From assembly GCA_013297885.1 (NCBI GenBank), contig JAAFIR010000008.1, forward strand, positions 1 to 64,000: a DNA stretch of 64,000 bases. Direction: 5' to 3'. Numbering within the stretch: position 1 is the first letter of the stretch; every line of letters starts with the position of its first letter. Positions 1 through 64,000 of the stretch are shown in pieces. The notes under the pieces are model-generated. The model searched no databases. It was not told the DNA's origin and worked only from the letters and a program-made list of their open reading frames with translations. Source of the DNA: Leptospirales bacterium. GTDB lineage: Bacteria; Spirochaetota; Leptospiria; Leptospirales; Leptospiraceae. Both the position numbers and the translations under genes were made by a program.

Positions 1-460
1 TTTAACACAAAAACTTGGACGTATCATCGAAGATTTTATTATCGTAGGTTTGACTTTCACGATAAGGAAGAATCTGTTTTGAATAACTGAAATTTTTTTT
101 AATCTGAAAAATTTTTCTGAAATCGATAGAACTTTGAGATACGAATAGTTATTCAGATTTCGGTAAGTTTTTTCGATACAGAAAGATTATTCGAAACAAA
201 ACAAGTTTTTCAAAGCAAATAAGTCAATTATAAGCAGAAAAGTTTCTCAACAAGAGGCAATTTTTCCTAACTCTACAAAATCCCACAATACAAATATGCC
301 TTACCAATGTACGAAAGTTTATGAATTCTACTTTTTTAGGAAAAAGCCTTCCAATAAAATTCAAATTCTGCATAACTATTTGGATTTAGTTAGGTTATTC
401 AACACAAAAAGGTTTTAGATACTGAAAATTAATTCAATACTATCCAATTTTTCAACTCAA
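1..460. other. Gene-poor left edge
   Basis: No convincing gene is seen here. Reading from base 1 on the plus strand there is an open stretch of 29 codons ending at a TGA at 88-90, rich in Arg, Tyr and Phe; it could be the tail of a gene that begins outside the window, but it matches no family I recognise. The rest is A+T-rich with scattered short inverted repeats, for example TGAATAACT near 80 and AGTTATTCA near 147. The structured element at 461-577 follows. Confidence 0.4.
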
Positions 461-577
461 GAGTTAGGGATTGAAGCGTTTCTTTTATAAACTTGAGACC
501 TATGTCTCATGTTTATAAAAGAAGTAGCGAAAAGCCCGACCATTCAGAGGACTTTTTATTCCTCTGAATGGGAACTC
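461..577 (+). repeat. Type 1 two-hairpin intergenic element, copy A
   Basis: The closing stem is GAGTT (461-465) with AACTC (573-577). After the spacer AG comes GGATTGAAGCG, then hairpin 1: a 12-bp perfect stem (481-492 with 511-522), one T-T mismatch, a 6-bp stem (494-499 with 504-509) and the tetraloop CTAT. The junction carries AGCGAAAAGCCCG. Hairpin 2 is a perfect 10-bp stem (541-550 with 561-570). This copy has a different closing stem from the common GCGAA/TTCGC form, yet it still pairs at the same spacing and is followed by CC. Confidence 0.8.
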
Positions 578-844
578 CCAAAACTTTTGCATAAGTATCT
601 AGAATTTGTTTAGGAAAAGATTTTTAAATAAAATTATTTCGAAAAAAGTTCTTTTTTGTTTACTAAATTATCGTATATTCAACATAATATTTTTTTTTAA
701 AATTATATAATTAATTAACTTAAAAAAGTTAAATATTTTACAGCTTATTTATTAAGCTAGCAAGAGGATAAAGTATTTCGAAAAGAAAATTTAAAATTTG
801 ATTATCTATTTTAATAAATAAATAAATTAATACAAAATATGTAT

Positions 845-2176
845 TTAAAAAACAATACCTCCAGTGAAATAAACTGTATTCAATTCAATTTTTTCAGATT
901 CCAATTGAAATTCATTATAAGATAAATTTCTTTTTAAGTCTTTTAATTTCGCTGATGAAAATGAAAGATTCAAAAATAAATTTTCATTTGGAAAAAAACT
1001 TAAAATCAATATTGGTTCGATGCCTTGGTATCGATCGTTAATTCTACCTTGGTTTAATAAAAATGAAATTTGAAAATAGGAAATTGGCTGAAATACAAAA
1101 CTAAAATTTAGAATTTGAAAACCAGTATTTTTATTAAATTTTTGATATGGTTCAAATTCGCTTAAAGATTCAGAAACGAATATAGAAGATTTTCCACCAA
1201 AAATTCTAGGGTTAGAACCAACTACAAAAAAAGAATTATCTTCAAATCTATTTTTATTTTTTACTCTAGAAAAAATTCCACCAAGTCTAAATTTTAAATA
1301 TTGAAATTCTAAATTACCAATTAAATAAACTAGACCAGATTTTGTCAAAACTTCATTTTCTTTTTGAAAAGAATATTCATTCAAATATTTTTTTCCATTT
1401 TGGTAAAATATTCCAAGTTCAAAATTCAAATTATCCAAAAAATTTTTAGTTTTAAGTTCATTCCCAAAATATTGATAATTTGCTTTTGGAATAAATTCTT
1501 TATCTGGTTCAAAATTTCTTTTTTCAGAAATTTGTTTTGGTTGATTTGACTGAAAATAAAAAGCTTGAATCGACTTAAAAATAAAAAAATCTTTTCCTAA
1601 AAAACTAAAACCAAAAAATTTTGTGTTTGTTCCAATTTTTTCTTCAAAAGTTTTTTTATTTTTTTCAAAAGCCAAAAATGAAATTTTAAATTTTTCTTTT
1701 AATAAAAAACTAAGCTCAAAATAATTTGAAATTTGATTAAAAAATATTCCATAAGAATCAAATCTTATGAATCCCCTACCAAATTCTAAATTTATTTTTG
1801 AAGATTGAAATTTCCATTCTTTACCAATAACCAATTCTGGTTCCAATTTGTTTTTTCTTTCTCTAACCAAATTGTATTTTTCTGAGAATTTTACATTTGG
1901 AGAAAATACTAAAGAAAATGAATTTTTATTTAAAGAAAATTCGGGTGAAATAAAAAATTGATTATTATATTCTCTTGCTTTATCGGAGGGATTTCCACCT
2001 TTTGTGGAATAAAATTTATTTGTTAAGTATAAACTTTTTTTACTGGAATCAAATCTATTTCCAAAATCCAATTCTCTTTTTTGAAACTGAAAAAATAAAT
2101 TTTCATCTAAACGATAATTTGAATTTGCTTCTGAAAAAATACTAATTGAAAAAAGTAAAATAAATATTAATTTCAA
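845..2176 (-). CDS. Putative outer-membrane beta-barrel protein
   Basis: I do not recognise a named family. The 443-residue protein begins with a signal peptide (residues 1 to about 18) and has no later hydrophobic helix. The mature part alternates polar and hydrophobic residues, is rich in Phe, Tyr and Asn, and ends in a strand-like segment YFTGGIVF with a terminal Phe, as is common for outer-membrane barrels. Its ATG overlaps the last bases of the upstream glycosyltransferase gene, so the two are probably translationally coupled. It is the last gene of the minus-strand run that starts at 5824. The barrel assignment is inference. Confidence 0.65.
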   Translation of the reverse strand: MKLIFILLFSISIFSEANSNYRLDENLFFQFQKRELDFGNRFDSSKKSLYLTNKFYSTKGGNPSDKAREYNNQFFISPEFSLNKNSFSLVFSPNVKFSEKYNLVRERKNKLEPELVIGKEWKFQSSKINLEFGRGFIRFDSYGIFFNQISNYFELSFLLKEKFKISFLAFEKNKKTFEEKIGTNTKFFGFSFLGKDFFIFKSIQAFYFQSNQPKQISEKRNFEPDKEFIPKANYQYFGNELKTKNFLDNLNFELGIFYQNGKKYLNEYSFQKENEVLTKSGLVYLIGNLEFQYLKFRLGGIFSRVKNKNRFEDNSFFVVGSNPRIFGGKSSIFVSESLSEFEPYQKFNKNTGFQILNFSFVFQPISYFQISFLLNQGRINDRYQGIEPILILSFFPNENLFLNLSFSSAKLKDLKRNLSYNEFQLESEKIELNTVYFTGGIVF

Positions 2177-3042
2177 GGGAAACGATCTGACTTTCCTGTT
2201 TTATTTTTGAATCCATCTAGAAAACCAAAAAAAAACCATTTAGCCAAATTTGGTTTTTTAAAACTCCATAAAATAATTTTTAACAATATTAGAATATTAT
2301 AATATACTAAAAATTGAATATAAGAAAAACCTTTTAAATATTTTCTAGCAAGTAAAAAACGATTTCTGTGAATATAATACACTGTAAATGGACTTAAACC
2401 ACCCGAAGAGCCACCTTTTGCATGATAAATTTTTGTCGCAGGCAAAACAAACATAGGGATATTTTTTTTCTGAGCGATAATACAATAATCCATATCCTCA
2501 GAATACATAAAATATTCTTCAGGAATAAAACCCATTTTTTCAAAACACTCTTTAGAAAAAAACAAACAAGCCCCTGTGAGATAAGATACTTTTCTAAAAA
2601 CATCTGGAACTTTTTTTAAATCTTTAAAATACATTTTATTAATTTCTAAAATTCCACCAAATTCAATTGGAGTTTCAGTTCCTAGTTTATAAATCACTGG
2701 TGCAATTATACATTCTGAATTAGAAGAAGCAGCGGTTAAAAATGAGTCTAAAGTATTTTTTTCTATAATAGTGTCGTTATTTAAAATAAAAAAATAATCA
2801 ACTTTATTTTGAAAGAATTTTAGGCCAGCATTTATGCCAGAAGCAAAACCTAAATTTTTTTTAAGTTCCAAAATGAAAATTTTATCTTTATTGAAAAATA
2901 AATTTTTATCAAAAGTTTTGCTTCCATTATCTACAATCAGAATCTCAAAATTTTTATAATTCGATTCAAATATACTTTTTACTAAATTAATAGTGAAATT
3001 TATATCACCAAAATGTAAAATTATAATTCCAATTTTATTCAT
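2173..3042 (-). CDS. GT2 family glycosyltransferase (rhamnosyltransferase-like)
   Basis: The protein is predicted to transfer a sugar from a nucleotide donor to an envelope polysaccharide or lipid acceptor on the cytoplasmic face. The GT-A fold is visible: an N-terminal IGIIILHFGD strand, EILIVDNGS, NLGFASGINAG, the DXD-like NND in FFILNNDT, and the acceptor-side motif YFMYSEDMDYC, typical of WbbL-like rhamnosyltransferases. A hydrophobic C-terminal stretch may sit at the membrane. An ATG at 3042 (289 residues) is preferred; a TTG at 3060 would add six residues but its AGGA lies too close. It overlaps the GT9 gene upstream by 8 nt, so the pair probably works on one glycan. Confidence 0.85.
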   Translation of the reverse strand: MNKIGIIILHFGDINFTINLVKSIFESNYKNFEILIVDNGSKTFDKNLFFNKDKIFILELKKNLGFASGINAGLKFFQNKVDYFFILNNDTIIEKNTLDSFLTAASSNSECIIAPVIYKLGTETPIEFGGILEINKMYFKDLKKVPDVFRKVSYLTGACLFFSKECFEKMGFIPEEYFMYSEDMDYCIIAQKKNIPMFVLPATKIYHAKGGSSGGLSPFTVYYIHRNRFLLARKYLKGFSYIQFLVYYNILILLKIILWSFKKPNLAKWFFFGFLDGFKNKTGKSDRFP

Positions 3043-4132
3043 AGGATAAAAGTTTTTCAATTCCTAAAATTAATTTTTCTTTTGAAATAGAAACTAAACA
3101 ATTTTGGTGAATTTCATTTTGGCAATTTGCTCCAGAACAAGGTCTGCAAGAAAGATTTAAATCTGTTTCCATTAGAATTAATTTTTCATTTCCTTTTGGA
3201 TAAAAAAATTTAGATTCATTTGTTCCATAAAAAATCAAACTTGGAATTTGAAACATAGATGCAATATGTCCACCTGCTGAATCCATTCCAATATAATAAT
3301 CAATCTTTTCAATTTCAGTAAAATATTCTTCAAAACTAAAAGTATTTAGTATATAAAGATTAAATTTTTTTTCTATTTCGATTTGTTTTAAAAATGGTTC
3401 CTCTTTAAAATCAAAATAAACTAATTTCATATTTTTTTTTGATAAAATTTCTAAAACGTAAAGTCCAATTTCTTTTGGCAAAACTTTTAATGCTTGGCTT
3501 CCAGAAAAAGAAATCCCAATTTTTTTGGTTTTATTTGAAACTTTTTTTTCTCTTCTAAAATATTCTTCTTTGTATTCAAGTTCAAATTCTTTTGCGATCA
3601 AAGGATAATGCTCTTCTTGGTGTAAAAATTCTTCAGCAATAATTTCTTTGTAAAGTAATTTTTTTCCACCTGTAAAACTAAATCCAATTAATTTGGAACA
3701 AGTAAAATACAAAAAATAAATGCTTCTAAAATCACCTCTTAACTCAATTGTATATTCAGGTTGAATCAAAAAAATTTTTAGAAAAGTTTTGAACAAATTT
3801 AAAATTCCTTTGATCGAATAATCATAATTTGCCCAAGGATATTGGTATTCCAAAACTTCAATTCCAATATCTTCCAAAATCAATTTGGATTTGGAATTAC
3901 TTAAATAAATGGAATTTGGATATTTTAAAAAAATAGTTTTGCAAATGGCTCTAGCCATCACAATATCACCAATTAAAAATCCATCCGAAATTAAAAATTT
4001 TATTTTTTTCTTTTGAAAAAATCGAATCAAAATTGCAAACGGAAAAAGAAAAAATTTTAGGAAAGTAAAAATATAAAAAAATTTCTCTATTTTTTTAAGT
4101 TTGTTTAATTTTTCATAATTAAAATGTTTCAT
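3035..4132 (-). CDS. GT9 family heptosyltransferase-like glycosyltransferase
   Basis: This 365-residue protein resembles ADP-heptose:LPS heptosyltransferases (WaaC/WaaF, GT9), which build the LPS inner core. Visible features are the N-terminal nucleotide-fold loop DGFLIGDIVMARAI, the C-terminal KIGISFSGSQALKVLP block, and the donor-binding region YIGMDSAGGHIASMF followed by PSLIFYGTNES. Near the C-terminus is a Cys-rich loop (CRPCSGANC) that is frequent in spirochaete members. A basic hydrophobic N-terminus suggests peripheral membrane attachment. It precedes and overlaps the GT2 gene. Donor sugar and acceptor cannot be told from sequence. Confidence 0.85.
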   Translation of the reverse strand: MKHFNYEKLNKLKKIEKFFYIFTFLKFFLFPFAILIRFFQKKKIKFLISDGFLIGDIVMARAICKTIFLKYPNSIYLSNSKSKLILEDIGIEVLEYQYPWANYDYSIKGILNLFKTFLKIFLIQPEYTIELRGDFRSIYFLYFTCSKLIGFSFTGGKKLLYKEIIAEEFLHQEEHYPLIAKEFELEYKEEYFRREKKVSNKTKKIGISFSGSQALKVLPKEIGLYVLEILSKKNMKLVYFDFKEEPFLKQIEIEKKFNLYILNTFSFEEYFTEIEKIDYYIGMDSAGGHIASMFQIPSLIFYGTNESKFFYPKGNEKLILMETDLNLSCRPCSGANCQNEIHQNCLVSISKEKLILGIEKLLSYE

Positions 4133-4150
4133 TAATTCTTATTCTTATTT

Positions 4151-4681
4151 TTATTTTTTAAATTCAAATGTTTTAATAATTTCTTTAATAACTTTTAAAT
4201 GTTTTTTTTCTTCTTGTGGATAAAATACAAAACTTATAATATAAGTTTTAATTTGGAAATAAAAAACTACATATTCCAAATTCTCAATCATAGAATTTAC
4301 TTGATAAAATATTCTTTTACCAATTACAACATCCGAAATTGAAAAAATTTTTTCATTCGAATCTTTCATTTTAGAAAGCCAATTTTTAAAAGTTTTTTCT
4401 TTAAATTTAAATATATTCACTTCAAGTTTTAAATGATTTCCTTCAAAAACTTCACTTCCATACTCAATTTTACTAAAATCATAATTATAAATTGAAAAAT
4501 GATTTCCACCCACTTCTTCAGCATCATAAATGGAATTAAAATTTTCTATATCATTAGTAAAATACCAATTATTTGGATAAGTAATTGAAAATCCATGTTT
4601 ACTTTTAAATTCTTTTGAAAATAAATTTTGATTAACTACTAATACTAGAAATAAAAAGATAAAAATTTTATTTTTAATCAT
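4151..4681 (-). CDS. Exported protein of unknown function
   Basis: The ATG at 4681 is chosen because it gives a clean signal peptide (MIKNKIFIFLFLVLVVNQ, cleaved near residue 20) and couples to the stop of the DUF3817 gene; the longer open frame begins inside that gene. The 176-residue product has a mature part with FKSKHGFSITYPNNWYF, a phrase typical of the PsbP-like/DUF1795 group of small secreted proteins that bind the envelope, but the match is weak. No catalytic residues are evident. It sits between membrane protein DUF3817 and the glycosyltransferases. Confidence 0.7.
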   Translation of the reverse strand: MIKNKIFIFLFLVLVVNQNLFSKEFKSKHGFSITYPNNWYFTNDIENFNSIYDAEEVGGNHFSIYNYDFSKIEYGSEVFEGNHLKLEVNIFKFKEKTFKNWLSKMKDSNEKIFSISDVVIGKRIFYQVNSMIENLEYVVFYFQIKTYIISFVFYPQEEKKHLKVIKEIIKTFEFKK

Positions 4682-4958
4682 TCCATTCTTTTCTAATTTC
4701 TGAAATAACAAATCCAAAAGGGATAGATGAAAGCAAAAATAAAATAAAAAATTTTTTGTAGGACCAATTTCTTTTTTCTTTGACTTGAAAAAGATAAACC
4801 AAATAAATCACAAATAAAAATCCATGAATCATCCCAAGAATTTTATTTGGAGTGGGAATCAAATAAATATATTTTAAAGGCATAGTGATTAGAAGTAAAC
4901 CAAGTAAAGTTAAACCTTCTAAAACACCAAGCCATCTTAATTTTGAAATTTCATCCAT
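4674..4958 (-). CDS. DUF3817 family small membrane protein
   Basis: A 94-residue inner-membrane protein with three hydrophobic segments (about 10-32, 37-58, 68-88). The arrangement LRWLGVLEGLTLLGLLL, then MPLKYI, IHGFLFVIYLV and a final PFGFVI is characteristic of DUF3817 (YdzA-like), a family of unknown function usually near 90-110 residues. Its ATG overlaps the TAA of the upstream gene by one base, and its stop overlaps the start of the next gene, so it is the middle member of a tightly packed run. Confidence 0.85.
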   Translation of the reverse strand: MDEISKLRWLGVLEGLTLLGLLLITMPLKYIYLIPTPNKILGMIHGFLFVIYLVYLFQVKEKRNWSYKKFFILFLLSSIPFGFVISEIRKEWND

Positions 4959-5824
4959 TAGTTTAAATTCCGTTTAACACATCTTACACGATTATCCAAT
5001 TCTTTGTGGTAATAATTTCCAAAACCATCATTTACGTTTATATAATAAGCATAGTCGTCATCTTTTTTTAAAACAAGTGAAGTCCAATACACACAACAAG
5101 GCTCTGTCATATATCTTGATTTTAAAAGAGAAAGATGACGAACTTCTTCAGGAGTTGGAAGTCTCATTCCTTTCCCGAGACAAATAGAATTTGCTTCATC
5201 CCACTTTAGCACACCTTCAAATTCACCCCAAACTAAATCTCCAATTTGAAAAGTTTTGGATTCTTCTTTTACAAGATTTTCTTTTACAAATGAAATTTTT
5301 TTTGTGACGCTGGAATCAAAATTCATTTTGTATTTGGGATATAAAATTTTAATTGAAATTTCATTTACAAAATGTTCTAATTCAGATTCATCAAATGAAA
5401 TATCCACAACTGATTTTGTGAACAAAGAATTATCTAGTTTTGAATTGGAAATATTATTTAACAAAACTTTAAATTTTCCATTTTCCAAAAATAATTTTCC
5501 AGAAATATATTCGTCTGAATCTCTAGCATCAGCAATTTGAGATAAAATTTTGGAAGCGTCTTTTCCATGTTTTTGAATTTCTTCAGCTTGGGTGATGAAT
5601 AATTCCAAATCGTCTTCAGTTAACACTCTGTATTCACTGGAAAATTTTTCTATAATTTTGCTTTTTAATTTATCTTGAAAAACTTCTAGGTTGATGCTTC
5701 TTGTTTTGGAGCTGGTTGTAATTTTGGAGATTAAAATTGTTTTCTTTTTTTCGCCAGAAATCAAAATTCCAAAAGCAAAAATTATACAGAAAATTAGGAC
5801 TAACTCAATTTTATTTTGTTTCAT
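4958..5824 (-). CDS. Exported protein with C-terminal DUF1566-like domain
   Basis: This 288-residue protein starts with a hydrophobic signal or anchor (residues 8-24). The central part (about 30-170) has a layout like the CsgG/LpoB-type nucleotide-fold domain of envelope proteins: ILISKI, then a helix, then YRVLTEDD and repeated acidic helices. The C-terminal 90 residues fit DUF1566 (lectin-like, formylglycine-enzyme fold): WDEANSICLGKGMRLPTPEEV, YWTS, and a final NRVRCVK. Such fusions are common in Leptospira-type genomes but their role is unknown. It is the first gene of the minus-strand run; element B lies upstream. Confidence 0.7.
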   Translation of the reverse strand: MKQNKIELVLIFCIIFAFGILISGEKKKTILISKITTSSKTRSINLEVFQDKLKSKIIEKFSSEYRVLTEDDLELFITQAEEIQKHGKDASKILSQIADARDSDEYISGKLFLENGKFKVLLNNISNSKLDNSLFTKSVVDISFDESELEHFVNEISIKILYPKYKMNFDSSVTKKISFVKENLVKEESKTFQIGDLVWGEFEGVLKWDEANSICLGKGMRLPTPEEVRHLSLLKSRYMTEPCCVYWTSLVLKKDDDYAYYINVNDGFGNYYHKELDNRVRCVKRNLN

Positions 5825-5892
5825 AAATTTTAGACTATTAAATTTTAAAATTTAATCAAGTACAATTCAAATACTTTTGCTTATTATTTTGG

Positions 5893-5991
5893 GCGAATTT
5901 TTTACTTCGTAAAAAAACCTGCTCTCAGCTACTTCTGAATAACCTCAGACTAAAGTCAGAGGTTATTCAGAAACGCTTCGATCAGTTTCGC
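5893..5991 (-). repeat. Type 1 two-hairpin intergenic element, copy B
   Basis: Read on the minus strand: GCGAA (5987-5991), spacer AC, TGATCGAAGCG, hairpin 1, GTAGCTGAGAGC, hairpin 2, TTCGC (5893-5897) and CC. Hairpin 1 has a perfect 14-bp stem (5933-5946 with 5959-5972), an A-A mismatch, a 3-bp stem and a tetraloop at 5951-5954, the same one-mismatch design as copy A but with another sequence. Hairpin 2 is the short form TTTTTAC-GAA-GTAAAAA. It lies between divergent genes. Confidence 0.85.
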
Positions 5992-6099
5992 TTGTGTTGA
6001 ATAACTTTATTTTAGTATTGGAAATCTTCTGAAATTACAAAAAAGCGAATATTTGAGTAAGTCTTGTAAATTTTTATACCAATTAAATTTTGTAATCAT

Positions 6100-6633
6100 A
6101 TGATCTGTTTTGGATTCCTTAGAGGAATCAATGTAGGTGGGAATCACAAACTCCCAATGATTGATTTGAAAAAACTTTAAATGAAATCGGTTTTTTAGAA
6201 TGTCAAAACTTTATTAAATTCTGGAAATTTTTTATTTGAAACTAAACAGAAAAATTTAAAAAATTTGGAATCAATAATTGAAATCAAATTGAAAGAAACA
6301 ATTAACTTTCCAGTTCCAACAATTTTAGTTTCAAAAGATGAAATTAAAAATTTAGTGATTGAAAACCCTTTTAAAAAAATAAAAATTCATAAAGATTTAA
6401 TATTATATATTTCATTTTTAAAAGAAGAATCTAAGATCAAATTAACTCTCCCATATTTCTCGAAAGATAAAAATTTTCAAATTCTTTCAGTGCAAAATAA
6501 AACTGTTTTCAGTACTCTAGATTTATCCATTTCTAAAACACCAAAAGGAATGGAAGAGTTAGAAAAATTATTTGGAAAAAATATCACTACAAGAAACAAG
6601 GACACAATTTTAAAACTATTTGATCTTAACTAG
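6100..6633 (+). pseudogene. Broken DUF1697 gene
   Basis: The open frame from TTG 6265 is only the C-terminal two thirds of a DUF1697 protein (ending ITTRNKDTILKL, the family's C-terminal block). The missing N-terminus is present just upstream: from ATG 6100 the frame reads FLRGINVGGNHKLPM, the DUF1697 opening, then hits TAA at 6178 and TAG at 6196, after which NVKTLLNSGNFLF continues in the same frame into the open part. In a frame one base off, the bases between the stops read NEIGF, as expected for the family. A lost base near 6177 and a gained or changed base near 6191-6198 would explain this. DUF1697 function is unknown. Confidence 0.85.
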
Positions 6634-6946
6634 GTTTGATTTATTGTAAAATATTTTAAAATAAATTTGATTTAGATAAATAGTTGTATTAATTTTTTCA
6701 ATACTTTCAAGTTAAAAAAGCCAATAAACCTTCCCGTTAAACACTTTGTAAAAATACTTGGAATTTCTAATTAGAAATTTACTTGAAGTAAAGTGGGAGA
6801 CTTTTTTGATTTTTTGGTGTTCTAGTGAATATTAATTCGTCTCATTACAAAGTCCTGAAAAAATTGCCTAAAACAAAAATAAAAAAACCTTAAATGTTTA
6901 TTCAATAAAAATCTTTTAGAGTTTTTATTTCCAAAAAAAATGGATT
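6634..6946. other. Gene-free stretch
   Basis: About 310 bases without a gene. The only structure I see is a symmetrical run around 6760-6780 centred on TTTCTAATTAGAAA, embedded in a wider imperfect pairing of CACTTT (near 6740) with AAAGTG (near 6790). This could fold after the DUF1697 remnant, but no U-run follows, so I do not call it a terminator. The start of the SLT lipoprotein gene follows. Confidence 0.4.
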
Positions 6947-7657
6947 ATGACCAAAAAAATAATAATATTCATTTTGCTTTTATCTATTTCATGTAGCAAA
7001 AGAATTGAACGAAAAATTGCCAAGTTTCATGAATTCCCTGATGAAGAATTAATTGATTCCTATTTACAAAAAGAATCTGAGCGAAGAGGAATTGATTATT
7101 TATTTGCTAAAGCAATTTTAATTAAAGAATCTCATTATAAAAAATCAAATATTTCTAGCACTGGTGCAGTTGGTTTGATGCAGCTCATGCCAAGATATGG
7201 TTCTTACATCACTGAAAATTATAAAAATTATGAACTTGCAGGAAAAGAAAAAAATAAAATGTATCGTGGTAAATCCAGACAAGAATGGGTTAGTGAATAC
7301 AAAAAAGAACTAATCGAAATGTTTGGCTACAACCAAACTGTTCAGGCTGAACTTTATAAAAAAGACAAACGATTTGATCCTGAATGGAATATTCGATCAG
7401 GTGTTGGTCAACTTTCTGAAGAATATAAATTTTTTATTTCAAGAAAACATTCAGAATACAAATCTAGATTTTTAGCAGCAGCTGCATATAACGCTGGAAG
7501 ATTTGCTGTGATGAAAGAAAAATCAAATTCAAAATATGATTCAATTCCAATCAACAACCAAACTGAATATTATGTGGTTGCTGTTGAAAAAGTTTATCAA
7601 GTTCTAAAAAAACATAATGGCAGATTTCCAAAAGACAGTATGTTTTTGTTGTACTAA
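6947..7657 (+). CDS. Lytic transglycosylase (SLT domain) lipoprotein
   Basis: Predicted to cleave the MurNAc-GlcNAc bond of peptidoglycan in the periplasm. The first 16 residues form a lipoprotein signal ending at Cys16 (LSISC). The SLT fold follows: catalytic Glu61 in AILIKESHY, the substrate-groove motif GLMQLMP (about 76-82), a Gln-rich middle, and AAAAYNAG near residue 180. Length 236 matches small membrane-bound Slt/MltC-like enzymes. Its TAA abuts the stop of the convergent CAP gene with no base between them. Confidence 0.9.
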   Translation: MTKKIIIFILLLSISCSKRIERKIAKFHEFPDEELIDSYLQKESERRGIDYLFAKAILIKESHYKKSNISSTGAVGLMQLMPRYGSYITENYKNYELAGKEKNKMYRGKSRQEWVSEYKKELIEMFGYNQTVQAELYKKDKRFDPEWNIRSGVGQLSEEYKFFISRKHSEYKSRFLAAAAYNAGRFAVMKEKSNSKYDSIPINNQTEYYVVAVEKVYQVLKKHNGRFPKDSMFLLY

Positions 7658-8266
7658 TTATCTAATCGTTGAAAAAACATTTGTCCAGTACACTGGATAA
7701 TCAGCAGAAGTATTGATATTTGTTTTTTGTGCATAACCAATTCCAATATGTGTATAAGTGCAACTTTCCATATTTCTTCTATGTCCCGATGAATTCCACC
7801 ATCCATCAAAAACTGACTCTGCTGTTGTTTGACCTGCTGCAATATTTTCACCAGCTCCAACATTTAGACCCTCAGCCCTAACTCTATCTGATGGAGAAGA
7901 ATTATCTTGTCCTGTGTGTGAAAAAAAATTTCCACGAATCATATTCTCTGTGTGTTTTTGTGCGGCACGAACTAAAGCCGGATGATCACCTGTAGTTCCA
8001 GAACAATTAGATGAATTTAAAAAAGTTCTAGTAGTTCCATTAGTTAAAGTGTATGTGCCGTTTTGTCTGTATCTAACTAGTATATTATAAAATTCTAATG
8101 CTTGTCCGGAATGAGAAGAACTAACCGAAGATGCTGAAGTAGCTAGTCTTGTTCTTGCAATAAGTACTGAAGCAACAATCAAATTTTGTTGTTTTTTATT
8201 TTCTTTATTTGAATCTAGCATTGTGCAGTTTGAGAATAAAATTAAAAATAGAGTTATAATTTTCAT
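7658..8266 (-). CDS. CAP/SCP-domain lipoprotein (YkwD-like)
   Basis: A 202-residue surface or periplasmic lipoprotein with a short signal ending at Cys14. The mature part shows the CAP superfamily core: HPALVRAAQKHTENMI, FFSHTGQDNSSPSDRV, AEGLNVGAGENIAAG, and the second signature WWNSSGHRRNMESC followed by HIGIGYA. The conserved His and Glu residues of the CAP cavity are present. CAP proteins of bacteria have no settled enzymatic role; envelope or host binding is proposed. Convergent with the transglycosylase gene. Confidence 0.9.
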   Translation of the reverse strand: MKIITLFLILFSNCTMLDSNKENKKQQNLIVASVLIARTRLATSASSVSSSHSGQALEFYNILVRYRQNGTYTLTNGTTRTFLNSSNCSGTTGDHPALVRAAQKHTENMIRGNFFSHTGQDNSSPSDRVRAEGLNVGAGENIAAGQTTAESVFDGWWNSSGHRRNMESCTYTHIGIGYAQKTNINTSADYPVYWTNVFSTIR

Positions 8267-8478
8267 AATTTTATTTTTTTTAAATAATACACAAGGTCAA
8301 AACTTTTTTTGAATAGTTTTTGATCGTTTTATATTTTTACTCTTTTAGAGAAAAAATAAATTTTTTATTTAACTTCAATTTGAATGATTAAAAATATTTT
8401 TGTGTTAAAATATTTATGATGACTACTTATTAGTCAAAATAAATCAAATATTAATGTAAATTTTAAAGAGGTCTTTTT

Positions 8479-9231
8479 ATGATAGAATTACTTCCATATT
8501 TTTTTGTTGTTTTTGTAGCTTCAAATATCTTGTTAATTGTTATGGCTTTTCAATATGGTATAGGTTGGGGTTTTGCTTGTATATTTATTCCTTTTTCAGG
8601 ATTTTTTTTAGCAACCGATTATCCAAAAGCTTGGTTACCGGTTTTAATAAAATGTATTATTGTTCTTTCCTATTTTGGAACTTGTAATTTGGAAAATACT
8701 TATAAAGCTTACATAGCCAACTCGACAGAGGAAGAAATTATTTTTGATGGAGTTTCAATGTCATTTTTAAAAAAAATAAATTTTCCAGAATTCAAAAATA
8801 TAATTGGCCTAATGGATCGTTCTTGTTTTACATATAAAACTGAAACAAATGAAAAAGAAGTTACAAATACCAAAGAAATTGATAGTTTTTATTTTCCCAT
8901 AAAACCAAAAAATAATCCTCTCCAAATTCAAGATTTGGAAGTGATAATAAAAACAAAAAAATATACTAGGTTAGAAGATTTACCAAGAGAAATTAAAGAA
9001 TTTGATAGTATCAAAGGTTTAAATTATGAGTTTAATTTAAAAATGAAAAAAACCGAAACTGAAACTTTAAAAAGTTGTTATAAAGAATTTACTAATGAAA
9101 ATTATATACTTATAAATATGGATGAAGAAAAACCTTCCCTAATTGAAAGTATAATTTATTTAATTATTAATTTAATTTTAGTTGGTTTTTGTGTAATTCT
9201 ATTTTATAAATTTTTTATAAAAAAAAAGTAA
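8479..9231 (+). CDS. Membrane protein of unknown function
   Basis: I recognise no family. The ATG is preceded by AAAGAGG at good spacing. The 250-residue protein has two or three N-terminal membrane segments (residues about 6-25, 28-46 and 52-68), a soluble Lys/Glu-rich middle (about 75-210) with Cys residues, and one C-terminal membrane segment (about 222-245) ending in KKK. The middle region would be either periplasmic or cytoplasmic depending on segment count. It stands alone between the CAP gene and a VOC protein. Confidence 0.6.
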   Translation: MIELLPYFFVVFVASNILLIVMAFQYGIGWGFACIFIPFSGFFLATDYPKAWLPVLIKCIIVLSYFGTCNLENTYKAYIANSTEEEIIFDGVSMSFLKKINFPEFKNIIGLMDRSCFTYKTETNEKEVTNTKEIDSFYFPIKPKNNPLQIQDLEVIIKTKKYTRLEDLPREIKEFDSIKGLNYEFNLKMKKTETETLKSCYKEFTNENYILINMDEEKPSLIESIIYLIINLILVGFCVILFYKFFIKKK

Positions 9232-9429
9232 ACTTTAGGATCGAGTTTTTTTTCCATTACGAAAATCAGATTTGAATTCTAAATTTTTGAAAAAACTATT
9301 TAGTAAAATCATCTAGTCTAGCTATTATAATGTATTTTTCTGGATTTAAAAGAGAAAAATTGTCTTTTTTTTTTAATGACAAAATAATTCTAAAATTTTA
9401 TTTTAAAATTCATTTTTAGGAGCTAATTA

Positions 9430-9822
9430 ATGTTAAATTATTCATATACAATTTTATATGTAGAAGATGTTACAAAATCTATAGAGTTTTATGAAAGTAG
9501 TTTTGGATTTAAAAGAATTTTTATTTCACCAGAAAATGATTATGGTGAATTAGAAACTGGAAATACAAAAATTTCTTTTGCTTCAAAAAAATTAGCAAGT
9601 TCCAATTTAAAAAATGGATTTATGGAAAGTAGTTTAAACCAAAAACCATTTGGAATTGAACTTGGTTTTGCAACTGAAAATGTTTCTGAAGTTTTAGAAA
9701 AAGCAAAACTTCATGGAGCCAGTATTTTAGAAGAACCTAAGCAAAAACCTTGGGGGCAAACTGTTTCATATATCAGAGACATAGATGGGTTTTTAATTGA
9801 AATTTGTACACCAATGAAATAA
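9430..9822 (+). CDS. VOC family protein (glyoxalase/bleomycin-resistance fold)
   Basis: A 130-residue cytoplasmic protein with the paired beta-alpha-beta-beta-beta modules of the vicinal oxygen chelate superfamily. It opens YTILYVEDVTKSIEFYE, has GFKRIFIS and ELETGNTKISFA, and ends WGQTVSYIRDIDGFLIEIC, which carries the C-terminal metal-side Glu. The start codon follows AGGAGC. Members range from glyoxalase to dioxygenase and resistance proteins, so the substrate is unknown. It stands near the 157-residue protein but shares no overlap. Confidence 0.85.
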   Translation: MLNYSYTILYVEDVTKSIEFYESSFGFKRIFISPENDYGELETGNTKISFASKKLASSNLKNGFMESSLNQKPFGIELGFATENVSEVLEKAKLHGASILEEPKQKPWGQTVSYIRDIDGFLIEICTPMK

Positions 9823-9877
9823 AAAAAACTTGCGGATAAATTGTCTTATTTATAGTCTAAACTAGTAGAGGTGTGAA

Positions 9878-10351
9878 ATGGCAAAAGCTAGTTTAAAATT
9901 AATTGATTATCTTAGAGCAACTTCTAAAAGATTGGAAGATGGTGCAAAATATTCATGGGGAAATCTTGGGTCTTGTAATTGCGGGCATTTGATCCAAACA
10001 ATCACAGAAAAAAATCCTGAAGAAATTCATTCTATTGCACTTCACCCAACAGGAGAATGGACTGAGCTAGCAAATGATTATTGTCCGAACACTGGTCTTG
10101 AAATGAATTCACTTATAGAGTCATTGCTCGACACTGGTCTTAATACTGATGATATTAAATACTTAGAACATTTAGATGATAAAAAAATATTAGCAAGGCT
10201 TCCTGATGATTCACGTCACTTAAATAGAAACCAAAGAGAGCATGTTGTCCTTTACATAAAAGAATGGGCAAACATGCTCGAAGAAGAATTAAAACCAAAA
10301 TATATGAATGAACATATTCATTTATTTGAAAAAGAAACTGCTTTAGTTTAA
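9878..10351 (+). CDS. Conserved protein of unknown function
   Basis: I cannot name the family. The 157-residue, soluble product starts after GAGGTG and has no signal peptide. It shows an N-terminal helix (LIDYLRATSKRLEDG), a Cys/His cluster CNCGH near residue 34 that could bind a metal, a Trp-containing middle (TGEWTELANDYCP), and a helical, acidic C-terminal half. It resembles short conserved proteins I recall from Leptospira and Bacteroidetes, but that memory cannot be checked here. Confidence 0.6.
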   Translation: MAKASLKLIDYLRATSKRLEDGAKYSWGNLGSCNCGHLIQTITEKNPEEIHSIALHPTGEWTELANDYCPNTGLEMNSLIESLLDTGLNTDDIKYLEHLDDKKILARLPDDSRHLNRNQREHVVLYIKEWANMLEEELKPKYMNEHIHLFEKETALV

Positions 10352-10424
10352 TTCTTTTAATCGTATATTTATATTTTCTCTTTCAAAATAAAGATATCTA
10401 AAATTTAATTTGGTTCATTTAATT

Positions 10425-11801
10425 ATGATGAGATTTATTTTACTACTTTTTTTAATCTTTTCATTTGAGTGTAAGAAAAATTTAATTCCTGAATCTGAAA
10501 AAAAACCAATTGGGGAATTTTTTTTTTATAATGATGAAGTGGCGGTGTTTGAAAAACCAGAATTATCACCAATTTTAAAAAAATTTATCAAATTTGATTC
10601 TGTAAAAATTTTAGAAACAAAAATCAAAGATATAAAAAATCCACAGTTAATGTTCTACAAAGTTTATTTTGGGGAACAGTTTGGTTATGTACCAATTATT
10701 TCTGAAATACAAAAAAATATGTTTGCCTTTCTTTATGCTACCACCAATACAAAAGCAAAAATTAAAGCTAGCTCTCTCCGAATTAGAGAAACTCCTGATT
10801 TAGACGGAAAAGTAATCGCAGCAATACCAAAAGGGGAAATTGTAGAAATTTTGTGGGAAGGTCAATTGTTTGAAAAAATAGATTTAAAATATGATACTTG
10901 GATGAAAATCAAAACCAAAGATGGAAAAGTTGGTTTTAGTTACGCGGGTTATATGACTAAAAATTTAAATGAACAAGAAAATTATTTTAGTACAAATGCA
11001 GGTCCAATTCAAGGATATGTAGAACTCAAATCAAATCCAACTTTATTATCAGATAAAGGATCTGAGCTAAAAACAGATGATCCATCTCCTTGTGGGTATA
11101 CTATTTTAGCTACCGTACCTAAAATAGGAGAAATTGTTCCTGTAAAAGAAATATCCTCATTAAATAAAGAAAAATTTTATCTTATAGAAGGAGTTGATAA
11201 CGATTACCGTTGTTATGGGGGTTATAGAGGTTGGATTTCAGAAAAAGATGTTTTGTATGTTGAAGATATTTATAAATACACATCCGAAAAATATGGTTCT
11301 AAATTTGATAAAAAATTTTTAGAAGTAATTAATGAAAATTATAATGGTAAGTTAAATGTAAAAACTTTATTAATTGAAGATTTCCAATATAGAGTAAAAG
11401 AAAAATATAAATTTTATAAAGTGAACTATAATAAAATTTTTTATTTAAAAAATGGGCAATATTTTATAGCAGGAAATTATATAAATATTGATGAAGTGGT
11501 TGATATTGATAAAGATGGAAATGAAGAAATTGTAAAGAAAGAAGGATCATGTGGTTGTGATTGCGGCTTCGCTTGGATTTTAGTTTGGAATGGTAACGAG
11601 CTAAAAGAAATTTATAATAAATATCCAAAAAATTTAGATACAATTATTGAACTTGAATTTAAAGACAAACTAGTAATTGAAAACATAAAAGAATTTGAAA
11701 GAAGTAAATCTTATCATCCTGATTCAGTACCTAAGGTCACAACCAATCATTATGAAATTAAAAACTTTGAACTTGTTCTCACTAAACGAAGACCAAAGTA
11801 A
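10425..11801 (+). CDS. SH3-domain lipoprotein
   Basis: Start ATG 10425 is chosen (10428 is also possible) because it gives a compact lipoprotein signal ending at a Cys in FSFECKKN; a TTG at 10410 only adds residues. Of 458 residues, about 105-170 form a bacterial SH3 domain (SSLRIRETPDLDGKVIAAIPKGE ... DGKVGFSYAGYM split by a Trp-rich strand), usually a cell-wall or protein binding module. The C-terminal part has an FG-GAP-like calcium motif DIDKDGNEEIV and a Cys cluster CGCDC. The gene at 46725 encodes a protein with a similar C-terminal plan. Confidence 0.75.
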   Translation: MMRFILLLFLIFSFECKKNLIPESEKKPIGEFFFYNDEVAVFEKPELSPILKKFIKFDSVKILETKIKDIKNPQLMFYKVYFGEQFGYVPIISEIQKNMFAFLYATTNTKAKIKASSLRIRETPDLDGKVIAAIPKGEIVEILWEGQLFEKIDLKYDTWMKIKTKDGKVGFSYAGYMTKNLNEQENYFSTNAGPIQGYVELKSNPTLLSDKGSELKTDDPSPCGYTILATVPKIGEIVPVKEISSLNKEKFYLIEGVDNDYRCYGGYRGWISEKDVLYVEDIYKYTSEKYGSKFDKKFLEVINENYNGKLNVKTLLIEDFQYRVKEKYKFYKVNYNKIFYLKNGQYFIAGNYINIDEVVDIDKDGNEEIVKKEGSCGCDCGFAWILVWNGNELKEIYNKYPKNLDTIIELEFKDKLVIENIKEFERSKSYHPDSVPKVTTNHYEIKNFELVLTKRRPK

Positions 11802-11831
11802 AGTTGAAAAAAAAATAATATTAGGAAAAAA

Positions 11832-12272
11832 ATGGAAAATGCTCTTTATATAATCGCAATTTGTTGTATGAGTTTTTTTGGACCATATACAGGGAAAGAA
11901 GAAGGGAATTTAAAATCTTGTACAATATCTCCAAATTGTGTGAGTTCAGAATCTTGGAAGTATAATCTTTTATACAAAGTAAATCCATACAAATATTCTG
12001 AAAGTAAAAATGAAGCATTCAAAAAACTTTTAAATTATTTTGAAAACAAAGAAAATGTTTTTATGGTGGAAGCAAAAGAGTTTGAATACATCAGAGTTAT
12101 TTATTTTACAAAAATTTTTAGATTTCCAGATAAAGTAGAATTTTTATTCAAAGATGAAAATATTCAAGTTCGATCTCAGTCTGTTTTTGGTTTTACTGAT
12201 TTTTTTGCAAATAGAATTAGAATCTATTCAATTAGAAAAGATATGAACTGGGAAGAAGATGATGACGGATAA
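11832..12272 (+). CDS. DUF1499 family protein
   Basis: The 146-residue product begins with a short hydrophobic segment (about 4-18) that may be a signal or anchor. The mature part fits DUF1499: a Cys-containing SPNCVSS motif near residue 37, a helix (KNEAFKKLLNYFE), a central two-strand region with EYIRVIYFTKIFRFPD, and the C-terminal VRSQSVFGFTDFFANRIRI signature. DUF1499 proteins are envelope-associated and of unknown role. The gene begins 30 bases after the SH3 lipoprotein gene and is probably co-transcribed. Confidence 0.75.
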   Translation: MENALYIIAICCMSFFGPYTGKEEGNLKSCTISPNCVSSESWKYNLLYKVNPYKYSESKNEAFKKLLNYFENKENVFMVEAKEFEYIRVIYFTKIFRFPDKVEFLFKDENIQVRSQSVFGFTDFFANRIRIYSIRKDMNWEEDDDG

Positions 12273-12504
12273 GAAATTATGAATTATGAATTATGCGAAG
12301 GCGTAGGTTCGCAGAGCAAAGGCTGAACAACCAAAAACAACAAATACACGTAATGAAAAAACAAAAAAAATTTTTAGTGTGTTTAGTATATTTCGTGGTA
12401 AAAAAATGAACACTTTGACCTAGCTCTGTACAAGAAATTGAAAATTATTTCTTTGTTCTAAATTATCTTCTTCTTAATGATTTTGTTTCCTAAATTTTTG
12501 AAAG
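12273..12504. other. Gene-free stretch with one small hairpin
   Basis: Nothing coding is seen. A small perfect hairpin, TGCGAA (12294-12299) with TTCGCA (12308-12313), lies 20 bases after the DUF1499 stop. It uses the same GCGAA/TTCGC bases as the closing stem of the type 1 elements but lacks both internal hairpins, so it is at most a remnant. Confidence 0.35.
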
Positions 12505-12596
12505 ATGAGAGAAACAAATGAGTTTTATTTTTTTTGGAGACATGAATTTGGTCAGTTAAATTCGAGAGAATTGAAGATACAGATGGAATGATTAAA
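12505..12596 (+). pseudogene. Remnant of a NADAR (YbiA-like) gene
   Basis: From ATG 12505 the frame reads NEFYFFWRHEFGQLNSRE, matching the opening of NADAR-domain proteins (YFFW followed by FGQ), then runs into TGA at 12589. If one T is restored after GAATT near 12566 the reading continues F-EDTDGM, as NADAR proteins do, and passes into the start of the next open frame before similarity fades. So this is the first 30 or so codons of a gene that is both frameshifted and truncated. NADAR proteins act as N-glycosidases on ADP-ribose-linked or damaged nucleotide sugars. Confidence 0.7.
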
Positions 12597-12644
12597 AGCT
12601 TAAAAAATACTTTACTTATAAAATATATTTATGATAATATATTT

Positions 12645-13172
12645 ATGAAAAAAAACGATTCCAACAAAATTTTATTTTTACTTTTAGCAATAACAATTAT
12701 TATTCATTGTAATGAAAAAATTAATCAAGGAAAAATCTCTGAACAAAGTTTAATAAAACCTGAAAAAGAAATTCTAAGTTCTTTAGGAAATAAAAATATT
12801 TTTGATTTTAATCAGAATGAAATCCTGAATAATTTATTTTGGAAAAAATGTATTAATTTAAATTTATGTTTTATAGAAAGTATTCAAAATGAAAACTTTG
12901 ATTTGAATCAAAAAAATCAAATAGAAAATAATGATTTAATCCAAAGTGTTGAGGATTATCTATCTTTAACAAAACCTTCACTCAATAATTTATCACTTCC
13001 TTTAAATTCAAATTTGAATTATTGGAGTTCAACAAATCCAATTGTATTACCTAGTTGTTCTGGAAACTTAAGTGGTAGTAATTTATTTGGGAGCAAAGGT
13101 ACAGGGAATACACCAAGCATAGCTTATTATAGATGTTTTTCCCGAGCTACAGTTTATGTTCCTCAAAAGTGA
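12645..13172 (+). CDS. Lipoprotein of unknown function
   Basis: ATG 12645 is chosen because it begins a lipoprotein signal (MKKNDSNKILFLLLAITIII, Cys just after His); the upstream 19 codons belong to the NADAR remnant. The 175-residue product is rich in Asn, Leu and Ser, with a C-terminal region SCSGNLSGSNLFGSKGTG and a final Cys. No family is recognised. No strong ribosome-binding site is visible, so expression may be weak. Confidence 0.55.
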   Translation: MKKNDSNKILFLLLAITIIIHCNEKINQGKISEQSLIKPEKEILSSLGNKNIFDFNQNEILNNLFWKKCINLNLCFIESIQNENFDLNQKNQIENNDLIQSVEDYLSLTKPSLNNLSLPLNSNLNYWSSTNPIVLPSCSGNLSGSNLFGSKGTGNTPSIAYYRCFSRATVYVPQK

Positions 13173-13248
13173 GTTAATTCAACAAAGAATACTAGAAAAA
13201 TTTAGTTTACTTCTTATCAAAATATTTTAAACTATCCTTAATTCACTT

Positions 13249-13572
13249 ATGCCATCAATTTCATTACCAGATTTAGATATAGATTTAGAACTAAATAAAA
13301 AAAGTCCAGGTGGACCTTGGAAGGTTGTGTTATGGGATGATGATGAACATACTTATGATTATGTGATTGAAATGCTTATGGATGTTTGCCAAATGTCAAT
13401 GGAAAAAGCTTTCCAACATGCCCTAGAAGTAGATACTGAAAAAAAAACAATTGTCTTTACAGGTGAACTAGAACATGCAGAATTTATCCAAGAAAAAATT
13501 TTGGGTTTTGGTCCTGATGCCAGAATGGAAAATTCAAAAGGATCCATGTCAGCCACTATTGAACAAAATTAG
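13249..13572 (+). CDS. clpS: ATP-dependent Clp protease adaptor ClpS
   Basis: A 107-residue cytoplasmic adaptor that hands N-degron substrates to the ClpA or ClpC unfoldase. The family core is clear: WKVVLWDDDEHTYDYVIEML (residues about 23-42) with the DDD/Tyr loop that binds the N-terminal residue of substrates, then FQHALEVDTEKK with the pocket His and GELEHAEFIQEKI. Length and domain edges match ClpS. No clp ATPase gene is adjacent; the downstream neighbour is a GT2 gene 36 bases away. Confidence 0.93.
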   Translation: MPSISLPDLDIDLELNKKSPGGPWKVVLWDDDEHTYDYVIEMLMDVCQMSMEKAFQHALEVDTEKKTIVFTGELEHAEFIQEKILGFGPDARMENSKGSMSATIEQN

Positions 13573-13608
13573 TCTTGCAAACTTTCCTAAGTTAAAAATT
13601 TTATAAAC

Positions 13609-14355
13609 ATGATTCTAAATAAGAAAGTTGTTGTTGTTCTTCCAGCCTATAAAGCTGCCCTTACTCTTGAAAAAACTTACAAAGAAATTCCACATGATAT
13701 TGTTGATGATATTATTTTAGTGGATGATGCAAGCCCTGATGACACTGCTGAAGTTGCAAAAAAAGTTGGGATTAAACATGTAATAGTTCATGAAAAAAAT
13801 AAAGGTTATGGTGGAAATCAAAAAACATGTTACAATAAAGCTAAAGAGCTCGGTGCGGATATTGTAATTATGCTACATCCTGATTACCAATATACTCCAA
13901 AATTAATTACTGCCATGGCTAGTATCATTGCTGGAGATTTATATCCAGTTGTTTTTGGTTCTAGGATTTTGGGAACAGGAGCATTAAAAGGTGGCATGCC
14001 TCTGTATAAATATTTTTTTAATCGTTGTTTAACTTTTTTTCAAAATGTTTTACTTGGACAAAAACTTTCAGAATACCATACTGGTTATCGTGCTTTTTCC
14101 AGAGAAGTTTTGGAAAAAACAAATTACAATGTAAACTCAGATGATTTTGTTTTTGATAACCAAATGATTGGACAAATTTTTTATGAAGGTTTTGAAATTG
14201 GTGAAGTAACCTGTCCAACAAAATATTTTCCTGAAGCATCTTCTATTAATTTTAGCAGATCAGTAAAATATGGACTTGGTGTTTTATCTGTGAGTGTTGG
14301 ATATCGACTTCAAAAAATGGGTTTAGCTAAATTTAAAATATACGAAAAGAAATAA
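13609..14355 (+). CDS. GT2 glycosyltransferase, DPM-like
   Basis: A 248-residue enzyme of the dolichyl/polyprenyl-phosphate mannose synthase type, expected to charge a membrane lipid carrier with a sugar. Features: VVVVLPAYKAALTLEKT at the N-terminus, IILVDDASPDDT, HEKNKGYGGNQKTC, and the metal-binding region IVIMLHPDYQY where the usual DXD is HPD. No C-terminal membrane helices are present, so this is the short soluble form. The next gene, a hydrolase, starts two bases after its stop, suggesting an operon. Confidence 0.88.
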   Translation: MILNKKVVVVLPAYKAALTLEKTYKEIPHDIVDDIILVDDASPDDTAEVAKKVGIKHVIVHEKNKGYGGNQKTCYNKAKELGADIVIMLHPDYQYTPKLITAMASIIAGDLYPVVFGSRILGTGALKGGMPLYKYFFNRCLTFFQNVLLGQKLSEYHTGYRAFSREVLEKTNYNVNSDDFVFDNQMIGQIFYEGFEIGEVTCPTKYFPEASSINFSRSVKYGLGVLSVSVGYRLQKMGLAKFKIYEKK

Positions 14356-14357
14356 TT

Positions 14358-15557
14358 TTGCTAAAAAAATTAATTGGAAGTGGAGATTATCCCAAATTAA
14401 TCAAAAAATTAAAATCAGATTTAAAAAAAAATAAACGTGTTTTTAAAAAGCCTGAAATCAAAGAATGGTGTGGTCTTCGTTATCGAAATTTATTTATTAA
14501 TGAAGCTTCATTAGATATTGAAGCTGTTGAAGTTGCTCGATCTAAACCTATTTTTGGAAAAGACGAAAGACCAGATAAACAAAAAATTGCAGATCGTTTT
14601 TTAAAAGGGGAAGGACCAGATGAATGGAAATTAGAACTTCCTGAAATTGAAATAAAAGAATTAAAAAAAACAACTTTGGTATTTTGTCCCGGACTTTTAT
14701 CTGGACTGCTTCCGGTACTTGCATTCCAACATACTTTTCCGATTATTAAAGAAAAATTTGGTATTAGAATTATTCAGTCCAATTCTCATCCTATGAGAAG
14801 TTGTGAAGCAAACTCAGTTGATTTATTAAATGCAATTGATTTGGGGATTGGATTAGATCATAACTCTGAGACAATTTCGGAGAGTGAAGCAAAACCTCCT
14901 AAAGATATGATTATCATGGCATATAGCAAAGGAATGGCTGATTTGATGTATGTATTAAGCATTCGGCCTGATTTAAAAAATAGAATTAAATGTATTATCA
15001 ATTGGGCAGGTGCTCCAGGTGGTTCTTATCTTGCAAATACACTTTATGATACAATTAAAGATTTTAATTTTAATATAAAAGACCAATTTGATATGCTTAT
15101 GAAAATTGTTTCTCCAATAATAAGTTTACCTGACCAAATAAAAAGACTTTCTGAATACAATGTAAAAGCTGCAATTCTTGATTTGACAACTGAAATTCGC
15201 GGTGAGTTTTTAAAAAAGAATTTAAAAAAATTAGATTTGATGAATATTCCAATTTTTAATGTTACTGCTTCAACAACAGTAACAGAAGTTCCTTATTTTC
15301 AAATTCAAGGTGTACTTGATTTGAATAAATATGACGCGAATAATGATATGCAAGTTACCCAAAAAAATTCTAAACTTTCAAATCCAATGGCTACTGATTT
15401 AGCAATGCTTCATGGTCATCACTGGGATGTTTCATATTCTTCATTTAAAAAAATGGGACTTAGTTTTGCATCCAATCATTTGGATCATCCATTTCCAAAA
15501 ACAGCTGCTCTCACAGCCATTTTAAAATTTTTAACTGAACTTGGACTCGTGGATTAA
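14358..15557 (+). CDS. Alpha/beta-hydrolase-like protein of unknown substrate
   Basis: The TTG at 14358 gives 399 residues, two bases after the GT2 stop. An alpha/beta-hydrolase core is suggested by TTLVFCPGLLSGLLP (oxyanion region, near 110), IIMAYSKGMADLMYVL (nucleophile elbow with Ser in A-Y-S-K-G, about 195) and a late ATDLAMLHGHHWDVSY that could supply the His. The basic N-terminal 60 residues are Lys-rich. There is no signal peptide, so it is cytoplasmic. The AYSKG elbow departs from the usual G-X-S-X-G, so catalysis is uncertain. Confidence 0.65.
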   Translation: MLKKLIGSGDYPKLIKKLKSDLKKNKRVFKKPEIKEWCGLRYRNLFINEASLDIEAVEVARSKPIFGKDERPDKQKIADRFLKGEGPDEWKLELPEIEIKELKKTTLVFCPGLLSGLLPVLAFQHTFPIIKEKFGIRIIQSNSHPMRSCEANSVDLLNAIDLGIGLDHNSETISESEAKPPKDMIIMAYSKGMADLMYVLSIRPDLKNRIKCIINWAGAPGGSYLANTLYDTIKDFNFNIKDQFDMLMKIVSPIISLPDQIKRLSEYNVKAAILDLTTEIRGEFLKKNLKKLDLMNIPIFNVTASTTVTEVPYFQIQGVLDLNKYDANNDMQVTQKNSKLSNPMATDLAMLHGHHWDVSYSSFKKMGLSFASNHLDHPFPKTAALTAILKFLTELGLVD

Positions 15558-15757
15558 TTATTACTTTCAAAATAATTTTTAGCTTCGTCATGAATTTCTC
15601 TGAGAGATTTTCCAGCCCAAAGATTTTTTTGCCACTCAGTATAATCAAAATTATCTCTTAAAATAAGACTGATAAATTTTTCTGAATCAACTAAACCTAA
15701 CTTTTCTTTTAAAGCATTCATTCCTTCATGTAGAATTAGTGTATTTGATTTTTGCAT
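15554..15757 (-). CDS. Small antitoxin-like protein partnered with a PIN toxin
   Basis: A 67-residue soluble protein: a leading strand (TLILHEGMNAL), a helix, then SEKFISLILRDNFDYTEWQ and a short C-terminal helix. The KFI ... FDYT-W pattern is one I associate with small partners of PIN-domain toxins, though I cannot name the family. It begins one base after the PIN gene stop, so the pair is translated together with the toxin gene first. Its stop overlaps the stop of the convergent hydrolase gene by four bases. Confidence 0.65.
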   Translation of the reverse strand: MQKSNTLILHEGMNALKEKLGLVDSEKFISLILRDNFDYTEWQKNLWAGKSLREIHDEAKNYFESNN

Positions 15758-15758
15758 T

Positions 15759-16193
15759 TTAGATCTCCAGCTCTTCTATAAAGTTGATAGGATTAATAAT
15801 ATTTAACTTTGAAATTAAACTTTTTTTTTTAACTAATAAATTGTCAGTAGTAATAAAATAATCAGCTTTAGCTTCAATTGCACAAGATAAATGTAGTGCA
15901 TCTTTCATTTTAATATTATAACTCAAAAAACTTTCTGCTTGATTAAAAATTTCTTCACTTGGTTTTACTATTACTTTAGAAAATTGTTTCCATTCAGAAA
16001 TTTCTTCTTTTCTGATTTTGTATGGATTAGACTGATTTTCATATTCTAGAATGTAAGACCAAACTAAATAAAATTTTTCTTCTTTTATTTTTTTTTGAAT
16101 AAATAGCTTGGATTCCGTTTCAATTTGAACTTTTATATTATCTTGAATATCATAAGGTCTATTAAAACAACAATTATCAAGATAAACAAGCAT
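15759..16193 (-). CDS. PIN-domain protein (VapC-like ribonuclease)
   Basis: ATG 16193 is chosen since the longer frame runs into the upstream TPR gene; this gives 144 residues, the usual PIN length. The fold is marked by the first acidic residue in MLVYLDNCCFNRPYD, a central Glu (WSYILEYE), MKDALHLSCAIEAKADYFITTD with the third and fourth acidic residues, and a final strand. PIN proteins of this type cleave RNA as toxins when unpartnered. It follows the TPR gene almost without gap and precedes its small partner. Confidence 0.85.
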   Translation of the reverse strand: MLVYLDNCCFNRPYDIQDNIKVQIETESKLFIQKKIKEEKFYLVWSYILEYENQSNPYKIRKEEISEWKQFSKVIVKPSEEIFNQAESFLSYNIKMKDALHLSCAIEAKADYFITTDNLLVKKKSLISKLNIINPINFIEELEI

Positions 16194-16194
16194 A

Positions 16195-17352
16195 TTAAGG
16201 TGCCATATCTTCTTCAAATTCCTCTTCTTCTTTTGAAGACTTTGAAGAATCTTTTGAATCTTTAACTTCTTTAGAACCACCATTAATTTCATCTTTTAAT
16301 AATTTCATAGATTCTATAGAATATGCTTTTGCATTTTCTGTTAAGTTTGATACTTCATATTTATCTACAACAATATTAAATGATCCAGCTGCTTTATCAT
16401 ATTTTTTTTGAGAATAATAAGATAGTCCTTTTAAAAAATAGGCATTTTTGTCAAGATTGGTTGGCTCATTCAGTAAAACTTTTTCGGAATAAGATAAACT
16501 TTTATCATAATTTCCTAAACGATAATTTGATTCAGCAATATAATACAAAGCTCTTTCTTTAGTAATTCCATCTTTAGCATATTTTAAAACTGAAACAAAA
16601 GCAGTGATAGCTTTTTTGTATTCTTTTTTATTGTACAATGTTTTTGCTTTTTCAAAACTAACAGATTTTTCTTTGATGCTTTCTTTTATTTTCGGAATTG
16701 AATGAGTAGTTGGTTTTTCTAATTCTTCATAATCACTTGCCAAATCAAGTTCTCTTCCTAGTTTTCGAATGGTTCTCATCAAACCAACTCTTGCATTTAA
16801 ATTGTTTGGATATTCCTGAATGGCGAGTAAATAATTTTTGGAAGCTTGTTCCATTTTTGAACTTCTAAAAAAATGATCAGCTATAGATTGAAAAGTTTTA
16901 GATTTGAGTTCATTATTTTTTGTATTTTGTAGAACATAATCTAAATGTGCTCTACCTTCTTCTTCCCCATTTAAAACTAAAAGTAAATTTCCAAGTTGGT
17001 AAGATAATTTTTCTTTTTCTTCTTTTGGAAGATTTGAAATTTGATTTAGCTCTTTAAAAATTTCTAAAGCTCTAAGCTTATCTTTATTTTTTTGAAGTGC
17101 TAAAGCATGGCCAAATTTAGCTCTAAATTTTAATTCTTCAGGAACATCTTTACTTAAAATTTCTGTATAAAATATAAGTGCTTTAGCAGAACTTTTTTTT
17201 GAAGATTGATTTAAAAATTCTTCTGCAAGTTTTAATTTTTCTTCAAATTGGTAATTCCCCGAACCTGACTTGTTTACAATTAAATAGACTGAAGTTAAAA
17301 CTCCTATTGAAATTAATAAAAAACCTGCTAAAATTAATACTGCTTTATTCAT
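16195..17352 (-). CDS. Membrane-anchored TPR-repeat protein
   Basis: ATG 17352, with GGAGAGAAA just upstream, overlaps the TGA of the preceding gene, so the frame's earlier start is not used. The 385-residue product has one N-terminal membrane segment (about 4-26) and then tetratricopeptide-like helical pairs from about 40 to 350 (for example KAITAFVSVLKYAKDG and KAAGSFNIVVDKYE), ending in a Ser/Lys/Glu-rich tail. It is likely a periplasmic protein-binding scaffold, coupled to the FN3-like protein upstream. Confidence 0.8.
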   Translation of the reverse strand: MNKAVLILAGFLLISIGVLTSVYLIVNKSGSGNYQFEEKLKLAEEFLNQSSKKSSAKALIFYTEILSKDVPEELKFRAKFGHALALQKNKDKLRALEIFKELNQISNLPKEEKEKLSYQLGNLLLVLNGEEEGRAHLDYVLQNTKNNELKSKTFQSIADHFFRSSKMEQASKNYLLAIQEYPNNLNARVGLMRTIRKLGRELDLASDYEELEKPTTHSIPKIKESIKEKSVSFEKAKTLYNKKEYKKAITAFVSVLKYAKDGITKERALYYIAESNYRLGNYDKSLSYSEKVLLNEPTNLDKNAYFLKGLSYYSQKKYDKAAGSFNIVVDKYEVSNLTENAKAYSIESMKLLKDEINGGSKEVKDSKDSSKSSKEEEEFEEDMAP

Positions 17353-18821
17353 TTTCTCTCCAAACATCTCTTAGTATAAAAATCGACTCTTTCTTTGTCA
17401 TAATTCAGTTGAACTATGTCTTTTAACAAAATTTTCAATGCTTTTTCATATTCTTTTTTGGAATAATGGCTTATTGCTGCAAAAAACAAACATTTTGCTT
17501 TTAAATTTTTATCTTCTGTTTTATCTGCAAGTGCTAAAAATTTGATGATAGAAAGTTTATATTTTTCTTTTTTAAAAAAGTTTTTATATATAAAATCAAA
17601 GTTAGAATCAATTACTTTTTCTGGTTCAATTGGAATTGGAGCTTCAGTAGGGGATTTTGCTAGAGATAGGTTCTTTTTTTTCTTTTTTGATTTATCAATT
17701 TTTACAAAAGAAATATTTTCAGTTAAATTCTTTTCTTCTAGTATATCTTTTTCATAAACTGTAACTCCATAATACAAATCTTTTGGAATTGTATTTATTG
17801 GATGAAGAAATTGTGTATCAGGGTGTACGAGAATTCCAATTTTTTTTGCTTTGCCATTTAGGAGTGATGATTCTTTTCCGTTCATTTTTTCTTCAGCTTC
17901 ATAAACTGTATAAATCGAAGCATTCATTGTTGCGTTTTCTGGAGCTTTCCAATTTAATAAAATTCCATCTTTTCTTCTTTCATATTTTAAATCTGAAATT
18001 TTTAGAGGTCCAACAGTTTTTTTTTCTTCAACAACTTTAATTGGAAATTTTTCTTCTTCATTATATACAAAATAAATTTTTTTATAACCTTGATTTTCTT
18101 CTAGGTCAAAATATTCTTTTGATTTTAAACTAACTGTAACTCCATAATAAAAAGTTTCAGACTTTTTTAAGTCTAAATCTAAATAAGTTGTTTCAGGATG
18201 AGATAGTTCTACAAGTTTCTCAGCTTTATCAAACATACCTTGTTTATTTAGAGGATTTAATGATCGATAAACTGTATAAAGAGGTTCAGTGTATTCTGCT
18301 TCAAGAGGTGGAGTCCAAGTGAGTCTGATTGAATTATCTTGTTGTCTTAATCTTAAGTTGGAAATTTCACTGACTAAATGTTTTGTTTCAATAATGACTT
18401 CAGCTTTTTCAACTAAATTTGTTCTTGCAGGAACTACAACTCCAATTGTAGTAAAATTTTGGTTTGCATAAAGTTTAGATCTTTTCTTTTTAATTTGAGC
18501 GACTTGAACAATTGAATAATAATATGTTCCAGCTTTTAAATTAATATCTTTATAAGAATTAAAGGGGCTTTTTTTTTCTGATTTATATTTTCCTAAAGAA
18601 TCTGAAATACCTAACTTTTCAAAACTATCAATTATATCTGAAGAACGTGCAATGATTATATCACCATCCTCATCAGGTTCTTTCCAATTTAATTCAATTG
18701 AAGTTTTATCTGAACTAAGTGTTGCTTTTAAATTTTTTATTATATCTTTATCTGGAATTTCAGTTGAGGATGTTTCTGCTAAAAGTGGGAGAATAAATAA
18801 GAAATGGAAAATTAATTTCAT
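17349..18821 (-). CDS. Exported protein with fibronectin III-like repeats
   Basis: A 490-residue exported protein (signal peptide about 1-16). Three related beta-sandwich segments can be seen, each with a core of the type LRWTPP/LNWKAPE/LNWKEPDEDG followed by YTVYRS or YTVYEA and a YYGVTV or YYSIVQV strand: about 25-125, 150-250 and 270-375. These are fibronectin type III-like. The last 100 residues are helical and end in a TPR-like pair. Its stop overlaps the start of the TPR gene, pointing to one envelope complex. Confidence 0.75.
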   Translation of the reverse strand: MKLIFHFLFILPLLAETSSTEIPDKDIIKNLKATLSSDKTSIELNWKEPDEDGDIIIARSSDIIDSFEKLGISDSLGKYKSEKKSPFNSYKDINLKAGTYYYSIVQVAQIKKKRSKLYANQNFTTIGVVVPARTNLVEKAEVIIETKHLVSEISNLRLRQQDNSIRLTWTPPLEAEYTEPLYTVYRSLNPLNKQGMFDKAEKLVELSHPETTYLDLDLKKSETFYYGVTVSLKSKEYFDLEENQGYKKIYFVYNEEEKFPIKVVEEKKTVGPLKISDLKYERRKDGILLNWKAPENATMNASIYTVYEAEEKMNGKESSLLNGKAKKIGILVHPDTQFLHPINTIPKDLYYGVTVYEKDILEEKNLTENISFVKIDKSKKKKKNLSLAKSPTEAPIPIEPEKVIDSNFDFIYKNFFKKEKYKLSIIKFLALADKTEDKNLKAKCLFFAAISHYSKKEYEKALKILLKDIVQLNYDKERVDFYTKRCLERK

Positions 18822-18923
18822 AGAAATATCTATATATTCTTTTTGGAAATAAATTTCAAGAAATTCTTTTTTTCAAACTATAGATTTTCTTTAAAATTAG
18901 AAATCAAAAAAATTCAATCAAAA

Positions 18924-19607
18924 TTATTCTAGATACCAGCCATCTGGAATTTCGGAACCGGGATATTCTTTATATTTTTCGATAATTACAGAAATATTAT
19001 CCAGATGAACGACAAAATCGTTTTTAGGCATATTTGGAAGTGATTCCAAAAACAAGTTTTTTAAATTGAATTCTTCACGTTTTGAATAATTTAATCGATT
19101 TGGTTCTCTAACAAAATTCACTTTTGCTTCTAATCTTTTCCAACCTTGAAAATTTAATTCACCAAAATCGATATTCAAATCTTTTGAATTTTTTTGCCCA
19201 AGAGTTGCTTTTAAATGAATTGGATAATTGGAAGAATGAACCCAAATCGACAGCATAACAGGTCTTCCATGAGGAAAAAATTTTTTTTCTGTATTTGCAA
19301 AAATAATTTTATCTCTACCAGGAATTTCAATATGACCATGAACTTGAAGTGATTTTGGAAATTCAGTTTCAACTGATTCAAATAAAGATTTTTCAATTTC
19401 AAATAAATTACCAAATGGAATTTTTTTTGTTAAGGAAAGACTACTTAAGTATGTATGTTTTTTTAAAACTTCCCAAACATGCCCATCTTCAAAAGACTCA
19501 ATCAGAAAAAATTCATAACGATCAGAACTTTTTAGTTTTTTTAAATCTTCGAGCCTATCAGAATAAACACAAATTAAAAATAAGAGAAAATAAAAAATTG
19601 ATTTCAA
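18924..19607 (-). CDS. flaA: FlaA-family periplasmic flagellar filament sheath protein
   Basis: FlaA coats the flagellin core of spirochaete periplasmic flagella. Start choice matters: the open frame extends to 19685, but its first 26 codons lie inside repeat element C. TTG 19607 is preceded by AGGAG at 19613-19617 and begins a proper signal peptide (MKSIFYFLLFLICVYS). The 227-residue product shows the family landmarks: an early FESFEDGHVWEV-like FEDG-W, a central LSIWVHSSNYPIHLKATL, GELNFQGWKRLEAKV, and a C-terminal FVVHLDNISVI. Length matches FlaA2-type proteins. Confidence 0.85.
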   Translation of the reverse strand: MKSIFYFLLFLICVYSDRLEDLKKLKSSDRYEFFLIESFEDGHVWEVLKKHTYLSSLSLTKKIPFGNLFEIEKSLFESVETEFPKSLQVHGHIEIPGRDKIIFANTEKKFFPHGRPVMLSIWVHSSNYPIHLKATLGQKNSKDLNIDFGELNFQGWKRLEAKVNFVREPNRLNYSKREEFNLKNLFLESLPNMPKNDFVVHLDNISVIIEKYKEYPGSEIPDGWYLE

Positions 19608-19612
19608 GTTTA

Positions 19613-19617
19613 CTCCT
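19613..19617 (-). promoter_or_regulatory. Ribosome-binding site fixing the TTG start of flaA
   Basis: On the minus strand AGGAG stands five bases before TTG 19607. This is the only good Shine-Dalgarno in the region and places the flaA start downstream of structured element C, which the longer reading frame would otherwise translate. Confidence 0.75.
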
Positions 19618-19634
19618 AGTTTTAAAAATTCTTG

Positions 19635-19715
19635 GCGATTCGCTCTTCGAGCGACCGAGCTAGAAAATGCTTCGGTGCTTCGCACTCGCTTTGCGACATT
19701 TTCTATCTCTATCGC
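19635..19715 (-). repeat. Type 2 two-hairpin intergenic element, copy C
   Basis: On the plus strand: GCGAT (19635-19639), a small hairpin TCGCTC-TTC-GAGCGA (19640-19654), CCGAGC, then hairpin TAGAAAATG (19661-19669) with CATTTTCTA (19697-19705), TCTCT and ATCGC (19711-19715). The ends pair as GCGAT/ATCGC. The complement aligns with type 1 elements (GCGATAGAGA, hairpin, GCTCGG, hairpin, ATCGC), so the strand is given as minus. It lies immediately upstream of flaA. Confidence 0.8.
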
Positions 19716-19790
19716 TTTATTTAAGTTTCGGAAATTTTTTAGTTTTGGTTAATTGGTTTTCAGGTAAATTTCTAAATGCAGAAGAAACCA

Positions 19791-19931
19791 GCGAAAGTGA
19801 TTGAAGCGGAAATCCTTTTACTTTTTTTTAAGATATTTTTAAAATTGAGTTAAATTGTAAAAGATTGGAGTGAAAAGCACGGTTTTTTTTGTAAAGAAGT
19901 TATATATAACTTCTTTATAAAAAAAATTCGC
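19791..19931 (+). repeat. Type 1 two-hairpin intergenic element, copy D
   Basis: GCGAA (19791-19795), AG, TGATTGAAGCGG, a first hairpin with short outer stem TCCTTTTAC/GTAAAAGA and an A+T-rich interior, then TGGAGTGAAAAGCACGG, a T-run, a perfect 24-base palindrome AAAGAAGTTATA/TATAACTTCTTT (19893-19916), an A-run, TTCGC (19927-19931) and CC. The element ends six bases before the stop codon of the cytochrome c peroxidase gene on the other strand, so it can act as that gene's 3' hairpin. Confidence 0.85.
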
Positions 19932-19936
19932 CCAAA

Positions 19937-20899
19937 CTATTTTCTTGTTTTATCGGTTAATGCATTTAAAAAAGTTTTGATCGATTGAACTTCAGCAGAA
20001 GTCAAATCTTTGTTTAATTGGTGATAAGCCATTTTTGTAATTGCTTCTTCAACTGTTTTAATGCTTCCATCATGAAAATAAGGAGCTGTCAACATAACAT
20101 TTCTAAGCGAAGGAACTTTGAAAAAATATTTATCTGCTTCATTTTTTGTTACATTAAATCTACCAAGGTCTTTAGTTTCGTAAGGATTTCTTTCACCTAA
20201 TTTTCTGTAAGAAGTTGCACCCATTGCAGCTCCATAATGACAACTAACACAACCGGTATCCATAAAAGTTTTGAGACCTTCAACTTCATCAGATGTCATG
20301 GCTTTTAAATCACCATTCATCCAATCATCAAAACGATCAGTTGTTTTAAGAGTTCTTTCAAATGCAGCAATTGCTTTTGCTAAATTATCATAACTTAATG
20401 CAGATTTATCGCTAGGAAATGCTTTTTTAAATTTTTCTGGGTAATCAGTTTTTGAAAGTTTATCAAGAACTGCTTTTTCACTTGGCATAGCCATTTCACC
20501 AGGATTTAAAATTGGACCTTTTGCTTGGTCAGCTAAAGTTTCTGCTCTTCCATCCCAAAATTGTGCAAGATGAAAACCTGCGTTTAAAACAGTTGGAGAA
20601 TTTCTATCTCCTCGTTTTCCAAATGCACCTGGGGAAGTTGGCTCATTGTCAACACCACCTGCTTTGCCTTCAATATTATGGCATGAGTTACAAGATTGTT
20701 TATCATTTGCGGAAAGTTTTACATCAAAATATAATTCTTTACCAAGTGATATTAATTCAGTTGTATCACCTTCTGACCCGGGCATTTTTTCTGGTAATGC
20801 ACCAAAAGTTTGTTTTGCTTTTTTTTGAAGCTCTAAAGTTTCTTTGGATGGTCCACAAAAAATTGTGAATCCTAAAATTAAAATAAAAATTAATTTCAT
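19937..20899 (-). CDS. Di-heme cytochrome c peroxidase-like lipoprotein
   Basis: Predicted to reduce hydrogen peroxide in the periplasm with electrons from cytochrome c (CcpA/MauG superfamily). A lipoprotein signal ends at Cys15 (FTIFCG). Two heme c attachment sites are present: CNSCH at residues 70-74 and CVSCH at 217-221. Between them are AFGKRGDRNSPTVLNAGF and FWDGRAETLADQA, both hallmarks of bacterial di-heme peroxidases, and the C-terminal VPSLRNVMLTAPYFHDGS block. Length 320 matches. It is transcribed away from nadC across elements E1 and E2. Confidence 0.93.
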   Translation of the reverse strand: MKLIFILILGFTIFCGPSKETLELQKKAKQTFGALPEKMPGSEGDTTELISLGKELYFDVKLSANDKQSCNSCHNIEGKAGGVDNEPTSPGAFGKRGDRNSPTVLNAGFHLAQFWDGRAETLADQAKGPILNPGEMAMPSEKAVLDKLSKTDYPEKFKKAFPSDKSALSYDNLAKAIAAFERTLKTTDRFDDWMNGDLKAMTSDEVEGLKTFMDTGCVSCHYGAAMGATSYRKLGERNPYETKDLGRFNVTKNEADKYFFKVPSLRNVMLTAPYFHDGSIKTVEEAITKMAYHQLNKDLTSAEVQSIKTFLNALTDKTRK

Positions 20900-20975
20900 A
20901 TTTGTTCCTTTGTTTATTGTAACATTATTTAGACATTATGTTTTTAGGATATAAAGTTTTTATTCTTTATTTTTG

Positions 20976-21062
20976 GAGAATTTTTGCTTCGCAAAAACCG
21001 TGCTTTCCTTTTTTGTCAAAATTTTTTATAAAAAATTTTGACACCAAGTCAATCACTTTCTC
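20976..21062 (-). repeat. Type 1 element, copy E1 (inverted partner of E2)
   Basis: On the minus strand: GAGAA (21058-21062), AG, TGATTGACTTGG, hairpin 1, GGAAAGCACGG, hairpin 2 TTTTTGC-GAA-GCAAAAA, TTCTC (20976-20980). Hairpin 1 is a perfect 30-base palindrome (21014-21043) without a loop. The closing pair changed from GCGAA/TTCGC to GAGAA/TTCTC on both sides, and a G-T and a T-A pair can extend it. E1 and E2 are head to head with a 46-base spacer that itself starts CTAGTGT and ends ACACTAG-like. Confidence 0.85.
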
Positions 21063-21108
21063 TAGTGTAGAAAAACTTTTCTGATTTTAAAAGTTCTTTT
21101 CAACACTA

Positions 21109-21301
21109 GCAAAAGTGATTGGAGTGGTGCAGCTCGAAGAGCGAGGCAGTCTATCAGTGGGCTTTAGCACACTGATAGACCATAGCCACAAAAAGCACGG
21201 TTTTTTTTACCTAACACAATTCTATTTGTATTGAAATAAATTTCAATTAGCTCCTTTCCCTAAAAGGGAAGGGAGAGAGGGTTAGGTATAAAAAAATTTG
21301 C
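21109..21301 (+). repeat. Type 1 element, copy E2 with long second hairpin
   Basis: GCAAA (21109-21113), AG, TGATTGGAGTGG, a small hairpin GCTC-GAA-GAGC, hairpin 1 with perfect 11-bp stem (21149-21159 with 21170-21180), AAAAGCACGG, a T-run, then a long hairpin 2 whose base is ACCTAAC (21209-21215) with GTTAGGT (21281-21287), an A-run, and TTTGC (21297-21301). The closing pair is GCAAA/TTTGC, again compensated. Inside hairpin 2 lies a second small stem around TTTCCCTAAAAGGGAA. The element ends 32 bases before the nadC start. Confidence 0.8.
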
Positions 21302-21333
21302 CAAATGAAAATTGAAAAAAAAGAAATTGCTAA

Positions 21334-22230
21334 ATGTTCAAATCAAAATTAAATCACATTATGAACCGTTATTATACTAAGCCAATTGATTTTATTGAGG
21401 CTTCTGATTTTACTGAACTTGTGAGACTTGCACTAGCTGAAGATAGAATTGATTATGATATTACATCTGAATCTATTTTTCAACATTCTGATTTTGGAAA
21501 AGCTAAACTAATTTCAAAAACTGATGGAGTTTTGTCTGGACTTGCTGTTGTTTCTGAAATACAAAAACAAACAGGGTTTCAATTTCAATTTAAAACTTTA
21601 AAAAAAGATGGAGATGCTTTAAAGAATAAAGATGTGATTTTGGAGCTTGAAGGAAATTTAATTACCATTCTTAGAGTAGAAAGACCCATGCTCAATTTTT
21701 TGCAATATTTATCTGGAATTTCTTCTGAAACAAACAGACTGGCTCTGCAGTATAAAAATAAATTACATATTTTAGATACCAGAAAAACTTTACCGGGTTA
21801 TAGGAAGCTTGCGAAGTATGCTGTGTTTATGGGTGGAGGTTTTAATCATAGAATTAATCTTTCAGATATGGGTTTAATCAAAGACAATCATGTGGCACTT
21901 TCAGGTTCTATTTTATCAGCTGTGGAAAAAATAAAACTTAAATTTCCTGATCGAAAAATTGAATTAGAAATTGATGAACTTTCACAACTTGATGAAGCAA
22001 TTAAGTCTAGTCCAGATATGATTTTACTTGATAATTTTTCTGTGGAAGATACGAAAATTGCATTTGAAAAAATCAAATCGTCAAACAAAGAAATTTTAAT
22101 TGAATGCTCAGGTGGAATCACTCCTGAAAAATTAAATGCACTTTCTGAAATTGGTTTGATGGGTGTAAGTATGGGATATTTAACTCATACTACAAAATTT
22201 TTGGATTTGAGTTTGGAGATTTTGAATTAA
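21334..22230 (+). CDS. nadC: Nicotinate-nucleotide pyrophosphorylase (carboxylating)
   Basis: NadC converts quinolinate and PRPP to nicotinate mononucleotide in de novo NAD synthesis. The 298-residue sequence carries the family motifs: an N-terminal ALAEDRIDYDIT, LDTRKTLPGYRKLAKYAV, GGGFNHRINLSDMGLIKDNH, LELEIDEL-type strand with ELEIDELSQ, MILLDNF, and CSGGITPEKL. ATG 21334 is kept; ATG 21361 (9 codons later) is an alternative with no better ribosome-binding site. Its TAA shares a base with the ATG of the rel gene, so the two are coupled. Confidence 0.93.
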   Translation: MFKSKLNHIMNRYYTKPIDFIEASDFTELVRLALAEDRIDYDITSESIFQHSDFGKAKLISKTDGVLSGLAVVSEIQKQTGFQFQFKTLKKDGDALKNKDVILELEGNLITILRVERPMLNFLQYLSGISSETNRLALQYKNKLHILDTRKTLPGYRKLAKYAVFMGGGFNHRINLSDMGLIKDNHVALSGSILSAVEKIKLKFPDRKIELEIDELSQLDEAIKSSPDMILLDNFSVEDTKIAFEKIKSSNKEILIECSGGITPEKLNALSEIGLMGVSMGYLTHTTKFLDLSLEILN

Positions 22231-24257
22231 TGGGTTTTATAAAAAAAGATGCAACTGCTGAAGATTTTTTTGTTTCAGTTAAAGAAAGATTATCCCAAAA
22301 TGATTTCTCTTTTATCGAAAAAGCTTATCAAGTTTCTCTCCAAAAACACGAAGGTCAAAAAAGATATTCTGGTGAGCCATATATAATTCATCCTTTAAAT
22401 GTTGCTTATATTTTAAATGAACTAAAGCAAGACCCTTCCACAATTGCAGCTGGACTTTTACATGATGTAATCGAAGATACAGATTATACTGATGATGATA
22501 TGACTCGTGATTTTGGAAAAGAAGTAACTAGGCTTGTTGAAGGTGTCACAAAAATTTCAAAAATAAAAAATAAATCCAAACTCACAAAAGAAACAATAAC
22601 TGCAGAAAATGTGAGAAAGATGCTTCAAGCTACAACTTCTGATCCAAGAATTATTGTAATTAAACTTGCTGATAAAACTCATAATATGAGAACATTAAAA
22701 TTTCATAAACCTGAAAAACAAATTACAATTGCAAACGAAACATTAAATATTTATGCACCAATGGCCGGAAGACTTGGAATATATAAATTAAAATCGGAAC
22801 TAGAAGATTTATCATTTCAAATTTTAGAACCAGAAGAATACCAAAAATTAAAACAACAAATTGCTTCCAAAAAAATTGAAAGAGATCAATTTATAGAAAC
22901 AACAAAAAATATCATTAAACAAAGATTAAACGAAATTAACTTAGATGTTCAAGTTGAAGGTAGAGCAAAACATTTTTATTCAATTCATAAAAAAATGAAA
23001 GATAAAGAAAAAACTTTTGAACAGATAAATGATATTCGAGCAGTAAGAATCATCACTAAAGAAGTAAGGGATTGTTATGGTGTTTTAGGAATTATTCATT
23101 CTATTTGGACACCAATTCCGGGAAAATTTAAAGACTATATAGCAACTCCAAAAACTAATCAGTACCAATCATTACACACTGCAGTTATTGGACAAGATGG
23201 TCGTCCACTTGAAATCCAAATTAGAACATTAGAAATGAACAATACAGCTGAATTTGGAATTGCAGCACACTGGGCATATAAAGAAGGTTCTGCTTCTAAA
23301 GACAAAGAACAAACTGTAAAATGGATTGAAAAAATTCGTGAATGGGGTGGACAAAATCCAAACTCAAAAGAATTTTTGGATGATTTATCTCATGAACTTC
23401 ATGAAGATGAAGTATTTGTTTTTTCTCCCAAAGGTGATATTTATAATTTTCCAAAAGGTTCAACTATTTTAGATTATGCATTTAGAATTCATACTGATGT
23501 TGGTCTTAAAGCCAAAGGGGCTAAAATTTCAGGAAGAATGATTCCACTTAGGGCTGAGTTAAAGTCTGGAGAACAAATTGAAATTATTACTGATAAAAAA
23601 AACAAACCTTCTCCTTTATGGCTTCGAATAGTAAAAACTTCTTCTGCAAAACAAAAACTCAGACAATATTTTCGTAAACTTCAAGATGAATCTGAAATTG
23701 AAAATTCGATTTCAATTTTATCACTTCAAAAAGAAAATGATGAAGTTGTTTCAATTCCTGAAAAGGAAATTACTACTAAAAAACAAAAAGTAAAACCAAA
23801 ATCAAAAGAAATAAAAGCAAGTATTTTAGTTGCTGGAATTAAAGATACTTTAGTTAGACTTGCAACTTGTTGTTCACCTTTACCCGGGAACGAAATCGTA
23901 GGTTTTGTCACAAGAGGAAGAGGTGTATCTGTTCACAAATCTTCTTGTCCAACCATAAAAAATTATACAGAGAGTAAGCGGATAGTTTCTGTTAGGTGGG
24001 ATGGAATAAATAATCCTGTTCCAGTTAGGATAGAAGTTAAAGCTTATGATAGACAAGGAATTTATTTGGAAATGGTGGAATCTATATCCAAAACAGAAAC
24101 TAATATTTTAGAAGCTGGTGCAAGTTCAAGTGGTGAAGGAACTTTGATAGCAAGATTTTTAATTGAAATAGAACATTTAGATCAGTTAGAAGAAATTTTA
24201 GAAACAATCAGGCATATCAATAATATTTTATACGCTGAAAGAGTTATTGATAAATGA
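22230..24257 (+). CDS. rel: Bifunctional RelA/SpoT-type (p)ppGpp synthetase/hydrolase
   Basis: Rel makes and degrades the alarmone (p)ppGpp in response to starvation. The 675-residue protein has an HD hydrolase domain with HDVIED at 78-83 and a later DKTHNMRTL, so hydrolysis should be active; a synthetase domain with DIRAVRIIT and YQSLHTAVIG; a TGS domain (VFVFSPKGDIYNFPKG); a zinc-finger-like segment with LATCCSPLPGNEIVGF; and a C-terminal ACT domain (RIEVKAYDRQGIYLEMV). It is the only Rel in this window. The ATG overlaps the nadC stop. Confidence 0.95.
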   Translation: MGFIKKDATAEDFFVSVKERLSQNDFSFIEKAYQVSLQKHEGQKRYSGEPYIIHPLNVAYILNELKQDPSTIAAGLLHDVIEDTDYTDDDMTRDFGKEVTRLVEGVTKISKIKNKSKLTKETITAENVRKMLQATTSDPRIIVIKLADKTHNMRTLKFHKPEKQITIANETLNIYAPMAGRLGIYKLKSELEDLSFQILEPEEYQKLKQQIASKKIERDQFIETTKNIIKQRLNEINLDVQVEGRAKHFYSIHKKMKDKEKTFEQINDIRAVRIITKEVRDCYGVLGIIHSIWTPIPGKFKDYIATPKTNQYQSLHTAVIGQDGRPLEIQIRTLEMNNTAEFGIAAHWAYKEGSASKDKEQTVKWIEKIREWGGQNPNSKEFLDDLSHELHEDEVFVFSPKGDIYNFPKGSTILDYAFRIHTDVGLKAKGAKISGRMIPLRAELKSGEQIEIITDKKNKPSPLWLRIVKTSSAKQKLRQYFRKLQDESEIENSISILSLQKENDEVVSIPEKEITTKKQKVKPKSKEIKASILVAGIKDTLVRLATCCSPLPGNEIVGFVTRGRGVSVHKSSCPTIKNYTESKRIVSVRWDGINNPVPVRIEVKAYDRQGIYLEMVESISKTETNILEAGASSSGEGTLIARFLIEIEHLDQLEEILETIRHINNILYAERVIDK

Positions 24258-24268
24258 TTTTTTCTTTA

Positions 24269-24357
24269 GCGAATTTTTGTTTCACAAAAAACGGACTCTC
24301 AGCTACTGTCAAAAAATTTTATACAAAATTTTTTGACACCGCTTCCATTCCTTTCGC
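24269..24357 (-). repeat. Type 1 two-hairpin intergenic element, copy F
   Basis: On the minus strand: GCGAA (24353-24357), AG, GAATGGAAGCGG, hairpin 1 with a perfect 14-bp stem (24307-24320 with 24325-24338) and tetraloop ATAC, GTAGCTGAGAGTCCG, hairpin 2 TTTTTGT-GAA-ACAAAAA, TTCGC (24269-24273). A second option pairs TAGCGAA/TTCGCTA (24267-24273 with 24362-24368). It starts 12 bases after the rel stop, so on the plus strand the structure may end or protect the nadC-rel transcript. Confidence 0.82.
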
Positions 24358-24423
24358 AGGTTTCGCTACTATTGAAAAATTAATTATATTTATTTTGTTA
24401 AGGAAAATTAAAAAGAGTTAAAA

Positions 24424-25137
24424 ATGATAACAGAAAAATTTACTTTAAATGAAATTTTAGATTACAATTTTGAAACAGGAAAAATTTTTGTAGAATTTAA
24501 AATACCTTTTGCTCATTATCTAAAATTTGAACTTGGAGTTTTATGTAGAAAAAAATCTATTCGTTTAGATTTAATTTTATCAGCTTTAAATCAATTTCCC
24601 GAAGAACCAAAAAAAGATTTTTTTAATTTTCCCATAAAATTACTTATTGAAAAAATTTTAAATGAGTTTCATGATTATTCAAGAAAAAGACTAGCACTTG
24701 CAGAAAAAAATGTTCATAAATTATATGATAATTTAAAACCCATTTATCCAAAAATAAAAGATATTTATGAAAATTTTATAGAATTTAAAGAAGAATTTGA
24801 ATCTCATTTATTAAAAGAAGAACAAGCTATTTTTCCAGAAATTCAAAATATAGACAATCTGCTTCAAGAAAAAAAAATTATAAAAAAACCAAATAGTTTA
24901 GAAATACCAATTGAAAATATGGAAAGTGAGCATTTGGATCAAGAACTACATTTTCAAAGAATTTTAGAATCAGCTGATGAATTTTTGAAATTAGATCAAA
25001 ATTTATTGGAAGCAAAAAATTATTTTTCAGAATTAAATTTATTTTATCTCAATCTCAACTATCATGTTTATATTGAAAATGAAATGTTATTTAAAAAAGC
25101 AAAAAGAATAGAAAATAGTTTTTATTTCGAAGTTTAA
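24424..25137 (+). CDS. Hemerythrin-like iron-sulfur repair (RIC/ScdA-like) protein
   Basis: A 237-residue cytoplasmic protein that looks like the RIC family (YtfE/ScdA), which repairs iron-sulfur clusters after oxidative or nitrosative stress using a di-iron centre. The N-terminal part has an ScdA-like segment (IPFAHYLKFELGVLC, then LDLILSALNQF). The hemerythrin-like part supplies His/Glu ligands in LNEFHDYSRKRL, FESHLLKEEQAIFPEI, MESEHLDQELHF and a final LNYHVYIENEMLF. Spacing of the H...HxxxE pattern supports a di-iron site. Preceded by TTAAAAAG but no strong Shine-Dalgarno. Confidence 0.8.
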   Translation: MITEKFTLNEILDYNFETGKIFVEFKIPFAHYLKFELGVLCRKKSIRLDLILSALNQFPEEPKKDFFNFPIKLLIEKILNEFHDYSRKRLALAEKNVHKLYDNLKPIYPKIKDIYENFIEFKEEFESHLLKEEQAIFPEIQNIDNLLQEKKIIKKPNSLEIPIENMESEHLDQELHFQRILESADEFLKLDQNLLEAKNYFSELNLFYLNLNYHVYIENEMLFKKAKRIENSFYFEV

Positions 25138-25285
25138 TTAAATTTTACTTATATCGATTTTATATCATAGACAAATTTAAAAATCCTCAATAATTTTAAA
25201 CAAAACTTTATCAATTTTTTTTTATATTAACTACTTGCTCTTTTATTCTTAAATTATAATTTAAAAAATCTAAAGTGAGTTTAAA

Positions 25286-25975
25286 ATGAAACAAATCCTT
25301 TTTTTAATTTTGATTATTTTTAATTGTAGTTCTGTTAGTAAAGAATCAATTGTTAAACCAAAACCTATTTATGAATCACTAAGCAATATAAAAATTACAA
25401 AAACATGTTCAGAAATGTTGAAAAATTTGGGACAAGATTCGGTTAAATTTAACTATACTGAATTTAGAATTTCATGTGCTAGATCAGAAAATTTTAACCC
25501 AAATTATAGTAATGGAACTACAAGAAGTGAAATTGAAACTCTTATTGAAAAAAAAGAATATGAAAAAGCATTTATAGGAATAAGAAAATTTTTAATTCAT
25601 GATCCAGCAGATATAATGGCTTATATATATATGGAAGAAATTTATTTTAAAATTGGAAAACCAGATATGGCAGATTTTTTTCATTTTATAGCTGTCAATT
25701 TAATCGATTCAATTATTCAATCTGGTGATGGAACAAATCAAAATAAAGCATTTTATATGATTTCTGTTAAAGAAGAATATTCCTTTATTAATTTAATGGG
25801 ATTTAAAAATTTGGAAAGATATACCACTACTGATTCAAATGGACAAAGTTATGATGTTTTTACATTGGAAAATATAAAAACAGGAAAAAAACATTTGGTT
25901 TATTTTAATATAACTGAATCTTTTTTGATGATGAATAGAATGATGAACAAAAAAAAAGATGTATTAAAATTATAA
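25286..25975 (+). CDS. DUF4919-like lipoprotein
   Basis: A 229-residue lipoprotein (signal ending at Cys14, IFNCSS). The mature region resembles DUF4919: DSVKFNYTEFRISCARSENF near residue 50, a helical-repeat middle (YEKAFIGIRKFL, MAYIYMEEIYF), SGDGTNQNKAFYMISVKEEYSFINLMG, and LVYFNITESF near the C-terminus. DUF4919 is of unknown function and is seen in envelope proteins of Bacteroidetes and others. It stands alone, convergent with the HIT gene. Confidence 0.7.
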   Translation: MKQILFLILIIFNCSSVSKESIVKPKPIYESLSNIKITKTCSEMLKNLGQDSVKFNYTEFRISCARSENFNPNYSNGTTRSEIETLIEKKEYEKAFIGIRKFLIHDPADIMAYIYMEEIYFKIGKPDMADFFHFIAVNLIDSIIQSGDGTNQNKAFYMISVKEEYSFINLMGFKNLERYTTTDSNGQSYDVFTLENIKTGKKHLVYFNITESFLMMNRMMNKKKDVLKL

Positions 25976-26061
25976 TTTTTTTGTGAAGTTACTTAAAAAA
26001 TTACTTCGAATAGAACTTTCTGAAAATGATTTATACAATTTAAAAAAAAGTGTTAATGCTG

Positions 26062-26080
26062 TTCTATTTTTTAAATAGAA
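26062..26080. terminator. Possible bidirectional hairpin between convergent genes
   Basis: TTCTATTT (26062-26069) pairs with AAATAGAA (26073-26080) around a 3-base loop. It sits between the stop codons of the DUF4919 and HIT genes. No long U-run follows on either strand, so termination strength is uncertain. Confidence 0.35.
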
Positions 26081-26131
26081 TTAAAAACCTAGAACTAATC
26101 AAAAATAATTTTAGATAGGAAAATAAAAAAA

Positions 26132-26650
26132 TTATTCCATTTCTTGCCAGAATTTCTTTAGCTCTTCAAGCATTTTATATGGCTCGTAAATTACTACTCT
26201 AGTGTTTGCTAGAACATCTAAAAAACCTGACTCGTTCATAAATCTTGGAACAATATGTTCGTGAATATGTGGAATCGAACCTCCACTAAATTTTCCAAGA
26301 TTGTATCCAATATTAAATCCACTACAAGACCATTTTTCAGATAAAATTTTCATCATTTTAACCCTAAGTTTGTACATATCTAAAACTTCAGCATCTGATA
26401 AATCTGTCAGAACTATAGTGTGTCTTTTAGGAAATATAATAGTATGACCAGGATTGTAAGGATATAAATTTACAGAAATAACAGAAAATTCAGTTTCTGC
26501 AATTGTAAGATTTGGCACTTCTGGACTTTTTTCAACCACACTACAAAGTATACAATCCACTTTTGGTCTATCACCTTTTGCATAAGCAAGCTTTTTTGTT
26601 GCAAATAAATTTTTTCGAGGAGGCTCAATTTCATTCAGTTCTTGAAGCAT
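26132..26650 (-). CDS. HIT family nucleotide hydrolase/transferase
   Basis: A 172-residue member of the histidine triad superfamily, in the Ap4A phosphorylase/Fhit-like branch. The catalytic H-X-H-X-H is at residues 128-132 (PHIHEHIV), preceded by SGGSIP. The N-terminal YNPGHTIIFPKRH and a possible zinc pair Cys33/Cys36 (CILC) also fit. Substrates are nucleotide polyphosphates or nucleoside phosphoramidates; which one is not clear. No operon partner is apparent; fliG lies 42 bases downstream on the same strand side, transcribed in the same direction ahead of it. Confidence 0.9.
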   Translation of the reverse strand: MLQELNEIEPPRKNLFATKKLAYAKGDRPKVDCILCSVVEKSPEVPNLTIAETEFSVISVNLYPYNPGHTIIFPKRHTIVLTDLSDAEVLDMYKLRVKMMKILSEKWSCSGFNIGYNLGKFSGGSIPHIHEHIVPRFMNESGFLDVLANTRVVIYEPYKMLEELKKFWQEME

Positions 26651-26692
26651 TATCTTAGAAAAATTAATTTTGTATTTTTTGTAAATGAATTT

Positions 26693-27718
26693 TTAAATAA
26701 ATTCCTCTTTCTTTTTTTTCAAAACTATAATTCCCTCGTCTTCAAGTTCACGAGCTATTTTTAAAATATCATTTCTAGCAGTGGATATTTCTTTCAAAGT
26801 TGATTTACCTCTATGATCCATTTCTTCCACAATATCAGAAGCTCTGTTTTGAGACATAGAAGAAAAAAAATGTCTTTTCATTTCATCACCAGCACCACGA
26901 AGCCCAATTATCATCAGTTCATTATTTCCAAGTTTGTTTACAAGTGTTCTCATTTCTTTTTGGTCTAGATTTAATAAATCTTCAAACACATAAAGTTTGT
27001 CTCGCACTTGAAATGCAAGATCAGGAGAAGCATTATCTAAATTTTTTAAAATAGTTTCTTCTAAATTTTTATCCATAAAATTTAAAATATTTGCAAGAGA
27101 CTCAGCACCACCAGAATGTGCAAGTTCTGATTTATCTTTCGAATCATATTTTTTCTTTAATACTTTTGCAATTTGTGCAACAGACTCAGGATGAGTTTTG
27201 GAAGTGGATGCAAGTCTAATTGCAACATTTGCTTGCAATTCACTTGGAAACAATTTTAAAATTTCAGCTGCTTTTTTCGGTTGAAGGTAAGAAAGTGTAA
27301 CTGCAATTGTTTGAGGATTTTCATTTGCTAAAAGTGAATGACTTACTTGTGGTTCAACATCATTTAAAAATTCAAATTCTTGACCAATTTCTTTTTTTTC
27401 AACCTTACGTAAAATTTCATCAGTTTTAGTTTGACCAAGAGTTTTGGACAATAATTCTTTTGCAGTTTCAAGTCCACCTCGATCTGTACCACTGAGTTCA
27501 GAAATGGTGCTTTTGAATTCGTTTAAAACTGCCTCTTTTTGCGATTTGGAGATAGTTCTGATGCTAGACATTTCTATAACAATTTGTTCAATCATTTTAT
27601 CATCTAGATGAGCTAAAATTTTTGCTGCTTCATCTTTGCCGAGAGACAAAAGTAACATTGCAGCTTTTTTTGCCCCATTTAAACCAAATAAATTTGCATT
27701 TGAATTCATTAGAGACAT
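26693..27718 (-). CDS. fliG: Flagellar motor switch protein FliG
   Basis: FliG forms the C-ring of the flagellar motor and carries the torque-generating charges that meet the MotA stator. The 341-residue protein has the N-terminal NG domain (GAKKAAMLLLSLG), the middle armadillo-like domain with HSLLANENPQTIAVTLSYL, the EHPQ-like region, and the C-terminal domain with FEDLLNLDQKEMRTLV and a charged RGAGDEMKRHFFSSMSQ helix. Spirochaetes often have two FliG copies; this window shows one. No other flagellar structural gene is adjacent except flaA at a distance. Confidence 0.95.
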   Translation of the reverse strand: MSLMNSNANLFGLNGAKKAAMLLLSLGKDEAAKILAHLDDKMIEQIVIEMSSIRTISKSQKEAVLNEFKSTISELSGTDRGGLETAKELLSKTLGQTKTDEILRKVEKKEIGQEFEFLNDVEPQVSHSLLANENPQTIAVTLSYLQPKKAAEILKLFPSELQANVAIRLASTSKTHPESVAQIAKVLKKKYDSKDKSELAHSGGAESLANILNFMDKNLEETILKNLDNASPDLAFQVRDKLYVFEDLLNLDQKEMRTLVNKLGNNELMIIGLRGAGDEMKRHFFSSMSQNRASDIVEEMDHRGKSTLKEISTARNDILKIARELEDEGIIVLKKKKEEFI

Positions 27719-27772
27719 AATAATATTGACCTTTTTTGACTGTCAATAGAAAAAGTAAATGGACTAAAAAAT

Positions 27773-28951
27773 ATGTTAAATACCAAAAAAGAAAAAGGAT
27801 ATTTTATTTCAGTTGGTGCTGGAAAAAATCAAAAAATTTTAATTGAAAAAGCAAACAAAATGGGTTATTCTATAATTGCAATTGATAAGAATTCATCTGC
27901 AATTGGTTTTAAAAATTCAGATATTATCATAGAAGAATCAATTTTAGATTTTAGAAAAAATTATTCACATATTATCCAACTTTATTTAGATGAAGAAATT
28001 AAAGGTATAGGTTGTCGCTCATATGGAAAAGCAATTCTATCAACAGCTTATTTATCAGAAAAATTAAATTTGAATTTCCCTAAAGAAGAAACTGTACAAC
28101 AATTTTATAATAAAAAAGATTTTAATTTATTTTTATCTAAAAACGAAGTTAAAACTCCAAGACAAATTTCATTTTCGGAAAAGAAAAAAATTTTATCTAG
28201 ATTAGTTTATAAACCAAAATCAAGTGAAGCCAAAAAAGGAATTTTGATTTTTGAAAATTATAAAAAGCTAGAAGAAGAATTAGATTTTGATGAAAATTAT
28301 TTTTTAGAAGAATTTATAGAAGGTGATGAAGTTACTGTTCTTGGTTTTGTTCAAGATAAAAGGTTTCATTTAATTTTACTTACAGATAAAATCACCACTA
28401 AATTTGCACCGTTTTTAGAAGAGCTTCATTTGTATCCTTCCAAAAAAGAAATTCTTTCTGGAGAAATTTCTTTAATCTGCCAAAAAATATGTAATCTAAG
28501 TGGACTAGAAAATTCGGCATTTTGTGCTGAATTTAAAATTACTTCTTCAAATGAAATTTATTTAATTGAAGCAGTTCCTGAAATTGGAGGAGAATATTTA
28601 GCTGATGAATTATTAAAAAATTTGAGGTACGATTATTTTGAAAATTATATTAAACTAATGACAAAAGAAAAAATTGAAGTTCCAAATTTTAATTCAAAAA
28701 ATGCAAATTTTATTTTTTTTCTTTGTCCTCCTGAAGGAAAATCAGAACTCAAGTCGATAGATAATTTAATGATTCCTAGAAAAGAAAAATTGTTTTTTAA
28801 ATCAGAATTAAAATTAAAAAATGAAAAACTAGATACTTCAAAAGGAAATTCTTCAAGAGTTTTAGTTCTTGGTATGGAAATAAAAGAAAAAAATTTAAAC
28901 TCTAATGAAATTTTATTTAGAATCAAAAGTAGGCTTAATGCAAAATTCTAA
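27773..28951 (+). CDS. ATP-grasp domain protein
   Basis: A 392-residue ATP-grasp enzyme of the carbamoyl-phosphate-synthase/carboxylate-amine ligase type. A Rossmann-like N-terminal part (YFISVGAGKNQKILIEKAN) precedes the ATP-grasp core with LVYKPKSSEAKKGI, YFLEEFIEGDEVTVLG, and the metal-binding NSAFCAEFKITSSNEIYLIEAVPEIGG with Glu and Glu/Asn ligands. It probably couples ATP hydrolysis to forming an acyl-phosphate-derived amide or thioester. It overlaps the first methyltransferase gene by 14 bases, so both act in one pathway. Confidence 0.85.
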   Translation: MLNTKKEKGYFISVGAGKNQKILIEKANKMGYSIIAIDKNSSAIGFKNSDIIIEESILDFRKNYSHIIQLYLDEEIKGIGCRSYGKAILSTAYLSEKLNLNFPKEETVQQFYNKKDFNLFLSKNEVKTPRQISFSEKKKILSRLVYKPKSSEAKKGILIFENYKKLEEELDFDENYFLEEFIEGDEVTVLGFVQDKRFHLILLTDKITTKFAPFLEELHLYPSKKEILSGEISLICQKICNLSGLENSAFCAEFKITSSNEIYLIEAVPEIGGEYLADELLKNLRYDYFENYIKLMTKEKIEVPNFNSKNANFIFFLCPPEGKSELKSIDNLMIPRKEKLFFKSELKLKNEKLDTSKGNSSRVLVLGMEIKEKNLNSNEILFRIKSRLNAKF

Positions 28952-29537
28952 TTCCAAAATTTGGGACAATCATTATACAAAAGTTAAATCAAAACTATTA
29001 TATCCCGATGAAAATCTTGTACGGATTTTGGCAAAATTAAATTGGCAAGGTCGAGCATTAGATCATGGAGCTGGTTCTGGAAGGCATATTCCACTTCTAA
29101 AAAATTTTGGTTATTCAGTAAAAGCTTGTGATTATTCCAATACAACTATTGAAAATTTAAAAAAAGAATTTTCAGACACTGAAGTCCGGTTAATCACTAA
29201 TACCGAATTACCATATTTGGATAATGAATTTGATTTAATAATAAGTTGGGGTGTGCTTCATTATAATGAAATTAACGAAGCAAAAAAAATTATTTCTGAA
29301 TGGAAAAGAATATTAATTCCAAATTCTTATTTGGCTTGCACAATTCGGGCAGATACCGATACACATTTAGCAATACAAAAAGATTTAAGTGGCTCAAAAA
29401 TTAAATTGTATTCTTTAGAGGAAGTGAAATCTTTACTTGAAGATTTTAAAGATTTAAAAATTGGATATATGGAAAGAACAGTACTTGGTAAATTAGATCA
29501 AAGGATTTCACATTGGATAATTCTAGCGAAGAGTTAA
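28938..29537 (+). CDS. Class I SAM-dependent methyltransferase
   Basis: ATG 28938 is chosen, inside the end of the ATP-grasp gene and after AGTAGG; the longer frame adds 11 codons. The 199-residue product has motif I ALDHGAGSGRHIPLL, a later motif with CDYSNTTIENL, NTELPYLDNEFDLIISWGVLHY, and a C-terminal ILAKS tail, the usual Rossmann methyltransferase layout. Its stop overlaps the start of the next methyltransferase gene by about 25 bases. The substrate is unknown. Confidence 0.85.
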   Translation: MQNSNSKIWDNHYTKVKSKLLYPDENLVRILAKLNWQGRALDHGAGSGRHIPLLKNFGYSVKACDYSNTTIENLKKEFSDTEVRLITNTELPYLDNEFDLIISWGVLHYNEINEAKKIISEWKRILIPNSYLACTIRADTDTHLAIQKDLSGSKIKLYSLEEVKSLLEDFKDLKIGYMERTVLGKLDQRISHWIILAKS

Positions 29538-30391
29538 AAAAAAATTGTCCTTTAAATAAGGACTGTGATTGGAATTTTAAATTTAATTCTGAATACAATT
29601 ATTATGACTTGCCAATTTATAAATGTAATACTTGCAATCTTGAAACAATTTACCCAAAAGATAAATATGATTTAAAAACAATGTATGAAGCTTCTTATTA
29701 CCAAGGAAACCAAGCCTATTCTTATATTGATGAAAGAAAAAATGAAAAACATGAAAGTTATGTTTGGGATGCAAGAATCAAAAATATAATGAAGTTTAAA
29801 AAAGAAGGAAAATTTTTAGACATTGGTTCTTCATTTGGAGGATTTTTATCTAGGGCTAGAAGTTTTGGATTTGAATCTTATGGAGTAGAAATTTCAAACT
29901 ACTCTGCAAAATATGCAAATGACAGAGGAATTCCCACTTTTAAAGGCTCTATTTTGGATGCAAATTTTCCTGAAAAAAGTTTTGATGTAATTACTTTAAT
30001 AGAAGTAATTGAACATTTAGACAAACCAGATTTAGTTTTTGAAAAACTAGCAAGTATTTTAAATGATGATGGACTATTAGTAATTCAAACAGCAAATTTT
30101 GATGGTTCTCAAGCCAAAAATAAAGGTCCCAAATACCATTATTATTTACCGGGTCATTTGTATTATTATTCTTTAGGTAATTTAAAATTAATTTTGACTA
30201 AATTAGGTTTTAAAAATTTTGTTTCTTATTATGGAGTTGATTTTCCTTTGATGGCAAAATTAAAAAAATCAAGAGGAAGTTTTAAAACTTTGTTGGACTA
30301 TTTAAAATGGTTTAAAATCGCTTATTACCATTTACAAAGTAAATTGTTTAAGGGAAGCACTTCTTCTATGGTATTATATGCTTTTAAATGA
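29513..30391 (+). CDS. SAM-dependent methyltransferase with N-terminal Cys motif
   Basis: TTG 29513 follows AAAGGA and gives 292 residues. The N-terminal 50 residues contain C-P-L-N-K-D-C and YKCNTCNLE, a zinc-ribbon-like pair, as in methyltransferases that modify sugars or nucleotide sugars. The methyltransferase core is FLDIGSSFGGFLSRA, YGVEISNYSAKYA, and FDVITLIEVIEHLDKP, with a C-terminal LPGHLYYYSLGNLK typical of the Methyltransf_23 group. Coupled to both neighbours, it probably works on a surface sugar. Confidence 0.85.
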   Translation: MDNSSEELKKNCPLNKDCDWNFKFNSEYNYYDLPIYKCNTCNLETIYPKDKYDLKTMYEASYYQGNQAYSYIDERKNEKHESYVWDARIKNIMKFKKEGKFLDIGSSFGGFLSRARSFGFESYGVEISNYSAKYANDRGIPTFKGSILDANFPEKSFDVITLIEVIEHLDKPDLVFEKLASILNDDGLLVIQTANFDGSQAKNKGPKYHYYLPGHLYYYSLGNLKLILTKLGFKNFVSYYGVDFPLMAKLKKSRGSFKTLLDYLKWFKIAYYHLQSKLFKGSTSSMVLYAFK

Positions 30392-30400
30392 GGTAAAAAA

Positions 30401-32758
30401 ATGGCAGCACTTCAACCAACTGGTTTAGAAAAAATTAAGTTTTTAGAAAAAATAAGTTTTGTTCCCGAAAAAAGAGGAATCAAAAGAAGTTTTATTTTAT
30501 TTCTTAGAGTGATTTTAGTATCAGTACATCGTTTTTTAATAGATGATTGTTTAACTAGAGCATCGGCAATCGCATATACAAATATTGTTTCACTTGTTCC
30601 TGTTCTAACTGTTGCATTAGCATTTATAACTATAACTTCAGGTGTAGATCAACAACAAGATCAATTTTTTGATTCTATAAATAAATTTTTATTAAAAAAC
30701 GAAATTAAAATCGATCTAGCACCTTATATTGAAACTCTTAAAGAAATAATTGGTTCAGCTTCTCAGATTGGAGCTGTTGGTTTTATTGTGCTAATTTTTT
30801 CTGCTACTGCAATACTAAGGACTTTTGAAGCAGCATTTAATCAAATCTGGAGAATCTCGACACCAAGACCATTTACAAACAAAATTATATTTTATTTTTT
30901 TATCATTTCTATTGGACCTTTGATGCTTGCAACACTTCTTAGCTTTGCTACAAAGTTTGCTGATGCAGTTCGGTCATCTCATTTATATTCTGTTACTCGT
31001 TCTTCAAATAATTATATTTGGATCACAGGTGAAAATGGAACAATAGTAAAAATTGATGAAAAAGGAAAAAGGTTAGCAAAGTTAAAAGATTTTAAAATTG
31101 ATTTAGAAAATATTATCTGCATTGACTTAGAAGATAACCAAGATATATCCTGTGATGTTCCAAAATTAAACAAAGAAAGTTTTATTAAAATTAGAAATAG
31201 AAAACAACAACTAGTTACAATTTCAGATAAAGGGGTTTTACTACAATCTACCGATTTAGGAATCAATTGGACTTTAATAAATTTTTATAATGCAAAAATT
31301 TTAGATTTTACAATTGCAGATGAAAAAAATTTATTCATACTACTTAGTAATGGTGAAATTATTAACTACCATGAAAAAAATAAATTTGACAAAGTTGTTT
31401 TAAATTATCCTAACGGAGAAGGAAAAGTTCTTGGAACAAGAATTCGTTTCCCTGATCCATTACATGGTTATTTAACTGACGCAAATGGTTATTTTTGGAG
31501 AACTGAAGATGGTGGAAAAACTTTTATTCCTTCAAATGTTACAAAAGGCACATTAAACTTAACTGATTTTGCAGTAATTGATGAAAAAACATATATTGCT
31601 GTTGGAGAGAGAGGATCCATTTATTATTCAAATGATTTAGCTAAAACCTGGAAAGATATTTCACATAAAAAAACTTCATATACAAAAATTTGGAATATGG
31701 AAAATGAAGGTAAGCAAGAATTAATAATTTTAAATGAAATAGGAAATATTTTATATTCGTATGACCTTGGTGAAAAATGGAATATTTCTTATTCAGGTGA
31801 GTTTGGTAAATTAAATGCGATGCTTCCTATCAATCCAAAATTTGGTTTTGCAGCACTAAATCCAGATGATGATGATGTGCAAGAAATGGATGAGTCAATT
31901 AAAAAGAAATTTGAAACAGCAGGAGATGTTTTAGCAGTTGGTGATTTTGGAAATATTTCAATAGGTGATTTTAAAGATAATTCAATCAAATGGAAAAAAA
32001 TTGCTGGAGGAGATAATTTGTTTTCTCTTTATTCTTTAATTAACACTATTATTCCGCTACTTGCAATTTGGTTATTTTTTTTGCTACTGTATACTTTAAT
32101 ACCTCATACTAAAGTCCCTTTAAAAGCAGCAATGATAGGGGCTGCAATCACTGGAGTAATATTACTTCTGTTTGTATATCTTTATGGAATATATATACAA
32201 TCTTTTTCTTCTTCCACTTTGGTTGTGTATCGTGCTTTGGCTGCTGTTCCTCTGTTTTTATTAATGATTTACTGTTTGTCTATAATAATTTTATTTGGTG
32301 CTGAGATTACTGCAACTCTTCATTATAAATATAGATATGTTATCAGCACAAATCCATTTAGTGAAGAAGATAATGAATTAAAATTTAGTTTTTATAATTC
32401 AATCAGACTAATGGTTAATGTATATGAATTCCAAATTAAAAATAAAAATTTTATTCCTAAAGCTGAATTAAAAGAAAAATTAAATTTAACTGAAACTGAA
32501 TATTTATATATTACTGACCAATTAATTTCAGAAAAAATAATTACTAAAACTGAAGACCAAACTTTAGCCCCAACAAGAAATCCATCAGAATTGGACTTAT
32601 ATGAATTATTTTCTATTGTAGTTAAAGAGTCTTATTCATATCCTGAAATCAATGAAAAACAAAAATTTGTAATTAAGATTGACTCTATATTAAAAGAAAT
32701 AGATACATTTACAAAAGAACATTTAGTAAAAATAAAATTTTCGGAGCTACTTTCATGA
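30401..32758 (+). CDS. YihY/BrkB family membrane protein with inserted beta-propeller
   Basis: The 785-residue protein begins as a YihY/BrkB (formerly RNase BN) membrane protein: residues about 30-195 have membrane segments with [20 protein letters not shown], then [19 protein letters not shown]. From about 200 to 535 an unusual insert follows, with at least five repeated short blades (for example [54 protein letters not shown]), each a YCF48/BNR-type G-x-I-x-x-S-x-D-x-G-x-x-W pattern. The YihY membrane part then resumes (about 536-665), and a winged-helix-like C-terminus ends the protein. The insert is presumably periplasmic. Transporter or lipid role is unknown. Confidence 0.85.
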
Positions 32759-34473
32759 AAAATTACGATTACGATTATATTATAGTTGGTTCTGGTTTTG
32801 GAGGTTCAGTTTCAGCAATGAGACTTTCCCAAAAAGGATATAAAGTAGCAGTTATAGAATCTGGCAAAAGATGGAAATCAACAGACCATCCCAAAACAAA
32901 TTTTTCTTTAACAAAATTTTTATGGATGCCAAAATTATTTTGTTATGGAATTCAAAGAATCAACATGTTAGATGATGTAATGATCCTCAGTGGTGCTGGA
33001 GTAGGTGGTGGAAGTTTGGTCTATGCAAATACATTATATGTCCCACCAAAAGATTTTTTTGAAAGAGAGATCGTTCAAAAAATGGGTGGAGAAAAAGAAT
33101 TAATCCCATTTTATAATATAGCAAAAAGAATGCTAGGTGTAATCGAAAATCCAAAAATTTGGGAAGTAGATAATTTAATGAAAGAGACCGCTGAAGATAT
33201 GGGAATGGGTCATACTTTCAAAAGAACACCAGTTGGAATTAATTTTAATGAAAAAAATGGAATAGATCCATATTTCGATGGGGAAGGTCCTGAAAGAAAT
33301 TCATGTAATTTTTGTGGGGGTTGTATGGTTGGTTGTAGGTTTAATGCAAAAAATACACTCGATAAAAATTATTTATACTTTGCTGAAAAATTAGGAACAA
33401 CCATCATTCCAGAATCAAAAGTTGTGAAGCTTGTTCCTCTCTCTGAAGATGGGGAAGATGGTTATGAAGTGCATACAATTTCCACAACAGGAATGTTTGG
33501 TTATCCAAAGAAAAAATATACTGCAAAAAATGTTGTTATGTCAGCTGGAGTTCTTGGAACACTTGGACTACTTCTTAAAATGAAAGAAGAAAAAATTATG
33601 CTAAGACTTTCAAATAAACTTGGAGCAATTGTAAGAACTAATTCAGAATCAATTGTAGGAGTTAGTTCAAAAGATAAAAATGTGGACTTTTCAAAAGGTA
33701 TTGCAATTACTTCTTCAGTTTATCCCGACAAAGATACTCATATTGAACCTGTTCGTTATTCAGAAGGTTCTGATGCAATGTCTTTCTTAGCTGCAGGTTC
33801 ATTAGTTGATGGCGGAGGAAAAATTCCAAGAGTATTACGATTTTTGGGGTCTGTATTACGTCATCCAATAGATACTATTCGTTATTTATCTCCATTTGGT
33901 TTTGCAAAACAAGGAATTATTTTATTAGTAATGCAATCTTTGGATAGTAGCATTCAAGTAATTCGTAAACGTAGAATTTTATGGCCTTTTCAAAAAACAC
34001 TTAGTTCAAAATCTTCTGATGGAAAAAAAATTCCTTCCTATATTCCAATCGCAAATGAGTTTGCTAGAAACTTAGCAAAAAAAGTGAACGGAGTGGCTAG
34101 ATCTGCTTATAATGAAGTACTTTTAGATATCCCCACTACAGCACATATTTTAGGTGGTGCAATTATTTCTGATTCACCTGAAAATGGTGTTATTGATTTA
34201 GAGAATAAAGTTTTTGGTTATAAGAATTTGACAGTTTGTGATGGTTCAATGGTTCCAGCAAATTTAGGTGTAAATCCAAGTTTGACAATTACAGCACTAA
34301 CAGAAAGAGCGATGTCTTTTGTCCCAAAAAAAGAAGAAGTGAATAAGACTCAGTTTTTTAATTTTGAAAAAAAATGGAAAATTACTTCAACTCTCGAAAA
34401 AATTGGTTTAAATAAATTAGTTTCCAAAAATAAACCTATTACTAAAACCAAAAAGAAAACAGTAAAAAAATAG
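32755..34473 (+). CDS. GMC oxidoreductase, cholesterol-oxidase-like
   Basis: The ATG overlaps the stop of the YihY gene (ATGA). The 572-residue flavoprotein starts [17 protein letters not shown], the FAD-binding Gly motif, then [18 protein letters not shown], a Cys-rich loop [17 protein letters not shown], and the C-terminal GMC signature with [32 protein letters not shown]. This is the arrangement of cholesterol oxidase-type GMC enzymes. No signal peptide is seen. The last 45 residues are Lys-rich. A sterol substrate is not implied; other alcohols or carotenoid-like lipids are possible. Confidence 0.88.
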
Positions 34474-34509
34474 GTTGAAAAAATACCTTTCTAAATAATC
34501 TTTCAACTA

Positions 34510-35802
34510 ATGAAAAAAATGTTGGAAGATTTAGATGGAAAAATTGTTCTTAATCAGCCACCTGAATCAATAGTCACAGATTGTTTAAAAATTTATTTGA
34601 ATTTTGTTCAAGGTTCTAATTTTTCAAAAAGAGTTGAAGAAGAAATAAAGAATATTTTTGATGAAAAAAAATCTAATAAGACTTATTTTTTTCAACCACC
34701 AAAACAAAATACTTTAAAGTCAATTGGCTTTAATCAAATAATTCATATTTTAATTAGAAGACTTTGGGATGAAGAAGATTTTTTTAGAATTACAAAAAAT
34801 CCGTCTCAGATTAGTTTTATTGGTGCTGAAATCCAAGATATTCACTCTGTAAGTATCAGCCTTTCAGATGTTCAGAAATTTATTTCAAATCAAAATATTT
34901 TTCCATTTATTTCAGGTGGTGATGTCACTTATTTCACCAGAACTGAATTAGACCAGATGAGAAAAGCTATGATTTGGATTAAAGCACCTGGTAACACTCC
35001 ACAAAAATTTATTGAAAGAATCAGATTAGTTGGTTCATATGTTCAAACTGTTTTTTTTGGAATTCAATGTTTATTTGAAATTTCAAAAGAATACCAAAAT
35101 GAAAAACCAAATGAAAATATCAAACCAACTGAAATAAAAAAAGCTCTTTCTGAAACTGAGGTCAGAATTGTTCCTTTATCTATTGAGCTTAATGAATTAA
35201 AAACTAAAATCGATTACCCATTACTAGTTGATATTTTAATTTATGAAATTAAAAATTTATTTAAAAACCCAGCAAATTTAAATTTACAAGAAGCTTTAAA
35301 ATTAATTTCAAATAAAACAAGAATTATTGTTCCTGAACTTTCTGAAAGACATACTACAATCATTTATTTGATTTTAAAAGAAATTACAAAATCTCCACAG
35401 AAAACAATTGAAGATTATGAATTGTATTTTAGAACTTTAGAAGAAAAATTAAAAGTTCCCTATAATGAAATTAAAATAATTTTCTTTTTATTAAAATCTG
35501 ACCAAGAATCAATTTTAAAAGATACACCACTTTCAGAATTTGTTGAAGAATGTATTACAACTGAAGGAACAGGAATATTATCTGAAATTCAAATTAAAAT
35601 ATTGAGATCATTATTTACAACACTTCCAAAAGAGATTAGAGCCAATCATTTTTATTCAGTTAAAGAAAAGTTGAAACTTAAAATGGAAGATTCTCAGAAA
35701 AAGAAAGTTGTGGATACTTTAACTGAGTTAATTCATATGAAAATTAGGGAAGAAAGAACTAAATTTGCTCTTACAGAATTAAAAAAATATCCAAATTCTT
35801 AA
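34510..35802 (+). CDS. Conserved helical protein of unknown function
   Basis: I recognise no domain. The 430-residue soluble protein is mainly helical, with Lys/Glu-rich segments. It has a central Trp-rich patch (RRLWDEEDFF and MIWIKAPGN), a possible globular first half (about 1-200) and a helical-bundle second half (about 220-430) without obvious repeats. It starts 36 bases after the GMC gene and may belong to that transcript. Elements G and H lie downstream. Confidence 0.6.
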   Translation: MKKMLEDLDGKIVLNQPPESIVTDCLKIYLNFVQGSNFSKRVEEEIKNIFDEKKSNKTYFFQPPKQNTLKSIGFNQIIHILIRRLWDEEDFFRITKNPSQISFIGAEIQDIHSVSISLSDVQKFISNQNIFPFISGGDVTYFTRTELDQMRKAMIWIKAPGNTPQKFIERIRLVGSYVQTVFFGIQCLFEISKEYQNEKPNENIKPTEIKKALSETEVRIVPLSIELNELKTKIDYPLLVDILIYEIKNLFKNPANLNLQEALKLISNKTRIIVPELSERHTTIIYLILKEITKSPQKTIEDYELYFRTLEEKLKVPYNEIKIIFFLLKSDQESILKDTPLSEFVEECITTEGTGILSEIQIKILRSLFTTLPKEIRANHFYSVKEKLKLKMEDSQKKKVVDTLTELIHMKIREERTKFALTELKKYPNS

Positions 35803-35858
35803 TAAACTATTGTTTAGCAATTTGGAATCCAAAATATAATGTTATAAATATTTGATTG

Positions 35859-35958
35859 GCGATGTATCATGAAAAAGAAAAAATATTTTCATGATACCCC
35901 GAGCTACAAAATGCTTGGTCGCTTTGCGACTCCTTCGGACATTTTGTATCTCTATCGC
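35859..35958 (-). repeat. Type 2 two-hairpin intergenic element, copy G
   Basis: Plus strand: GCGAT (35859-35863), hairpin with perfect 12-bp stem (35864-35875 with 35886-35897), CCCGAGC, hairpin TACAAAATG (35905-35913) with CATTTTGTA (35940-35948) topped by GTCGC-TTT-GCGAC, TCTCT, ATCGC (35954-35958). Compared with copies C and L, the first stem is wholly different and the second changes at its base from TAG/CTA or TTC/GAA to TAC/GTA. It follows the 430-residue protein gene. Confidence 0.85.
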
Positions 35959-35987
35959 TAGAAGAGAAAAATAATTTTGTAAATAAA

Positions 35988-36155
35988 CCTCACCCAACTT
36001 TTTATAGGTCCTTAAGATTTACAGTCAAGTTCCTTTTCCATTTCAGACAAAACTGAGATGGTAACTTTACACAAACCTCTCCTTCTCTATTACTTTTGCA
36101 ATGGATAGGGGACTCATCTGAAAAATATTCCAACTCAAATCATACTGGGGTGAGG
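35988..36155. repeat. Segment with inverted ends between elements G and H
   Basis: CCTCACCC (35988-35995) and GGGTGAGG (36148-36155) form inverted ends of a 168-base segment without an ORF. GGGTGAGG recurs at 62170-62177, just before element J, with similar flanking bases (TATAAA-GTTGGGTGAGG there, the complement TATAAAAAGTTGGGTGAGG here). So this is a separate small repeat that tends to sit beside the two-hairpin elements. Confidence 0.5.
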
Positions 36156-36200
36156 TGAGAAAAGAAAAAATTTAAAATACAAATATATTTTCCAATAAAA

Positions 36201-36331
36201 GCGAAAGGGATTGAAACGGGGTCATAAAATTTTGAATAAAATTTTATGACCGAAGTTGAAAGCCCGTTTTTTTCCCACCTTGCTAAATTTAAATTTATCG
36301 CTTAATCAGTGTTAGGTGGAAAAAAATTCGC
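36201..36331 (+). repeat. Type 1 two-hairpin intergenic element, copy H
   Basis: GCGAA (36201-36205), AG, GGATTGAAACGG, hairpin 1 with perfect 14-bp stem (36220-36233 with 36238-36251) and tetraloop GAAT, GAAAGCCCG, a T-run, a long hairpin 2 based on CCACCT (36275-36280) with AGGTGG (36314-36319), an A-run and TTCGC (36327-36331), CC. The interior of hairpin 2 is related to that of copy I (shared AAATTTATC and TAATCA blocks), so H and I form a long-hairpin subtype. Confidence 0.87.
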
Positions 36332-36365
36332 CCAAATAAATATAGAAAATTTGAAGGTGTTAAAA

Positions 36366-37460
36366 CTAGTTGTTCTTAGATTTATTGTACAGTTCAATTA
36401 ATTTCCAATCTTCTTCTGTGAATTCACTACTAGTTAAAATAAGTTCTTTTTTTTTATTTTCATAAATAATATTATCGCGAGCAACAACCCAGAATTTTTC
36501 AGCAATGATGGGAATATTTTTTTTTGAAATACCTGGTCCCCATTTATAAATCATACCTGATTTTCCTGAAATAAATTCATTTTCTTTTGAAGTTGGAAAT
36601 GGATTCAAATCATTATTATTAATTGCAAAACCAATACCAAGAATCGGTTTTCCAAAAGCAGTGTATCTTAACTCTCTAAGAATCATACCACCAATTACAC
36701 CACCAATGATGTATGCTGATTTACCATTCGCATAATATAACTTAGGTGAAGCTAGATCCACTCCAATTTTTTCAATGCTATTTGTTTGAGGATTAAACCA
36801 ATACAAATGATAAGAGCCAGCGTTACCAAAAAAAATCACAAAAGTTTTTCCAATTGGATAAATTAGTCCACGATTTTTTAAATTCGGGTAAACTACTTCA
36901 AATTTTTCTTTAGGAATAATTAATTTTGGTTTTTTGGGTTCTAAAATACTTTCGCTAAAAACCGAATCATTTATAAAATAATAAATATGAGTTCCATCAT
37001 GAGATACTGCGGATTTATTTTTACAAGAAATGTATGTTTCAGAAAAATAAGACGGTTTTGGTTCTACTAAAGAAACTAAAACCATTTTGCATCCAGAACC
37101 ATTTGCTAAAGGAAAAAGTACAACAGAATAATCTCCTTCAGAAGAAATACTAAAATTTTCAGGAAGATCTGGAAATGTAAAACTTTTTGTTAAAGGGTTT
37201 GCCAAATCTTTATAAGTGATTTGTTTATCATCCAGCCAAATAACTTTATTTCGATCATTAGAAACTTCTAATATACGATTTTTTACATTTTTACGAATCG
37301 ATAGAACTTCATCAGAATTTCTTTTAGTTTCAATAATTGTTTCAATTTTTTTTTCAGCAGTATTAAATTTTTGATTTTCTAAGGTTTCTTCTATTTCAGA
37401 TATTTTATCTTCTTTTTTACAAAAAAATAAACAAACAACTAAAAGAAAAATTTTATACAT
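36366..37460 (-). CDS. Lipoprotein of unknown function, possible beta-propeller
   Basis: ATG 37460 is chosen since it begins a lipoprotein signal (MYKIFLLVVCLFFCKKED); the longer frame starts inside the EcsC-like gene. The 364-residue product has a helical N-terminal 60 residues and then repeated strand-rich units with a hydrophobic-Gly pattern (for example IYYFINDSVFSES, TFVIFFGNAGSYHLYWF, and MIYKWGPGISKKN), which suggests a WD/TolB-like propeller, but no strict repeat signature. Its start overlaps the end of the EcsC-like gene by 8 bases. Confidence 0.6.
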   Translation of the reverse strand: MYKIFLLVVCLFFCKKEDKISEIEETLENQKFNTAEKKIETIIETKRNSDEVLSIRKNVKNRILEVSNDRNKVIWLDDKQITYKDLANPLTKSFTFPDLPENFSISSEGDYSVVLFPLANGSGCKMVLVSLVEPKPSYFSETYISCKNKSAVSHDGTHIYYFINDSVFSESILEPKKPKLIIPKEKFEVVYPNLKNRGLIYPIGKTFVIFFGNAGSYHLYWFNPQTNSIEKIGVDLASPKLYYANGKSAYIIGGVIGGMILRELRYTAFGKPILGIGFAINNNDLNPFPTSKENEFISGKSGMIYKWGPGISKKNIPIIAEKFWVVARDNIIYENKKKELILTSSEFTEEDWKLIELYNKSKNN

Positions 37461-38025
37461 TTTGCATTTCAATTTTTTTTGAAAACATTCCAACTGCTGT
37501 AGAGGAAACATATTTTGTATCTAAATAAGTTAATCCTCCAGTTAAAACTGCACCTACAATTGGTAACCATTTTAATAAACTATTTTTCATAAGTCTTTTT
37601 GAAATCTGAATACCAATTTTTTGTAAAACATTTTCTAGAAATTTCAATGTACTTGGTCGTATAATAATTTTAGTTCCAATGTCTTCAACAAGTCTTTCCA
37701 TAAATTGAATTCCAGTTTGTTTAAACATACAGTAAATCAATAACTCACGATTTACAAAAGTTTCTTTTCCATAAAGAGATGCTATGTCTTTTACAAGCTG
37801 TCCTTGAATTCGATAAACTAAAAATAATTCTGGTAAAATTGTAATTAGCGAAACAAATCCACCAGGTAGTGAAAGTCCAGCACTAATTCCTGCAGCTTTT
37901 AATGCAGCAGATTCGGTTAAATCTTTTACTAACTCTTCAGGATTTGAAATTGATTCTGCATAAGGAGATTGATATGATTCTAGACCAGTAAATAATTGAA
38001 AAGCTCTTTCAGAAAATGTTTCCAT
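37453..38025 (-). CDS. EcsC-like family protein
   Basis: A 190-residue protein with the core of the EcsC family: an N-terminal helix, then AGISAGLSLPGGFVSLITILPELFLVYRIQGQLVKDIASLYG, split here by function into the conserved Gly-rich turn (LPGGF) and the LYG end of the helix. Further hydrophobic helices follow (LLIYCMF, LLKWLPIVGAVLTGGLTYL). EcsC proteins are associated with ABC-type secretion in Firmicutes; their role elsewhere is unknown. The lipoprotein gene downstream overlaps it. Confidence 0.7.
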   Translation of the reverse strand: METFSERAFQLFTGLESYQSPYAESISNPEELVKDLTESAALKAAGISAGLSLPGGFVSLITILPELFLVYRIQGQLVKDIASLYGKETFVNRELLIYCMFKQTGIQFMERLVEDIGTKIIIRPSTLKFLENVLQKIGIQISKRLMKNSLLKWLPIVGAVLTGGLTYLDTKYVSSTAVGMFSKKIEMQNV

Positions 38026-38169
38026 GATTCAAAATTTTTATAAATAGAGCATAGAACAAGGATTAAATTTTAATAAAGATTTTATAGATTTTACTAGAAT
38101 GAATTTAGAATTTAATCAATAAAAATTTTTCGACTTGACAAATCACAAAACTTTTCTAAAAATTATCTC

Positions 38170-38721
38170 ATGCAAACTATGATTTTGGAACTTCCAGAAG
38201 TTAAGCTTGCTAGGATTTCCCTAGAAGATTATGAAATTTTATGCCGAGAAAATCCGATGCAATTCGAAAAAACAGAATTATTTGAAGGAATGATAGTTGA
38301 AAAAATGACAAAAAGCAACGAGCATGATTTTTTTTCCCAAGAATTTTACGAACTAATTCAGCTTGTTTTACCAAATGGATATTTTATCAGAAGAGAGTCA
38401 AGTATCCATCTTTTAAATTCAGATTTTGAACCGGATATTTTAATTTTGCGAGGAACAAATAAAGATTATAGATTTCAAAAACCGACTACTGCTAGATTAA
38501 TAATTGAAATTTCAATTTCTTCTTTGAACTATGATAGAAATAAATCAAAATCTTATGCTTTAGGTTTAGTTGAAGAGTATTGGATTGTTGATGTTGAAAA
38601 TAAAAAAGTTGAAGTGTATACAAATCCTCAAAATGGAAATTATTTAGATAAAAAAAATTATGACTTTAAAGAGGAAATTAAAATATTCGGAAAGATAATT
38701 TCTTTAAAAGAATTAGTATAA
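38170..38721 (+). CDS. Uma2 family endonuclease-like protein
   Basis: A 183-residue protein of the Uma2 family (DUF820), a PD-(D/E)XK nuclease fold of uncertain function. The core is visible: YELFEGMIVEKM-like KTELFEGMIVEKM, FEPDILILRG (the PD), ARLIIEISISSLNYDRNKS (the E-x-S motif followed by the K-rich helix), and EEYWIVD. TTGACA at 38135-38140 lies 29 bases before the ATG and could be a -35 box. A second Uma2 gene lies at 48155-48712. Confidence 0.85.
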   Translation: MQTMILELPEVKLARISLEDYEILCRENPMQFEKTELFEGMIVEKMTKSNEHDFFSQEFYELIQLVLPNGYFIRRESSIHLLNSDFEPDILILRGTNKDYRFQKPTTARLIIEISISSLNYDRNKSKSYALGLVEEYWIVDVENKKVEVYTNPQNGNYLDKKNYDFKEEIKIFGKIISLKELV

Positions 38722-39100
38722 AAGAATAAATTTATTCGAATTACATCAGGTTAATTTACCCAAACAAACAAGAATCAAATTCATTGATAGTAATGCTAAA
38801 TAGATTACTTTAATTAATTCGATCGAATTAGAGACTGTGATTTTTTTATTCGTCAATATAATAAACTGTAAATTCGATTTGACAATCATCTATTCAAAAA
38901 ACTATTATTGAGTATTTGAAAAACCCCTAAAGAACTTTTGAAACAATAAATTTTAAAGTTTTATGTTTTAAGACGTTCGTAAAAATATTTTTTAAGAAAA
39001 TGTTTAGATGAACTTGGCTAAAATAATTTTTAGAAATGGGCTATTGGACTAAAGATTTTATTCGTAAATCGAAATTAAATTATCTTAGTTGACTTTATCA
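38722..39100. other. Gene-free stretch
   Basis: About 380 A+T-rich bases between the Uma2 gene and the 3' end of a SpoIIE phosphatase gene. The only marked structure is a perfect 16-base palindrome, TAATTCGATCGAATTA, at 38815-38830. It has the size of a dimeric regulator site but lies downstream of both neighbouring genes, so a regulatory role is doubtful. No gene is seen. Confidence 0.4.
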
Positions 39101-41149
39101 TTATTCGATTTCTACACCAATAAAAACTATATCATCTTCTATTGGACGAACATCTGTAAATGAATAAATTGATTCGAGTGCTTTTTCTATTATTTCTTCT
39201 ACACTTAGATGATTATTTTCTGTAAAATTTTTATAAAGCATTTCTTCTCCAAACATTTCATCTTTTAAATTAAATTCTTCAAAAGCACCGTCAGTGAATA
39301 ATAATAATTTATCCGCAGTTTTTAATTCCAAATCTTGTTTTTCATATTTGATACCAGATTTTACTCCAATTAATGAACCTTTTTTTCCGAATTTAATTAG
39401 TGTTGATTCTGAAATTAAAACTTGCTCTGGATGACCTGCAAATGAATAAATAAGTTTAGAATTATTTAAATCAATATCAATAATTGCAGCAGAAAAAAAC
39501 ATATTTAAAAATATATATTTACCATAAAAAAGATTATTTAGTATAGTTAGTAAAATTGAAGGATCTTCTATTGAGGAGCTCAGATTTTCGTATTCGCTTT
39601 TAATTAACATTGTGATCAAAGCACTTTGAACTCCATGCCCAGTTGCATCAGCAATGATAATTCTTATGTATCCAGGAGATATTTCTTTGACATTATAAAA
39701 ATCGCCTCCAACTTCTTGCATGGGAATATATTTTGTAAAAACATCTAATCCTTGAATTGTTTCGATTCCAGATAATAACATACTTTTTTGAATTTTTTGT
39801 GCCAGCATTAAGTCTTGTTTGATTAAAAGCATCGCTTTATTTAACTCGACTGTTCTAGTTTTAACTTTAAACTCTAAATTTTCAAAAGACTCTTTAAGTT
39901 GGTTTGCCATCATTGTAAATGAATTATTTAATTCACCTAATTCGTCTTTACGATTCAGTTCAATTATGTTTGACCATTCTCCCTTTGCTAGATTTTTTGC
40001 TGATTTATTCAAGAGAAAAATTGGTTGAACAGTCCACCAACTTATAAATACTCCAATTGAAGCAGAGAGGATAAAAGCTATTATACATAAAGCAATTGTA
40101 GTATGAGTATTAGAATCAATCTTCTCCATAAAATCTGATTCTGGAATAACTGCCACAATTAGCCAATCCAATTTGTATGAATCCCTAAAAGGCATAATTT
40201 CAATAAATTGCTTTTGACCTTCTAATATTGTTTCAGTTTGTAAATTGGACTCAATTTGGAAATTTTCACCAAATTGTTTTTTTAGAAAAAGTCCAGTGCT
40301 TCTTATAACAGGTTCATTACTCTCAGTAACATTTAAACGTGAAACTTCTTTTTTTTGTATGTTAATAAAAAAAGGTTCTTCAGCAACTGAAGAAGTTATT
40401 AAAAGACCATTTCTTTCAATAATAAAAATTTTTCCTGTTTTGCCTAAATTTAAAGTTTTGAGAAAATGGCTAATGTCGGCTATACTCAAATCAATTGAAA
40501 GTACTCCAAGTATTTTTCCTGATTTATTAAAAATTGGTTCCACTGCCGCAATACTCATTCCAGAATAAGGTGCAAAGTAAGTATAAACTGGAGACCAAGA
40601 TGTTTTCTTTTCTTCAATTGCTTTTTTATACCATGGTCTATTAAAAGCAAAATAGTTTAGGGTTTCAGATTCAACTTGAAGTATTTTTCCTTGAGGATCT
40701 GCCAGATAATTAGTATAGATGTGTTTTTCATTATCTACAATCCCAACATGGTATTCACCATTTTGTATTCGACCAACACTAAAATAAGTTCCATCCTCTC
40801 TACCTATATTGATATAAGTGACTGATTCAAAAATTAAAAGTTGTTTCCAGAAATGACTTTGGAGCAAAGAATTATCTAAAAGGTTAACATGATTTAAGGT
40901 TATGGCATCAATATTAAGTTTATTAATTATAATAGGAATTGAAAGATAATTTTTTAAGTGAACAGAAATATTTTTAACAACTTCTTTACGTAATTGACTA
41001 GCAATATCATTTATAGCAATCTGACCATTTATATAAGATAAATAACCAGTTAGACCAACTGAAATAGAGATAAGTGTTACAAATGGAATCACTAGAACAT
41101 ATCTAAGTGGAAATCTACCAATTAATGAAAGTAAAGTTTTTTGAATCAT
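39101..41149 (-). CDS. Membrane sensor with dCache-like domain, HAMP and SpoIIE phosphatase
   Basis: A 682-residue RsbU-like serine phosphatase that probably answers an extracytoplasmic signal by dephosphorylating an anti-sigma antagonist. Membrane segments near 18-38 and 350-375 flank a dCache_1-like sensor region (about 40-345; RPWYKKAIEEKKTSWSPVY, then GKILGVLSIDLSI). HAMP follows (about 375-430; VQPIFLLNKSAKNLAKGEW), then a coiled coil and the SpoIIE/PP2C domain with GGDFYNVKEI, IADATGHGVQSALI, FAGHPEQVL and DGAFEEF. ATG 41149 is preferred to TTG 41179. It is tandem with a second phosphatase gene. Confidence 0.88.
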   Translation of the reverse strand: MIQKTLLSLIGRFPLRYVLVIPFVTLISISVGLTGYLSYINGQIAINDIASQLRKEVVKNISVHLKNYLSIPIIINKLNIDAITLNHVNLLDNSLLQSHFWKQLLIFESVTYINIGREDGTYFSVGRIQNGEYHVGIVDNEKHIYTNYLADPQGKILQVESETLNYFAFNRPWYKKAIEEKKTSWSPVYTYFAPYSGMSIAAVEPIFNKSGKILGVLSIDLSIADISHFLKTLNLGKTGKIFIIERNGLLITSSVAEEPFFINIQKKEVSRLNVTESNEPVIRSTGLFLKKQFGENFQIESNLQTETILEGQKQFIEIMPFRDSYKLDWLIVAVIPESDFMEKIDSNTHTTIALCIIAFILSASIGVFISWWTVQPIFLLNKSAKNLAKGEWSNIIELNRKDELGELNNSFTMMANQLKESFENLEFKVKTRTVELNKAMLLIKQDLMLAQKIQKSMLLSGIETIQGLDVFTKYIPMQEVGGDFYNVKEISPGYIRIIIADATGHGVQSALITMLIKSEYENLSSSIEDPSILLTILNNLFYGKYIFLNMFFSAAIIDIDLNNSKLIYSFAGHPEQVLISESTLIKFGKKGSLIGVKSGIKYEKQDLELKTADKLLLFTDGAFEEFNLKDEMFGEEMLYKNFTENNHLSVEEIIEKALESIYSFTDVRPIEDDIVFIGVEIE

Positions 41150-41262
41150 AATTATTAATATATTTAAATATTTCTTCAATTCAATTTTATCAAGATAATT
41201 CTTTGTATTTTTGTTTCTAATAGTTCTAATATAAATAAGATAAGTTATTTTTAAATTTATTA

Positions 41263-43611
41263 TTACAACTCGACACCAATCATAGTTAAATCATCATCTA
41301 ATTCTTGTTTACCGTGAAACTCAATTAAATTCTTTTTGTGTTGATTTAATAAATTAGGTAAAGGAATATTTATTGAATTTGATAAATAATTATGAAATTT
41401 TTCATCATCATACATATCATTTTCATTTTGATCAAATACTTCAAATGCTCCATCAGTAAAAATAAATAATCTAAATTTATTATTTATAGATAATGTTTCT
41501 GTTTTATATTTTGCATTTTTGTATAAAGAAAGTAAAGGACCTGTTTTACAAAGTTTAACTATTTCTAAATTGGATATAATAACTTGTTCAGGATGACCAC
41601 CTGAAGCAAAATTTAAGACTCTTAAAGTTGGATTCCACTCAATTACTATTGCAGTAAAAAAAGAATTTAAAGTATTGAATAATGGATAAATTTTTGAATT
41701 TAATTTTTCTAATATTTCTGAAGGTGAAGTATCTTCTTCATCAATTGTGTCATAGTCTGCTTTAATGGCCATTGCAAGTAAAGCACCTTGAGTTCCATGC
41801 CCAGTTGCATCTGCTAAAAAAAATCTATAATTTCCATTTTTTAAAATTTTAATATCGTATATATCTCCTCCGATTGCTGATAGTGAATTAAAAATTACAT
41901 ACCAATTAAAAGGAAACTTTGAATTTTCTGGTGTTGGAATCATTCCTTTTTGTAATTTTTCTGCTATCTCTAAATCTTCTTTCATTGTTTTGAGTGCAAG
42001 ATCTCTTTCTGATTGTAATAACCTTCTATTGGTTATATCTCGAATAATTAAGCCATAATATTTTTTATCAGAAACAATCCAATTTGTAAAAGAAATTTCT
42101 AGAGGAAATTCATTTCCATTTATTCTCTTTCCTATAAATTCTAATGAAACACTGGCAATTTTCCATTCTTCATTTTTAATAAAATTTAAAAAACTATTTT
42201 CAAACTTTTGTATTTCTTCTTTTGTTAAAATATCATCAATTTGATAATTAATTAATTTATTTTTTTCCCAACCTAAAATTTTATAAGCACCTTCATTACC
42301 AAAAAGAATTTTTCCATCATTATCTAAAACAATAATTGCTTCTTGGATAGTTGTTGAAATCGCTCTGAACTTAACTTCTAATTCTTCATTTAAAGAAGCA
42401 GTTAAATTCATTAAATGTTTATAACGAATAGAAATTAAAACTGATTGAAAAGTAATAAAAATTAAAAATGTATAAGAAGAGATATATGGAGTTGGTAAAA
42501 TTCCTAAATTATGAAGGATATCATGAAAACTTCCAAATGCAAATAAACACCAAGAACTAAAAAAAACTTTTGCACCTACAATTTTTTGTTTTATAGATGT
42601 AATCGAAACATAAGTAACTAAAAAAAGTAAACATAAAATAAAAACTAAATAGCTTTCAAAAAATGGCATTAAAGTTTTTGTTTCTAAAAATGAAAAAATA
42701 GTTAACATAAAAATACTAGGTGCACTTATTATCCTCAACCATTTTTTACTTATTTGTTTAGGAAATAGCGAGTCAATATAGTAAATAAAAACTCCAACCA
42801 GAACAAACAAACTTCCCATGTCGATTCTAAATTCTAAAATGGGATTAATATTTGGAAAATATTCATAAATATAATGTTCTTCTGTAAAATAAATTCGCAA
42901 AGCTAACAAAGAACAAACAAAAGCCAAAAAAAGTGGAGACTTTTCTTCTTTAGAAATTAAATAAAAAAATAAACTTGAAAACCCAAAAAAGAATAAAGCT
43001 CCAAATGTAATAAAATCAAAATTTCGTATAGCTCTATCTTTATTCAAAATATCTTCATATTTTCCAAATTCAGGAGAATGACGAATTCCTCCTGCTGAAT
43101 CAAACCAATTAGAAATTTGTATAACTAAAATCGTTTGAAAGCTACTATTTGGAATGATAAATTTTACAATTGGTTTTCCAATTTTACGAATTTCATTTTC
43201 TTTTACTTCTGAAGGTTCACCGAAACTTAATTTTAACTCTCCATTAATATAAACTTTGTAGGCATTTTGAATTTCCCTAAACTTAATTGCATATTCACCA
43301 TAATCTAGTCCAGTTATAATTAATCGAAATGTTGCAGAACCATATTCCTTATTTTTTAATTCAGGTGAGTCTGATTTATCCCAAAAATTTGGAATTTCTA
43401 ATAAAGTTTTATTCCCTAAATGTGAAATCCCTGATTGTATTTCCCATTCTCCACTTAGTGGAATTATGTTTTCAGAATTTAAATCTAAATGATTAATATA
43501 AATAAATCCTTTTGTAGCTTTTGGATTTATAGGTTTTTTATTTGGTTTAGAACAATTTGCTATTATAAATATCCAAATAATGAGAATCAGCAACTTCGAT
43601 TTTAAATTCAT
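41263..43611 (-). CDS. 7TM-DISM receptor with PAS and SpoIIE phosphatase
   Basis: ATG 43611 gives a lipoprotein-like signal (MNLKSKLLILIIWIFIIANC) and 782 residues. Next come a jelly-roll ligand-binding domain (about 35-190; LSGEWEIQ, FREIQNAYKVYINGEL), a seven-helix membrane block (about 200-400) as in 7TM-DISM proteins, a PAS domain (about 430-550; IVLDNDGKILFGNEGAYKILG), and a SpoIIE domain with GGDIYDIKIL, LADATGHGTQGALL, SGGHPEQVI and DGAFEVF. So this is a second receptor controlling the same kind of phosphatase as its downstream neighbour, with a different input. Confidence 0.9.
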   Translation of the reverse strand: MNLKSKLLILIIWIFIIANCSKPNKKPINPKATKGFIYINHLDLNSENIIPLSGEWEIQSGISHLGNKTLLEIPNFWDKSDSPELKNKEYGSATFRLIITGLDYGEYAIKFREIQNAYKVYINGELKLSFGEPSEVKENEIRKIGKPIVKFIIPNSSFQTILVIQISNWFDSAGGIRHSPEFGKYEDILNKDRAIRNFDFITFGALFFFGFSSLFFYLISKEEKSPLFLAFVCSLLALRIYFTEEHYIYEYFPNINPILEFRIDMGSLFVLVGVFIYYIDSLFPKQISKKWLRIISAPSIFMLTIFSFLETKTLMPFFESYLVFILCLLFLVTYVSITSIKQKIVGAKVFFSSWCLFAFGSFHDILHNLGILPTPYISSYTFLIFITFQSVLISIRYKHLMNLTASLNEELEVKFRAISTTIQEAIIVLDNDGKILFGNEGAYKILGWEKNKLINYQIDDILTKEEIQKFENSFLNFIKNEEWKIASVSLEFIGKRINGNEFPLEISFTNWIVSDKKYYGLIIRDITNRRLLQSERDLALKTMKEDLEIAEKLQKGMIPTPENSKFPFNWYVIFNSLSAIGGDIYDIKILKNGNYRFFLADATGHGTQGALLAMAIKADYDTIDEEDTSPSEILEKLNSKIYPLFNTLNSFFTAIVIEWNPTLRVLNFASGGHPEQVIISNLEIVKLCKTGPLLSLYKNAKYKTETLSINNKFRLFIFTDGAFEVFDQNENDMYDDEKFHNYLSNSINIPLPNLLNQHKKNLIEFHGKQELDDDLTMIGVEL

Positions 43612-43735
43612 AAACTTATTATATGATTTCCAGATTTTATTTGTTAGTGATAGAATTAACAAACATAGAGATATAATATTTATTTCAATAATTTTTCTGA
43701 ATCAAACTAATTAAGTTTAATAAAATTATTTATCT

Positions 43736-44140
43736 CTACTTCAGCTCACTCATGCTCAGTTCATATTTATCCATATTCAAAAAAATTTCTTTTTTCAAAC
43801 TCTCACCAGAAATTTCAAATTCATTGCCGTTTAAATCTTCCCAAATATATTCTGTTAGAGAATATTTTCCAATGCTTAAATAAAAAATTGGCGGCGGGTT
43901 ACGTCTATATCTTTCTGATTTTGCAAGACGAACTGTAAATGATCCCATTCCGGAAAAAATAAATTCATATTCTATCTCGTTTTTTAAAAATAAATAACGA
44001 ACTGGAAAATTTAAATCCAATTCTTTTAAATCAAAAATAGATTTTGTGAGTGATTCTAGTTCCCTAGTCATTGAATTTAATTTTACTAAATCAGATTCGT
44101 TTAATCTTAGCCTTTCTTTTTTCTCTTTACTTGTTCCCAT
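43736..44140 (-). CDS. Protein of unknown function overlapping mazG
   Basis: I recognise no family. The 134-residue protein overlaps the 3' end of mazG by 34 bases. It is basic at the start, then helical (NSMTRELESLTKSI), with a strand-rich second half (NEIEYEFIFSGMGSFTVRLA, IFYLSIGKYSLTEYI). A shorter start inside the overlap is possible, but the next Met is at residue 24. The mid-protein Y-R-R-N-P-P-P turn is distinctive. Coupling to mazG is likely. Confidence 0.6.
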   Translation of the reverse strand: MGTSKEKKERLRLNESDLVKLNSMTRELESLTKSIFDLKELDLNFPVRYLFLKNEIEYEFIFSGMGSFTVRLAKSERYRRNPPPIFYLSIGKYSLTEYIWEDLNGNEFEISGESLKKEIFLNMDKYELSMSELK

Positions 44141-44889
44141 AATTCATCTAATTCCTTTAAACTGTATTCATCCCATTTCTTATCTTTAGAGTGAACAAGT
44201 TTTTCTAAATCTTTAAATCTGTTCTCAAATTTTTTTATGCTGGATTTTAAGGCAATTTCAGGAGAGATTTTTAAAAAACGAGAAAGATTTACTACTGAAA
44301 ATAAAACATCCCCAAGCTCTTCTTCTTGTTTTGATTTATCACCAGACTGAATTTCAGAAAATAATTCTTCCAGCTCTTCAAAAACTTTTTTTTTCACGTC
44401 ATCAATGTTTTCAAAATCAAAACCAACAGATTTTGCTTTCGATTGAATTTTTTCAGCACGAATAAGAGCTGGAAAAGCTTTTGGAATTGAATCCAAAATG
44501 GAATCTTTTTTTGGTTCAGACTTTTTTTCTTCTTCTTTAATTTTATTCCAGTTTACTAAAACTTCATCAGCAGATAAATTTTCAGTTTTATTAAAAACAT
44601 GAGGATGGCGACGAATTAATTTTTCATTAATGACTTTTGCCACATCTTCAATTTGGAATAATTTTTGTTCTGAAGCAATTTCTGAAAAAAAGAAAATATT
44701 AAAAAGCAAATCTCCAAGCTCTTCTTTTAAATTTTCAAAATTTTTTTCTTCAATAGCTTCCACAACTTCATAAGATTCTTCTAATATAAATTCTTTGAGA
44801 GAGTTAAAATTTTGTTTTTTGTCCCAGTTACAACCATTTTCTGAACGCAAAATTTTCATGATTTTTTTCAATTCATCTAGTTCATTCAT
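44107..44889 (-). CDS. mazG: Nucleoside triphosphate pyrophosphohydrolase MazG
   Basis: MazG removes pyrophosphate from non-canonical or excess (d)NTPs and lowers (p)ppGpp effects in E. coli. The 260-residue sequence carries two MazG repeats: the first with CNWDKKQNFNSL, EESYEVVEAIEE and EELGDLLFNIFF, the second with RAEKIQSKAKSVGFDF, FEELEELFSEI and EEELGDVLFSVV. Both E-E-x-x-E ... E-L-G-D cores are intact. Length is that of the two-domain bacterial enzyme. Divergent from the DUF6580 gene. Confidence 0.93.
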   Translation of the reverse strand: MNELDELKKIMKILRSENGCNWDKKQNFNSLKEFILEESYEVVEAIEEKNFENLKEELGDLLFNIFFFSEIASEQKLFQIEDVAKVINEKLIRRHPHVFNKTENLSADEVLVNWNKIKEEEKKSEPKKDSILDSIPKAFPALIRAEKIQSKAKSVGFDFENIDDVKKKVFEELEELFSEIQSGDKSKQEEELGDVLFSVVNLSRFLKISPEIALKSSIKKFENRFKDLEKLVHSKDKKWDEYSLKELDELWEQVKRKKKG

Positions 44890-44950
44890 GAAGTCATTAA
44901 ATCGCTTGACTCTTAGAATTCTATTAAAATTCTAAATTAAGAGGCATATT

Positions 44951-45466
44951 ATGAATTTAAAATTTTTCTATCTAACAGGTTTAATTTTTGTAGCAGCATT
45001 ATCTAGACTACTTCCTCATCCGTCTGAATTTACTCCTGTCATCGCAATTTCTATTTTTGCAGGTGCAACCCTAAGCTCCAAAAAAGAAGCAATCCTCATT
45101 CCAATTTTATCCATGTTCATCTCTGATATTTTTTTGGGATTTCATTCACTTCTCCCTGTTGTTTATGGTTCAATGGCTTTGATTGCAATACTCAGTTTTT
45201 ATTTTTTAAAACAGAACACGATTTTTAAAACTTTTGTAGTTGGTTTTTCTTCAGGACTGATTTTTTACATCATTACTAATTTTGCTGTTTGGGTAAGTAG
45301 CGGAATGTATGCTCTAAATTTTTCTGGACTCATAGAATGTTACACACTTGCAATTCCATTTTTTAGAAATTCACTTGCTAGCATTTTTGTATATTCCATC
45401 ATATTATTTTCAACATCAGCAATTCTTGAAAGATACACAAAAAAATTCGCTCCATCGAGAATTTGA
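44951..45466 (+). CDS. DUF6580 family membrane protein
   Basis: A 171-residue inner-membrane protein with about five hydrophobic segments and the family's early ALSRLLPHPSEFTPVIAIS followed by LIPILSMFISDIFLGFH and a late AIPFFRNSLASIFVYS. DUF6580 proteins resemble the membrane S component of ECF vitamin transporters, but no ECF ATPase gene is nearby, so a transport role is only a guess. The ATG follows TTAAGAGGC. Confidence 0.8.
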   Translation: MNLKFFYLTGLIFVAALSRLLPHPSEFTPVIAISIFAGATLSSKKEAILIPILSMFISDIFLGFHSLLPVVYGSMALIAILSFYFLKQNTIFKTFVVGFSSGLIFYIITNFAVWVSSGMYALNFSGLIECYTLAIPFFRNSLASIFVYSIILFSTSAILERYTKKFAPSRI

Positions 45467-45534
45467 ATTTGCGTTTTTTTTGATAATTTTAGTTTTAAAT
45501 CTTAAAAAAAATCAAAATACAAATGAGTTTAAAA

Positions 45535-45608
45535 GCTTGCAGCAGCAAGCCCTCCGCTAGGAGAACATCAAAATTCTCACCTGAACAGGAACTGCGAAAG
45601 GTGAGAAT
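45535..45608. repeat. Two GC-richer hairpins beside element K
   Basis: A perfect GCTTGC-AGCA-GCAAGC hairpin (45535-45550) and a perfect 10-bp stem ATTCTCACCT (45573-45582) with AGGTGAGAAT (45599-45608) lie between the DUF6580 gene and element K. The scaffolds do not match type 1 or type 2 clearly. They may be a degenerate neighbouring element; together with K they form four hairpins in 200 bases, richer in G+C than their surroundings. Confidence 0.55.
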
Positions 45609-45618
45609 TGGTTTTTGG

Positions 45619-45734
45619 CGGTTCCCTGATTCCTCGCGGAATCAGGTCGTGCTTTTCGAGGCTTCGGTCGTTTACGTGGGGTTAAAACCCCACGCTATTA
45701 AACGACCACTTCGTGCCTCTACAATCACTAACCG
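45619..45734 (-). repeat. Type 1 two-hairpin intergenic element, copy K
   Basis: On the minus strand: CGGTT (45730-45734), AG, TGATTG, TAGAGGC, hairpin 1, GCCTCGAAAAGCACGA, hairpin 2, G, AACCG (45619-45623), CC. Hairpin 1 has outer stem GGTCGTTTA/TAAACGACC (45666-45674 with 45699-45707) and a 9-bp inner stem around GGGG/CCCC. Hairpin 2 is a perfect 9-bp stem with a tetraloop (45625-45633 with 45638-45646). The closing pair CGGTT/AACCG differs from other copies but is fully compensated. It reaches to 12 bases before the start of the next gene. Confidence 0.82.
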
Positions 45735-45745
45735 TTTGGTCTTTT

Positions 45746-46735
45746 ATGAAATGTAAAAATTTATTTTTGTTGTGCAGTTTTTTAGTAAATTGTTTTGGAT
45801 ACTTAAAACCAATTCCTATATTAGATGAAAACAAAACTGAAAAATTAAAACAAGACCAAGAATTTATTTTTTTAGATGAAAACTTTAAACCTTTTGAAGT
45901 TAAAATCAAAGATGCAGGAAAAGAAATTTTAAAATTCCAACAAGCAAAAACAATTTCAGAAAAAAACTCCTTAGCTATATATGGATTAAAATTAGATTAT
46001 GTTTTAGAAAGTGAAAAAATATTTTTAGAAAATTTTAAATCCAGTTCAGACTCTTTATATGTTTATTTGAATTTACATAGACTATATTACCAATTGGAAG
46101 AATTTGAAGAATGTAGAAAAATCACAAAAGAATTTTTTAAGAAAAATAAAAATTTAAAATTTTCAGCTCTTGATTATTTACAAAAAAGAAATAGAATTGA
46201 AGAAAAAATTATTTTATTAGATGTGATTTCCTCTGAATCAGAATTTGAATCTAAATCTTTAGTAGAGCTTGGGACTTATTTTTTAAGTATTAGTAATTAT
46301 CCACAAGCTGAATTTTATTTTAATAAAGTTTTGGCAACTTATGCGTTTAACAAAACTGCATTAATTGGAATGATGCAAATCAAACTAAACGAAGAAAATT
46401 ACAAACAAGTAATTGATTACGGAAATATTCTTGAAAAAGAAAAACCAATTGGTGTCAAATTTACTTACCTCCAATCAAAAGCTTATTTTGAAATTGGTGA
46501 ATATGAAAAAGCTATCAAGTTAATTGAATCTTCTTCTGAATCAGAAAAATTAGATTTGGAAGTTCTAACTATTTGGAGAGATTCTTATTATTCAATAGAG
46601 CCAAAAAAAAATCTAGACAAACTAAAACCTTATCTTGGGAAACTAAATAAAAATCAGAGCTTTATAGAAAATTTTTTCTATCGCGACAGCAAACTAGGCA
46701 AAAAAAATTCTGATTTTATAATGTATGGGTTTTAG
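45746..46735 (+). CDS. TPR-like lipoprotein
   Basis: ATG 45746 is chosen: the open frame extends back to 45713 but that part lies in element K. The signal MKCKNLFLLCSFLVNC ends at Cys16. The 329-residue product is helical, with repeat-like helix pairs (YVYLNLHRLYYQLEEFEEC, FLSISNYPQAEFYFNKVL, YLQSKAYFEIGEYEKAI), i.e. tetratricopeptide-type. Probably a periplasmic scaffold. It overlaps the next gene by 11 bases, so the two are co-translated. Confidence 0.75.
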   Translation: MKCKNLFLLCSFLVNCFGYLKPIPILDENKTEKLKQDQEFIFLDENFKPFEVKIKDAGKEILKFQQAKTISEKNSLAIYGLKLDYVLESEKIFLENFKSSSDSLYVYLNLHRLYYQLEEFEECRKITKEFFKKNKNLKFSALDYLQKRNRIEEKIILLDVISSESEFESKSLVELGTYFLSISNYPQAEFYFNKVLATYAFNKTALIGMMQIKLNEENYKQVIDYGNILEKEKPIGVKFTYLQSKAYFEIGEYEKAIKLIESSSESEKLDLEVLTIWRDSYYSIEPKKNLDKLKPYLGKLNKNQSFIENFFYRDSKLGKKNSDFIMYGF

Positions 46736-48113
46736 TTTGAAGATTTCATCATTATTTTTTATTACTTGCACTTTATTTTCTGAGAATATTAATTTTGTAT
46801 CTAACCCAAATGGAATTAAAATTTACGAAGACAAGTCTTTCAAAAAAAGTTCATTTATTCCATACAAAGATTCTTTTGAGAAGATTGGAAAAGAACTTGA
46901 AGTCGGAAGGAATCCTTTTTTTGCTCAAGAAATTAAATATAAAAATAAAACCTATTTTATTAAAACAAGTGCTGATAAAAATAATAAAATAATGCCCTAT
47001 CAAAAAGTAGTCATAAGTAACCAAGAAGCAGCTAGCAATGAGAATAGCATCATCAGTTTTGGAAAGGGTTATAAAGCTGAAAAGAGCTATTTTTATTCAA
47101 GAAACAAAATCAAAATTTATAAAAAGCCTTTTTTGGATTCAATAGATAAAGAGTTTTTAAATTCTTGGACAATTTATGAGTCAGATTTGTATTCTTATTC
47201 TTGGTATAGAATTATATTAAATCACGAATATTATTATGTACAGAATGAAAATCTTCAAAGTGATTCAAGAAAACAAGATTTAGAAAAGCTTTTGAATTTT
47301 AAATTTTTTAGTTATAAGAATTTTGTTGCTGATTCAAAAGAATCCCTACAAGGGTATGAATTAAAAAATGATAAATTAGAAAAATTTAAAATCTTAAATA
47401 AACAAGTATTTTTATTAAAAGGCGAAATTGAATTTGGTAATAAAAAATACTATCTAATAAATTCAAAAGAAATTTTAAATGATATTTATATTGAAAAAGA
47501 AAAAGTAAAAAAATTTAGCTTTAATGAATTTACATATTATACTTTAAAAAGTTCAAAATGGAAAAATGATCTATTTGTAAAAAATGTTTTAACCAAAAGA
47601 ATTGTTGATCCTTATTTTTCAGTTATCGATGAATTTATAGATTTTAGGACTATAAAAAAAACAATGATTCCACTTGGTAAAACATATAAACTTATTTTTT
47701 TAAATTATTTTGGCAAATGGGATTATTCAAAAGAAAATGAAATAAACCAAAGAGTTTATTTTTTAAAAAATGATAAAATTGTTTTTAGCCAAATTGTTCA
47801 TGAGAATATCAAAGTTCATGATTTTGACGGAGATAAAATTCCTGAAATCATTCTAGAAAATGAAGAAGCAAGATGGGGAACAAATATTAAAATTATAAAA
47901 GTAACAAAAGATGAAAAATTATTTTATAAAAGTTTTGAAAACCAAAAATTCCATATTAAGAAAAATTTAATTCTATTTGATGAAAATCAAGGTCTTTTTT
48001 TAGATAAAAAAATTTTAAAATTCCAAAATGGAAAAACATACTTATCGAGTGCAAAAATTGATAATGGAAAATTTATTCTCGCTAAATGGTATCAATTGAA
48101 AAAAAGGCATTAA
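46725..48113 (+). CDS. Exported SH3-like/FG-GAP-like protein
   Basis: A 462-residue exported protein (signal about 1-19). The N-terminal region has two SH3-like passages (NGIKIYEDKSFKKSSFIPY and KIKIYKKPFLDSIDKEFL), and the C-terminal part carries a calcium-type VHDFDGDKIPEIIL followed by repeated strands. The layout mirrors the lipoprotein at 10425-11801: SH3-like modules, then a D-x-D-G-D repeat. So the two may be distant paralogues. Coupled to the TPR lipoprotein upstream. Confidence 0.7.
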   Translation: MGFSLKISSLFFITCTLFSENINFVSNPNGIKIYEDKSFKKSSFIPYKDSFEKIGKELEVGRNPFFAQEIKYKNKTYFIKTSADKNNKIMPYQKVVISNQEAASNENSIISFGKGYKAEKSYFYSRNKIKIYKKPFLDSIDKEFLNSWTIYESDLYSYSWYRIILNHEYYYVQNENLQSDSRKQDLEKLLNFKFFSYKNFVADSKESLQGYELKNDKLEKFKILNKQVFLLKGEIEFGNKKYYLINSKEILNDIYIEKEKVKKFSFNEFTYYTLKSSKWKNDLFVKNVLTKRIVDPYFSVIDEFIDFRTIKKTMIPLGKTYKLIFLNYFGKWDYSKENEINQRVYFLKNDKIVFSQIVHENIKVHDFDGDKIPEIILENEEARWGTNIKIIKVTKDEKLFYKSFENQKFHIKKNLILFDENQGLFLDKKILKFQNGKTYLSSAKIDNGKFILAKWYQLKKRH

Positions 48114-48154
48114 AATCTTTTTTAATAAAACATCACATCGTTTTTAAAAAAAAA

Positions 48155-48712
48155 TTATTCAGCAAAAATTTTTTCAATATCTATTTCTAAATCGGGTAAT
48201 AAAGCAGAATTCACTTTTCCTTTGGTCTCAAGTGTTTGGTGGATTAAAAATTTTTGGTTTTCTAATTTGTGAATTTGAATTGTTTTTTCTAATGGATCAA
48301 CTATCCAATATTCTTTTACACAAGATGATTCATAAACTTTTTTCTTTGTAACAAGATCATAGTATGCGTTTGATACAGATAGAACTTCAATTACTAAATC
48401 AGGGGCTGCTGTAATTTTATTATCTTCAATAATATTTTTTCTCTCGTTTAAAATAAAAAGTAGATCTGGTTGGTAAGTTTCAGAATCTTCCAGAACCACA
48501 TCCATTGGAGCAAAAAATAATTCACCAGAATTATTTTTATCAAGATAAAATTCAAAAAATTTAGTGAGCAATCTAACTACTCTTTGGTGTTTTGAGCTTG
48601 GTGATGTCATATAAATAATTTCTCCATCAATTAATTGGTAGTTCCCACTGCTTGCAGGAGTGAAACTAACATAGTCTTTATAAGTTAATTTTTTAGAAAT
48701 CACTGAATTCAT
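48155..48712 (-). CDS. Uma2 family endonuclease-like protein (second copy)
   Basis: A 185-residue Uma2 (DUF820) protein. It opens YKDYVSFTPASSGNYQLIDGEIIYM, with YQPDLLFILNER giving the conserved PD, AAPDLVIEVLSVSNAYYDL giving the E-V-x-S motif, then KKKVYESSCVKEYWIVDP. So the PD-(D/E)XK-like core is intact here as in the copy at 38170. The two are only distantly alike, so they are members of a dispersed family rather than a recent duplication. Function unknown. Confidence 0.88.
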   Translation of the reverse strand: MNSVISKKLTYKDYVSFTPASSGNYQLIDGEIIYMTSPSSKHQRVVRLLTKFFEFYLDKNNSGELFFAPMDVVLEDSETYQPDLLFILNERKNIIEDNKITAAPDLVIEVLSVSNAYYDLVTKKKVYESSCVKEYWIVDPLEKTIQIHKLENQKFLIHQTLETKGKVNSALLPDLEIDIEKIFAE

Positions 48713-48975
48713 ACTTCTATTTTAAATAAAAAGTTTTTACAGTCAAGTTAAAGTTTTCCAATTCAATTATATACTAAATTAAGGAGATAAAGTAAAATTG
48801 GCTTAGAAATACTAAAACTACTTATCTAGTGAATGGATGTAGTTTTGAAGTAGCTGAAACAAAAGAACCAAAAAAAATATATTTAAAAGGTGAAAAATAA
48901 TTTACCGAAGAACTAGATAATTTCACAAAAAAAAAGATTTATTTTTATTGAATTAAGTTTAAAATGTGATTTGTC

Positions 48976-49275
48976 ATGACTTCAAGAGAAGAAATACTTA
49001 ATTTTCTGAAAGAACATAAAACCGAATTCCAAGGTCAATATCATATTTATAAAATTGGTTTATTTGGCTCTTATGCACCAAATGAACAAAAACAAAATTC
49101 TGATATTGATTTGATTTTTGAATTTGATGAGACTGCTAGTGGTTTATTTCAAATCAAAGAAAAAGTTCGAGAACTTATTTCCAATAAATTTGGAACTAAA
49201 GTTGATTTATGTAGAGAAAAATATATTAAATCTTATTTTAAGGAATCAATCTTAAAAGATGCTATTTTTATCTGA
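48976..49275 (+). CDS. Minimal nucleotidyltransferase (MNT), no HEPN partner
   Basis: A 99-residue MNT-type protein with GLFGSYAPNEQKQNSDIDLIFEFDE, the GS-x(9-13)-D-x-D core of pol-beta-like nucleotidyltransferases, and a third acidic residue in TKVDLC. Such proteins AMPylate or otherwise inactivate HEPN toxins encoded beside them. Here neither flank holds a HEPN gene: upstream is a 260-base gap and downstream a protein without the R-x4-6-H motif. So it looks like an orphan antitoxin. Confidence 0.85.
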   Translation: MTSREEILNFLKEHKTEFQGQYHIYKIGLFGSYAPNEQKQNSDIDLIFEFDETASGLFQIKEKVRELISNKFGTKVDLCREKYIKSYFKESILKDAIFI

Positions 49276-49307
49276 AAAAGAAAAAGGGAATTTATTACTA
49301 ATTTAAA

Positions 49308-49736
49308 ATGTGTGATTTTGAAAAAGGATTTAAACTTTGTTCTTGTATATTAGAAAAACCTAATACAAAAAAATTTGGTAAGTCAAAAAAATACAAAGAT
49401 TTACCACAAAAAAAATTAGGCTACCGATGGTATTTATCTCGATTTGTTCAAAGCGTAGAAGAGCCAGTAATGGAAGGAATTTATGAACTTCCCTCAAAAG
49501 ATTTAGGTAAAGGATTAAATGATGATTGGATTTTGATCAATTTGAATTTAAAAAATTGTTTTGATTTTGAATACTTTCCTTCTGAAGGAGATAATTTAAT
49601 TTTTCGATCAGATGATAAATATGAATATTTATCATTTACTTTTACAAATGGAACTTGGACGAAAAATCATTATGAACCATTTAGCACAATACTCAAAAAA
49701 TTAAATGAAGGTAAAATCGAAATGATTGATGGATGA
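49308..49736 (+). CDS. Protein of unknown function with duplicated 3' end
   Basis: I do not recognise the family. The 142-residue soluble protein has an N-terminal Cys trio (MCDFEKGFKLCSC), a Lys-rich turn, and a strand-rich body (ISRFVQSVEEPVMEGIYEL-like YLSRFVQSVEEPVMEGIYEL, WILINLNLKNCF, YLSFTFTNGTW). Its last 48 codons lie within a 187-base direct repeat whose second copy is at 50587-50773, where the same coding bases appear without an upstream half. Confidence 0.6.
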   Translation: MCDFEKGFKLCSCILEKPNTKKFGKSKKYKDLPQKKLGYRWYLSRFVQSVEEPVMEGIYELPSKDLGKGLNDDWILINLNLKNCFDFEYFPSEGDNLIFRSDDKYEYLSFTFTNGTWTKNHYEPFSTILKKLNEGKIEMIDG

Positions 49737-49780
49737 TTTTATTTTATCTAAACAATCTTTTATATAAATCTTGAATTATT
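49594..49780 (+). repeat. 187-bp direct repeat, first copy
   Basis: Identical to 50587-50773 except at 49669 (A here, G at 50662) and near 49776, with a constant offset of 993 bases. It covers the 3' end of the 142-residue protein gene, its stop, and the last 32 bases of the gene whose intact copy ends at 50737. The two copies flank a segment of about 806 bases with two lipoprotein genes. Confidence 0.92.
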
Positions 49781-49867
49781 CTATTATTTGGTATTCAATC
49801 GAAAAAATTCTAGACATCTCAATACTATTTTTTTATAGTTATAAAAATTTAGTTTGAGGGTATAAAA

Positions 49868-50146
49868 ATGATTAAAAAATTTGTAATTAGTTTAGTTACA
49901 CTTTATTTTATTAATTGTGTTTCGTTAGGCAAAGTGGGTTATTTAGTTCCAGCAGAAAATGACACTAAAGAAGTTTCAGATGAAGTTGCTGGTCAAAAAT
50001 GTGGGACGTTAGTTATTAATATTTTTGATGATGTCAACAGAGACTTAGAATCTCAAGGACAAGCAGCAACTTCTCAAAAAAACGTTGCTGTAGTTTTTGA
50101 ACAAGGGGCTTTTTCAGGTTGTATGCAATTAAGGAAATTAAAATAG
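49868..50146 (+). CDS. Small TRL-like lipoprotein
   Basis: A 92-residue lipoprotein (signal MIKKFVISLVTLYFINC, Cys17). The mature part has a Gly/Val-rich opening (GKVGYLVPAEND), a Cys in GQKCGTLVINIF, and a C-terminal Cys in FSGCMQL. This suits the TRL-like/small lipoprotein group known from Leptospira-type genomes, but the match is weak. It lies inside the segment flanked by the direct repeat and ends 13 bases before the next gene, with which it shares a strand and layout. Confidence 0.65.
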   Translation: MIKKFVISLVTLYFINCVSLGKVGYLVPAENDTKEVSDEVAGQKCGTLVINIFDDVNRDLESQGQAATSQKNVAVVFEQGAFSGCMQLRKLK

Positions 50147-50159
50147 GTTAGGAGAGAAT

Positions 50160-50525
50160 ATGAAAAAAATAATTTTAGTGTTTTTTATGATATTTAATTG
50201 TAGTCATAACATGGGTAATTTCAAAGAATATTCCATTGTAGCTCCTTCAAATTTGATACCAATTGGTTCAGGTACAGTAAAAGGAGAAAATTGTAAATGG
50301 AGATTTTTTACTTTAAGAGGTTGGTGGAGTACAAGCCTAGCTGAAGCTACAAGAGATGCTTTAACTAAAGCTCCTGGAGCAACAGGTTTAAAAGACGCAG
50401 TCATATCAGGTCATCATGAATCGTTTTTTTATGCTTGTGTTGAAGTTGAAGGAACACCTGTGAAAGAAGCTGGTTCAGAAACACCTTCTAAAAGTAAAGA
50501 AGTACCTTCTAAAAAGAAAAAATAG
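50160..50525 (+). CDS. TRL-like lipoprotein
   Basis: A 121-residue lipoprotein (signal MKKIILVFFMIFNC, Cys14), preceded by TAGGAGAG. The mature part has GTVKGENCKWRFFTLRGWWSTS, then EATRDALTKAPGATGLKDAVISG, the Gly/Ala helix and strand of TRL-like proteins, and a Cys in FYACVEV. It ends in a Ser/Lys-rich tail. Together with the upstream gene it fills the repeat-flanked cassette. Role unknown. Confidence 0.7.
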   Translation: MKKIILVFFMIFNCSHNMGNFKEYSIVAPSNLIPIGSGTVKGENCKWRFFTLRGWWSTSLAEATRDALTKAPGATGLKDAVISGHHESFFYACVEVEGTPVKEAGSETPSKSKEVPSKKKK

Positions 50526-50586
50526 TATATCTTTATAATTGCTAAAAATTAAATACATAAGAACTTCTGATTAGTATTTCTTTTGT

Positions 50587-50773
50587 ATTTAATTTTTCGA
50601 TCAGATGATAAATATGAATATTTATCATTTACTTTTACAAATGGAACTTGGACGAAAAATCGTTATGAACCATTTAGCACAATACTCAAAAAATTAAATG
50701 AAGGTAAAATCGAAATGATTGATGGATGATTTTATTTTATCTAAACAATCTTTTATATAAATCTTGAAATATT
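50587..50773 (+). repeat. 187-bp direct repeat, second copy
   Basis: Second copy of 49594-49780. It contains the last 48 codons of the 142-residue gene without the front part, its stop, and the true 3' end of the DUF4304-like gene on the minus strand. So the ancestral state was probably the two genes tail to tail with seven bases between their stops, later split by the cassette. Confidence 0.92.
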
Positions 50774-51372
50774 TTCTCATTCGGTTGTTTACTTGAGTAG
50801 TCAATTGCTTTTTCTAAAATTTGTTTTGAATTTTCTAAATCATTTATTAAATAAAAAATGATTCCAGCATAAGTAAACCGGATGCTTTTTGCTAGTGGAA
50901 AAATATATTTAGAATTTTCAGTCGATTCAATTAAAAATTTAGCAATTTCATTTGGGCTTTGAAATTGATTCAAAAAAGGTAATCCAAAATTTTTTAATGA
51001 ATCATAAATTGATTCTCCAATTTTGTTATCTTCTTCAAAATTTTCTTTATTTAATGTCCACCAAATATCTTTTTTTTGAAGTTTTAACATTCCTATTCTA
51101 GCAGAGCAAGCAGAATGAGAAATGTTTAAATTTTTTGGTTCAGGTAAATTTGTATAAATTGAAATTAAATTTGGAACATAAATTCCTAAGTTAAATGTAA
51201 ACTGGTAATCTACCTCAGATGGAATTTTACTAGTTTGCATTTCAATTAAATAAGAATGAGTAATTTCTTCTTTTAAATAATACCATTTCTTTTTTTTAAA
51301 TCCATGTTCACCTAAGATAGGATTGATATAATTTTTATGAATATGGTTAATTCTATTTGAATATTGGTTCAC
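50737..51372 (-). CDS. DUF4304-like protein
   Basis: A 211-residue soluble protein. The N-terminal half fits DUF4304: an opening helix then GEHGFKKKKWYYLKEE, an IEMQTSK strand, YQFTFNLGIYVPNL, and a Cys-containing ISHSACSARIG followed by WWTLNKENFEED. The C-terminal helices are less conserved. DUF4304 function is unknown. The final 32 bases are duplicated at 49744-49775 in the first copy of the direct repeat. Confidence 0.75.
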   Translation of the reverse strand: MNQYSNRINHIHKNYINPILGEHGFKKKKWYYLKEEITHSYLIEMQTSKIPSEVDYQFTFNLGIYVPNLISIYTNLPEPKNLNISHSACSARIGMLKLQKKDIWWTLNKENFEEDNKIGESIYDSLKNFGLPFLNQFQSPNEIAKFLIESTENSKYIFPLAKSIRFTYAGIIFYLINDLENSKQILEKAIDYSSKQPNEKIFQDLYKRLFR

Positions 51373-51435
51373 TTATTTTACCTCTAATACCAATCCCACA
51401 AATTACTAAAATTTTGTCCAATACAATGTAGCGAA

Positions 51436-51597
51436 GCAAAAAGGGATTGACTCGGTGTCAATTTTTTGCTTGATAAAAAAAAAATTTTGGAAAATGAAAA
51501 TAAACAAAAAATTGACAAGAGAGGAAAGCCCGGTTTTTTCTCATTCTAAGTAAATTAAATTTATCACATAATCAATATTAAATGAGAAAAAATTTGC
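51436..51597 (+). repeat. Type 1 two-hairpin intergenic element, copy I
   Basis: GCAAA (51436-51440), AA, GGGATTGACTCGG, hairpin 1 with perfect 13-bp stem (51456-51468 with 51505-51517), GAGGAAAGCCCGG, a T-run, hairpin 2 based on CTCATT (51540-51545) with AATGAG (51581-51586), an A-run, and TTTGC (51593-51597), CC. The pair is GCAAA/TTTGC as in E2. Hairpin 2 shares blocks with copy H. It lies between two divergent genes. Confidence 0.86.
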
Positions 51598-51860
51598 CCT
51601 TAATAAAATTTTTTAGTTTTTAGAAAGTTTCATCATTTTGAATGAACCAAATTTTTTTTAAGAATAAAATGTAATAAATAAAATAGAAACATAAACCCAC
51701 TAATCTAAAAAAATAGAACTCAGGTTAATTCTATTTTGCTCTTAGTTCTAATATTAAAATTTGAATATGCAATAATTATTTTTGGTTAAAATTGTTCAGA
51801 ATAATTCTTTCAGAGCAAAACTATTTGTTTAAAACGATTCTAATTTTATTATGCCAATTA

Positions 51861-53153
51861 ATGTACGTTATTTCAGAATCAACCCCACTTGGATTAGAAC
51901 CCCTTAAAAAAGTTCCATATAATGTTTTTGTTGTAGATGATAGTCCTTCTATGCGTCATGTTATTAAAACTACTTTTGTAAAACTAAAGTTTAATATTAT
52001 TGGTGAAGCAGATGATGGTGAAGAAGCATTAGAAAAATTAAGTGCAATGCAAACATTACCAGACTTAATTTCTGTAGATCAAGAAATGCCAAAAATGGAT
52101 GGTGTTCAAACCACCAAAGAGCTTAAAAAAAAATTCCCTAAGTTAAAAATTATTTTTATAACAGGTCATGCTGAAGCACATTTAGTAAAAGAAGTGATTC
52201 AACTTGGAGTTCAATCGTATGTTGTAAAACCATTTAACATGGATAGTATCACAAGAAAACTTGCAGTCCTTTTGAATCGAAAAGACATTCTTGCAAAGCT
52301 TGATACTGAAGTTGATAAAATTGATTTAAGTGAGATCAGACTTCCAAATTTACCAATTGCTTTTTCAAATGTATTAGCTTTTGATATTGATGATCCAAAA
52401 AATGGAATTGCAGAACTTGAAAAAATTATTGCACCAGATGTTGCTTTTTCAAGTTCCATAATTAGATATGCTAATTCTGCTTTTTATGGAAGGTCTGGAA
52501 CTATACGAAATCTAAAAGACGCGATTTCTGTTATGGGTGTAAAAGAAACTAGAAGATTAATCATAGATGAATACAACCAAACTTTAACAAATCCTCTTAA
52601 AGAAGAAATTTTTGTAAAACATTTAAGAGAAATTCCAGTTTTATCTTCTTTGATTGCACATGATATTTTGGCTCCATTAAATTTGAGAAATTTAGAGCCA
52701 GATATTTTTATAGTTTCGCTGATGAAAAAAATCGGGATGAATATTCTTGCACTGAATTTTGTAGAGAAATACCAAAAAGTTTTGAAGCTATATGAATTTG
52801 GTGTAAAGACTTTAAACGAGTTAGAGCGAGATGAAATTGGTTATGACTCAACAGAAATTGGTAAAAAGGCTTTTGAGATTTGGAAAATGCCCGAACATTT
52901 TATTAAAGTAATTACATTTCAAAATTTTAACAAAACTGAAGTTGCATTATTAACTGATATGGATCGAGTTACAAGAATTTCTGAGTTATTGGCAAAACGA
53001 CTTGCAAAACTTTCTCTCACTGTGAAAGAAACTGAAGTAATTGAAGCAATCCTCGATTTTTATGATAAACCTCAAAACACTCTAGATATTTTTAATGAAG
53101 AATATTTTGAATTAATCAATGATCATCCTTACATGCGAGATATAAAGTTATAA
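51861..53153 (+). CDS. CheY-like response regulator fused to an HDOD domain
   Basis: ATG 51861 is chosen; a TTG at 51792 would add 23 hydrophobic residues not expected for a regulator. The 430-residue product has an N-terminal receiver domain: NVFVVDDSPSMRHVI, the phospho-acceptor Asp in LISVDQEMPKMDGVQ, the Thr of IIFITGHAEAH and the Lys in YVVKPF. The HDOD domain follows from about 170 (LPIAFSNVLAFDIDD, IIRYANSAFYGRSGTIRNLKD, AISVMGVKETRRLI). HDOD proteins often bind nucleotides or link signalling to motility. Confidence 0.85.
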   Translation: MYVISESTPLGLEPLKKVPYNVFVVDDSPSMRHVIKTTFVKLKFNIIGEADDGEEALEKLSAMQTLPDLISVDQEMPKMDGVQTTKELKKKFPKLKIIFITGHAEAHLVKEVIQLGVQSYVVKPFNMDSITRKLAVLLNRKDILAKLDTEVDKIDLSEIRLPNLPIAFSNVLAFDIDDPKNGIAELEKIIAPDVAFSSSIIRYANSAFYGRSGTIRNLKDAISVMGVKETRRLIIDEYNQTLTNPLKEEIFVKHLREIPVLSSLIAHDILAPLNLRNLEPDIFIVSLMKKIGMNILALNFVEKYQKVLKLYEFGVKTLNELERDEIGYDSTEIGKKAFEIWKMPEHFIKVITFQNFNKTEVALLTDMDRVTRISELLAKRLAKLSLTVKETEVIEAILDFYDKPQNTLDIFNEEYFELINDHPYMRDIKL

Positions 53154-53198
53154 GATTTATATTTTTATTCCAATTTAACTCATCTAGATATATTATTA

Positions 53199-53218
53199 CG
53201 CTTAATTAAAGTTAAGCG
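53199..53218. terminator. Possible hairpin after the HDOD gene
   Basis: CGCTTAA (53199-53205) pairs with TTAAGCG (53212-53218) around a 6-base loop, 46 bases after the HDOD stop. No good U-run follows, so termination is uncertain. Confidence 0.3.
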
Positions 53219-53319
53219 AAGAAAAATTTTCCTAAATTTCTACAAATAAATTTTTCTAATGATTTAAATCATAGTAATCAGAATCCTACTAAAAATACTG
53301 AACAACTAAGGAGAATTTT

Positions 53320-53640
53320 ATGAAAAATTCTATATTTATATTTACCGTTATTTTTGGTTTAAGTTTTACTCTTTACAGCCAAAGTAAAGATACATCAAAA
53401 ACAACTCAAACAAAAGAAGAGACTGCAAAGATGGAAGCTAAAATAGCAGGTGAAAATGCAGCTGTAAACGGTAATGCTCCTTCTAAAGTAGGAAATGAAG
53501 CTAAGTCTACAACAAATTCAAATACTGTTTCCGTTAAAGATACTTCAAAAACAACTCAAACAAAAGAAGAGATAACAAAAATGCAAGCTAAAATAGCAGG
53601 TGAAGAAGCAGCTATAAAAGGTAATGCTCCAAAAAAGTAA
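53320..53640 (+). CDS. Small exported protein with internal repeat
   Basis: I know no family. ATG 53320 follows AAGGAGAAT, a good ribosome-binding site. A signal peptide (about 1-19, FGLSFTLYSQ) precedes an 85-residue mature part that is a doubled unit: KDTSKTTQTKEE, K-M-x-AKIAGE, AA, GNAP occurs at about 23-60 and again at 70-105. Composition is low-complexity (Lys, Thr, Glu, Ala, Asn). No Cys is present, so it is periplasmic or secreted rather than lipidated. Confidence 0.65.
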   Translation: MKNSIFIFTVIFGLSFTLYSQSKDTSKTTQTKEETAKMEAKIAGENAAVNGNAPSKVGNEAKSTTNSNTVSVKDTSKTTQTKEEITKMQAKIAGEEAAIKGNAPKK

Positions 53641-54056
53641 GACTTTAAAGAATCAAAAAATAAAATGATTTGAATTAATAATAAAAAATAAAATTCATCT
53701 CCCAAATTTAATAATAAAATTCCTGATTTGTTTTTTTTATCAAGTTAGGAGTTTTTCAAAAAAAATAATCCGAAATAAATTATTAAATATTTTTAAGCCA
53801 GCTTTTTTTTAAATTTCAATTTGCACTAAACTATGTAGCTTTACTCAGGTTTAATTCAAATTGGCTTAAAAATTACCATTTAAAAATTTAAAGAAAGTAT
53901 TTAATTTTGAAATTATTTTTAAAATCCATAATTTTGTTAAAACTGAATTTTAAAAATCTCAATTTAAATACAATAAGTGAAACTAAATGAGGCTTTAAAG
54001 CAAATGAAAAATTAAAAAAAACTTTTAACTAGAGTTATAGAAAATTTATTAGATTC
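53641..54056. other. Gene-free stretch before cobA
   Basis: About 415 A+T-rich bases. No ORF of note, no clear hairpin and no cobalamin-type riboswitch (its conserved B12-box sequences are not found) although a cobA gene follows. I see nothing further. Confidence 0.45.
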
Positions 54057-54794
54057 ATGAAAGTTTATTTAGTTGGTGCAGGACCAGGTGATCCAGAGTT
54101 GATAACAATAAAAGCAAAAAGAATATTAGAAGAAGCTAATGTAGTATTTTATGACCAGTTAGTTGGTGAAGAAATTTTAGCTTATTGTAATAAAGATGTT
54201 GAACTTTTTTTTGTTGGCAAAGAAAGATCTCGACATTCTGTTCCTCAAGATCAGATTCACGAATTATTATTTGAAGCAACTAAAAAATTTAAAACTGTTG
54301 TTCGTTTAAAAGGTGGAGATCCATCTATATTTGGAAGAGTAGGGGAGGAATATTTCTATTTACTAGAAAAAAAAGTTGAAGTAGAAATTATTCCAGGTAT
54401 CACTACTGCATCTGGTTCTTCAGCATCAATTGGGATGCCTCTTACTCATAGAGATTATTCATCTGAAGTCATTTTTATAACTGGTCATTCTAAAAATGGA
54501 GTTGAACTTAATAAATTAAAAAATTTAATTTTAAAAGATAAAACCTTAGTAGTATATATGGGGATTTTTTCTTCTAAAGAAATTGAAACAACATTACTCG
54601 AAACAGAAGAAAATTTGGAAACATATTCTTTAATTATAGAAAATGCAACTTTATCAACAGAGAGAATTGTGACTTGTAAATTAACTGAATTAAATAAAAC
54701 AATTCTTGAACAAAATTTAAAATCTCCAAGTTTAATTATAATCGGAGATATTGTAAAATTTTATTTAGAAAAAGAAAAAATTTTTAAGAATTAA
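54057..54794 (+). CDS. cobA: Uroporphyrinogen-III C-methyltransferase
   Basis: Methylates uroporphyrinogen III twice to precorrin-2, the branch point to siroheme and cobalamin. The 245-residue monofunctional form carries VYLVGAGPGDPELITIKA, DQLVGEEIL, VRLKGGDPSIFGRVGEE, GITTASGSSASIGMPLTHR and a final SLIIIGDIV. All SUMT motifs are present. The next cobalamin or siroheme gene is not adjacent, so this is isolated. No uroporphyrinogen synthase is fused to it. Confidence 0.95.
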   Translation: MKVYLVGAGPGDPELITIKAKRILEEANVVFYDQLVGEEILAYCNKDVELFFVGKERSRHSVPQDQIHELLFEATKKFKTVVRLKGGDPSIFGRVGEEYFYLLEKKVEVEIIPGITTASGSSASIGMPLTHRDYSSEVIFITGHSKNGVELNKLKNLILKDKTLVVYMGIFSSKEIETTLLETEENLETYSLIIENATLSTERIVTCKLTELNKTILEQNLKSPSLIIIGDIVKFYLEKEKIFKN

Positions 54795-55044
54795 TAATTT
54801 ATTTTTTTTAATCAATATTTGAGTAAAAAATTGATAAAATAATCTCTTTTCTATTTGAATTAGTCTCGAATTTAATTTAAAAATAATTTTTACTGGTTAA
54901 GAGATTTGTAAAAGTATTCATTTAGTTTAAAGCTCAGAACAATTTTTTTCAAAATAAGTTTTTAAAAATTTTATATTTTTAAACTTAAAATATTTAATCA
55001 AAAAAAATAATATAATGTAATAAGTAATGCCAATAGATTTTTGT

Positions 55045-55148
55045 GCGATGTCAGTTTTAGAAGTTAAAATATCTTCTAAAACTGACCCGAGCTTCAAAAT
55101 GCTAGGTCACAAAGTGACTACTTACAGTACATTTTGAATCTCTATCGC
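55045..55148 (-). repeat. Type 2 two-hairpin intergenic element, copy L
   Basis: Plus strand: GCGATG (55045-55050), a perfect 13-bp hairpin (55051-55063 with 55073-55085), CCCGAGC, hairpin TTCAAAATG (55093-55101) with CATTTTGAA (55130-55138) topped by GTCAC-AAA-GTGAC (55106-55118), TCTCT and ATCGC (55144-55148). Relative to copy G the apical stem changes from GTCGC/GCGAC to GTCAC/GTGAC, a clean compensatory change. It lies between convergent cobA and hydrolase genes. Confidence 0.86.
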
Positions 55149-55163
55149 TAGTTTTTAAAAAAA

Positions 55164-56123
55164 TTATTTGTCTAATTTAGAAATAAATTCAGTAAGTTCT
55201 TTTTCTATAAGTTCATGATCTGAAACCACAAACTCAGACATCAAAATATGACTTCCATTTTTTACTTGGACTAATTTACTTTTTGGATTTGGTTGAAATT
55301 TGGAATATACTTCTTTGATACTATCGACTGATGCAGCTCTATCTTGTTCAATTTCATTTTGAAAATAAAAAACTAGTGTTGGAACTTTTACTTCACCAAA
55401 AACATTTTCTTCATTAATATAATTTTTTAAATCGATCAAATTATGTAGAGCTGAGAAATATTGTTTAGTATACCAATAATCATCATATCCTTCTAAATAA
55501 TTCTTTTTCCGTGGAGAGTTTTTTCGGCTTGAATCTCTAACTCTTCCAAAACTAACCAAATATGCAATATAAATTCCACCGGGATACTCTAACACTTTTG
55601 GTGAAGTAGAACCAAATTCATAATAGGGAGAAGCTAAAACTAATGCATGAATTTTTTCTGGATTTTTTGCAGTTAAATAAGTTGAAACTAATCCTCCCAT
55701 ACTTGTTCCAATTAATATCAATTTGTCGCCAAGTAAATCCATTTGGTTTAAAGCTTCAGTATCTGCATCCAAATACTCATTAAACTTTGTGTCTCTATGT
55801 TCATACATATTAGTTCCATGCCCCGGTTGACGGATATAATATGTGTTGTATTTAAACTTGTTTGCAATTTTATCAACTATAAGTTCACCTTCTTTCATAC
55901 AAGCACCAAATCCATGAAGATATAGAATAGCATATTTTGATTTGGTTTTGGAATGTCTTATTAATTTTTCTTCACAACCAGGTCTGTGATTTTTTTCTTT
56001 GCTGATTTTTAATTTTTCAGAATAAAACTCTTCAAAAGAATTATATTTTTTTTCTTTTAATTTATCAAATTTATAATCTAATTTACAAGAAAAGATAAAT
56101 AATAGTAATATAAATGCTTTCAT
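55164..56123 (-). CDS. Alpha/beta hydrolase lipoprotein
   Basis: A 319-residue lipoprotein (signal MKAFILLLFIFSC, Cys13). The alpha/beta-hydrolase core has YLHGFGACMKEG (oxyanion region), GTSMGGLVSTYL (nucleophile Ser in GTSMG, about residue 145), a later acid region (VPTLVFYFQNEIEQD) and the C-terminal His in NGSHILMSE. It resembles carboxylesterase/lysophospholipase-type enzymes. The substrate is presumably an ester in the envelope. It starts after element L on the other strand. Confidence 0.82.
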   Translation of the reverse strand: MKAFILLLFIFSCKLDYKFDKLKEKKYNSFEEFYSEKLKISKEKNHRPGCEEKLIRHSKTKSKYAILYLHGFGACMKEGELIVDKIANKFKYNTYYIRQPGHGTNMYEHRDTKFNEYLDADTEALNQMDLLGDKLILIGTSMGGLVSTYLTAKNPEKIHALVLASPYYEFGSTSPKVLEYPGGIYIAYLVSFGRVRDSSRKNSPRKKNYLEGYDDYWYTKQYFSALHNLIDLKNYINEENVFGEVKVPTLVFYFQNEIEQDRAASVDSIKEVYSKFQPNPKSKLVQVKNGSHILMSEFVVSDHELIEKELTEFISKLDK

Positions 56124-56182
56124 TTAATACTCCTTAAGTGAATTTCAAGTAAAAACTTTCAAGAAACTTTATCAAGTTAAAA

Positions 56183-57982
56183 TTAATTTTTTAAGTAAGA
56201 TTTAAATTTTACTTCTCTTTGAAAATCTTCATTTTTACTAAAATAGTAATTTTTAAATTCTTCATAATCTTTTCTAAGTTCTGATTTAGACTTTGTTTCA
56301 AAAGGATACTTATCTAAATATTTTTCAAAATTTATGAATTCATAATTTTTTGTTTTGTATAAATTTTCAAAACTAGCTGAATCATATTCTAAAATTCTAA
56401 ATTCTCCTGATAAACCTTTGATTTTAAATGAATTATAATCTGTTTTTGGAATTTGAGAACTAGGAAAAAAATGAATTCCAATATTTCTTTTTTTTAGATA
56501 TTCAAGAGGTGCATTTTTTTCATGACCAACTCTTTTTCTCTTTAAAATTTTTTGATGTGCAATAAATTCATCAGTTAGTCCTGTCTCTGATTCAATTGCA
56601 ATTTTTGGATCTAAATAATAAATTAACATAGCTTCTGATCCACCAAATGCTACAGGAATTTCTTCTTCTCTAAATTCTTTTGCAATAGGAATTAATTTTA
56701 ATTTTAATTCATAAATAGATTTTAGTTTATAAATATCAGATTCATTTGTAACTTGGTCTATAATTGGAATTTTGGTTTTTTTGTAAGGATTAATTGAGGA
56801 TATTGTTAAAATAATTACTAAAATTGACAGAACAATTCTTGAATATTTTTTTTGTTCATTTATAATAATTTCAAAAAATAAAAATAATATTGGTGAAATT
56901 GGAATTAATAATCTGGCAAACATAAAATCACCTCCTATCTTTGCCAAATAAAAAATATAAAATAAGCTTGGTGAAAATAATATCCAAAATGCTTTTTTTG
57001 AAATAGGTTTTAAATTGGGGATTCTTTTTTTTCTTTTTAATAAACTTAGTTTTAATTTTTTTCTTTGAGAATTCTCTAATCTATTCAAACTTTCAGATTT
57101 TGTAAGATACATAAATAATGAATTTAACTTTTTATATTTATAAAGCCAAATAAATATCATTGGTATTAAAAATAAAAATACATAATATGAACTAAAATAT
57201 AATTTTAAATATAAAAAACCTTGTTCAAAATAAGTTTCATCCCCTGATTTTGCATAAAAAGTATTTGGAAAAATATAACCATAAAAATTGTATTTCCAAT
57301 AAAAATAAGGAAAGTAAATAATTAAAAAAGGAATCTGTATCGCTAATAATTTTCTAATTAAAAATTTATCTTTTTGGTTGATTAATAGAAAAAAGAAATA
57401 AATATTTGCAAATGAATAAAATAAAAATCCATCTGGTCGAGTTAAACAAGATAGAATTAAAAAAAAGTTTCCTAATATAATAAACTGAATTTCATTTTTT
57501 AATAAAAATAAAGCAAGTCCAAATAATAAAAAAAAGCTGAACATCGAACCTTCTAAACCAGAACTTGCAAAAATTTGAGAATGAGTTTGAATCGAAAAAC
57601 AAAAAAAAGCAAGAGGTAAAAAATTTCTTTGATTTAATTTTTTACTAATTTGAAACAATAAAATTAAATTAACAAAATAAAATAAAATTCCAAGATAAAT
57701 AGAAACAAAAATTGGATCAAGATTAATTTCCATTCCAAAGTAAATGAAAATTGTCCATAAAAAATTTGTATAACCTTCTACAAATTCTCCTTCATTAAAA
57801 ACTAGTCCAAGTCCACGAAACAAATTTTTTGCATATCTAAAAGAAATAAATGCATCGTCTGAGACCCAGCGATAAGTATAAGCTGAATAAATTGCATAAA
57901 TAAAAAATAGAAAAGAAAATAATTTTGAAAAAAAATTAAAATTTAATTTTAGAGTATATTTTTTTATTTCAACTTCTTGCAC
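56183..57982 (-). CDS. GT-C glycosyltransferase, arabinofuranosyltransferase-like
   Basis: A 599-residue membrane protein with about ten hydrophobic segments between residues 15 and 390, the GT-C layout. The first loop has SDDAFISFRYAKNLFRGLGL and the motif EGYTNFLW, typical of GT-C enzymes that use a polyprenyl-phosphate sugar (D-D after the first helix gives the acidic metal ligands). The C-terminal 200 residues are soluble, presumably periplasmic. The start is GTG 57982. Divergent from the GT4 gene, whose longer reading frame would overlap this start. It probably decorates a surface glycan. Confidence 0.8.
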   Translation of the reverse strand: MQEVEIKKYTLKLNFNFFSKLFSFLFFIYAIYSAYTYRWVSDDAFISFRYAKNLFRGLGLVFNEGEFVEGYTNFLWTIFIYFGMEINLDPIFVSIYLGILFYFVNLILLFQISKKLNQRNFLPLAFFCFSIQTHSQIFASSGLEGSMFSFFLLFGLALFLLKNEIQFIILGNFFLILSCLTRPDGFLFYSFANIYFFFLLINQKDKFLIRKLLAIQIPFLIIYFPYFYWKYNFYGYIFPNTFYAKSGDETYFEQGFLYLKLYFSSYYVFLFLIPMIFIWLYKYKKLNSLFMYLTKSESLNRLENSQRKKLKLSLLKRKKRIPNLKPISKKAFWILFSPSLFYIFYLAKIGGDFMFARLLIPISPILFLFFEIIINEQKKYSRIVLSILVIILTISSINPYKKTKIPIIDQVTNESDIYKLKSIYELKLKLIPIAKEFREEEIPVAFGGSEAMLIYYLDPKIAIESETGLTDEFIAHQKILKRKRVGHEKNAPLEYLKKRNIGIHFFPSSQIPKTDYNSFKIKGLSGEFRILEYDSASFENLYKTKNYEFINFEKYLDKYPFETKSKSELRKDYEEFKNYYFSKNEDFQREVKFKSYLKN

Positions 57983-58027
57983 AAAATTTATCTTTATTTT
58001 AAACCTAGTTCAGTCAAGATTGATTTA

Positions 58028-59209
58028 GTGAAATTAAAACTTGCTATAATTTGTCCAATATTTTCTAAAACTTTTAGTGGTGGTGCTGAAAAACATATTT
58101 TTGATTTAGCAAATTTATTTAAAGAAGATTACGAAATAGAAATTTTTACAACAAATTCTATAAATTATAGAACTTGGGAATCTATCAAAATTAATGAAGC
58201 ATATGAGTTTCCTGTTCATAGAAAGAAAGTTCTGAAACAAAGAAATTTAAAAAAATTTAATAAACTCCATGAAACTATTTTAGCAAAAAAAAATATTTCT
58301 GAAGATGAAATGTCAGAATGGATTAACTCTCAAGGTCCTTATGTACCAAATTTGATAGAAAAACTTTTTCAAGAGGAATCAAATTTTGACTTATTTTTAT
58401 TTATGAGTTATCTATATTATCCTACAATTTATGGAATTGAAAAAATAAAAGATAAATCAATCTTGATCCCAACTTTTCATGATGAACAAGCAATTTATTT
58501 TCCTATTTTTAAAAAAATTTTTACGAATTCCATTTCTTATGCTTTTAATACAATTGAAGAATTTATTTTATTCAAAAAGGTATTTCAATTTTTACCAGAT
58601 CATTTTTCAATTATAGGTCCACCACTTAAAGATATTTTTTTTTCAAACTCAAAAACTATCTCTTACCCTTTTATATTATACATAGGTAGAATTGATTTGG
58701 GAAAAGGTATTTCTGAATTAATTGAATATTTTTTAGAATATAAAAATAAATTCCCTTCCGATTTAAAACTATTATTACTTGGAAAAGGGGAAATAAATTT
58801 TTTTCATAAAGATATCATTTTTACAGGTTTTGTTTCTGAAGAAGAAAAAAATAATTATTTATTTAATTCTGAATTTTTAGTGAATCCATCTCGCCTAGAA
58901 AGTTTTTCTATTTCAGTTATGGAGGCATGGCTATTTGAAAAAGCAGTATTAGTAAATACAAATTCAGATGTATTAAAAGCACATTGCAACAGAAGTAATG
59001 CAGGTATGTATTATTCTTCCATGGAAAGTTTTATATTGATGTTAAATTTTTTACTTATAGAAAAAGAAAAAAGATCTATAATGGGAAAAAATGGAAAAAA
59101 ATATGTATTAGAAAATTATAATGAAAAAATCGTTTTGGAGAAATTTAAAAAATTATTTTTTTTGACTCACCAAAAAAATTCCAAAAATAATAAAACAAGT
59201 TCCAATTAA
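58028..59209 (+). CDS. GT4 family glycosyltransferase
   Basis: GTG 58028 is chosen; the longer frame has a TTG at 57977 inside the divergent gene's start. The 393-residue enzyme has the GT-B N-terminal glycine motif IFSKTFSGGAEKHIFDLA, a middle linker, and the C-terminal GT4 nucleotide-binding part (YIGRIDLGKGISELIEYF, LLLLGKGEINF, PSRLESFSISVMEAW with the E-x7-E pair). Its last 57 bases overlap the convergent EamA gene tail to tail. Confidence 0.85.
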   Translation: MKLKLAIICPIFSKTFSGGAEKHIFDLANLFKEDYEIEIFTTNSINYRTWESIKINEAYEFPVHRKKVLKQRNLKKFNKLHETILAKKNISEDEMSEWINSQGPYVPNLIEKLFQEESNFDLFLFMSYLYYPTIYGIEKIKDKSILIPTFHDEQAIYFPIFKKIFTNSISYAFNTIEEFILFKKVFQFLPDHFSIIGPPLKDIFFSNSKTISYPFILYIGRIDLGKGISELIEYFLEYKNKFPSDLKLLLLGKGEINFFHKDIIFTGFVSEEEKNNYLFNSEFLVNPSRLESFSISVMEAWLFEKAVLVNTNSDVLKAHCNRSNAGMYYSSMESFILMLNFLLIEKEKRSIMGKNGKKYVLENYNEKIVLEKFKKLFFLTHQKNSKNNKTSSN

Positions 59210-60043
59210 TTCTTGAATTCCAATTTTTTCATCTAAAAATGTCCAAGCAAGCAAAATGGTAGAAACAGGTCCGACAGATGCAATAATTGCAGAAGAACTA
59301 GAGCCAATTTTTTTAATTCCATAAGAAAGTAAAAATGTAGGTATAATAGTGTTAAGTGTCGCCATTAAAAATCCAAAAAACCAAATCCTTGGACTAAAAT
59401 CCCCAATCAATTTTATTGGTCTAACTAAAACAAAATGAATACAAATTGTGATACATGCAACTGTCATTGCAAATGCTGTAAAAAAATTTGCACCCACTTT
59501 TGGAATTAATTCTCCACTACCAATAAAATAAATAGAATATGTAATTGCACAAATAAAAATTATTGAAGCACCAAGAATTGTGTTTCTATTTTTTTCTAAT
59601 GCTTCTGATGAAAAAACAATGATGATACCAAGATAACAAAATAATAAAGATAAGATTTCTAATTTAGAAATTTTTTTATTTAAAAAAAATACTCCAATTA
59701 AAATTACTATTGTTGGATAAATAAATAAAATTAATCTTTCAAGTCCAGCAGAGATATATTCTAATCCAATAAAATCCAATAGACTAGCTAAATAATAACC
59801 CAAAAAACCAAGTATAAAAATTTGAAATAAAACTGAATTGGAAATATTTTTTTTTCTATATTCTAATATTGAAATGAATAAAAAAATTGGCAATGCTAAA
59901 CTCATTCTTAAAAACAAAGCTGAAATAGAGTCTATTCCTTCTTTATAAGCTAGTTTTACAATTACAGATTTTGATGAAAAAGCAATGGATGCTATTAATA
60001 TTAAAATGACTCCAAATAACCTATTTTTATTTTCAGTTTGCAT
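59153..60043 (-). CDS. EamA/DMT superfamily transporter
   Basis: A 296-residue inner-membrane protein with ten predicted helices in two EamA repeats (about 1-140 and 150-296). The first repeat has ASIAFSSKSVIVKLAY, LFLRMSLALPIFL and LGYYLASLLDFIGLEYISAG; the second has FICAITYSIYFIGSG and IASVGPVSTILLAWTFLDEKIG with the conserved Glu/Lys turn. Such proteins export amino acids, nucleotide-linked sugars or other metabolites; which is unknown. Its 3' end overlaps the GT4 gene by 57 bases. Confidence 0.88.
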   Translation of the reverse strand: MQTENKNRLFGVILILIASIAFSSKSVIVKLAYKEGIDSISALFLRMSLALPIFLFISILEYRKKNISNSVLFQIFILGFLGYYLASLLDFIGLEYISAGLERLILFIYPTIVILIGVFFLNKKISKLEILSLLFCYLGIIIVFSSEALEKNRNTILGASIIFICAITYSIYFIGSGELIPKVGANFFTAFAMTVACITICIHFVLVRPIKLIGDFSPRIWFFGFLMATLNTIIPTFLLSYGIKKIGSSSSAIIASVGPVSTILLAWTFLDEKIGIQELIGTCFIIFGIFLVSQKK

Positions 60044-60071
60044 TTATTAAACAATGATTTTTGATGCAGTT

Positions 60072-60899
60072 ATGAAACAAATTTCTTTTCTACAGATTTT
60101 ATTTTTTTTTGGAATCAATTGTATGTTTCAACCAATTACAGAAAAAGAAGCCCTTGAAAAATTTTCTCCATATTCTATTTATTTCAAAAAAGAAGAGTTG
60201 AATCAAAGAAACATTTCTTATGTTGAAACTGGAAACTTAAATTCAGAAAAATTATTATTTTTTATACACGGCTCACCCGGTTCTTGGGATGCATATCTTG
60301 AATATTTAAAAGATAAAGATTTACAAAACGTTCATTTAATTTCAATTAACCGCCTCGGTTACGCTGATTCTGAAATGAATAAGCCTGAAAAAAGTTTAGA
60401 AGCACATGCTAAAGCTTTTTTGCCAATTTTAGAAAGATATAAAAGCAAAAAAATTTATTTAATTGGTCATTCATTTGGTGGACCAGTTGCTTTAGAATTA
60501 AATTTTCTTTTTAAGAATGTTTCAGGAATTATGCTATTAGCTCCTTCAATAGATCCTGAAAAAGAAGAAATTCTTTGGTATCAAAATTTAGCATTAAATT
60601 CATTTATTCGTTTTTTTATACCTAGTCCATTAGATGTTTGTAATAAAGAAATTTTTACTTTAAAAGAAGAACTTACTAAACAAAAAAGAATTTATAAAAG
60701 TCTTAAAACAAAAATAATTTATATTCAAGGCAAAAAAGATAATTTAGTACCTTATGAAAATTTTTATTATTTAGAGAAAAATATTACTGAACCGAAAAAT
60801 TTAAAAACAGTTTTATTAGAAAATGCAAACCATTTTATTGTTTGGAATCAATTTGATTTAGTTAAAAAAGAAATTTTAGAATTAATGATCACAAAATAG
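60072..60899 (+). CDS. Alpha/beta hydrolase, exported or lipid-anchored
   Basis: ATG 60072 is preferred over 60054 because it gives a signal MKQISFLQILFFFGINC with Cys17. The 275-residue product has the hydrolase core FFIHGSPGSWDAYLEYL (oxyanion), YLIGHSFGGPVALEL (nucleophile Ser in GHSFGG), an acid region IYIQGKKDNLVPYENF and the His in NANHFIVWN. So the full Ser/Asp/His triad is present. Substrate unknown. It is divergent from the EamA gene with 28 bases between. Confidence 0.85.
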   Translation: MKQISFLQILFFFGINCMFQPITEKEALEKFSPYSIYFKKEELNQRNISYVETGNLNSEKLLFFIHGSPGSWDAYLEYLKDKDLQNVHLISINRLGYADSEMNKPEKSLEAHAKAFLPILERYKSKKIYLIGHSFGGPVALELNFLFKNVSGIMLLAPSIDPEKEEILWYQNLALNSFIRFFIPSPLDVCNKEIFTLKEELTKQKRIYKSLKTKIIYIQGKKDNLVPYENFYYLEKNITEPKNLKTVLLENANHFIVWNQFDLVKKEILELMITK

Positions 60900-61007
60900 A
60901 ATAACTTGATTAAAAATTTCAGGAATTAAATGTGTAAGTGATAAGTAGATCTTTTCTGAATCACTTTTGACTTATCTCAAAGGATTAAGAAGTAGCAGAA
61001 AGCATAA

Positions 61008-61073
61008 GCGATATCTAAAGTTGATTGTGTTAGGCAGTGGGTTTCAACCCACTGTCTAACTACCCACTGTCGC
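61008..61073. repeat. Single-hairpin element, possible degenerate copy
   Basis: GCGAT (61008-61012) and GTCGC (61069-61073) pair with one G-T wobble and enclose one long hairpin: GTTAG/CTAAC outer stem (61029-61033 with 61056-61060) and CAGTGGGTT/AACCCACTG inner stem (61035-61043 with 61046-61054). A second CCCACTG follows. Upstream is GTAGCAGAAAGC, like the junction of copies A and B. It lacks the second hairpin, so I treat it as a possible relic. Confidence 0.45.
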
Positions 61074-61096
61074 AAAAGAAAGTAACGCCCTTTCCC

Positions 61097-62005
61097 TTAT
61101 TGATTGCTCTTAGCGTTTAAAGCCATTTTCATAAAATAACCTTTTACATCATACCAAAACTGTCCTGAGTTTGCAGAATTAGTTGCTTGTAAATGATCAA
61201 TACCTGTTGTAGTGATTGGATAAGAAGGTTCACCTTTCCAAGTTCCCCAACGTTGTGAACTAAATGGAACAACTCCATCGTTCTCTCCACCTTGGCCATT
61301 GAATACTCCACCTGCCCAACAAATTGGTGAAGGAATTCCCATTAATGGATGTTGAATTAAATCTGGAATAGTGATTTTTGAACCATATGAAAAATATTTT
61401 ACACTTGAGTGATTTGGAGTATTTGCATTAAAATTATTCATATAAGAAGTTGATAGTGAAGCTGCCATTGTTAAAACATCTTGGTTACCTGAACGATAAA
61501 TCAATGCTGCAAATGAGTTCACAATAATTGCAACAGAAGGTTTTAGCCAATTTGGAATTACAGCAAGACCAATATCCGCAAGTGGGGTTCCTCTTTGAAC
61601 TGCATTTAAAGAAGTGTATGTTGAAATTTTTGATGCCATTCCTAGATTGGAAATCATAAAACGACCATCAAGTCCACCTTGTGAATGACCTATGTAATGA
61701 ACTTTTGTAAATCCATTTGCTGCCATCCAAGAATTGATTTGATTTTTTTGTTCGTTTGCTCTAAAGCTCAAACCTTGCATTGCAGTTTTTCCTGGAGTAA
61801 GCACTGGAACACCTTGGCTTCTTAAATAGTCATCCATTCCACCCCAATATTTGATGAGTCCTGCAGCTAAACCTTGTGTATCATCAAAACCTAAAATCCC
61901 ATGACCAAGAACAATTGGGTATGTGCCTGATAATGGTTTAGTTGAACTTCCGCCACCTGATGCGAAAATTGAAATCGAAAAAATAAATAGAATTAGTTTT
62001 AACAT
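61097..62005 (-). CDS. Secreted triacylglycerol lipase (family I type)
   Basis: ATG 62005, preceded by AAGAGGTT, gives a signal peptide (MLKLILFIFSISIFAS) and 302 residues. The lipase core is PIVLGHGILGFDD (oxyanion motif), HYIGHSQGGLDGRFM (GHSQG nucleophile), a late Asp in GENDGVVPFSS and His in TGIDHLQATN. These match the LipA-type secreted lipases of Pseudomonas, which also use a calcium site with the C-terminal Asp. No lipase-specific foldase gene is adjacent. Secretion is probably by signal peptide then an outer-membrane system. Confidence 0.88.
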   Translation of the reverse strand: MLKLILFIFSISIFASGGGSSTKPLSGTYPIVLGHGILGFDDTQGLAAGLIKYWGGMDDYLRSQGVPVLTPGKTAMQGLSFRANEQKNQINSWMAANGFTKVHYIGHSQGGLDGRFMISNLGMASKISTYTSLNAVQRGTPLADIGLAVIPNWLKPSVAIIVNSFAALIYRSGNQDVLTMAASLSTSYMNNFNANTPNHSSVKYFSYGSKITIPDLIQHPLMGIPSPICWAGGVFNGQGGENDGVVPFSSQRWGTWKGEPSYPITTTGIDHLQATNSANSGQFWYDVKGYFMKMALNAKSNQ

Positions 62006-62180
62006 AGTTAACCTCTTAATTTGTCTGAAGTTAGTTTTTTCAAAAAATATTGCAAGCAAAAAAAAATATTTATAGAAAAGTTTTTTTGCTTTTTGCTTAA
62101 AAAATTCCCTCTATTTTGAAAAAATGGAGAGGGAGTTATATTCCCTTGTTTGACTAATTATATAAAGTTGGGTGAGGTGG

Positions 62181-62302
62181 GCGAGTTTTTGCTTCGCAAA
62201 AATCAGACTCTCAACTCCCGTCAAAAAATTTATCCTCCCTGCTTCTGTGAAGCACCAAGCCAAGCTATGTCAATTTTTTGACGACGTTTCGATTCTTCTC
62301 GC
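62181..62302 (-). repeat. Type 1 two-hairpin intergenic element, copy J
   Basis: On the minus strand: GCGAG (62298-62302), AA, GAATCGAAACGTCG, hairpin 1 with perfect 12-bp base (62219-62230 with 62272-62283) and an inner GCTTC-TGT-GAAGC hairpin, GGAGTTGAGAGTCTG, hairpin 2 TTTTTGC-GAA-GCAAAAA, CTCGC (62181-62185), CC. The closing pair is GCGAG/CTCGC, again compensated. It lies between the lipase gene and the paired lipoproteins. Confidence 0.86.
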
Positions 62303-62345
62303 TTTCACTGCTAGAGTTGTAAAACCTAATTTTATTTGAGAGAAT

Positions 62346-62948
62346 TTATTTAGCTAAATCTATTTTCATTTTTTCAAGTACATCTGCTAAAAGTAAGTCG
62401 TTTATTTTTTTTAATTCTGAATCTTGATTTAGAATCACAATAAATGGGAACCAAAAATAAATTTCTAATTTTCTTTCAGCAATATATCTTTTTTGGAAAG
62501 TTCCATCTTTAAATAAATTTACGCTTAGACTTTGTGTTTGTTCATCATAACCAGGAATTAAAGTCAGGCTAAGGAATGTAAAAAATTTGAAAAATTGAAT
62601 TATAGGTTTTGCTACTGATTCATTATTACTAGAAATTTCTAAATAATAATCATCTTTCGTTTTTCCCATTTCAACTTCGCTAAATAAATTAGAGCATAAA
62701 ATTCTATCTCTTACCTTATTTTCATCAATTTTATTTCTTCTTTGGTTTGGATCATTATTTTTTTCTGAATCATAGTGTAGAATACTAAACGATGCATTAA
62801 ACTTAGTTTTTAATTGAGTTTTATTTTCACATGTATCATAATTATTTGGCTTTTTAGTATCTAATAAATTGTAAAAACAATTCATAAATTGAACAATAAA
62901 TATATAAATTAATAAGAATTTTAATTTTTTTTTTAAATTTTGAATCAT
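62346..62948 (-). CDS. Lipoprotein-like protein, paralogue of its neighbour
   Basis: A 200-residue protein with a long hydrophobic N-terminus (about 8-24) ending near Cys24. It shares length, layout and several blocks with the adjacent 186-residue protein: a Cys after an early Lys-rich part, a central Lys/Asp-rich segment, ILCSNLFSEVEMG against ILLCTGNFKDVFKG, a hydrophobic helix then FTFLSLTLIPGYDEQ against FTLFLVPSKAERE. The pair overlap by one base. No family recognised. Confidence 0.65.
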   Translation of the reverse strand: MIQNLKKKLKFLLIYIFIVQFMNCFYNLLDTKKPNNYDTCENKTQLKTKFNASFSILHYDSEKNNDPNQRRNKIDENKVRDRILCSNLFSEVEMGKTKDDYYLEISSNNESVAKPIIQFFKFFTFLSLTLIPGYDEQTQSLSVNLFKDGTFQKRYIAERKLEIYFWFPFIVILNQDSELKKINDLLLADVLEKMKIDLAK

Positions 62949-63508
62949 TATTTTTTTCCTGTATTAAATTTGATAACTGCTTCATTAATAGAATTTTCAA
63001 TTGCTTTGGTTCTTAAATTAGAATAATCAATAAATGAAAAATTAAAATTTCCAATCCAATAATTTTCTATAAAAATAATTTTTGATTTTTCTAGTTCAAC
63101 TAATTGTCCTTGTTTATAAAGTTTCATAATAAATTCAAATTCTCTTTCAGCTTTAGAAGGAACTAAAAATAAAGTAAAAAATGAAATCATTGTAGCAATA
63201 AAAAATTCACCAAAATTATTTTTTTGAGTTAAATTAAATTCTAGATGAGTTCCAACTTCTTTTTTTCCTTTAAAGACATCTTTGAAGTTTCCAGTACAGA
63301 GTAAAATTTGTCTAAAATCAGGTTTTTCACCTTCTGGCATATCTACTTCTATATTTATAACTTTTATAGAATAAGAATAACTTAATACTTCTTTATTTTC
63401 TTTTTCAATAGATTCACATTTTTTATTTTGAGGTTTTAGTTTTTCTTTTAAATGAACATTACAAAATTGAAAAAAGCAAATAAGTATAAGTATAGTTTTA
63501 TATTTCAT
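62948..63508 (-). CDS. Lipoprotein, paralogue of its neighbour
   Basis: A 186-residue lipoprotein (signal MKYKTILILICFFQFC, Cys16). The mature part has a Cys-containing NKKCESIEKENKE, then strands with SYSIKVINIEVD, RQILLCTGNFKDVFKG, a possible membrane helix ATMISFFTLFLVPS near residue 107, and a helical C-terminus. Function unknown. It and the next gene form a tandem pair, the second starting at the last base of this one's stop. Confidence 0.65.
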   Translation of the reverse strand: MKYKTILILICFFQFCNVHLKEKLKPQNKKCESIEKENKEVLSYSYSIKVINIEVDMPEGEKPDFRQILLCTGNFKDVFKGKKEVGTHLEFNLTQKNNFGEFFIATMISFFTLFLVPSKAEREFEFIMKLYKQGQLVELEKSKIIFIENYWIGNFNFSFIDYSNLRTKAIENSINEAVIKFNTGKK

Positions 63509-63565
63509 AAGTTATTATTTTTATCTCAGGATTTAGTTTTGAAATTTTCAATTTTACAGCAAGTA

Positions 63566-63727
63566 TTAATTTTCGATTTCACCAATTAAAAAATAACTAT
63601 AAGTTACTATTCCTGTAAAATTTGCATATATAGAAACTTCTTTTTTGTAAATTTCTATATTATGAATATCTTTTCTTGCATTTTTAAAAATTTGATTTAG
63701 CAAAACTTTTTTTTCTGGAATATTCAT
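63566..63727 (-). CDS. Small protein of 53 residues
   Basis: ATG 63727 to TAA 63566 gives a 53-residue open frame: MNIPEKKVLLNQIFKNA, a middle with HNIEIYKKEVSIYANFTG, and a hydrophobic strand IVTYSYFLIGEIEN. It shows the Ile/Lys/Glu codon mix of nearby genes. AGGA lies 17 bases upstream, a bit far. It could be a small gene or the remnant of a longer one. No family recognised. Confidence 0.45.
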   Translation of the reverse strand: MNIPEKKVLLNQIFKNARKDIHNIEIYKKEVSIYANFTGIVTYSYFLIGEIEN

Positions 63728-63906
63728 AAGTATAAATACTATTCCTACAATTCAAATATTTATACATATTTTTTTCCTTATAAACTTAAGTTGACCCCAA
63801 ATGCTGAAAAGTTTTTTTGAAAGTTTAAGAGCGAGTAAGATGTTCTATTTTCAACAAAATATATATTACAAAAGTTAAAAAAAATTTTTGATAAAAAGGA
63901 AATCAT
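63728..63906. other. Gene-free stretch before the right-edge gene
   Basis: About 180 A+T-rich bases with no ORF and no strong hairpin. AAAAGGA at 63894-63900 is a plausible Shine-Dalgarno for the partial gene that follows. Confidence 0.4.
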
Positions 63907-64000
63907 ATAAAACCATCTCTTAAAAGTATTTTTATTTATCCAATTAAATCTTTACCATTGGTAGAAGTGAATCAAGCAAAAATTTTATCATCTGGTGCAT
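63907..64000 (+). CDS. Partial MOSC N-terminal-domain protein without a standard start codon
   Basis: From the stops at 63889 and 63892 the open frame runs to the window end and reads SIFIYPIKSLPLVEV, then NQAKILSSG, which is the N-terminal beta-barrel of MOSC proteins (molybdenum cofactor sulfurase-related). Between the stops and this motif there is no ATG, GTG or TTG. An ATA at 63907 stands six bases after AAAAGGA where an ATG would be expected, followed by KPSLK. So it is a rare ATA start, a mutated ATG in a decaying gene, or a sequence error. Confidence 0.6.
   Translation, partial: MKPSLKSIFIYPIKSLPLVEVNQAKILSSGA

Follow-up and report, generated by a model that had tools for sequence, protein, structure and literature searches.

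Two copies of a folded repeat, designated E1 and E2, face each other in the gap between two divergently transcribed genes of a Leptospirales bacterium. The locus raises the question of whether the inverted pair is itself the mobile unit, as the sequence-only reading had proposed by analogy with REPINs, or whether two single elements reached the same gap separately. We consider it probable (about 0.7) that E1 and E2 are independently arrived copies of a dispersed Flavo-1 family DNA element, noncoding and palindromic, and that the single element is the unit. Positions refer to the 64,000-nucleotide stretch of DNA that was analyzed (the window), in which the locus comprises the following features.

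19937-20899, minus strand: CCP_MauG peroxidase (di-heme cytochrome c peroxidase) gene, from Pfam
20976-21062, minus strand: E1, a complete type 1 (Flavo-1-like) element of 87 nt, from sequence reading and the genome profile
21058-21062 and 20976-20980, minus strand: P1 arms of E1, GAGAA/TTCTC
21000-21056, minus strand: P2-P3 arm of E1, with P2 GTG (21054-21056)/CAC (21000-21002) around hairpin 1
20981-20997, minus strand: hairpin 2 (P4) of E1, TTTTTGCGAAGCAAAAA
21063-21108, no strand: 46-bp spacer with two family 5' leader motifs (TTTTCAAYACTA), one leading into E1 and one into E2
21109-21301, plus strand: E2, a complete type 1 element of 193 nt, from sequence reading and the genome profile
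21109-21113 and 21297-21301, plus strand: P1 arms of E2, GCAAA/TTTGC
21115-21198, plus strand: P2-P3 arm of E2, with P2 GTG (21115-21117)/CAC (21196-21198) and a branched hairpin 1 (about 21124-21189), drawn from family homology; the whole-element MFE fold of E2 is without P1 and P2
21201-21296, plus strand: hairpin 2 (P4) of E2, TTACCTAAC...GTTAGGTATAA
21334-22230, plus strand: nadC/QRPTase gene, from Pfam

Direct reading of the sequence bore out the head-to-head arrangement across 46 bases. E1 reads GAGAAAGTGATTGAC...GGAAAGCACGG...TTCTC from 21062 to 20976 on the minus strand, and E2 reads GCAAAAGTGATTGGAG...AAAAAGCACGG...TTTGC from 21109 to 21301 on the plus strand. Each copy does have its own matched closing stem, as had been claimed, and the Pfam identities and strands of the flanking genes agree with a position within a divergent peroxidase/nadC gap. 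The profile of genome copies scored E1 at 45.9 and E2 at 40.5, with the P2 triple fully paired in both, and the E2 head pattern matched once in the window versus zero matches expected from shuffling. An inverted repeat at 21014-21043 is hairpin 1 of E1; two others link the elements (21042-21074/21097-21129, 82% over 33 nt; 20993-21006/21192-21205, 100% over 14 nt), and E1, spacer, and E2 can be folded as a single long hairpin. The spacer had been described as beginning CTAGTGT and ending ACACTAG. Its ends are indeed inverted, but the outermost C and G already belong to the elements, as their first bases, and the spacer proper runs TAGTGT...ACACTA. This inversion is explained by the leader TTTTCAAYACTA, a motif located ahead of element heads across the family. 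The peroxidase-nadC neighborhood was recognized in none of the loci of seven relatives, which are too distant for alignment of intergenic DNA; several of them clearly have a different gene directly upstream of nadC.

Aligned genome copies of type 1 share the skeleton GCGAA-A-NNG-ATTGA-(hairpin 1)-GAAAG-CNN-GG-(hairpin 2)-TTCGC-CC, and the element folds as a three-way junction of P1, P2-P3, and P4. The search profile left the P2 columns free and then scored their complementarity. At a score of at least 28 it found 242 elements in 1.971 Mb of the 4.616-Mb genome (about 123 per Mb), of which 147 were in the 1.224 Mb of a first contig set and the other 95 in 0.747 Mb of additional contigs scanned later with profile and threshold frozen. 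Reversed-sequence controls yielded no elements at this score, and extrapolation gives some 570 elements for the whole genome. The threshold had been raised from 17.5 to 28 because low-scoring chance matches occurred in coding sequence, a choice made after the list of close pairs was known. Insertion within genes was discarded as a candidate phenomenon, as most of the 16 matches inside genes at 17.5 were such chance matches.

The arms vary freely and remain paired. P2 was fully paired in 232 of the 242 elements, with many different pair sets (for example, GTG/CAC, GGG/CCC, GAG/CTC, AGG/CCT, and ACG/CGT), and P1, which covaries, could be drawn together with P4 in 238. Copies with an unusual arm carried their own closing arm followed by CC in 70 of 131 cases, versus 26 of 2620 with swapped arms. 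A pseudoknot between the GG after P2 and the CC after P1 showed no covariation and was rejected. The two hairpins vary largely independently of each other: at a similarity above 0.8, 85 of 20301 copy pairs shared hairpin 1, 11 shared hairpin 2, and 3 shared both.

A second kind of element, type 2 (GCGATAGAGATACAAAATG...CATTTTGTAGCTCGG-(hairpin)-...ATCGCCCA), has the skeleton and the leader motif in common with type 1; its hairpin 1, CAAAATG/CATTTTG, is itself branched. Its exact pattern matched 35 times in this genome and not at all in the seven relatives. None of the three copies in the window matched an Rfam family at gathering, and the copy at 19635-19715 had no Rfam match at E values up to 5. 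The further type 1 elements of the window, which also encodes a FlaA-family protein (Pfam) that suggests a spirochete, have hairpins that differ from element to element. These other elements are as follows.

19635-19715, minus strand: type 2 element (GCGATAGAGATAGAAAATG...CATTTTCTAGCTCGG...ATCGC), head-to-head with the next element across 75 bp
19791-19931, plus strand: neighboring type 1 element, Rfam Flavo-1 match at 19786-19888 (50.2 bits, gathering score 42)
464, 36204, and 51440, plus strand, and 5988, 24354, and 62299, minus strand: heads of further type 1 elements
45731, minus strand: head of a weaker type 1 element
19715, 35958, and 55148, all minus strand: heads of type 2 elements
19715/19791 and 35958/36201: head-to-head pairs that include a type 2 element

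The family resemblance is to Flavo-1 (RF01705), which Rfam files as "sRNA" of unknown function (Weinberg et al. 2010, PMC2864571). Both E1 and E2 contain the Flavo-1 core skeleton, NNG-ATTGA and GAAAG-CNN with a hairpin between. The core common to the family and Flavo-1 reads GATTGAAGCGGAAATCCTTT...AAAGATTGTAGCG.AAAGC and includes the short P2 helix. E1 matched the Rfam model at 24.6 bits, under the gathering score of 42, and E2 had no match at E values up to 10, because many of the hairpin 1 types in this genome differ from the Rfam consensus. The only matches at or above gathering in the whole window were at 19786-19888 and at 458-545 (42.0 bits). Among the matches listed for the organism's own genome, 93 had E values up to 1, and 71 of these were at or above gathering. 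Near several contig ends (C44:458, C30:85, C56:40, C53:2453, C31:49819, C16:7869, and others) there are 88-bp Flavo-1 matches of near-equal score, which suggests a subtype located within, or adjacent to, a long repeat at which the assembly is interrupted.

The 76 positions of the Rfam model represent P2-P3 alone and include neither P1 nor P4, in contrast to the elements described here, nearly all of which have both. By eye, copies in three congeners (G001-G003), in the genomes G006 and G038, and on plasmids of Leptospira kobayashii and Paraclostridium bifermentans also have matched closing arms together with a P4 hairpin. The larger fold therefore extends beyond this genome. The two P. bifermentans plasmids (L262 and L264) are small and non-mobilizable, and their host phylum is unexpected. 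Exact patterns matched 1 to 4 times in each of three congeners versus 100 times here, and controls indicate that some matches elsewhere are chance. G001 has three real copies in 0.23 Mb, all from stretches selected for containing one. No Flavo-1-like DNA was found in viral contigs with one exact pattern, and phages gave no convincing Flavo-1-like match. The passages on Flavo-1 consulted in open full-text papers, exclusive of supplementary files, subscription journals, and preprints, contained no description of a mobile repeat or of a three-way junction.

The Rfam classification raises the possibility that E1 and E2 are divergent structured RNAs, either sRNAs or 5' leaders, with transcription starting at promoters within the spacer and running outward to the peroxidase gene on one side and nadC on the other. 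Each element does read toward its adjacent gene, and the conserved leader precedes heads as a promoter element might: its best score exceeded 6 in 62.5% of 240 copies, and in the first contig set it was found in 59%, versus 8% in a control stretch. However, the leader was equally frequent in all gene contexts, whether the head faced a gene end or a gene start, and therefore it is not simply the promoter of neighboring genes. A general role as a promoter or 5'-UTR signal was rejected on the same independence from gene orientation, and upstream of the leader the logo shows nothing that is clearly -35-like. The leader may be part of the element or may reflect a target preference. In a substantial minority of copies it is displaced by 8 to 11 nt, with a hairpin-like insert (e.g., AGCGAAGCRT) between leader and GCG. 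The possibility that a single element occupies one half of a palindromic target and faces an empty half-site was rejected, as such half-sites were not enriched (15% versus 14% on the same strand, 208 elements).

The elements also lack a marked orientation or gap-class preference relative to genes. It had been pointed out that the pair lies in both 5' regions. This is true of E1 and E2 but is not typical of the family, which occupies all gap classes. Among the 220 elements within called gaps (the other 22 of the 242 fell outside them), 114 were in tandem, 60 in divergent, and 46 in convergent gaps, roughly in proportion to summed gap lengths of 124, 68, and 33 kb, with convergent gaps somewhat overused.

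Mispairs provide a further means of distinguishing RNA from DNA. Where selection acts on a stem as RNA, G-U pairs are expected to be a much commoner result of single-step changes than A-C mispairs. Counted without favoring either kind, G-U versus A-C mispairs numbered 10 versus 6 in P1, 6 versus 2 in P2, 3 versus 2 at the base of P3, 28 versus 18 in hairpin 1, and 81 versus 85 in hairpin 2. A small control, 19 acceptor stems of tRNAs on these contigs, gave 10 versus 3. This nearly all-Watson-Crick pairing without a clear G-U excess favors a role at the DNA level. The arms, hairpin 2 above all, behave like DNA palindromes on account of this balance, whereas the core pairs and hairpin 1 lean to G-U (47 versus 28 when summed), and the core may have an RNA role. 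In the material from Flavobacterium psychrophilum that PMC9723704 provides on this point, Flavo-1 matches lie sense or antisense to transcribed regions, with many outside them. Taken with the leader and gap data, these results make the divergent-RNA explanation unlikely.

If the pair were instead a REPIN-like doublet, the two inverted elements and their spacer would form one hairpin that transposes jointly, driven by a RAYT. The resemblance to REPINs and REP doublets (as characterized in the sections of PMC3116915 relevant here; on REPINs and Leptospira repeats, see also PMC12306157) is considerable: both are short palindromes of intergenic DNA that occur as inverted pairs around a short spacer, to which is added the capacity of E1, spacer, and E2 to form the long hairpin noted above. 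Inverted pairs are also the only close arrangement. Neighbors less than 300 bp apart were head-to-head in 7 of 7 cases in the first 1.224 Mb, E1/E2 included, and in 6 of 6 in the further 0.747 Mb (one-sided binomial against 1/4, 6e-5 and 2e-4, respectively). The count is 12 of 12 when E1/E2, which prompted the question, is removed and 17 of 17 when type 2 elements are added. At the looser threshold of 17.5, 8 of 10 close pairs were head-to-head and 2 were tail-to-tail (C53:43435/43525, which overlap, and C44:122911/123143); the latter two are absent at 28, as is one head-to-head pair that also overlaps.

The inverted order that the sequence-only reading took from REPINs holds for all 13 close pairs, but the pair as a mobile unit is not supported. 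There are 12 inverted pairs besides E1/E2, but their spacers are not similar: the 13 spacers range from 30 to 235 bp, are mutually unrelated, and have no clear mode, as opposed to the preferred distance of REPINs. Pair partners are unrelated to each other, with a mean core similarity of 0.11 versus 0.20 for random copies, the same P2 triple in 2 of 13 pairs (chance, 0.22), and the same closing arm in 1 of 13 (chance, 0.24). REPIN doublets, in the part of PMC3116915 that deals with them, predominate with a singlet-to-doublet ratio below about 2; here only 26 of the 242 elements are in close pairs, giving 216 singlets and 13 doublets. Nor are doublet members better conserved, with a mean profile score, our proxy for the pairwise identity used in that study, of 45.3 (26 elements) versus 47.0 for singlets (216). 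Elements occupy 207 of 842 gaps, about a quarter. Two-element gaps number 13, every one of them head-to-head, whereas 24 to 34 gaps with at least two elements would be expected under random placement. Therefore, there is no surplus of pairs; rather, tail-to-tail and tandem pairs are missing.

One clear case of dispersal concerns a single unit. The pair member C33:21064 (minus strand) and the solitary C33:39289, whose nearest type 1 neighbor is 1.8 kb away, are near-identical from GCG through the last bases of P1, with unrelated flanks on both sides and no more than a few bases of the leader in common. Another near-identical couple, C26:37758/33370, has about 35 bp of left flank in common, leader included, so that copying may at times extend beyond the single element. 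A search with the flanks of 147 elements against 1.224 Mb of the organism's own genome recovered no empty sites. From the unrelated partners and spacers, the lack of a pair surplus, and the copying of a pair member alone, we conclude that single elements probably disperse and that pairs would arise by separate arrivals.

A mobilizing enzyme of the REPIN type would also be expected, and the genome has a single Y1_Tnp (Y1 transposase) gene, C42:66004-66300, whose product is RAYT-like (NCBIfam NF047646, 44.8 bits, cutoff 80). The gap upstream of it contains one single type 1 element, at a distance of about 0.55 kb, which says little because about a quarter of all gaps hold one, and the Y1 loci of four relatives have no type 1 element. 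Y1 genes number 0 to 3 in relatives with few elements, compared with the single gene here, and the Y1 transposase was not convincing as mobilizer, as its copy numbers across relatives do not track element numbers. Palindromes of the form CAGTGGGT..ACCCACTG lie close on both sides of the Y1 gene, and they recur as hairpin 1 or hairpin 2 of several Flavo-1 elements, a pattern reminiscent of one repeat family nested within another. The REPIN doublet is contradicted as a general rule, and we consider it very unlikely for E1/E2. The idea that paired inverted copies serve as cassette ends that flank and mobilize a gene draws on the mostly opposite orientation of neighbors with one gene between them (26 of 31), but it is scarcely credible given that genes are flanked both tail-to-tail (11) and head-to-head (15) by unrelated partners and that the enclosed head-to-head genes look ordinary by eye (e.g., MerR-type, transglycosylase-like).

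The independent arrival of single elements has to account for why close pairs are always head-to-head. Part of the answer lies in how single elements are placed. The tail was nearer to a gene in 117 of 163 and the head in 45, with median distances of 41 bp for tails and 105 bp for heads. This tail-to-gene geometry favors head-to-head pairs; if placements were independent it would yield them only about half the time, and therefore a further cause of the orientation rule is needed. Neighbors in the same orientation are scarce with zero to two genes between them (10 of 73), versus about half beyond 5 kb, and the scarcity with one or two genes between exceeds what the geometry alone explains. Recombinational purging of direct repeats is a possible cause.

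We propose that each element by itself is the unit, consisting of a fixed skeleton and of arms that may change freely provided that they stay base-paired. It would spread by the copying of a folded single strand, recognized through skeleton and fold rather than arm sequence, with the copying enzyme probably acting in trans. Single elements have their P1/P4 end, or tail, on the side of the closer gene and their head facing mid-gap, and where a gap contains another element the two are only ever head-to-head. Such an arrangement produces REPIN-like pairs without a REPIN-like unit.

Other dispersed repeats offer partial parallels. ERIC and BOX are intergenic, strongly folded, many-copy elements of roughly 100 to 200 bp, and BOX is modular; compared by description, they differ from the elements here, in which the skeleton alone is conserved and each copy differs in its arm sequences. 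In the attC sites of integrons, too, the strand is folded, the ends are conserved, and the arms are free to vary, a likeness, again by description, in principle only. Unlike REPINs, the elements of this genome have no convincing link to its sole RAYT-like gene, and each unit is a closed multihairpin structure. Whether Flavo-1, listed as a small RNA from 2010 onward, represents a class of transposing DNA element in its own right, a three-way junction with fixed skeleton and arms that are freely exchangeable but strictly Watson-Crick, which an enzyme copies as folded single-stranded DNA and which accepts second copies head-to-head only, is a more tentative proposition, and we advance it as a conjecture.

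These findings give a widespread Rfam family without a known function a fuller structure, with P1 and P4 seen in spirochetes and on clostridial plasmids, and identify a genome in which the family has expanded to hundreds of copies. The count of G-U versus A-C mispairs is a simple way to separate function as RNA from function as DNA. The E1/E2 locus also carries a caution, in that inverted pairs alone are no proof of REPIN-type mobility, and the head-to-head-only rule provides a testable constraint on the entry of such repeats into small intergenic gaps or on their survival there.

Follow-up and report, generated by a model that had tools for sequence, protein, structure and literature searches.

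A conserved pair of small genes for predicted lipoproteins, L1 and L2, lies between two nearly identical direct repeats that are built from the ends of two convergent genes, A and B, and both A and B are complete. The locus is part of a 64,000-nucleotide stretch of a Leptospirales genome, which we call the window. The account that we favor, and that we consider about evenly balanced between right and wrong as a whole, is that a piece of DNA bearing both L1-L2 and a duplicate of the A/B ends entered the A/B junction by RecA-type or microhomology-driven recombination. The features of the locus are as follows.

49308–49736, + strand: gene A, 142 aa, complete; orphan family with the motif MCDFxKGFxLC
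49594–49775, unstranded: repeat copy 1 (R1), 182-bp core; includes the final 143 nt of gene A and 32 nt shared with the gene B terminus
49776–49792, unstranded: diverged extension of R1
49868–50146, + strand: lipoprotein 1 (L1), 92 aa; signal peptide and lipobox-like Cys
50160–50525, + strand: lipoprotein 2 (L2), 121 aa; signal peptide and lipobox-like Cys; distantly TRL-like
50544–50597, + strand: inverted repeat forming a terminator-like hairpin (arms 50544–50568 and 50573–50597)
50587–50768, unstranded: repeat copy 2 (R2), 182-bp core; 48 codons from the 3′ end of gene A, running into the genuine gene B terminus
50737–51372, − strand: gene B, 211 aa, DUF4304 protein, complete
50769–50785, unstranded: counterpart of the diverged extension, within gene B

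Geometry of the repeat and its junctions

Compared position by position, the two cores differ at one base in 182 (A at 49669, G at 50662). An earlier note on this DNA had described a 187-bp repeat (49594–49780 and 50587–50773) at a constant offset, composed of the 3′ end of one gene and the final 32 bases of a convergent gene. That description holds, with 185 of the 187 positions matching, the differences falling at 49669 and 49776, the offset being exactly 993, and the gene ends being the terminal 143 nt of A and 32 nt of B. To the left of 49594/50587 the similarity stops abruptly and none is seen beyond. To the right of the core, 12 of 17 positions still match, a level that is equalled in ~0.16% of random position pairs, and in the frame of gene B (− strand) this extension reads PNNRII on the R1 side and PNEKIF in gene B itself. 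Beyond this extension, no further duplicated sequence is present on either side of the repeat.

A BLAST search of the whole 4.6-Mb assembly with the 199-bp repeat recovered the second copy (E = 5e-92) and, elsewhere, only partial matches of 37–45 nt, with no further full-length copy. Repeats as close together and as similar as these are few in the same genome (437 kb, then 2.32 Mb scanned), and the repeat is therefore not due to chance.

The junction between the lipoprotein block and R2 coincides with the hairpin 3′ of L2 (−15.6 kcal/mol, z −4.4), the 3′ arm of which crosses the junction and extends 11 nt into R2. At a random junction, an 11-nt inverted match has a chance of 0.04–0.09%. The 11 bp concerned, ATTTAATTTTT (50587–50597), are probably the microhomology used in the L/R2 join; on the simplest reading, which was reached post hoc, the native terminator of L2 would have ended in these letters and been fused to an identical stretch within gene A. 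An inverted repeat at the junction was also considered as a general signature and was rejected, being missing at all five remnant junctions of the four other loci described below.

Polarity and age of the insertion

The single mismatch in the core falls in a codon that specifies His in R1 and Arg in R2. Three aligned sequences of the gene A family have an invariant His at this position, so that R1 retains the ancestral base and the Arg of R2 is a derived change in a free fragment. L1-L2 appears to be what was inserted into A/B, because in the opposite case A/B must have split around a resident L1-L2 while duplicating its own middle. The proposal that the lipoprotein block divides a former tail-to-tail junction of A and B, destroying neither gene, is supported.

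The single difference in the core points to a recent event, but the core and the adjoining extension differ sharply in divergence (1 of 182 positions versus 5 of 17; Fisher p 1.4e-5) and do not fit one clock. Either the extension is non-homologous, or its border with the core is a crossover point where two B alleles of slightly different sequence met, or the core was homogenized. The earlier note took the near-identity of the copies to mean that the event is recent, which does not follow as written, as five differences in 17 beside one in 182 fit an allele boundary or gene conversion equally well. Judged from these sequences, a recent insertion is possible.

The lipoprotein pair

L1 and L2 are the only genes between R1 and R2. 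Their signal peptides and lipobox-like cysteines were judged by eye from the translations, and both proteins are predicted to be small, exported lipoproteins. There is no sign that either of them drives insertion. Homologues of L2 are found in five related genomes (G005, G015, G016, G017, and G019), and an L1 homologue lies directly upstream of the L2 homologue at five loci in four of these (one each in G005, G016, and G017 and two in G019). The alignments show the same adjacency, gene order, and conserved Cys pattern at these related loci, which indicates that the pair pre-dates its present locus. A duplication that captured the two genes, as had been suggested, is therefore not a fitting description; the pair is old and conserved in related genomes rather than newly captured cargo. 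In G005 the pair adjoins cytochrome c oxidase genes and shares no synteny with the present locus. Across the phylum the distribution is patchy, with an L2-type match in 16 of 296 genomes. The search for these lipoproteins elsewhere in the genome, which the earlier note had called for, detected one L1-L2 copy only.

By profile–profile comparison, L2 aligns with the TRL-like family PF13146 over 52 columns (hhalign E 1.6e-5) and L1 shows a weaker resemblance; with hmmscan, neither protein matched PF13146 above the cut-off. On this weak profile similarity, L2 is a distant relative of the TRL-like family. In related genomes, true TRL genes adjoin homologues of the L1-L2 pair at two loci (L004 and L007).

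Genes A and B

Relatives of gene A occur in Cyanobacteria and Bacteroidota (Nostoc, Calothrix, Flavobacterium, Chryseobacterium, and others), and the same genome has a 50%-identical paralogue (C61:32832) that adjoins a DNA methylase gene. Neither A nor B was found among 40 relatives, and the search of these relatives, from which both genes are missing, yielded no empty A/B site and no donor. In plasmid and phage collections, the only matches were the Calothrix relative of gene A and one weak DUF4304 match. The idea that B regularly accompanies A was rejected, with no B homologue at the 48 gene-A loci. A Uma2 protein and a nucleotidyltransferase encoded nearby both match PADLOC candidate defence models, which marks the A/B block as accessory. 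The repeat had been described as host sequence; it does derive from the ends of resident genes, but "host" is misleading for genes that are accessory and missing from the relatives.

Three other features of the window were recorded. A response-regulator/HDOD gene (51843–53153) is most similar to a paralogue elsewhere in this genome (C27:19254, 74% identity), compared with 58% within the genus. A small exported protein (53320–53640) contains an internal 96-bp repeat (53385–53480 and 53535–53630, 90%). A 462-aa gene (46725–48113) has three paralogues in the genome (C22, C26, and C1), and a search of eight relatives gave no match; the paralogue on C1 is among the genes whose 3′ end is repeated.

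Gene-end repeats elsewhere in the genome

Self-comparison of 2.32 Mb of the 4.6-Mb assembly revealed a minimum of four further genes that are intact and have a second copy of their 3′ end downstream, beyond intervening accessory genes.

C18:5608–11382 (L137): TaqI_C-domain restriction-type gene with two 3′ remnants (192 bp, 94%; 196 bp, 97%)
C56:34920–37744 (L206): glycosyltransferase gene, 3′ end repeated 1.8 kb downstream (93%); DUF1554 protein between
C44:119413–125186 (L085, L086): prmC, second copy of the 3′ end 86% identical and 4.9 kb downstream
C1: 449-aa gene, 3′ end repeated; nucleotidyltransferase-like gene between; decayed, with frameshifts

On C18, three copies of the 190-bp TaqI_C-gene 3′ end separate a DUF2326/PDC-M68B block with two small partners and a HEPN_LA2681 gene. 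Six accessory genes stand between the prmC copies, among them genes for a further L2-like lipoprotein and for a DUF488 protein, the stop codon of the latter abutting the prmC remnant. A 67-bp direct repeat (94%) also surrounds a relB/relE-like pair (C30:45543–46349, L089).

At the C18, C56, and prmC loci the reading frame is kept, and 23 of 37 differences fall at third codon positions (pooled p ~3e-4 if the differences are independent). This bias indicates that the second copy probably arrived in a working allele, and the three sets of remnants would then probably be incoming alleles rather than products of local copying. The intact end of prmC outscores the remnant against the genes of all seven relatives compared, and a search for its native neighbor placed the two candidate genes on different contigs in relatives. 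Remnants reach the stop codon at five loci and represent 5′ parts of genes at two others (C49 6202/9670 and C1 53111/54655), a bias toward 3′ ends that is suggestive only. In 400 kb of a control genome (G004), no gene-end remnants were found, with fewer than one expected.

Discussion

We propose that genes A and B met tail to tail in the ancestor (A> R <B) and that incoming DNA, in which the conserved L1-L2 operon was already fused to a second version of the A/B ends, would have recombined with the resident A/B junction to yield the arrangement A> R1 – L1 L2 – R2 <B. The crossover would be homologous, either a Campbell-type single crossover or an equivalent break repair anchored in the shared ends, and not a site-specific integration. 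The L/R2 join itself would have formed at ATTTAATTTTT, at the end of the terminator-like hairpin of L2. Uptake of outside DNA is possible, given that the genome encodes ComEC. The geometry of the repeat, its single-copy status, the conservation of the pair at other loci, the ancestral His in R1, the lack of a tyrosine recombinase match on the contig, the hairpin that spans the junction, and the other gene-end repeats in the genome all argue for this account. Three considerations count against it. R1 and R2 differ by one base, and local copying would look identical; the 17-bp extension may be chance or microhomology (~0.2%); and the analogy with the other loci is indirect, as those loci may have different origins.

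The main rival, unlikely in our judgment but a serious contender, is microhomology-driven template switching or break repair within the cell. Replication would have passed through A into the end of B, jumped to an L1-L2 locus, copied ~800 bp, and returned via ATTTAATTTTT to gene A, 182 bp upstream of where it had left off, with no need for incoming homologous DNA. In favor of such a route are the perfect 11-bp microhomology that the L/R2 join implies, the match at 12 of 17 positions where R1 meets the lipoprotein block, and the near-identity of the copies. It would require, however, that the L1-L2 template was lost or foreign, as just one copy is detected in the genome, and the copies at other loci show allele-like divergence.

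An older partial tandem duplication is improbable. Here, two larger copies of the A/B end would have been reduced by deletions that left L1-L2 between copies kept alike by gene conversion. The sharp shift in divergence at the edge of the core is in keeping with this history, as are the tandem and partial gene duplications known in this genome, but several deletions and the loss of the remaining duplicated sequence would be required, and the repeat has no other duplicated segment beside it.

Less probable still is a site-specific mobile cassette, in which a small circle of L1-L2 and a gene-end copy serving as attachment site would have been integrated by a recombinase acting in trans. The size is cassette-like, the 3′ end of a gene is a standard attachment site for integrative elements, and a few tyrosine recombinases are encoded on other contigs. 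A recombinase is missing nearby, however, and the repeat sequence differs at each comparable locus, with no common core and with lengths from 112 to 199 bp. The 993-base circle invoked in the earlier note finds no support, as the contig, C44, has no match to the tyrosine recombinase family PF00589 and other routes yield the same structure. An assembly artefact is very improbable: the assembly is a draft of 72 contigs, but the copies differ at one base and lie inside a 136.9-kb contig with unique sequence on every side.

Among known systems, the locus can be compared with Campbell-type (single-crossover, insertion-duplication) integration, in which an insert likewise lies between direct repeats of its target, the target stays complete, and recombination between the repeats reverses the event. 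Flanking repeats of resident sequence, of a length suited to RecA, are present here as 182 bp of the ends of A and B with one mismatch; the difference is that we infer the present insertion from structure alone. Integrative elements that use a gene 3′ end as attachment site and bring a substitute for it share with the locus a 3′ end repeated downstream, accessory genes in between, and restoration of the target gene, and direct repeats do stand at both ends here, one of them restoring the 3′ end. They differ in that the locus has no integrase in it or near it, with two lipoprotein genes being all that the repeats enclose, that the 182-bp repeat spans two convergent genes, and that no attachment core recurs, the other loci using unrelated gene ends. 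Integron gene cassettes also combine small genes with repeats at gene 3′ ends, whereas the repeat here is confined to one locus and is part of coding sequence; the search for an integrase covered PF00589. We found nothing specific in the literature.

Direct repeats of this length and similarity suffice for ordinary RecA-type deletion, and recombination between R1 and R2 could thus delete the L1-L2 pair, in agreement with the removal that had been proposed for the cassette. By itself the event amounts to one small insertion with a target duplication, and it explains how such a pair of lipoprotein genes can be gained and lost. A broader reading, which we regard as distinctly doubtful, is that this genome gains accessory genes (defence, toxin-antitoxin-like, and lipoprotein) through incoming pieces that carry the 3′ end of a resident gene and insert immediately 3′ of that gene, time after time and without an integrase of their own, leaving a lengthening row of old gene ends as scars. 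The insertion looks like an ordinary recombination event in kind, and the pattern across the genome looks moderately interesting. If the other loci share this origin, the scars would be a readable record of integrase-free stacking of cassettes behind resident genes, including genes of defence type, and would predict which blocks are unstable.
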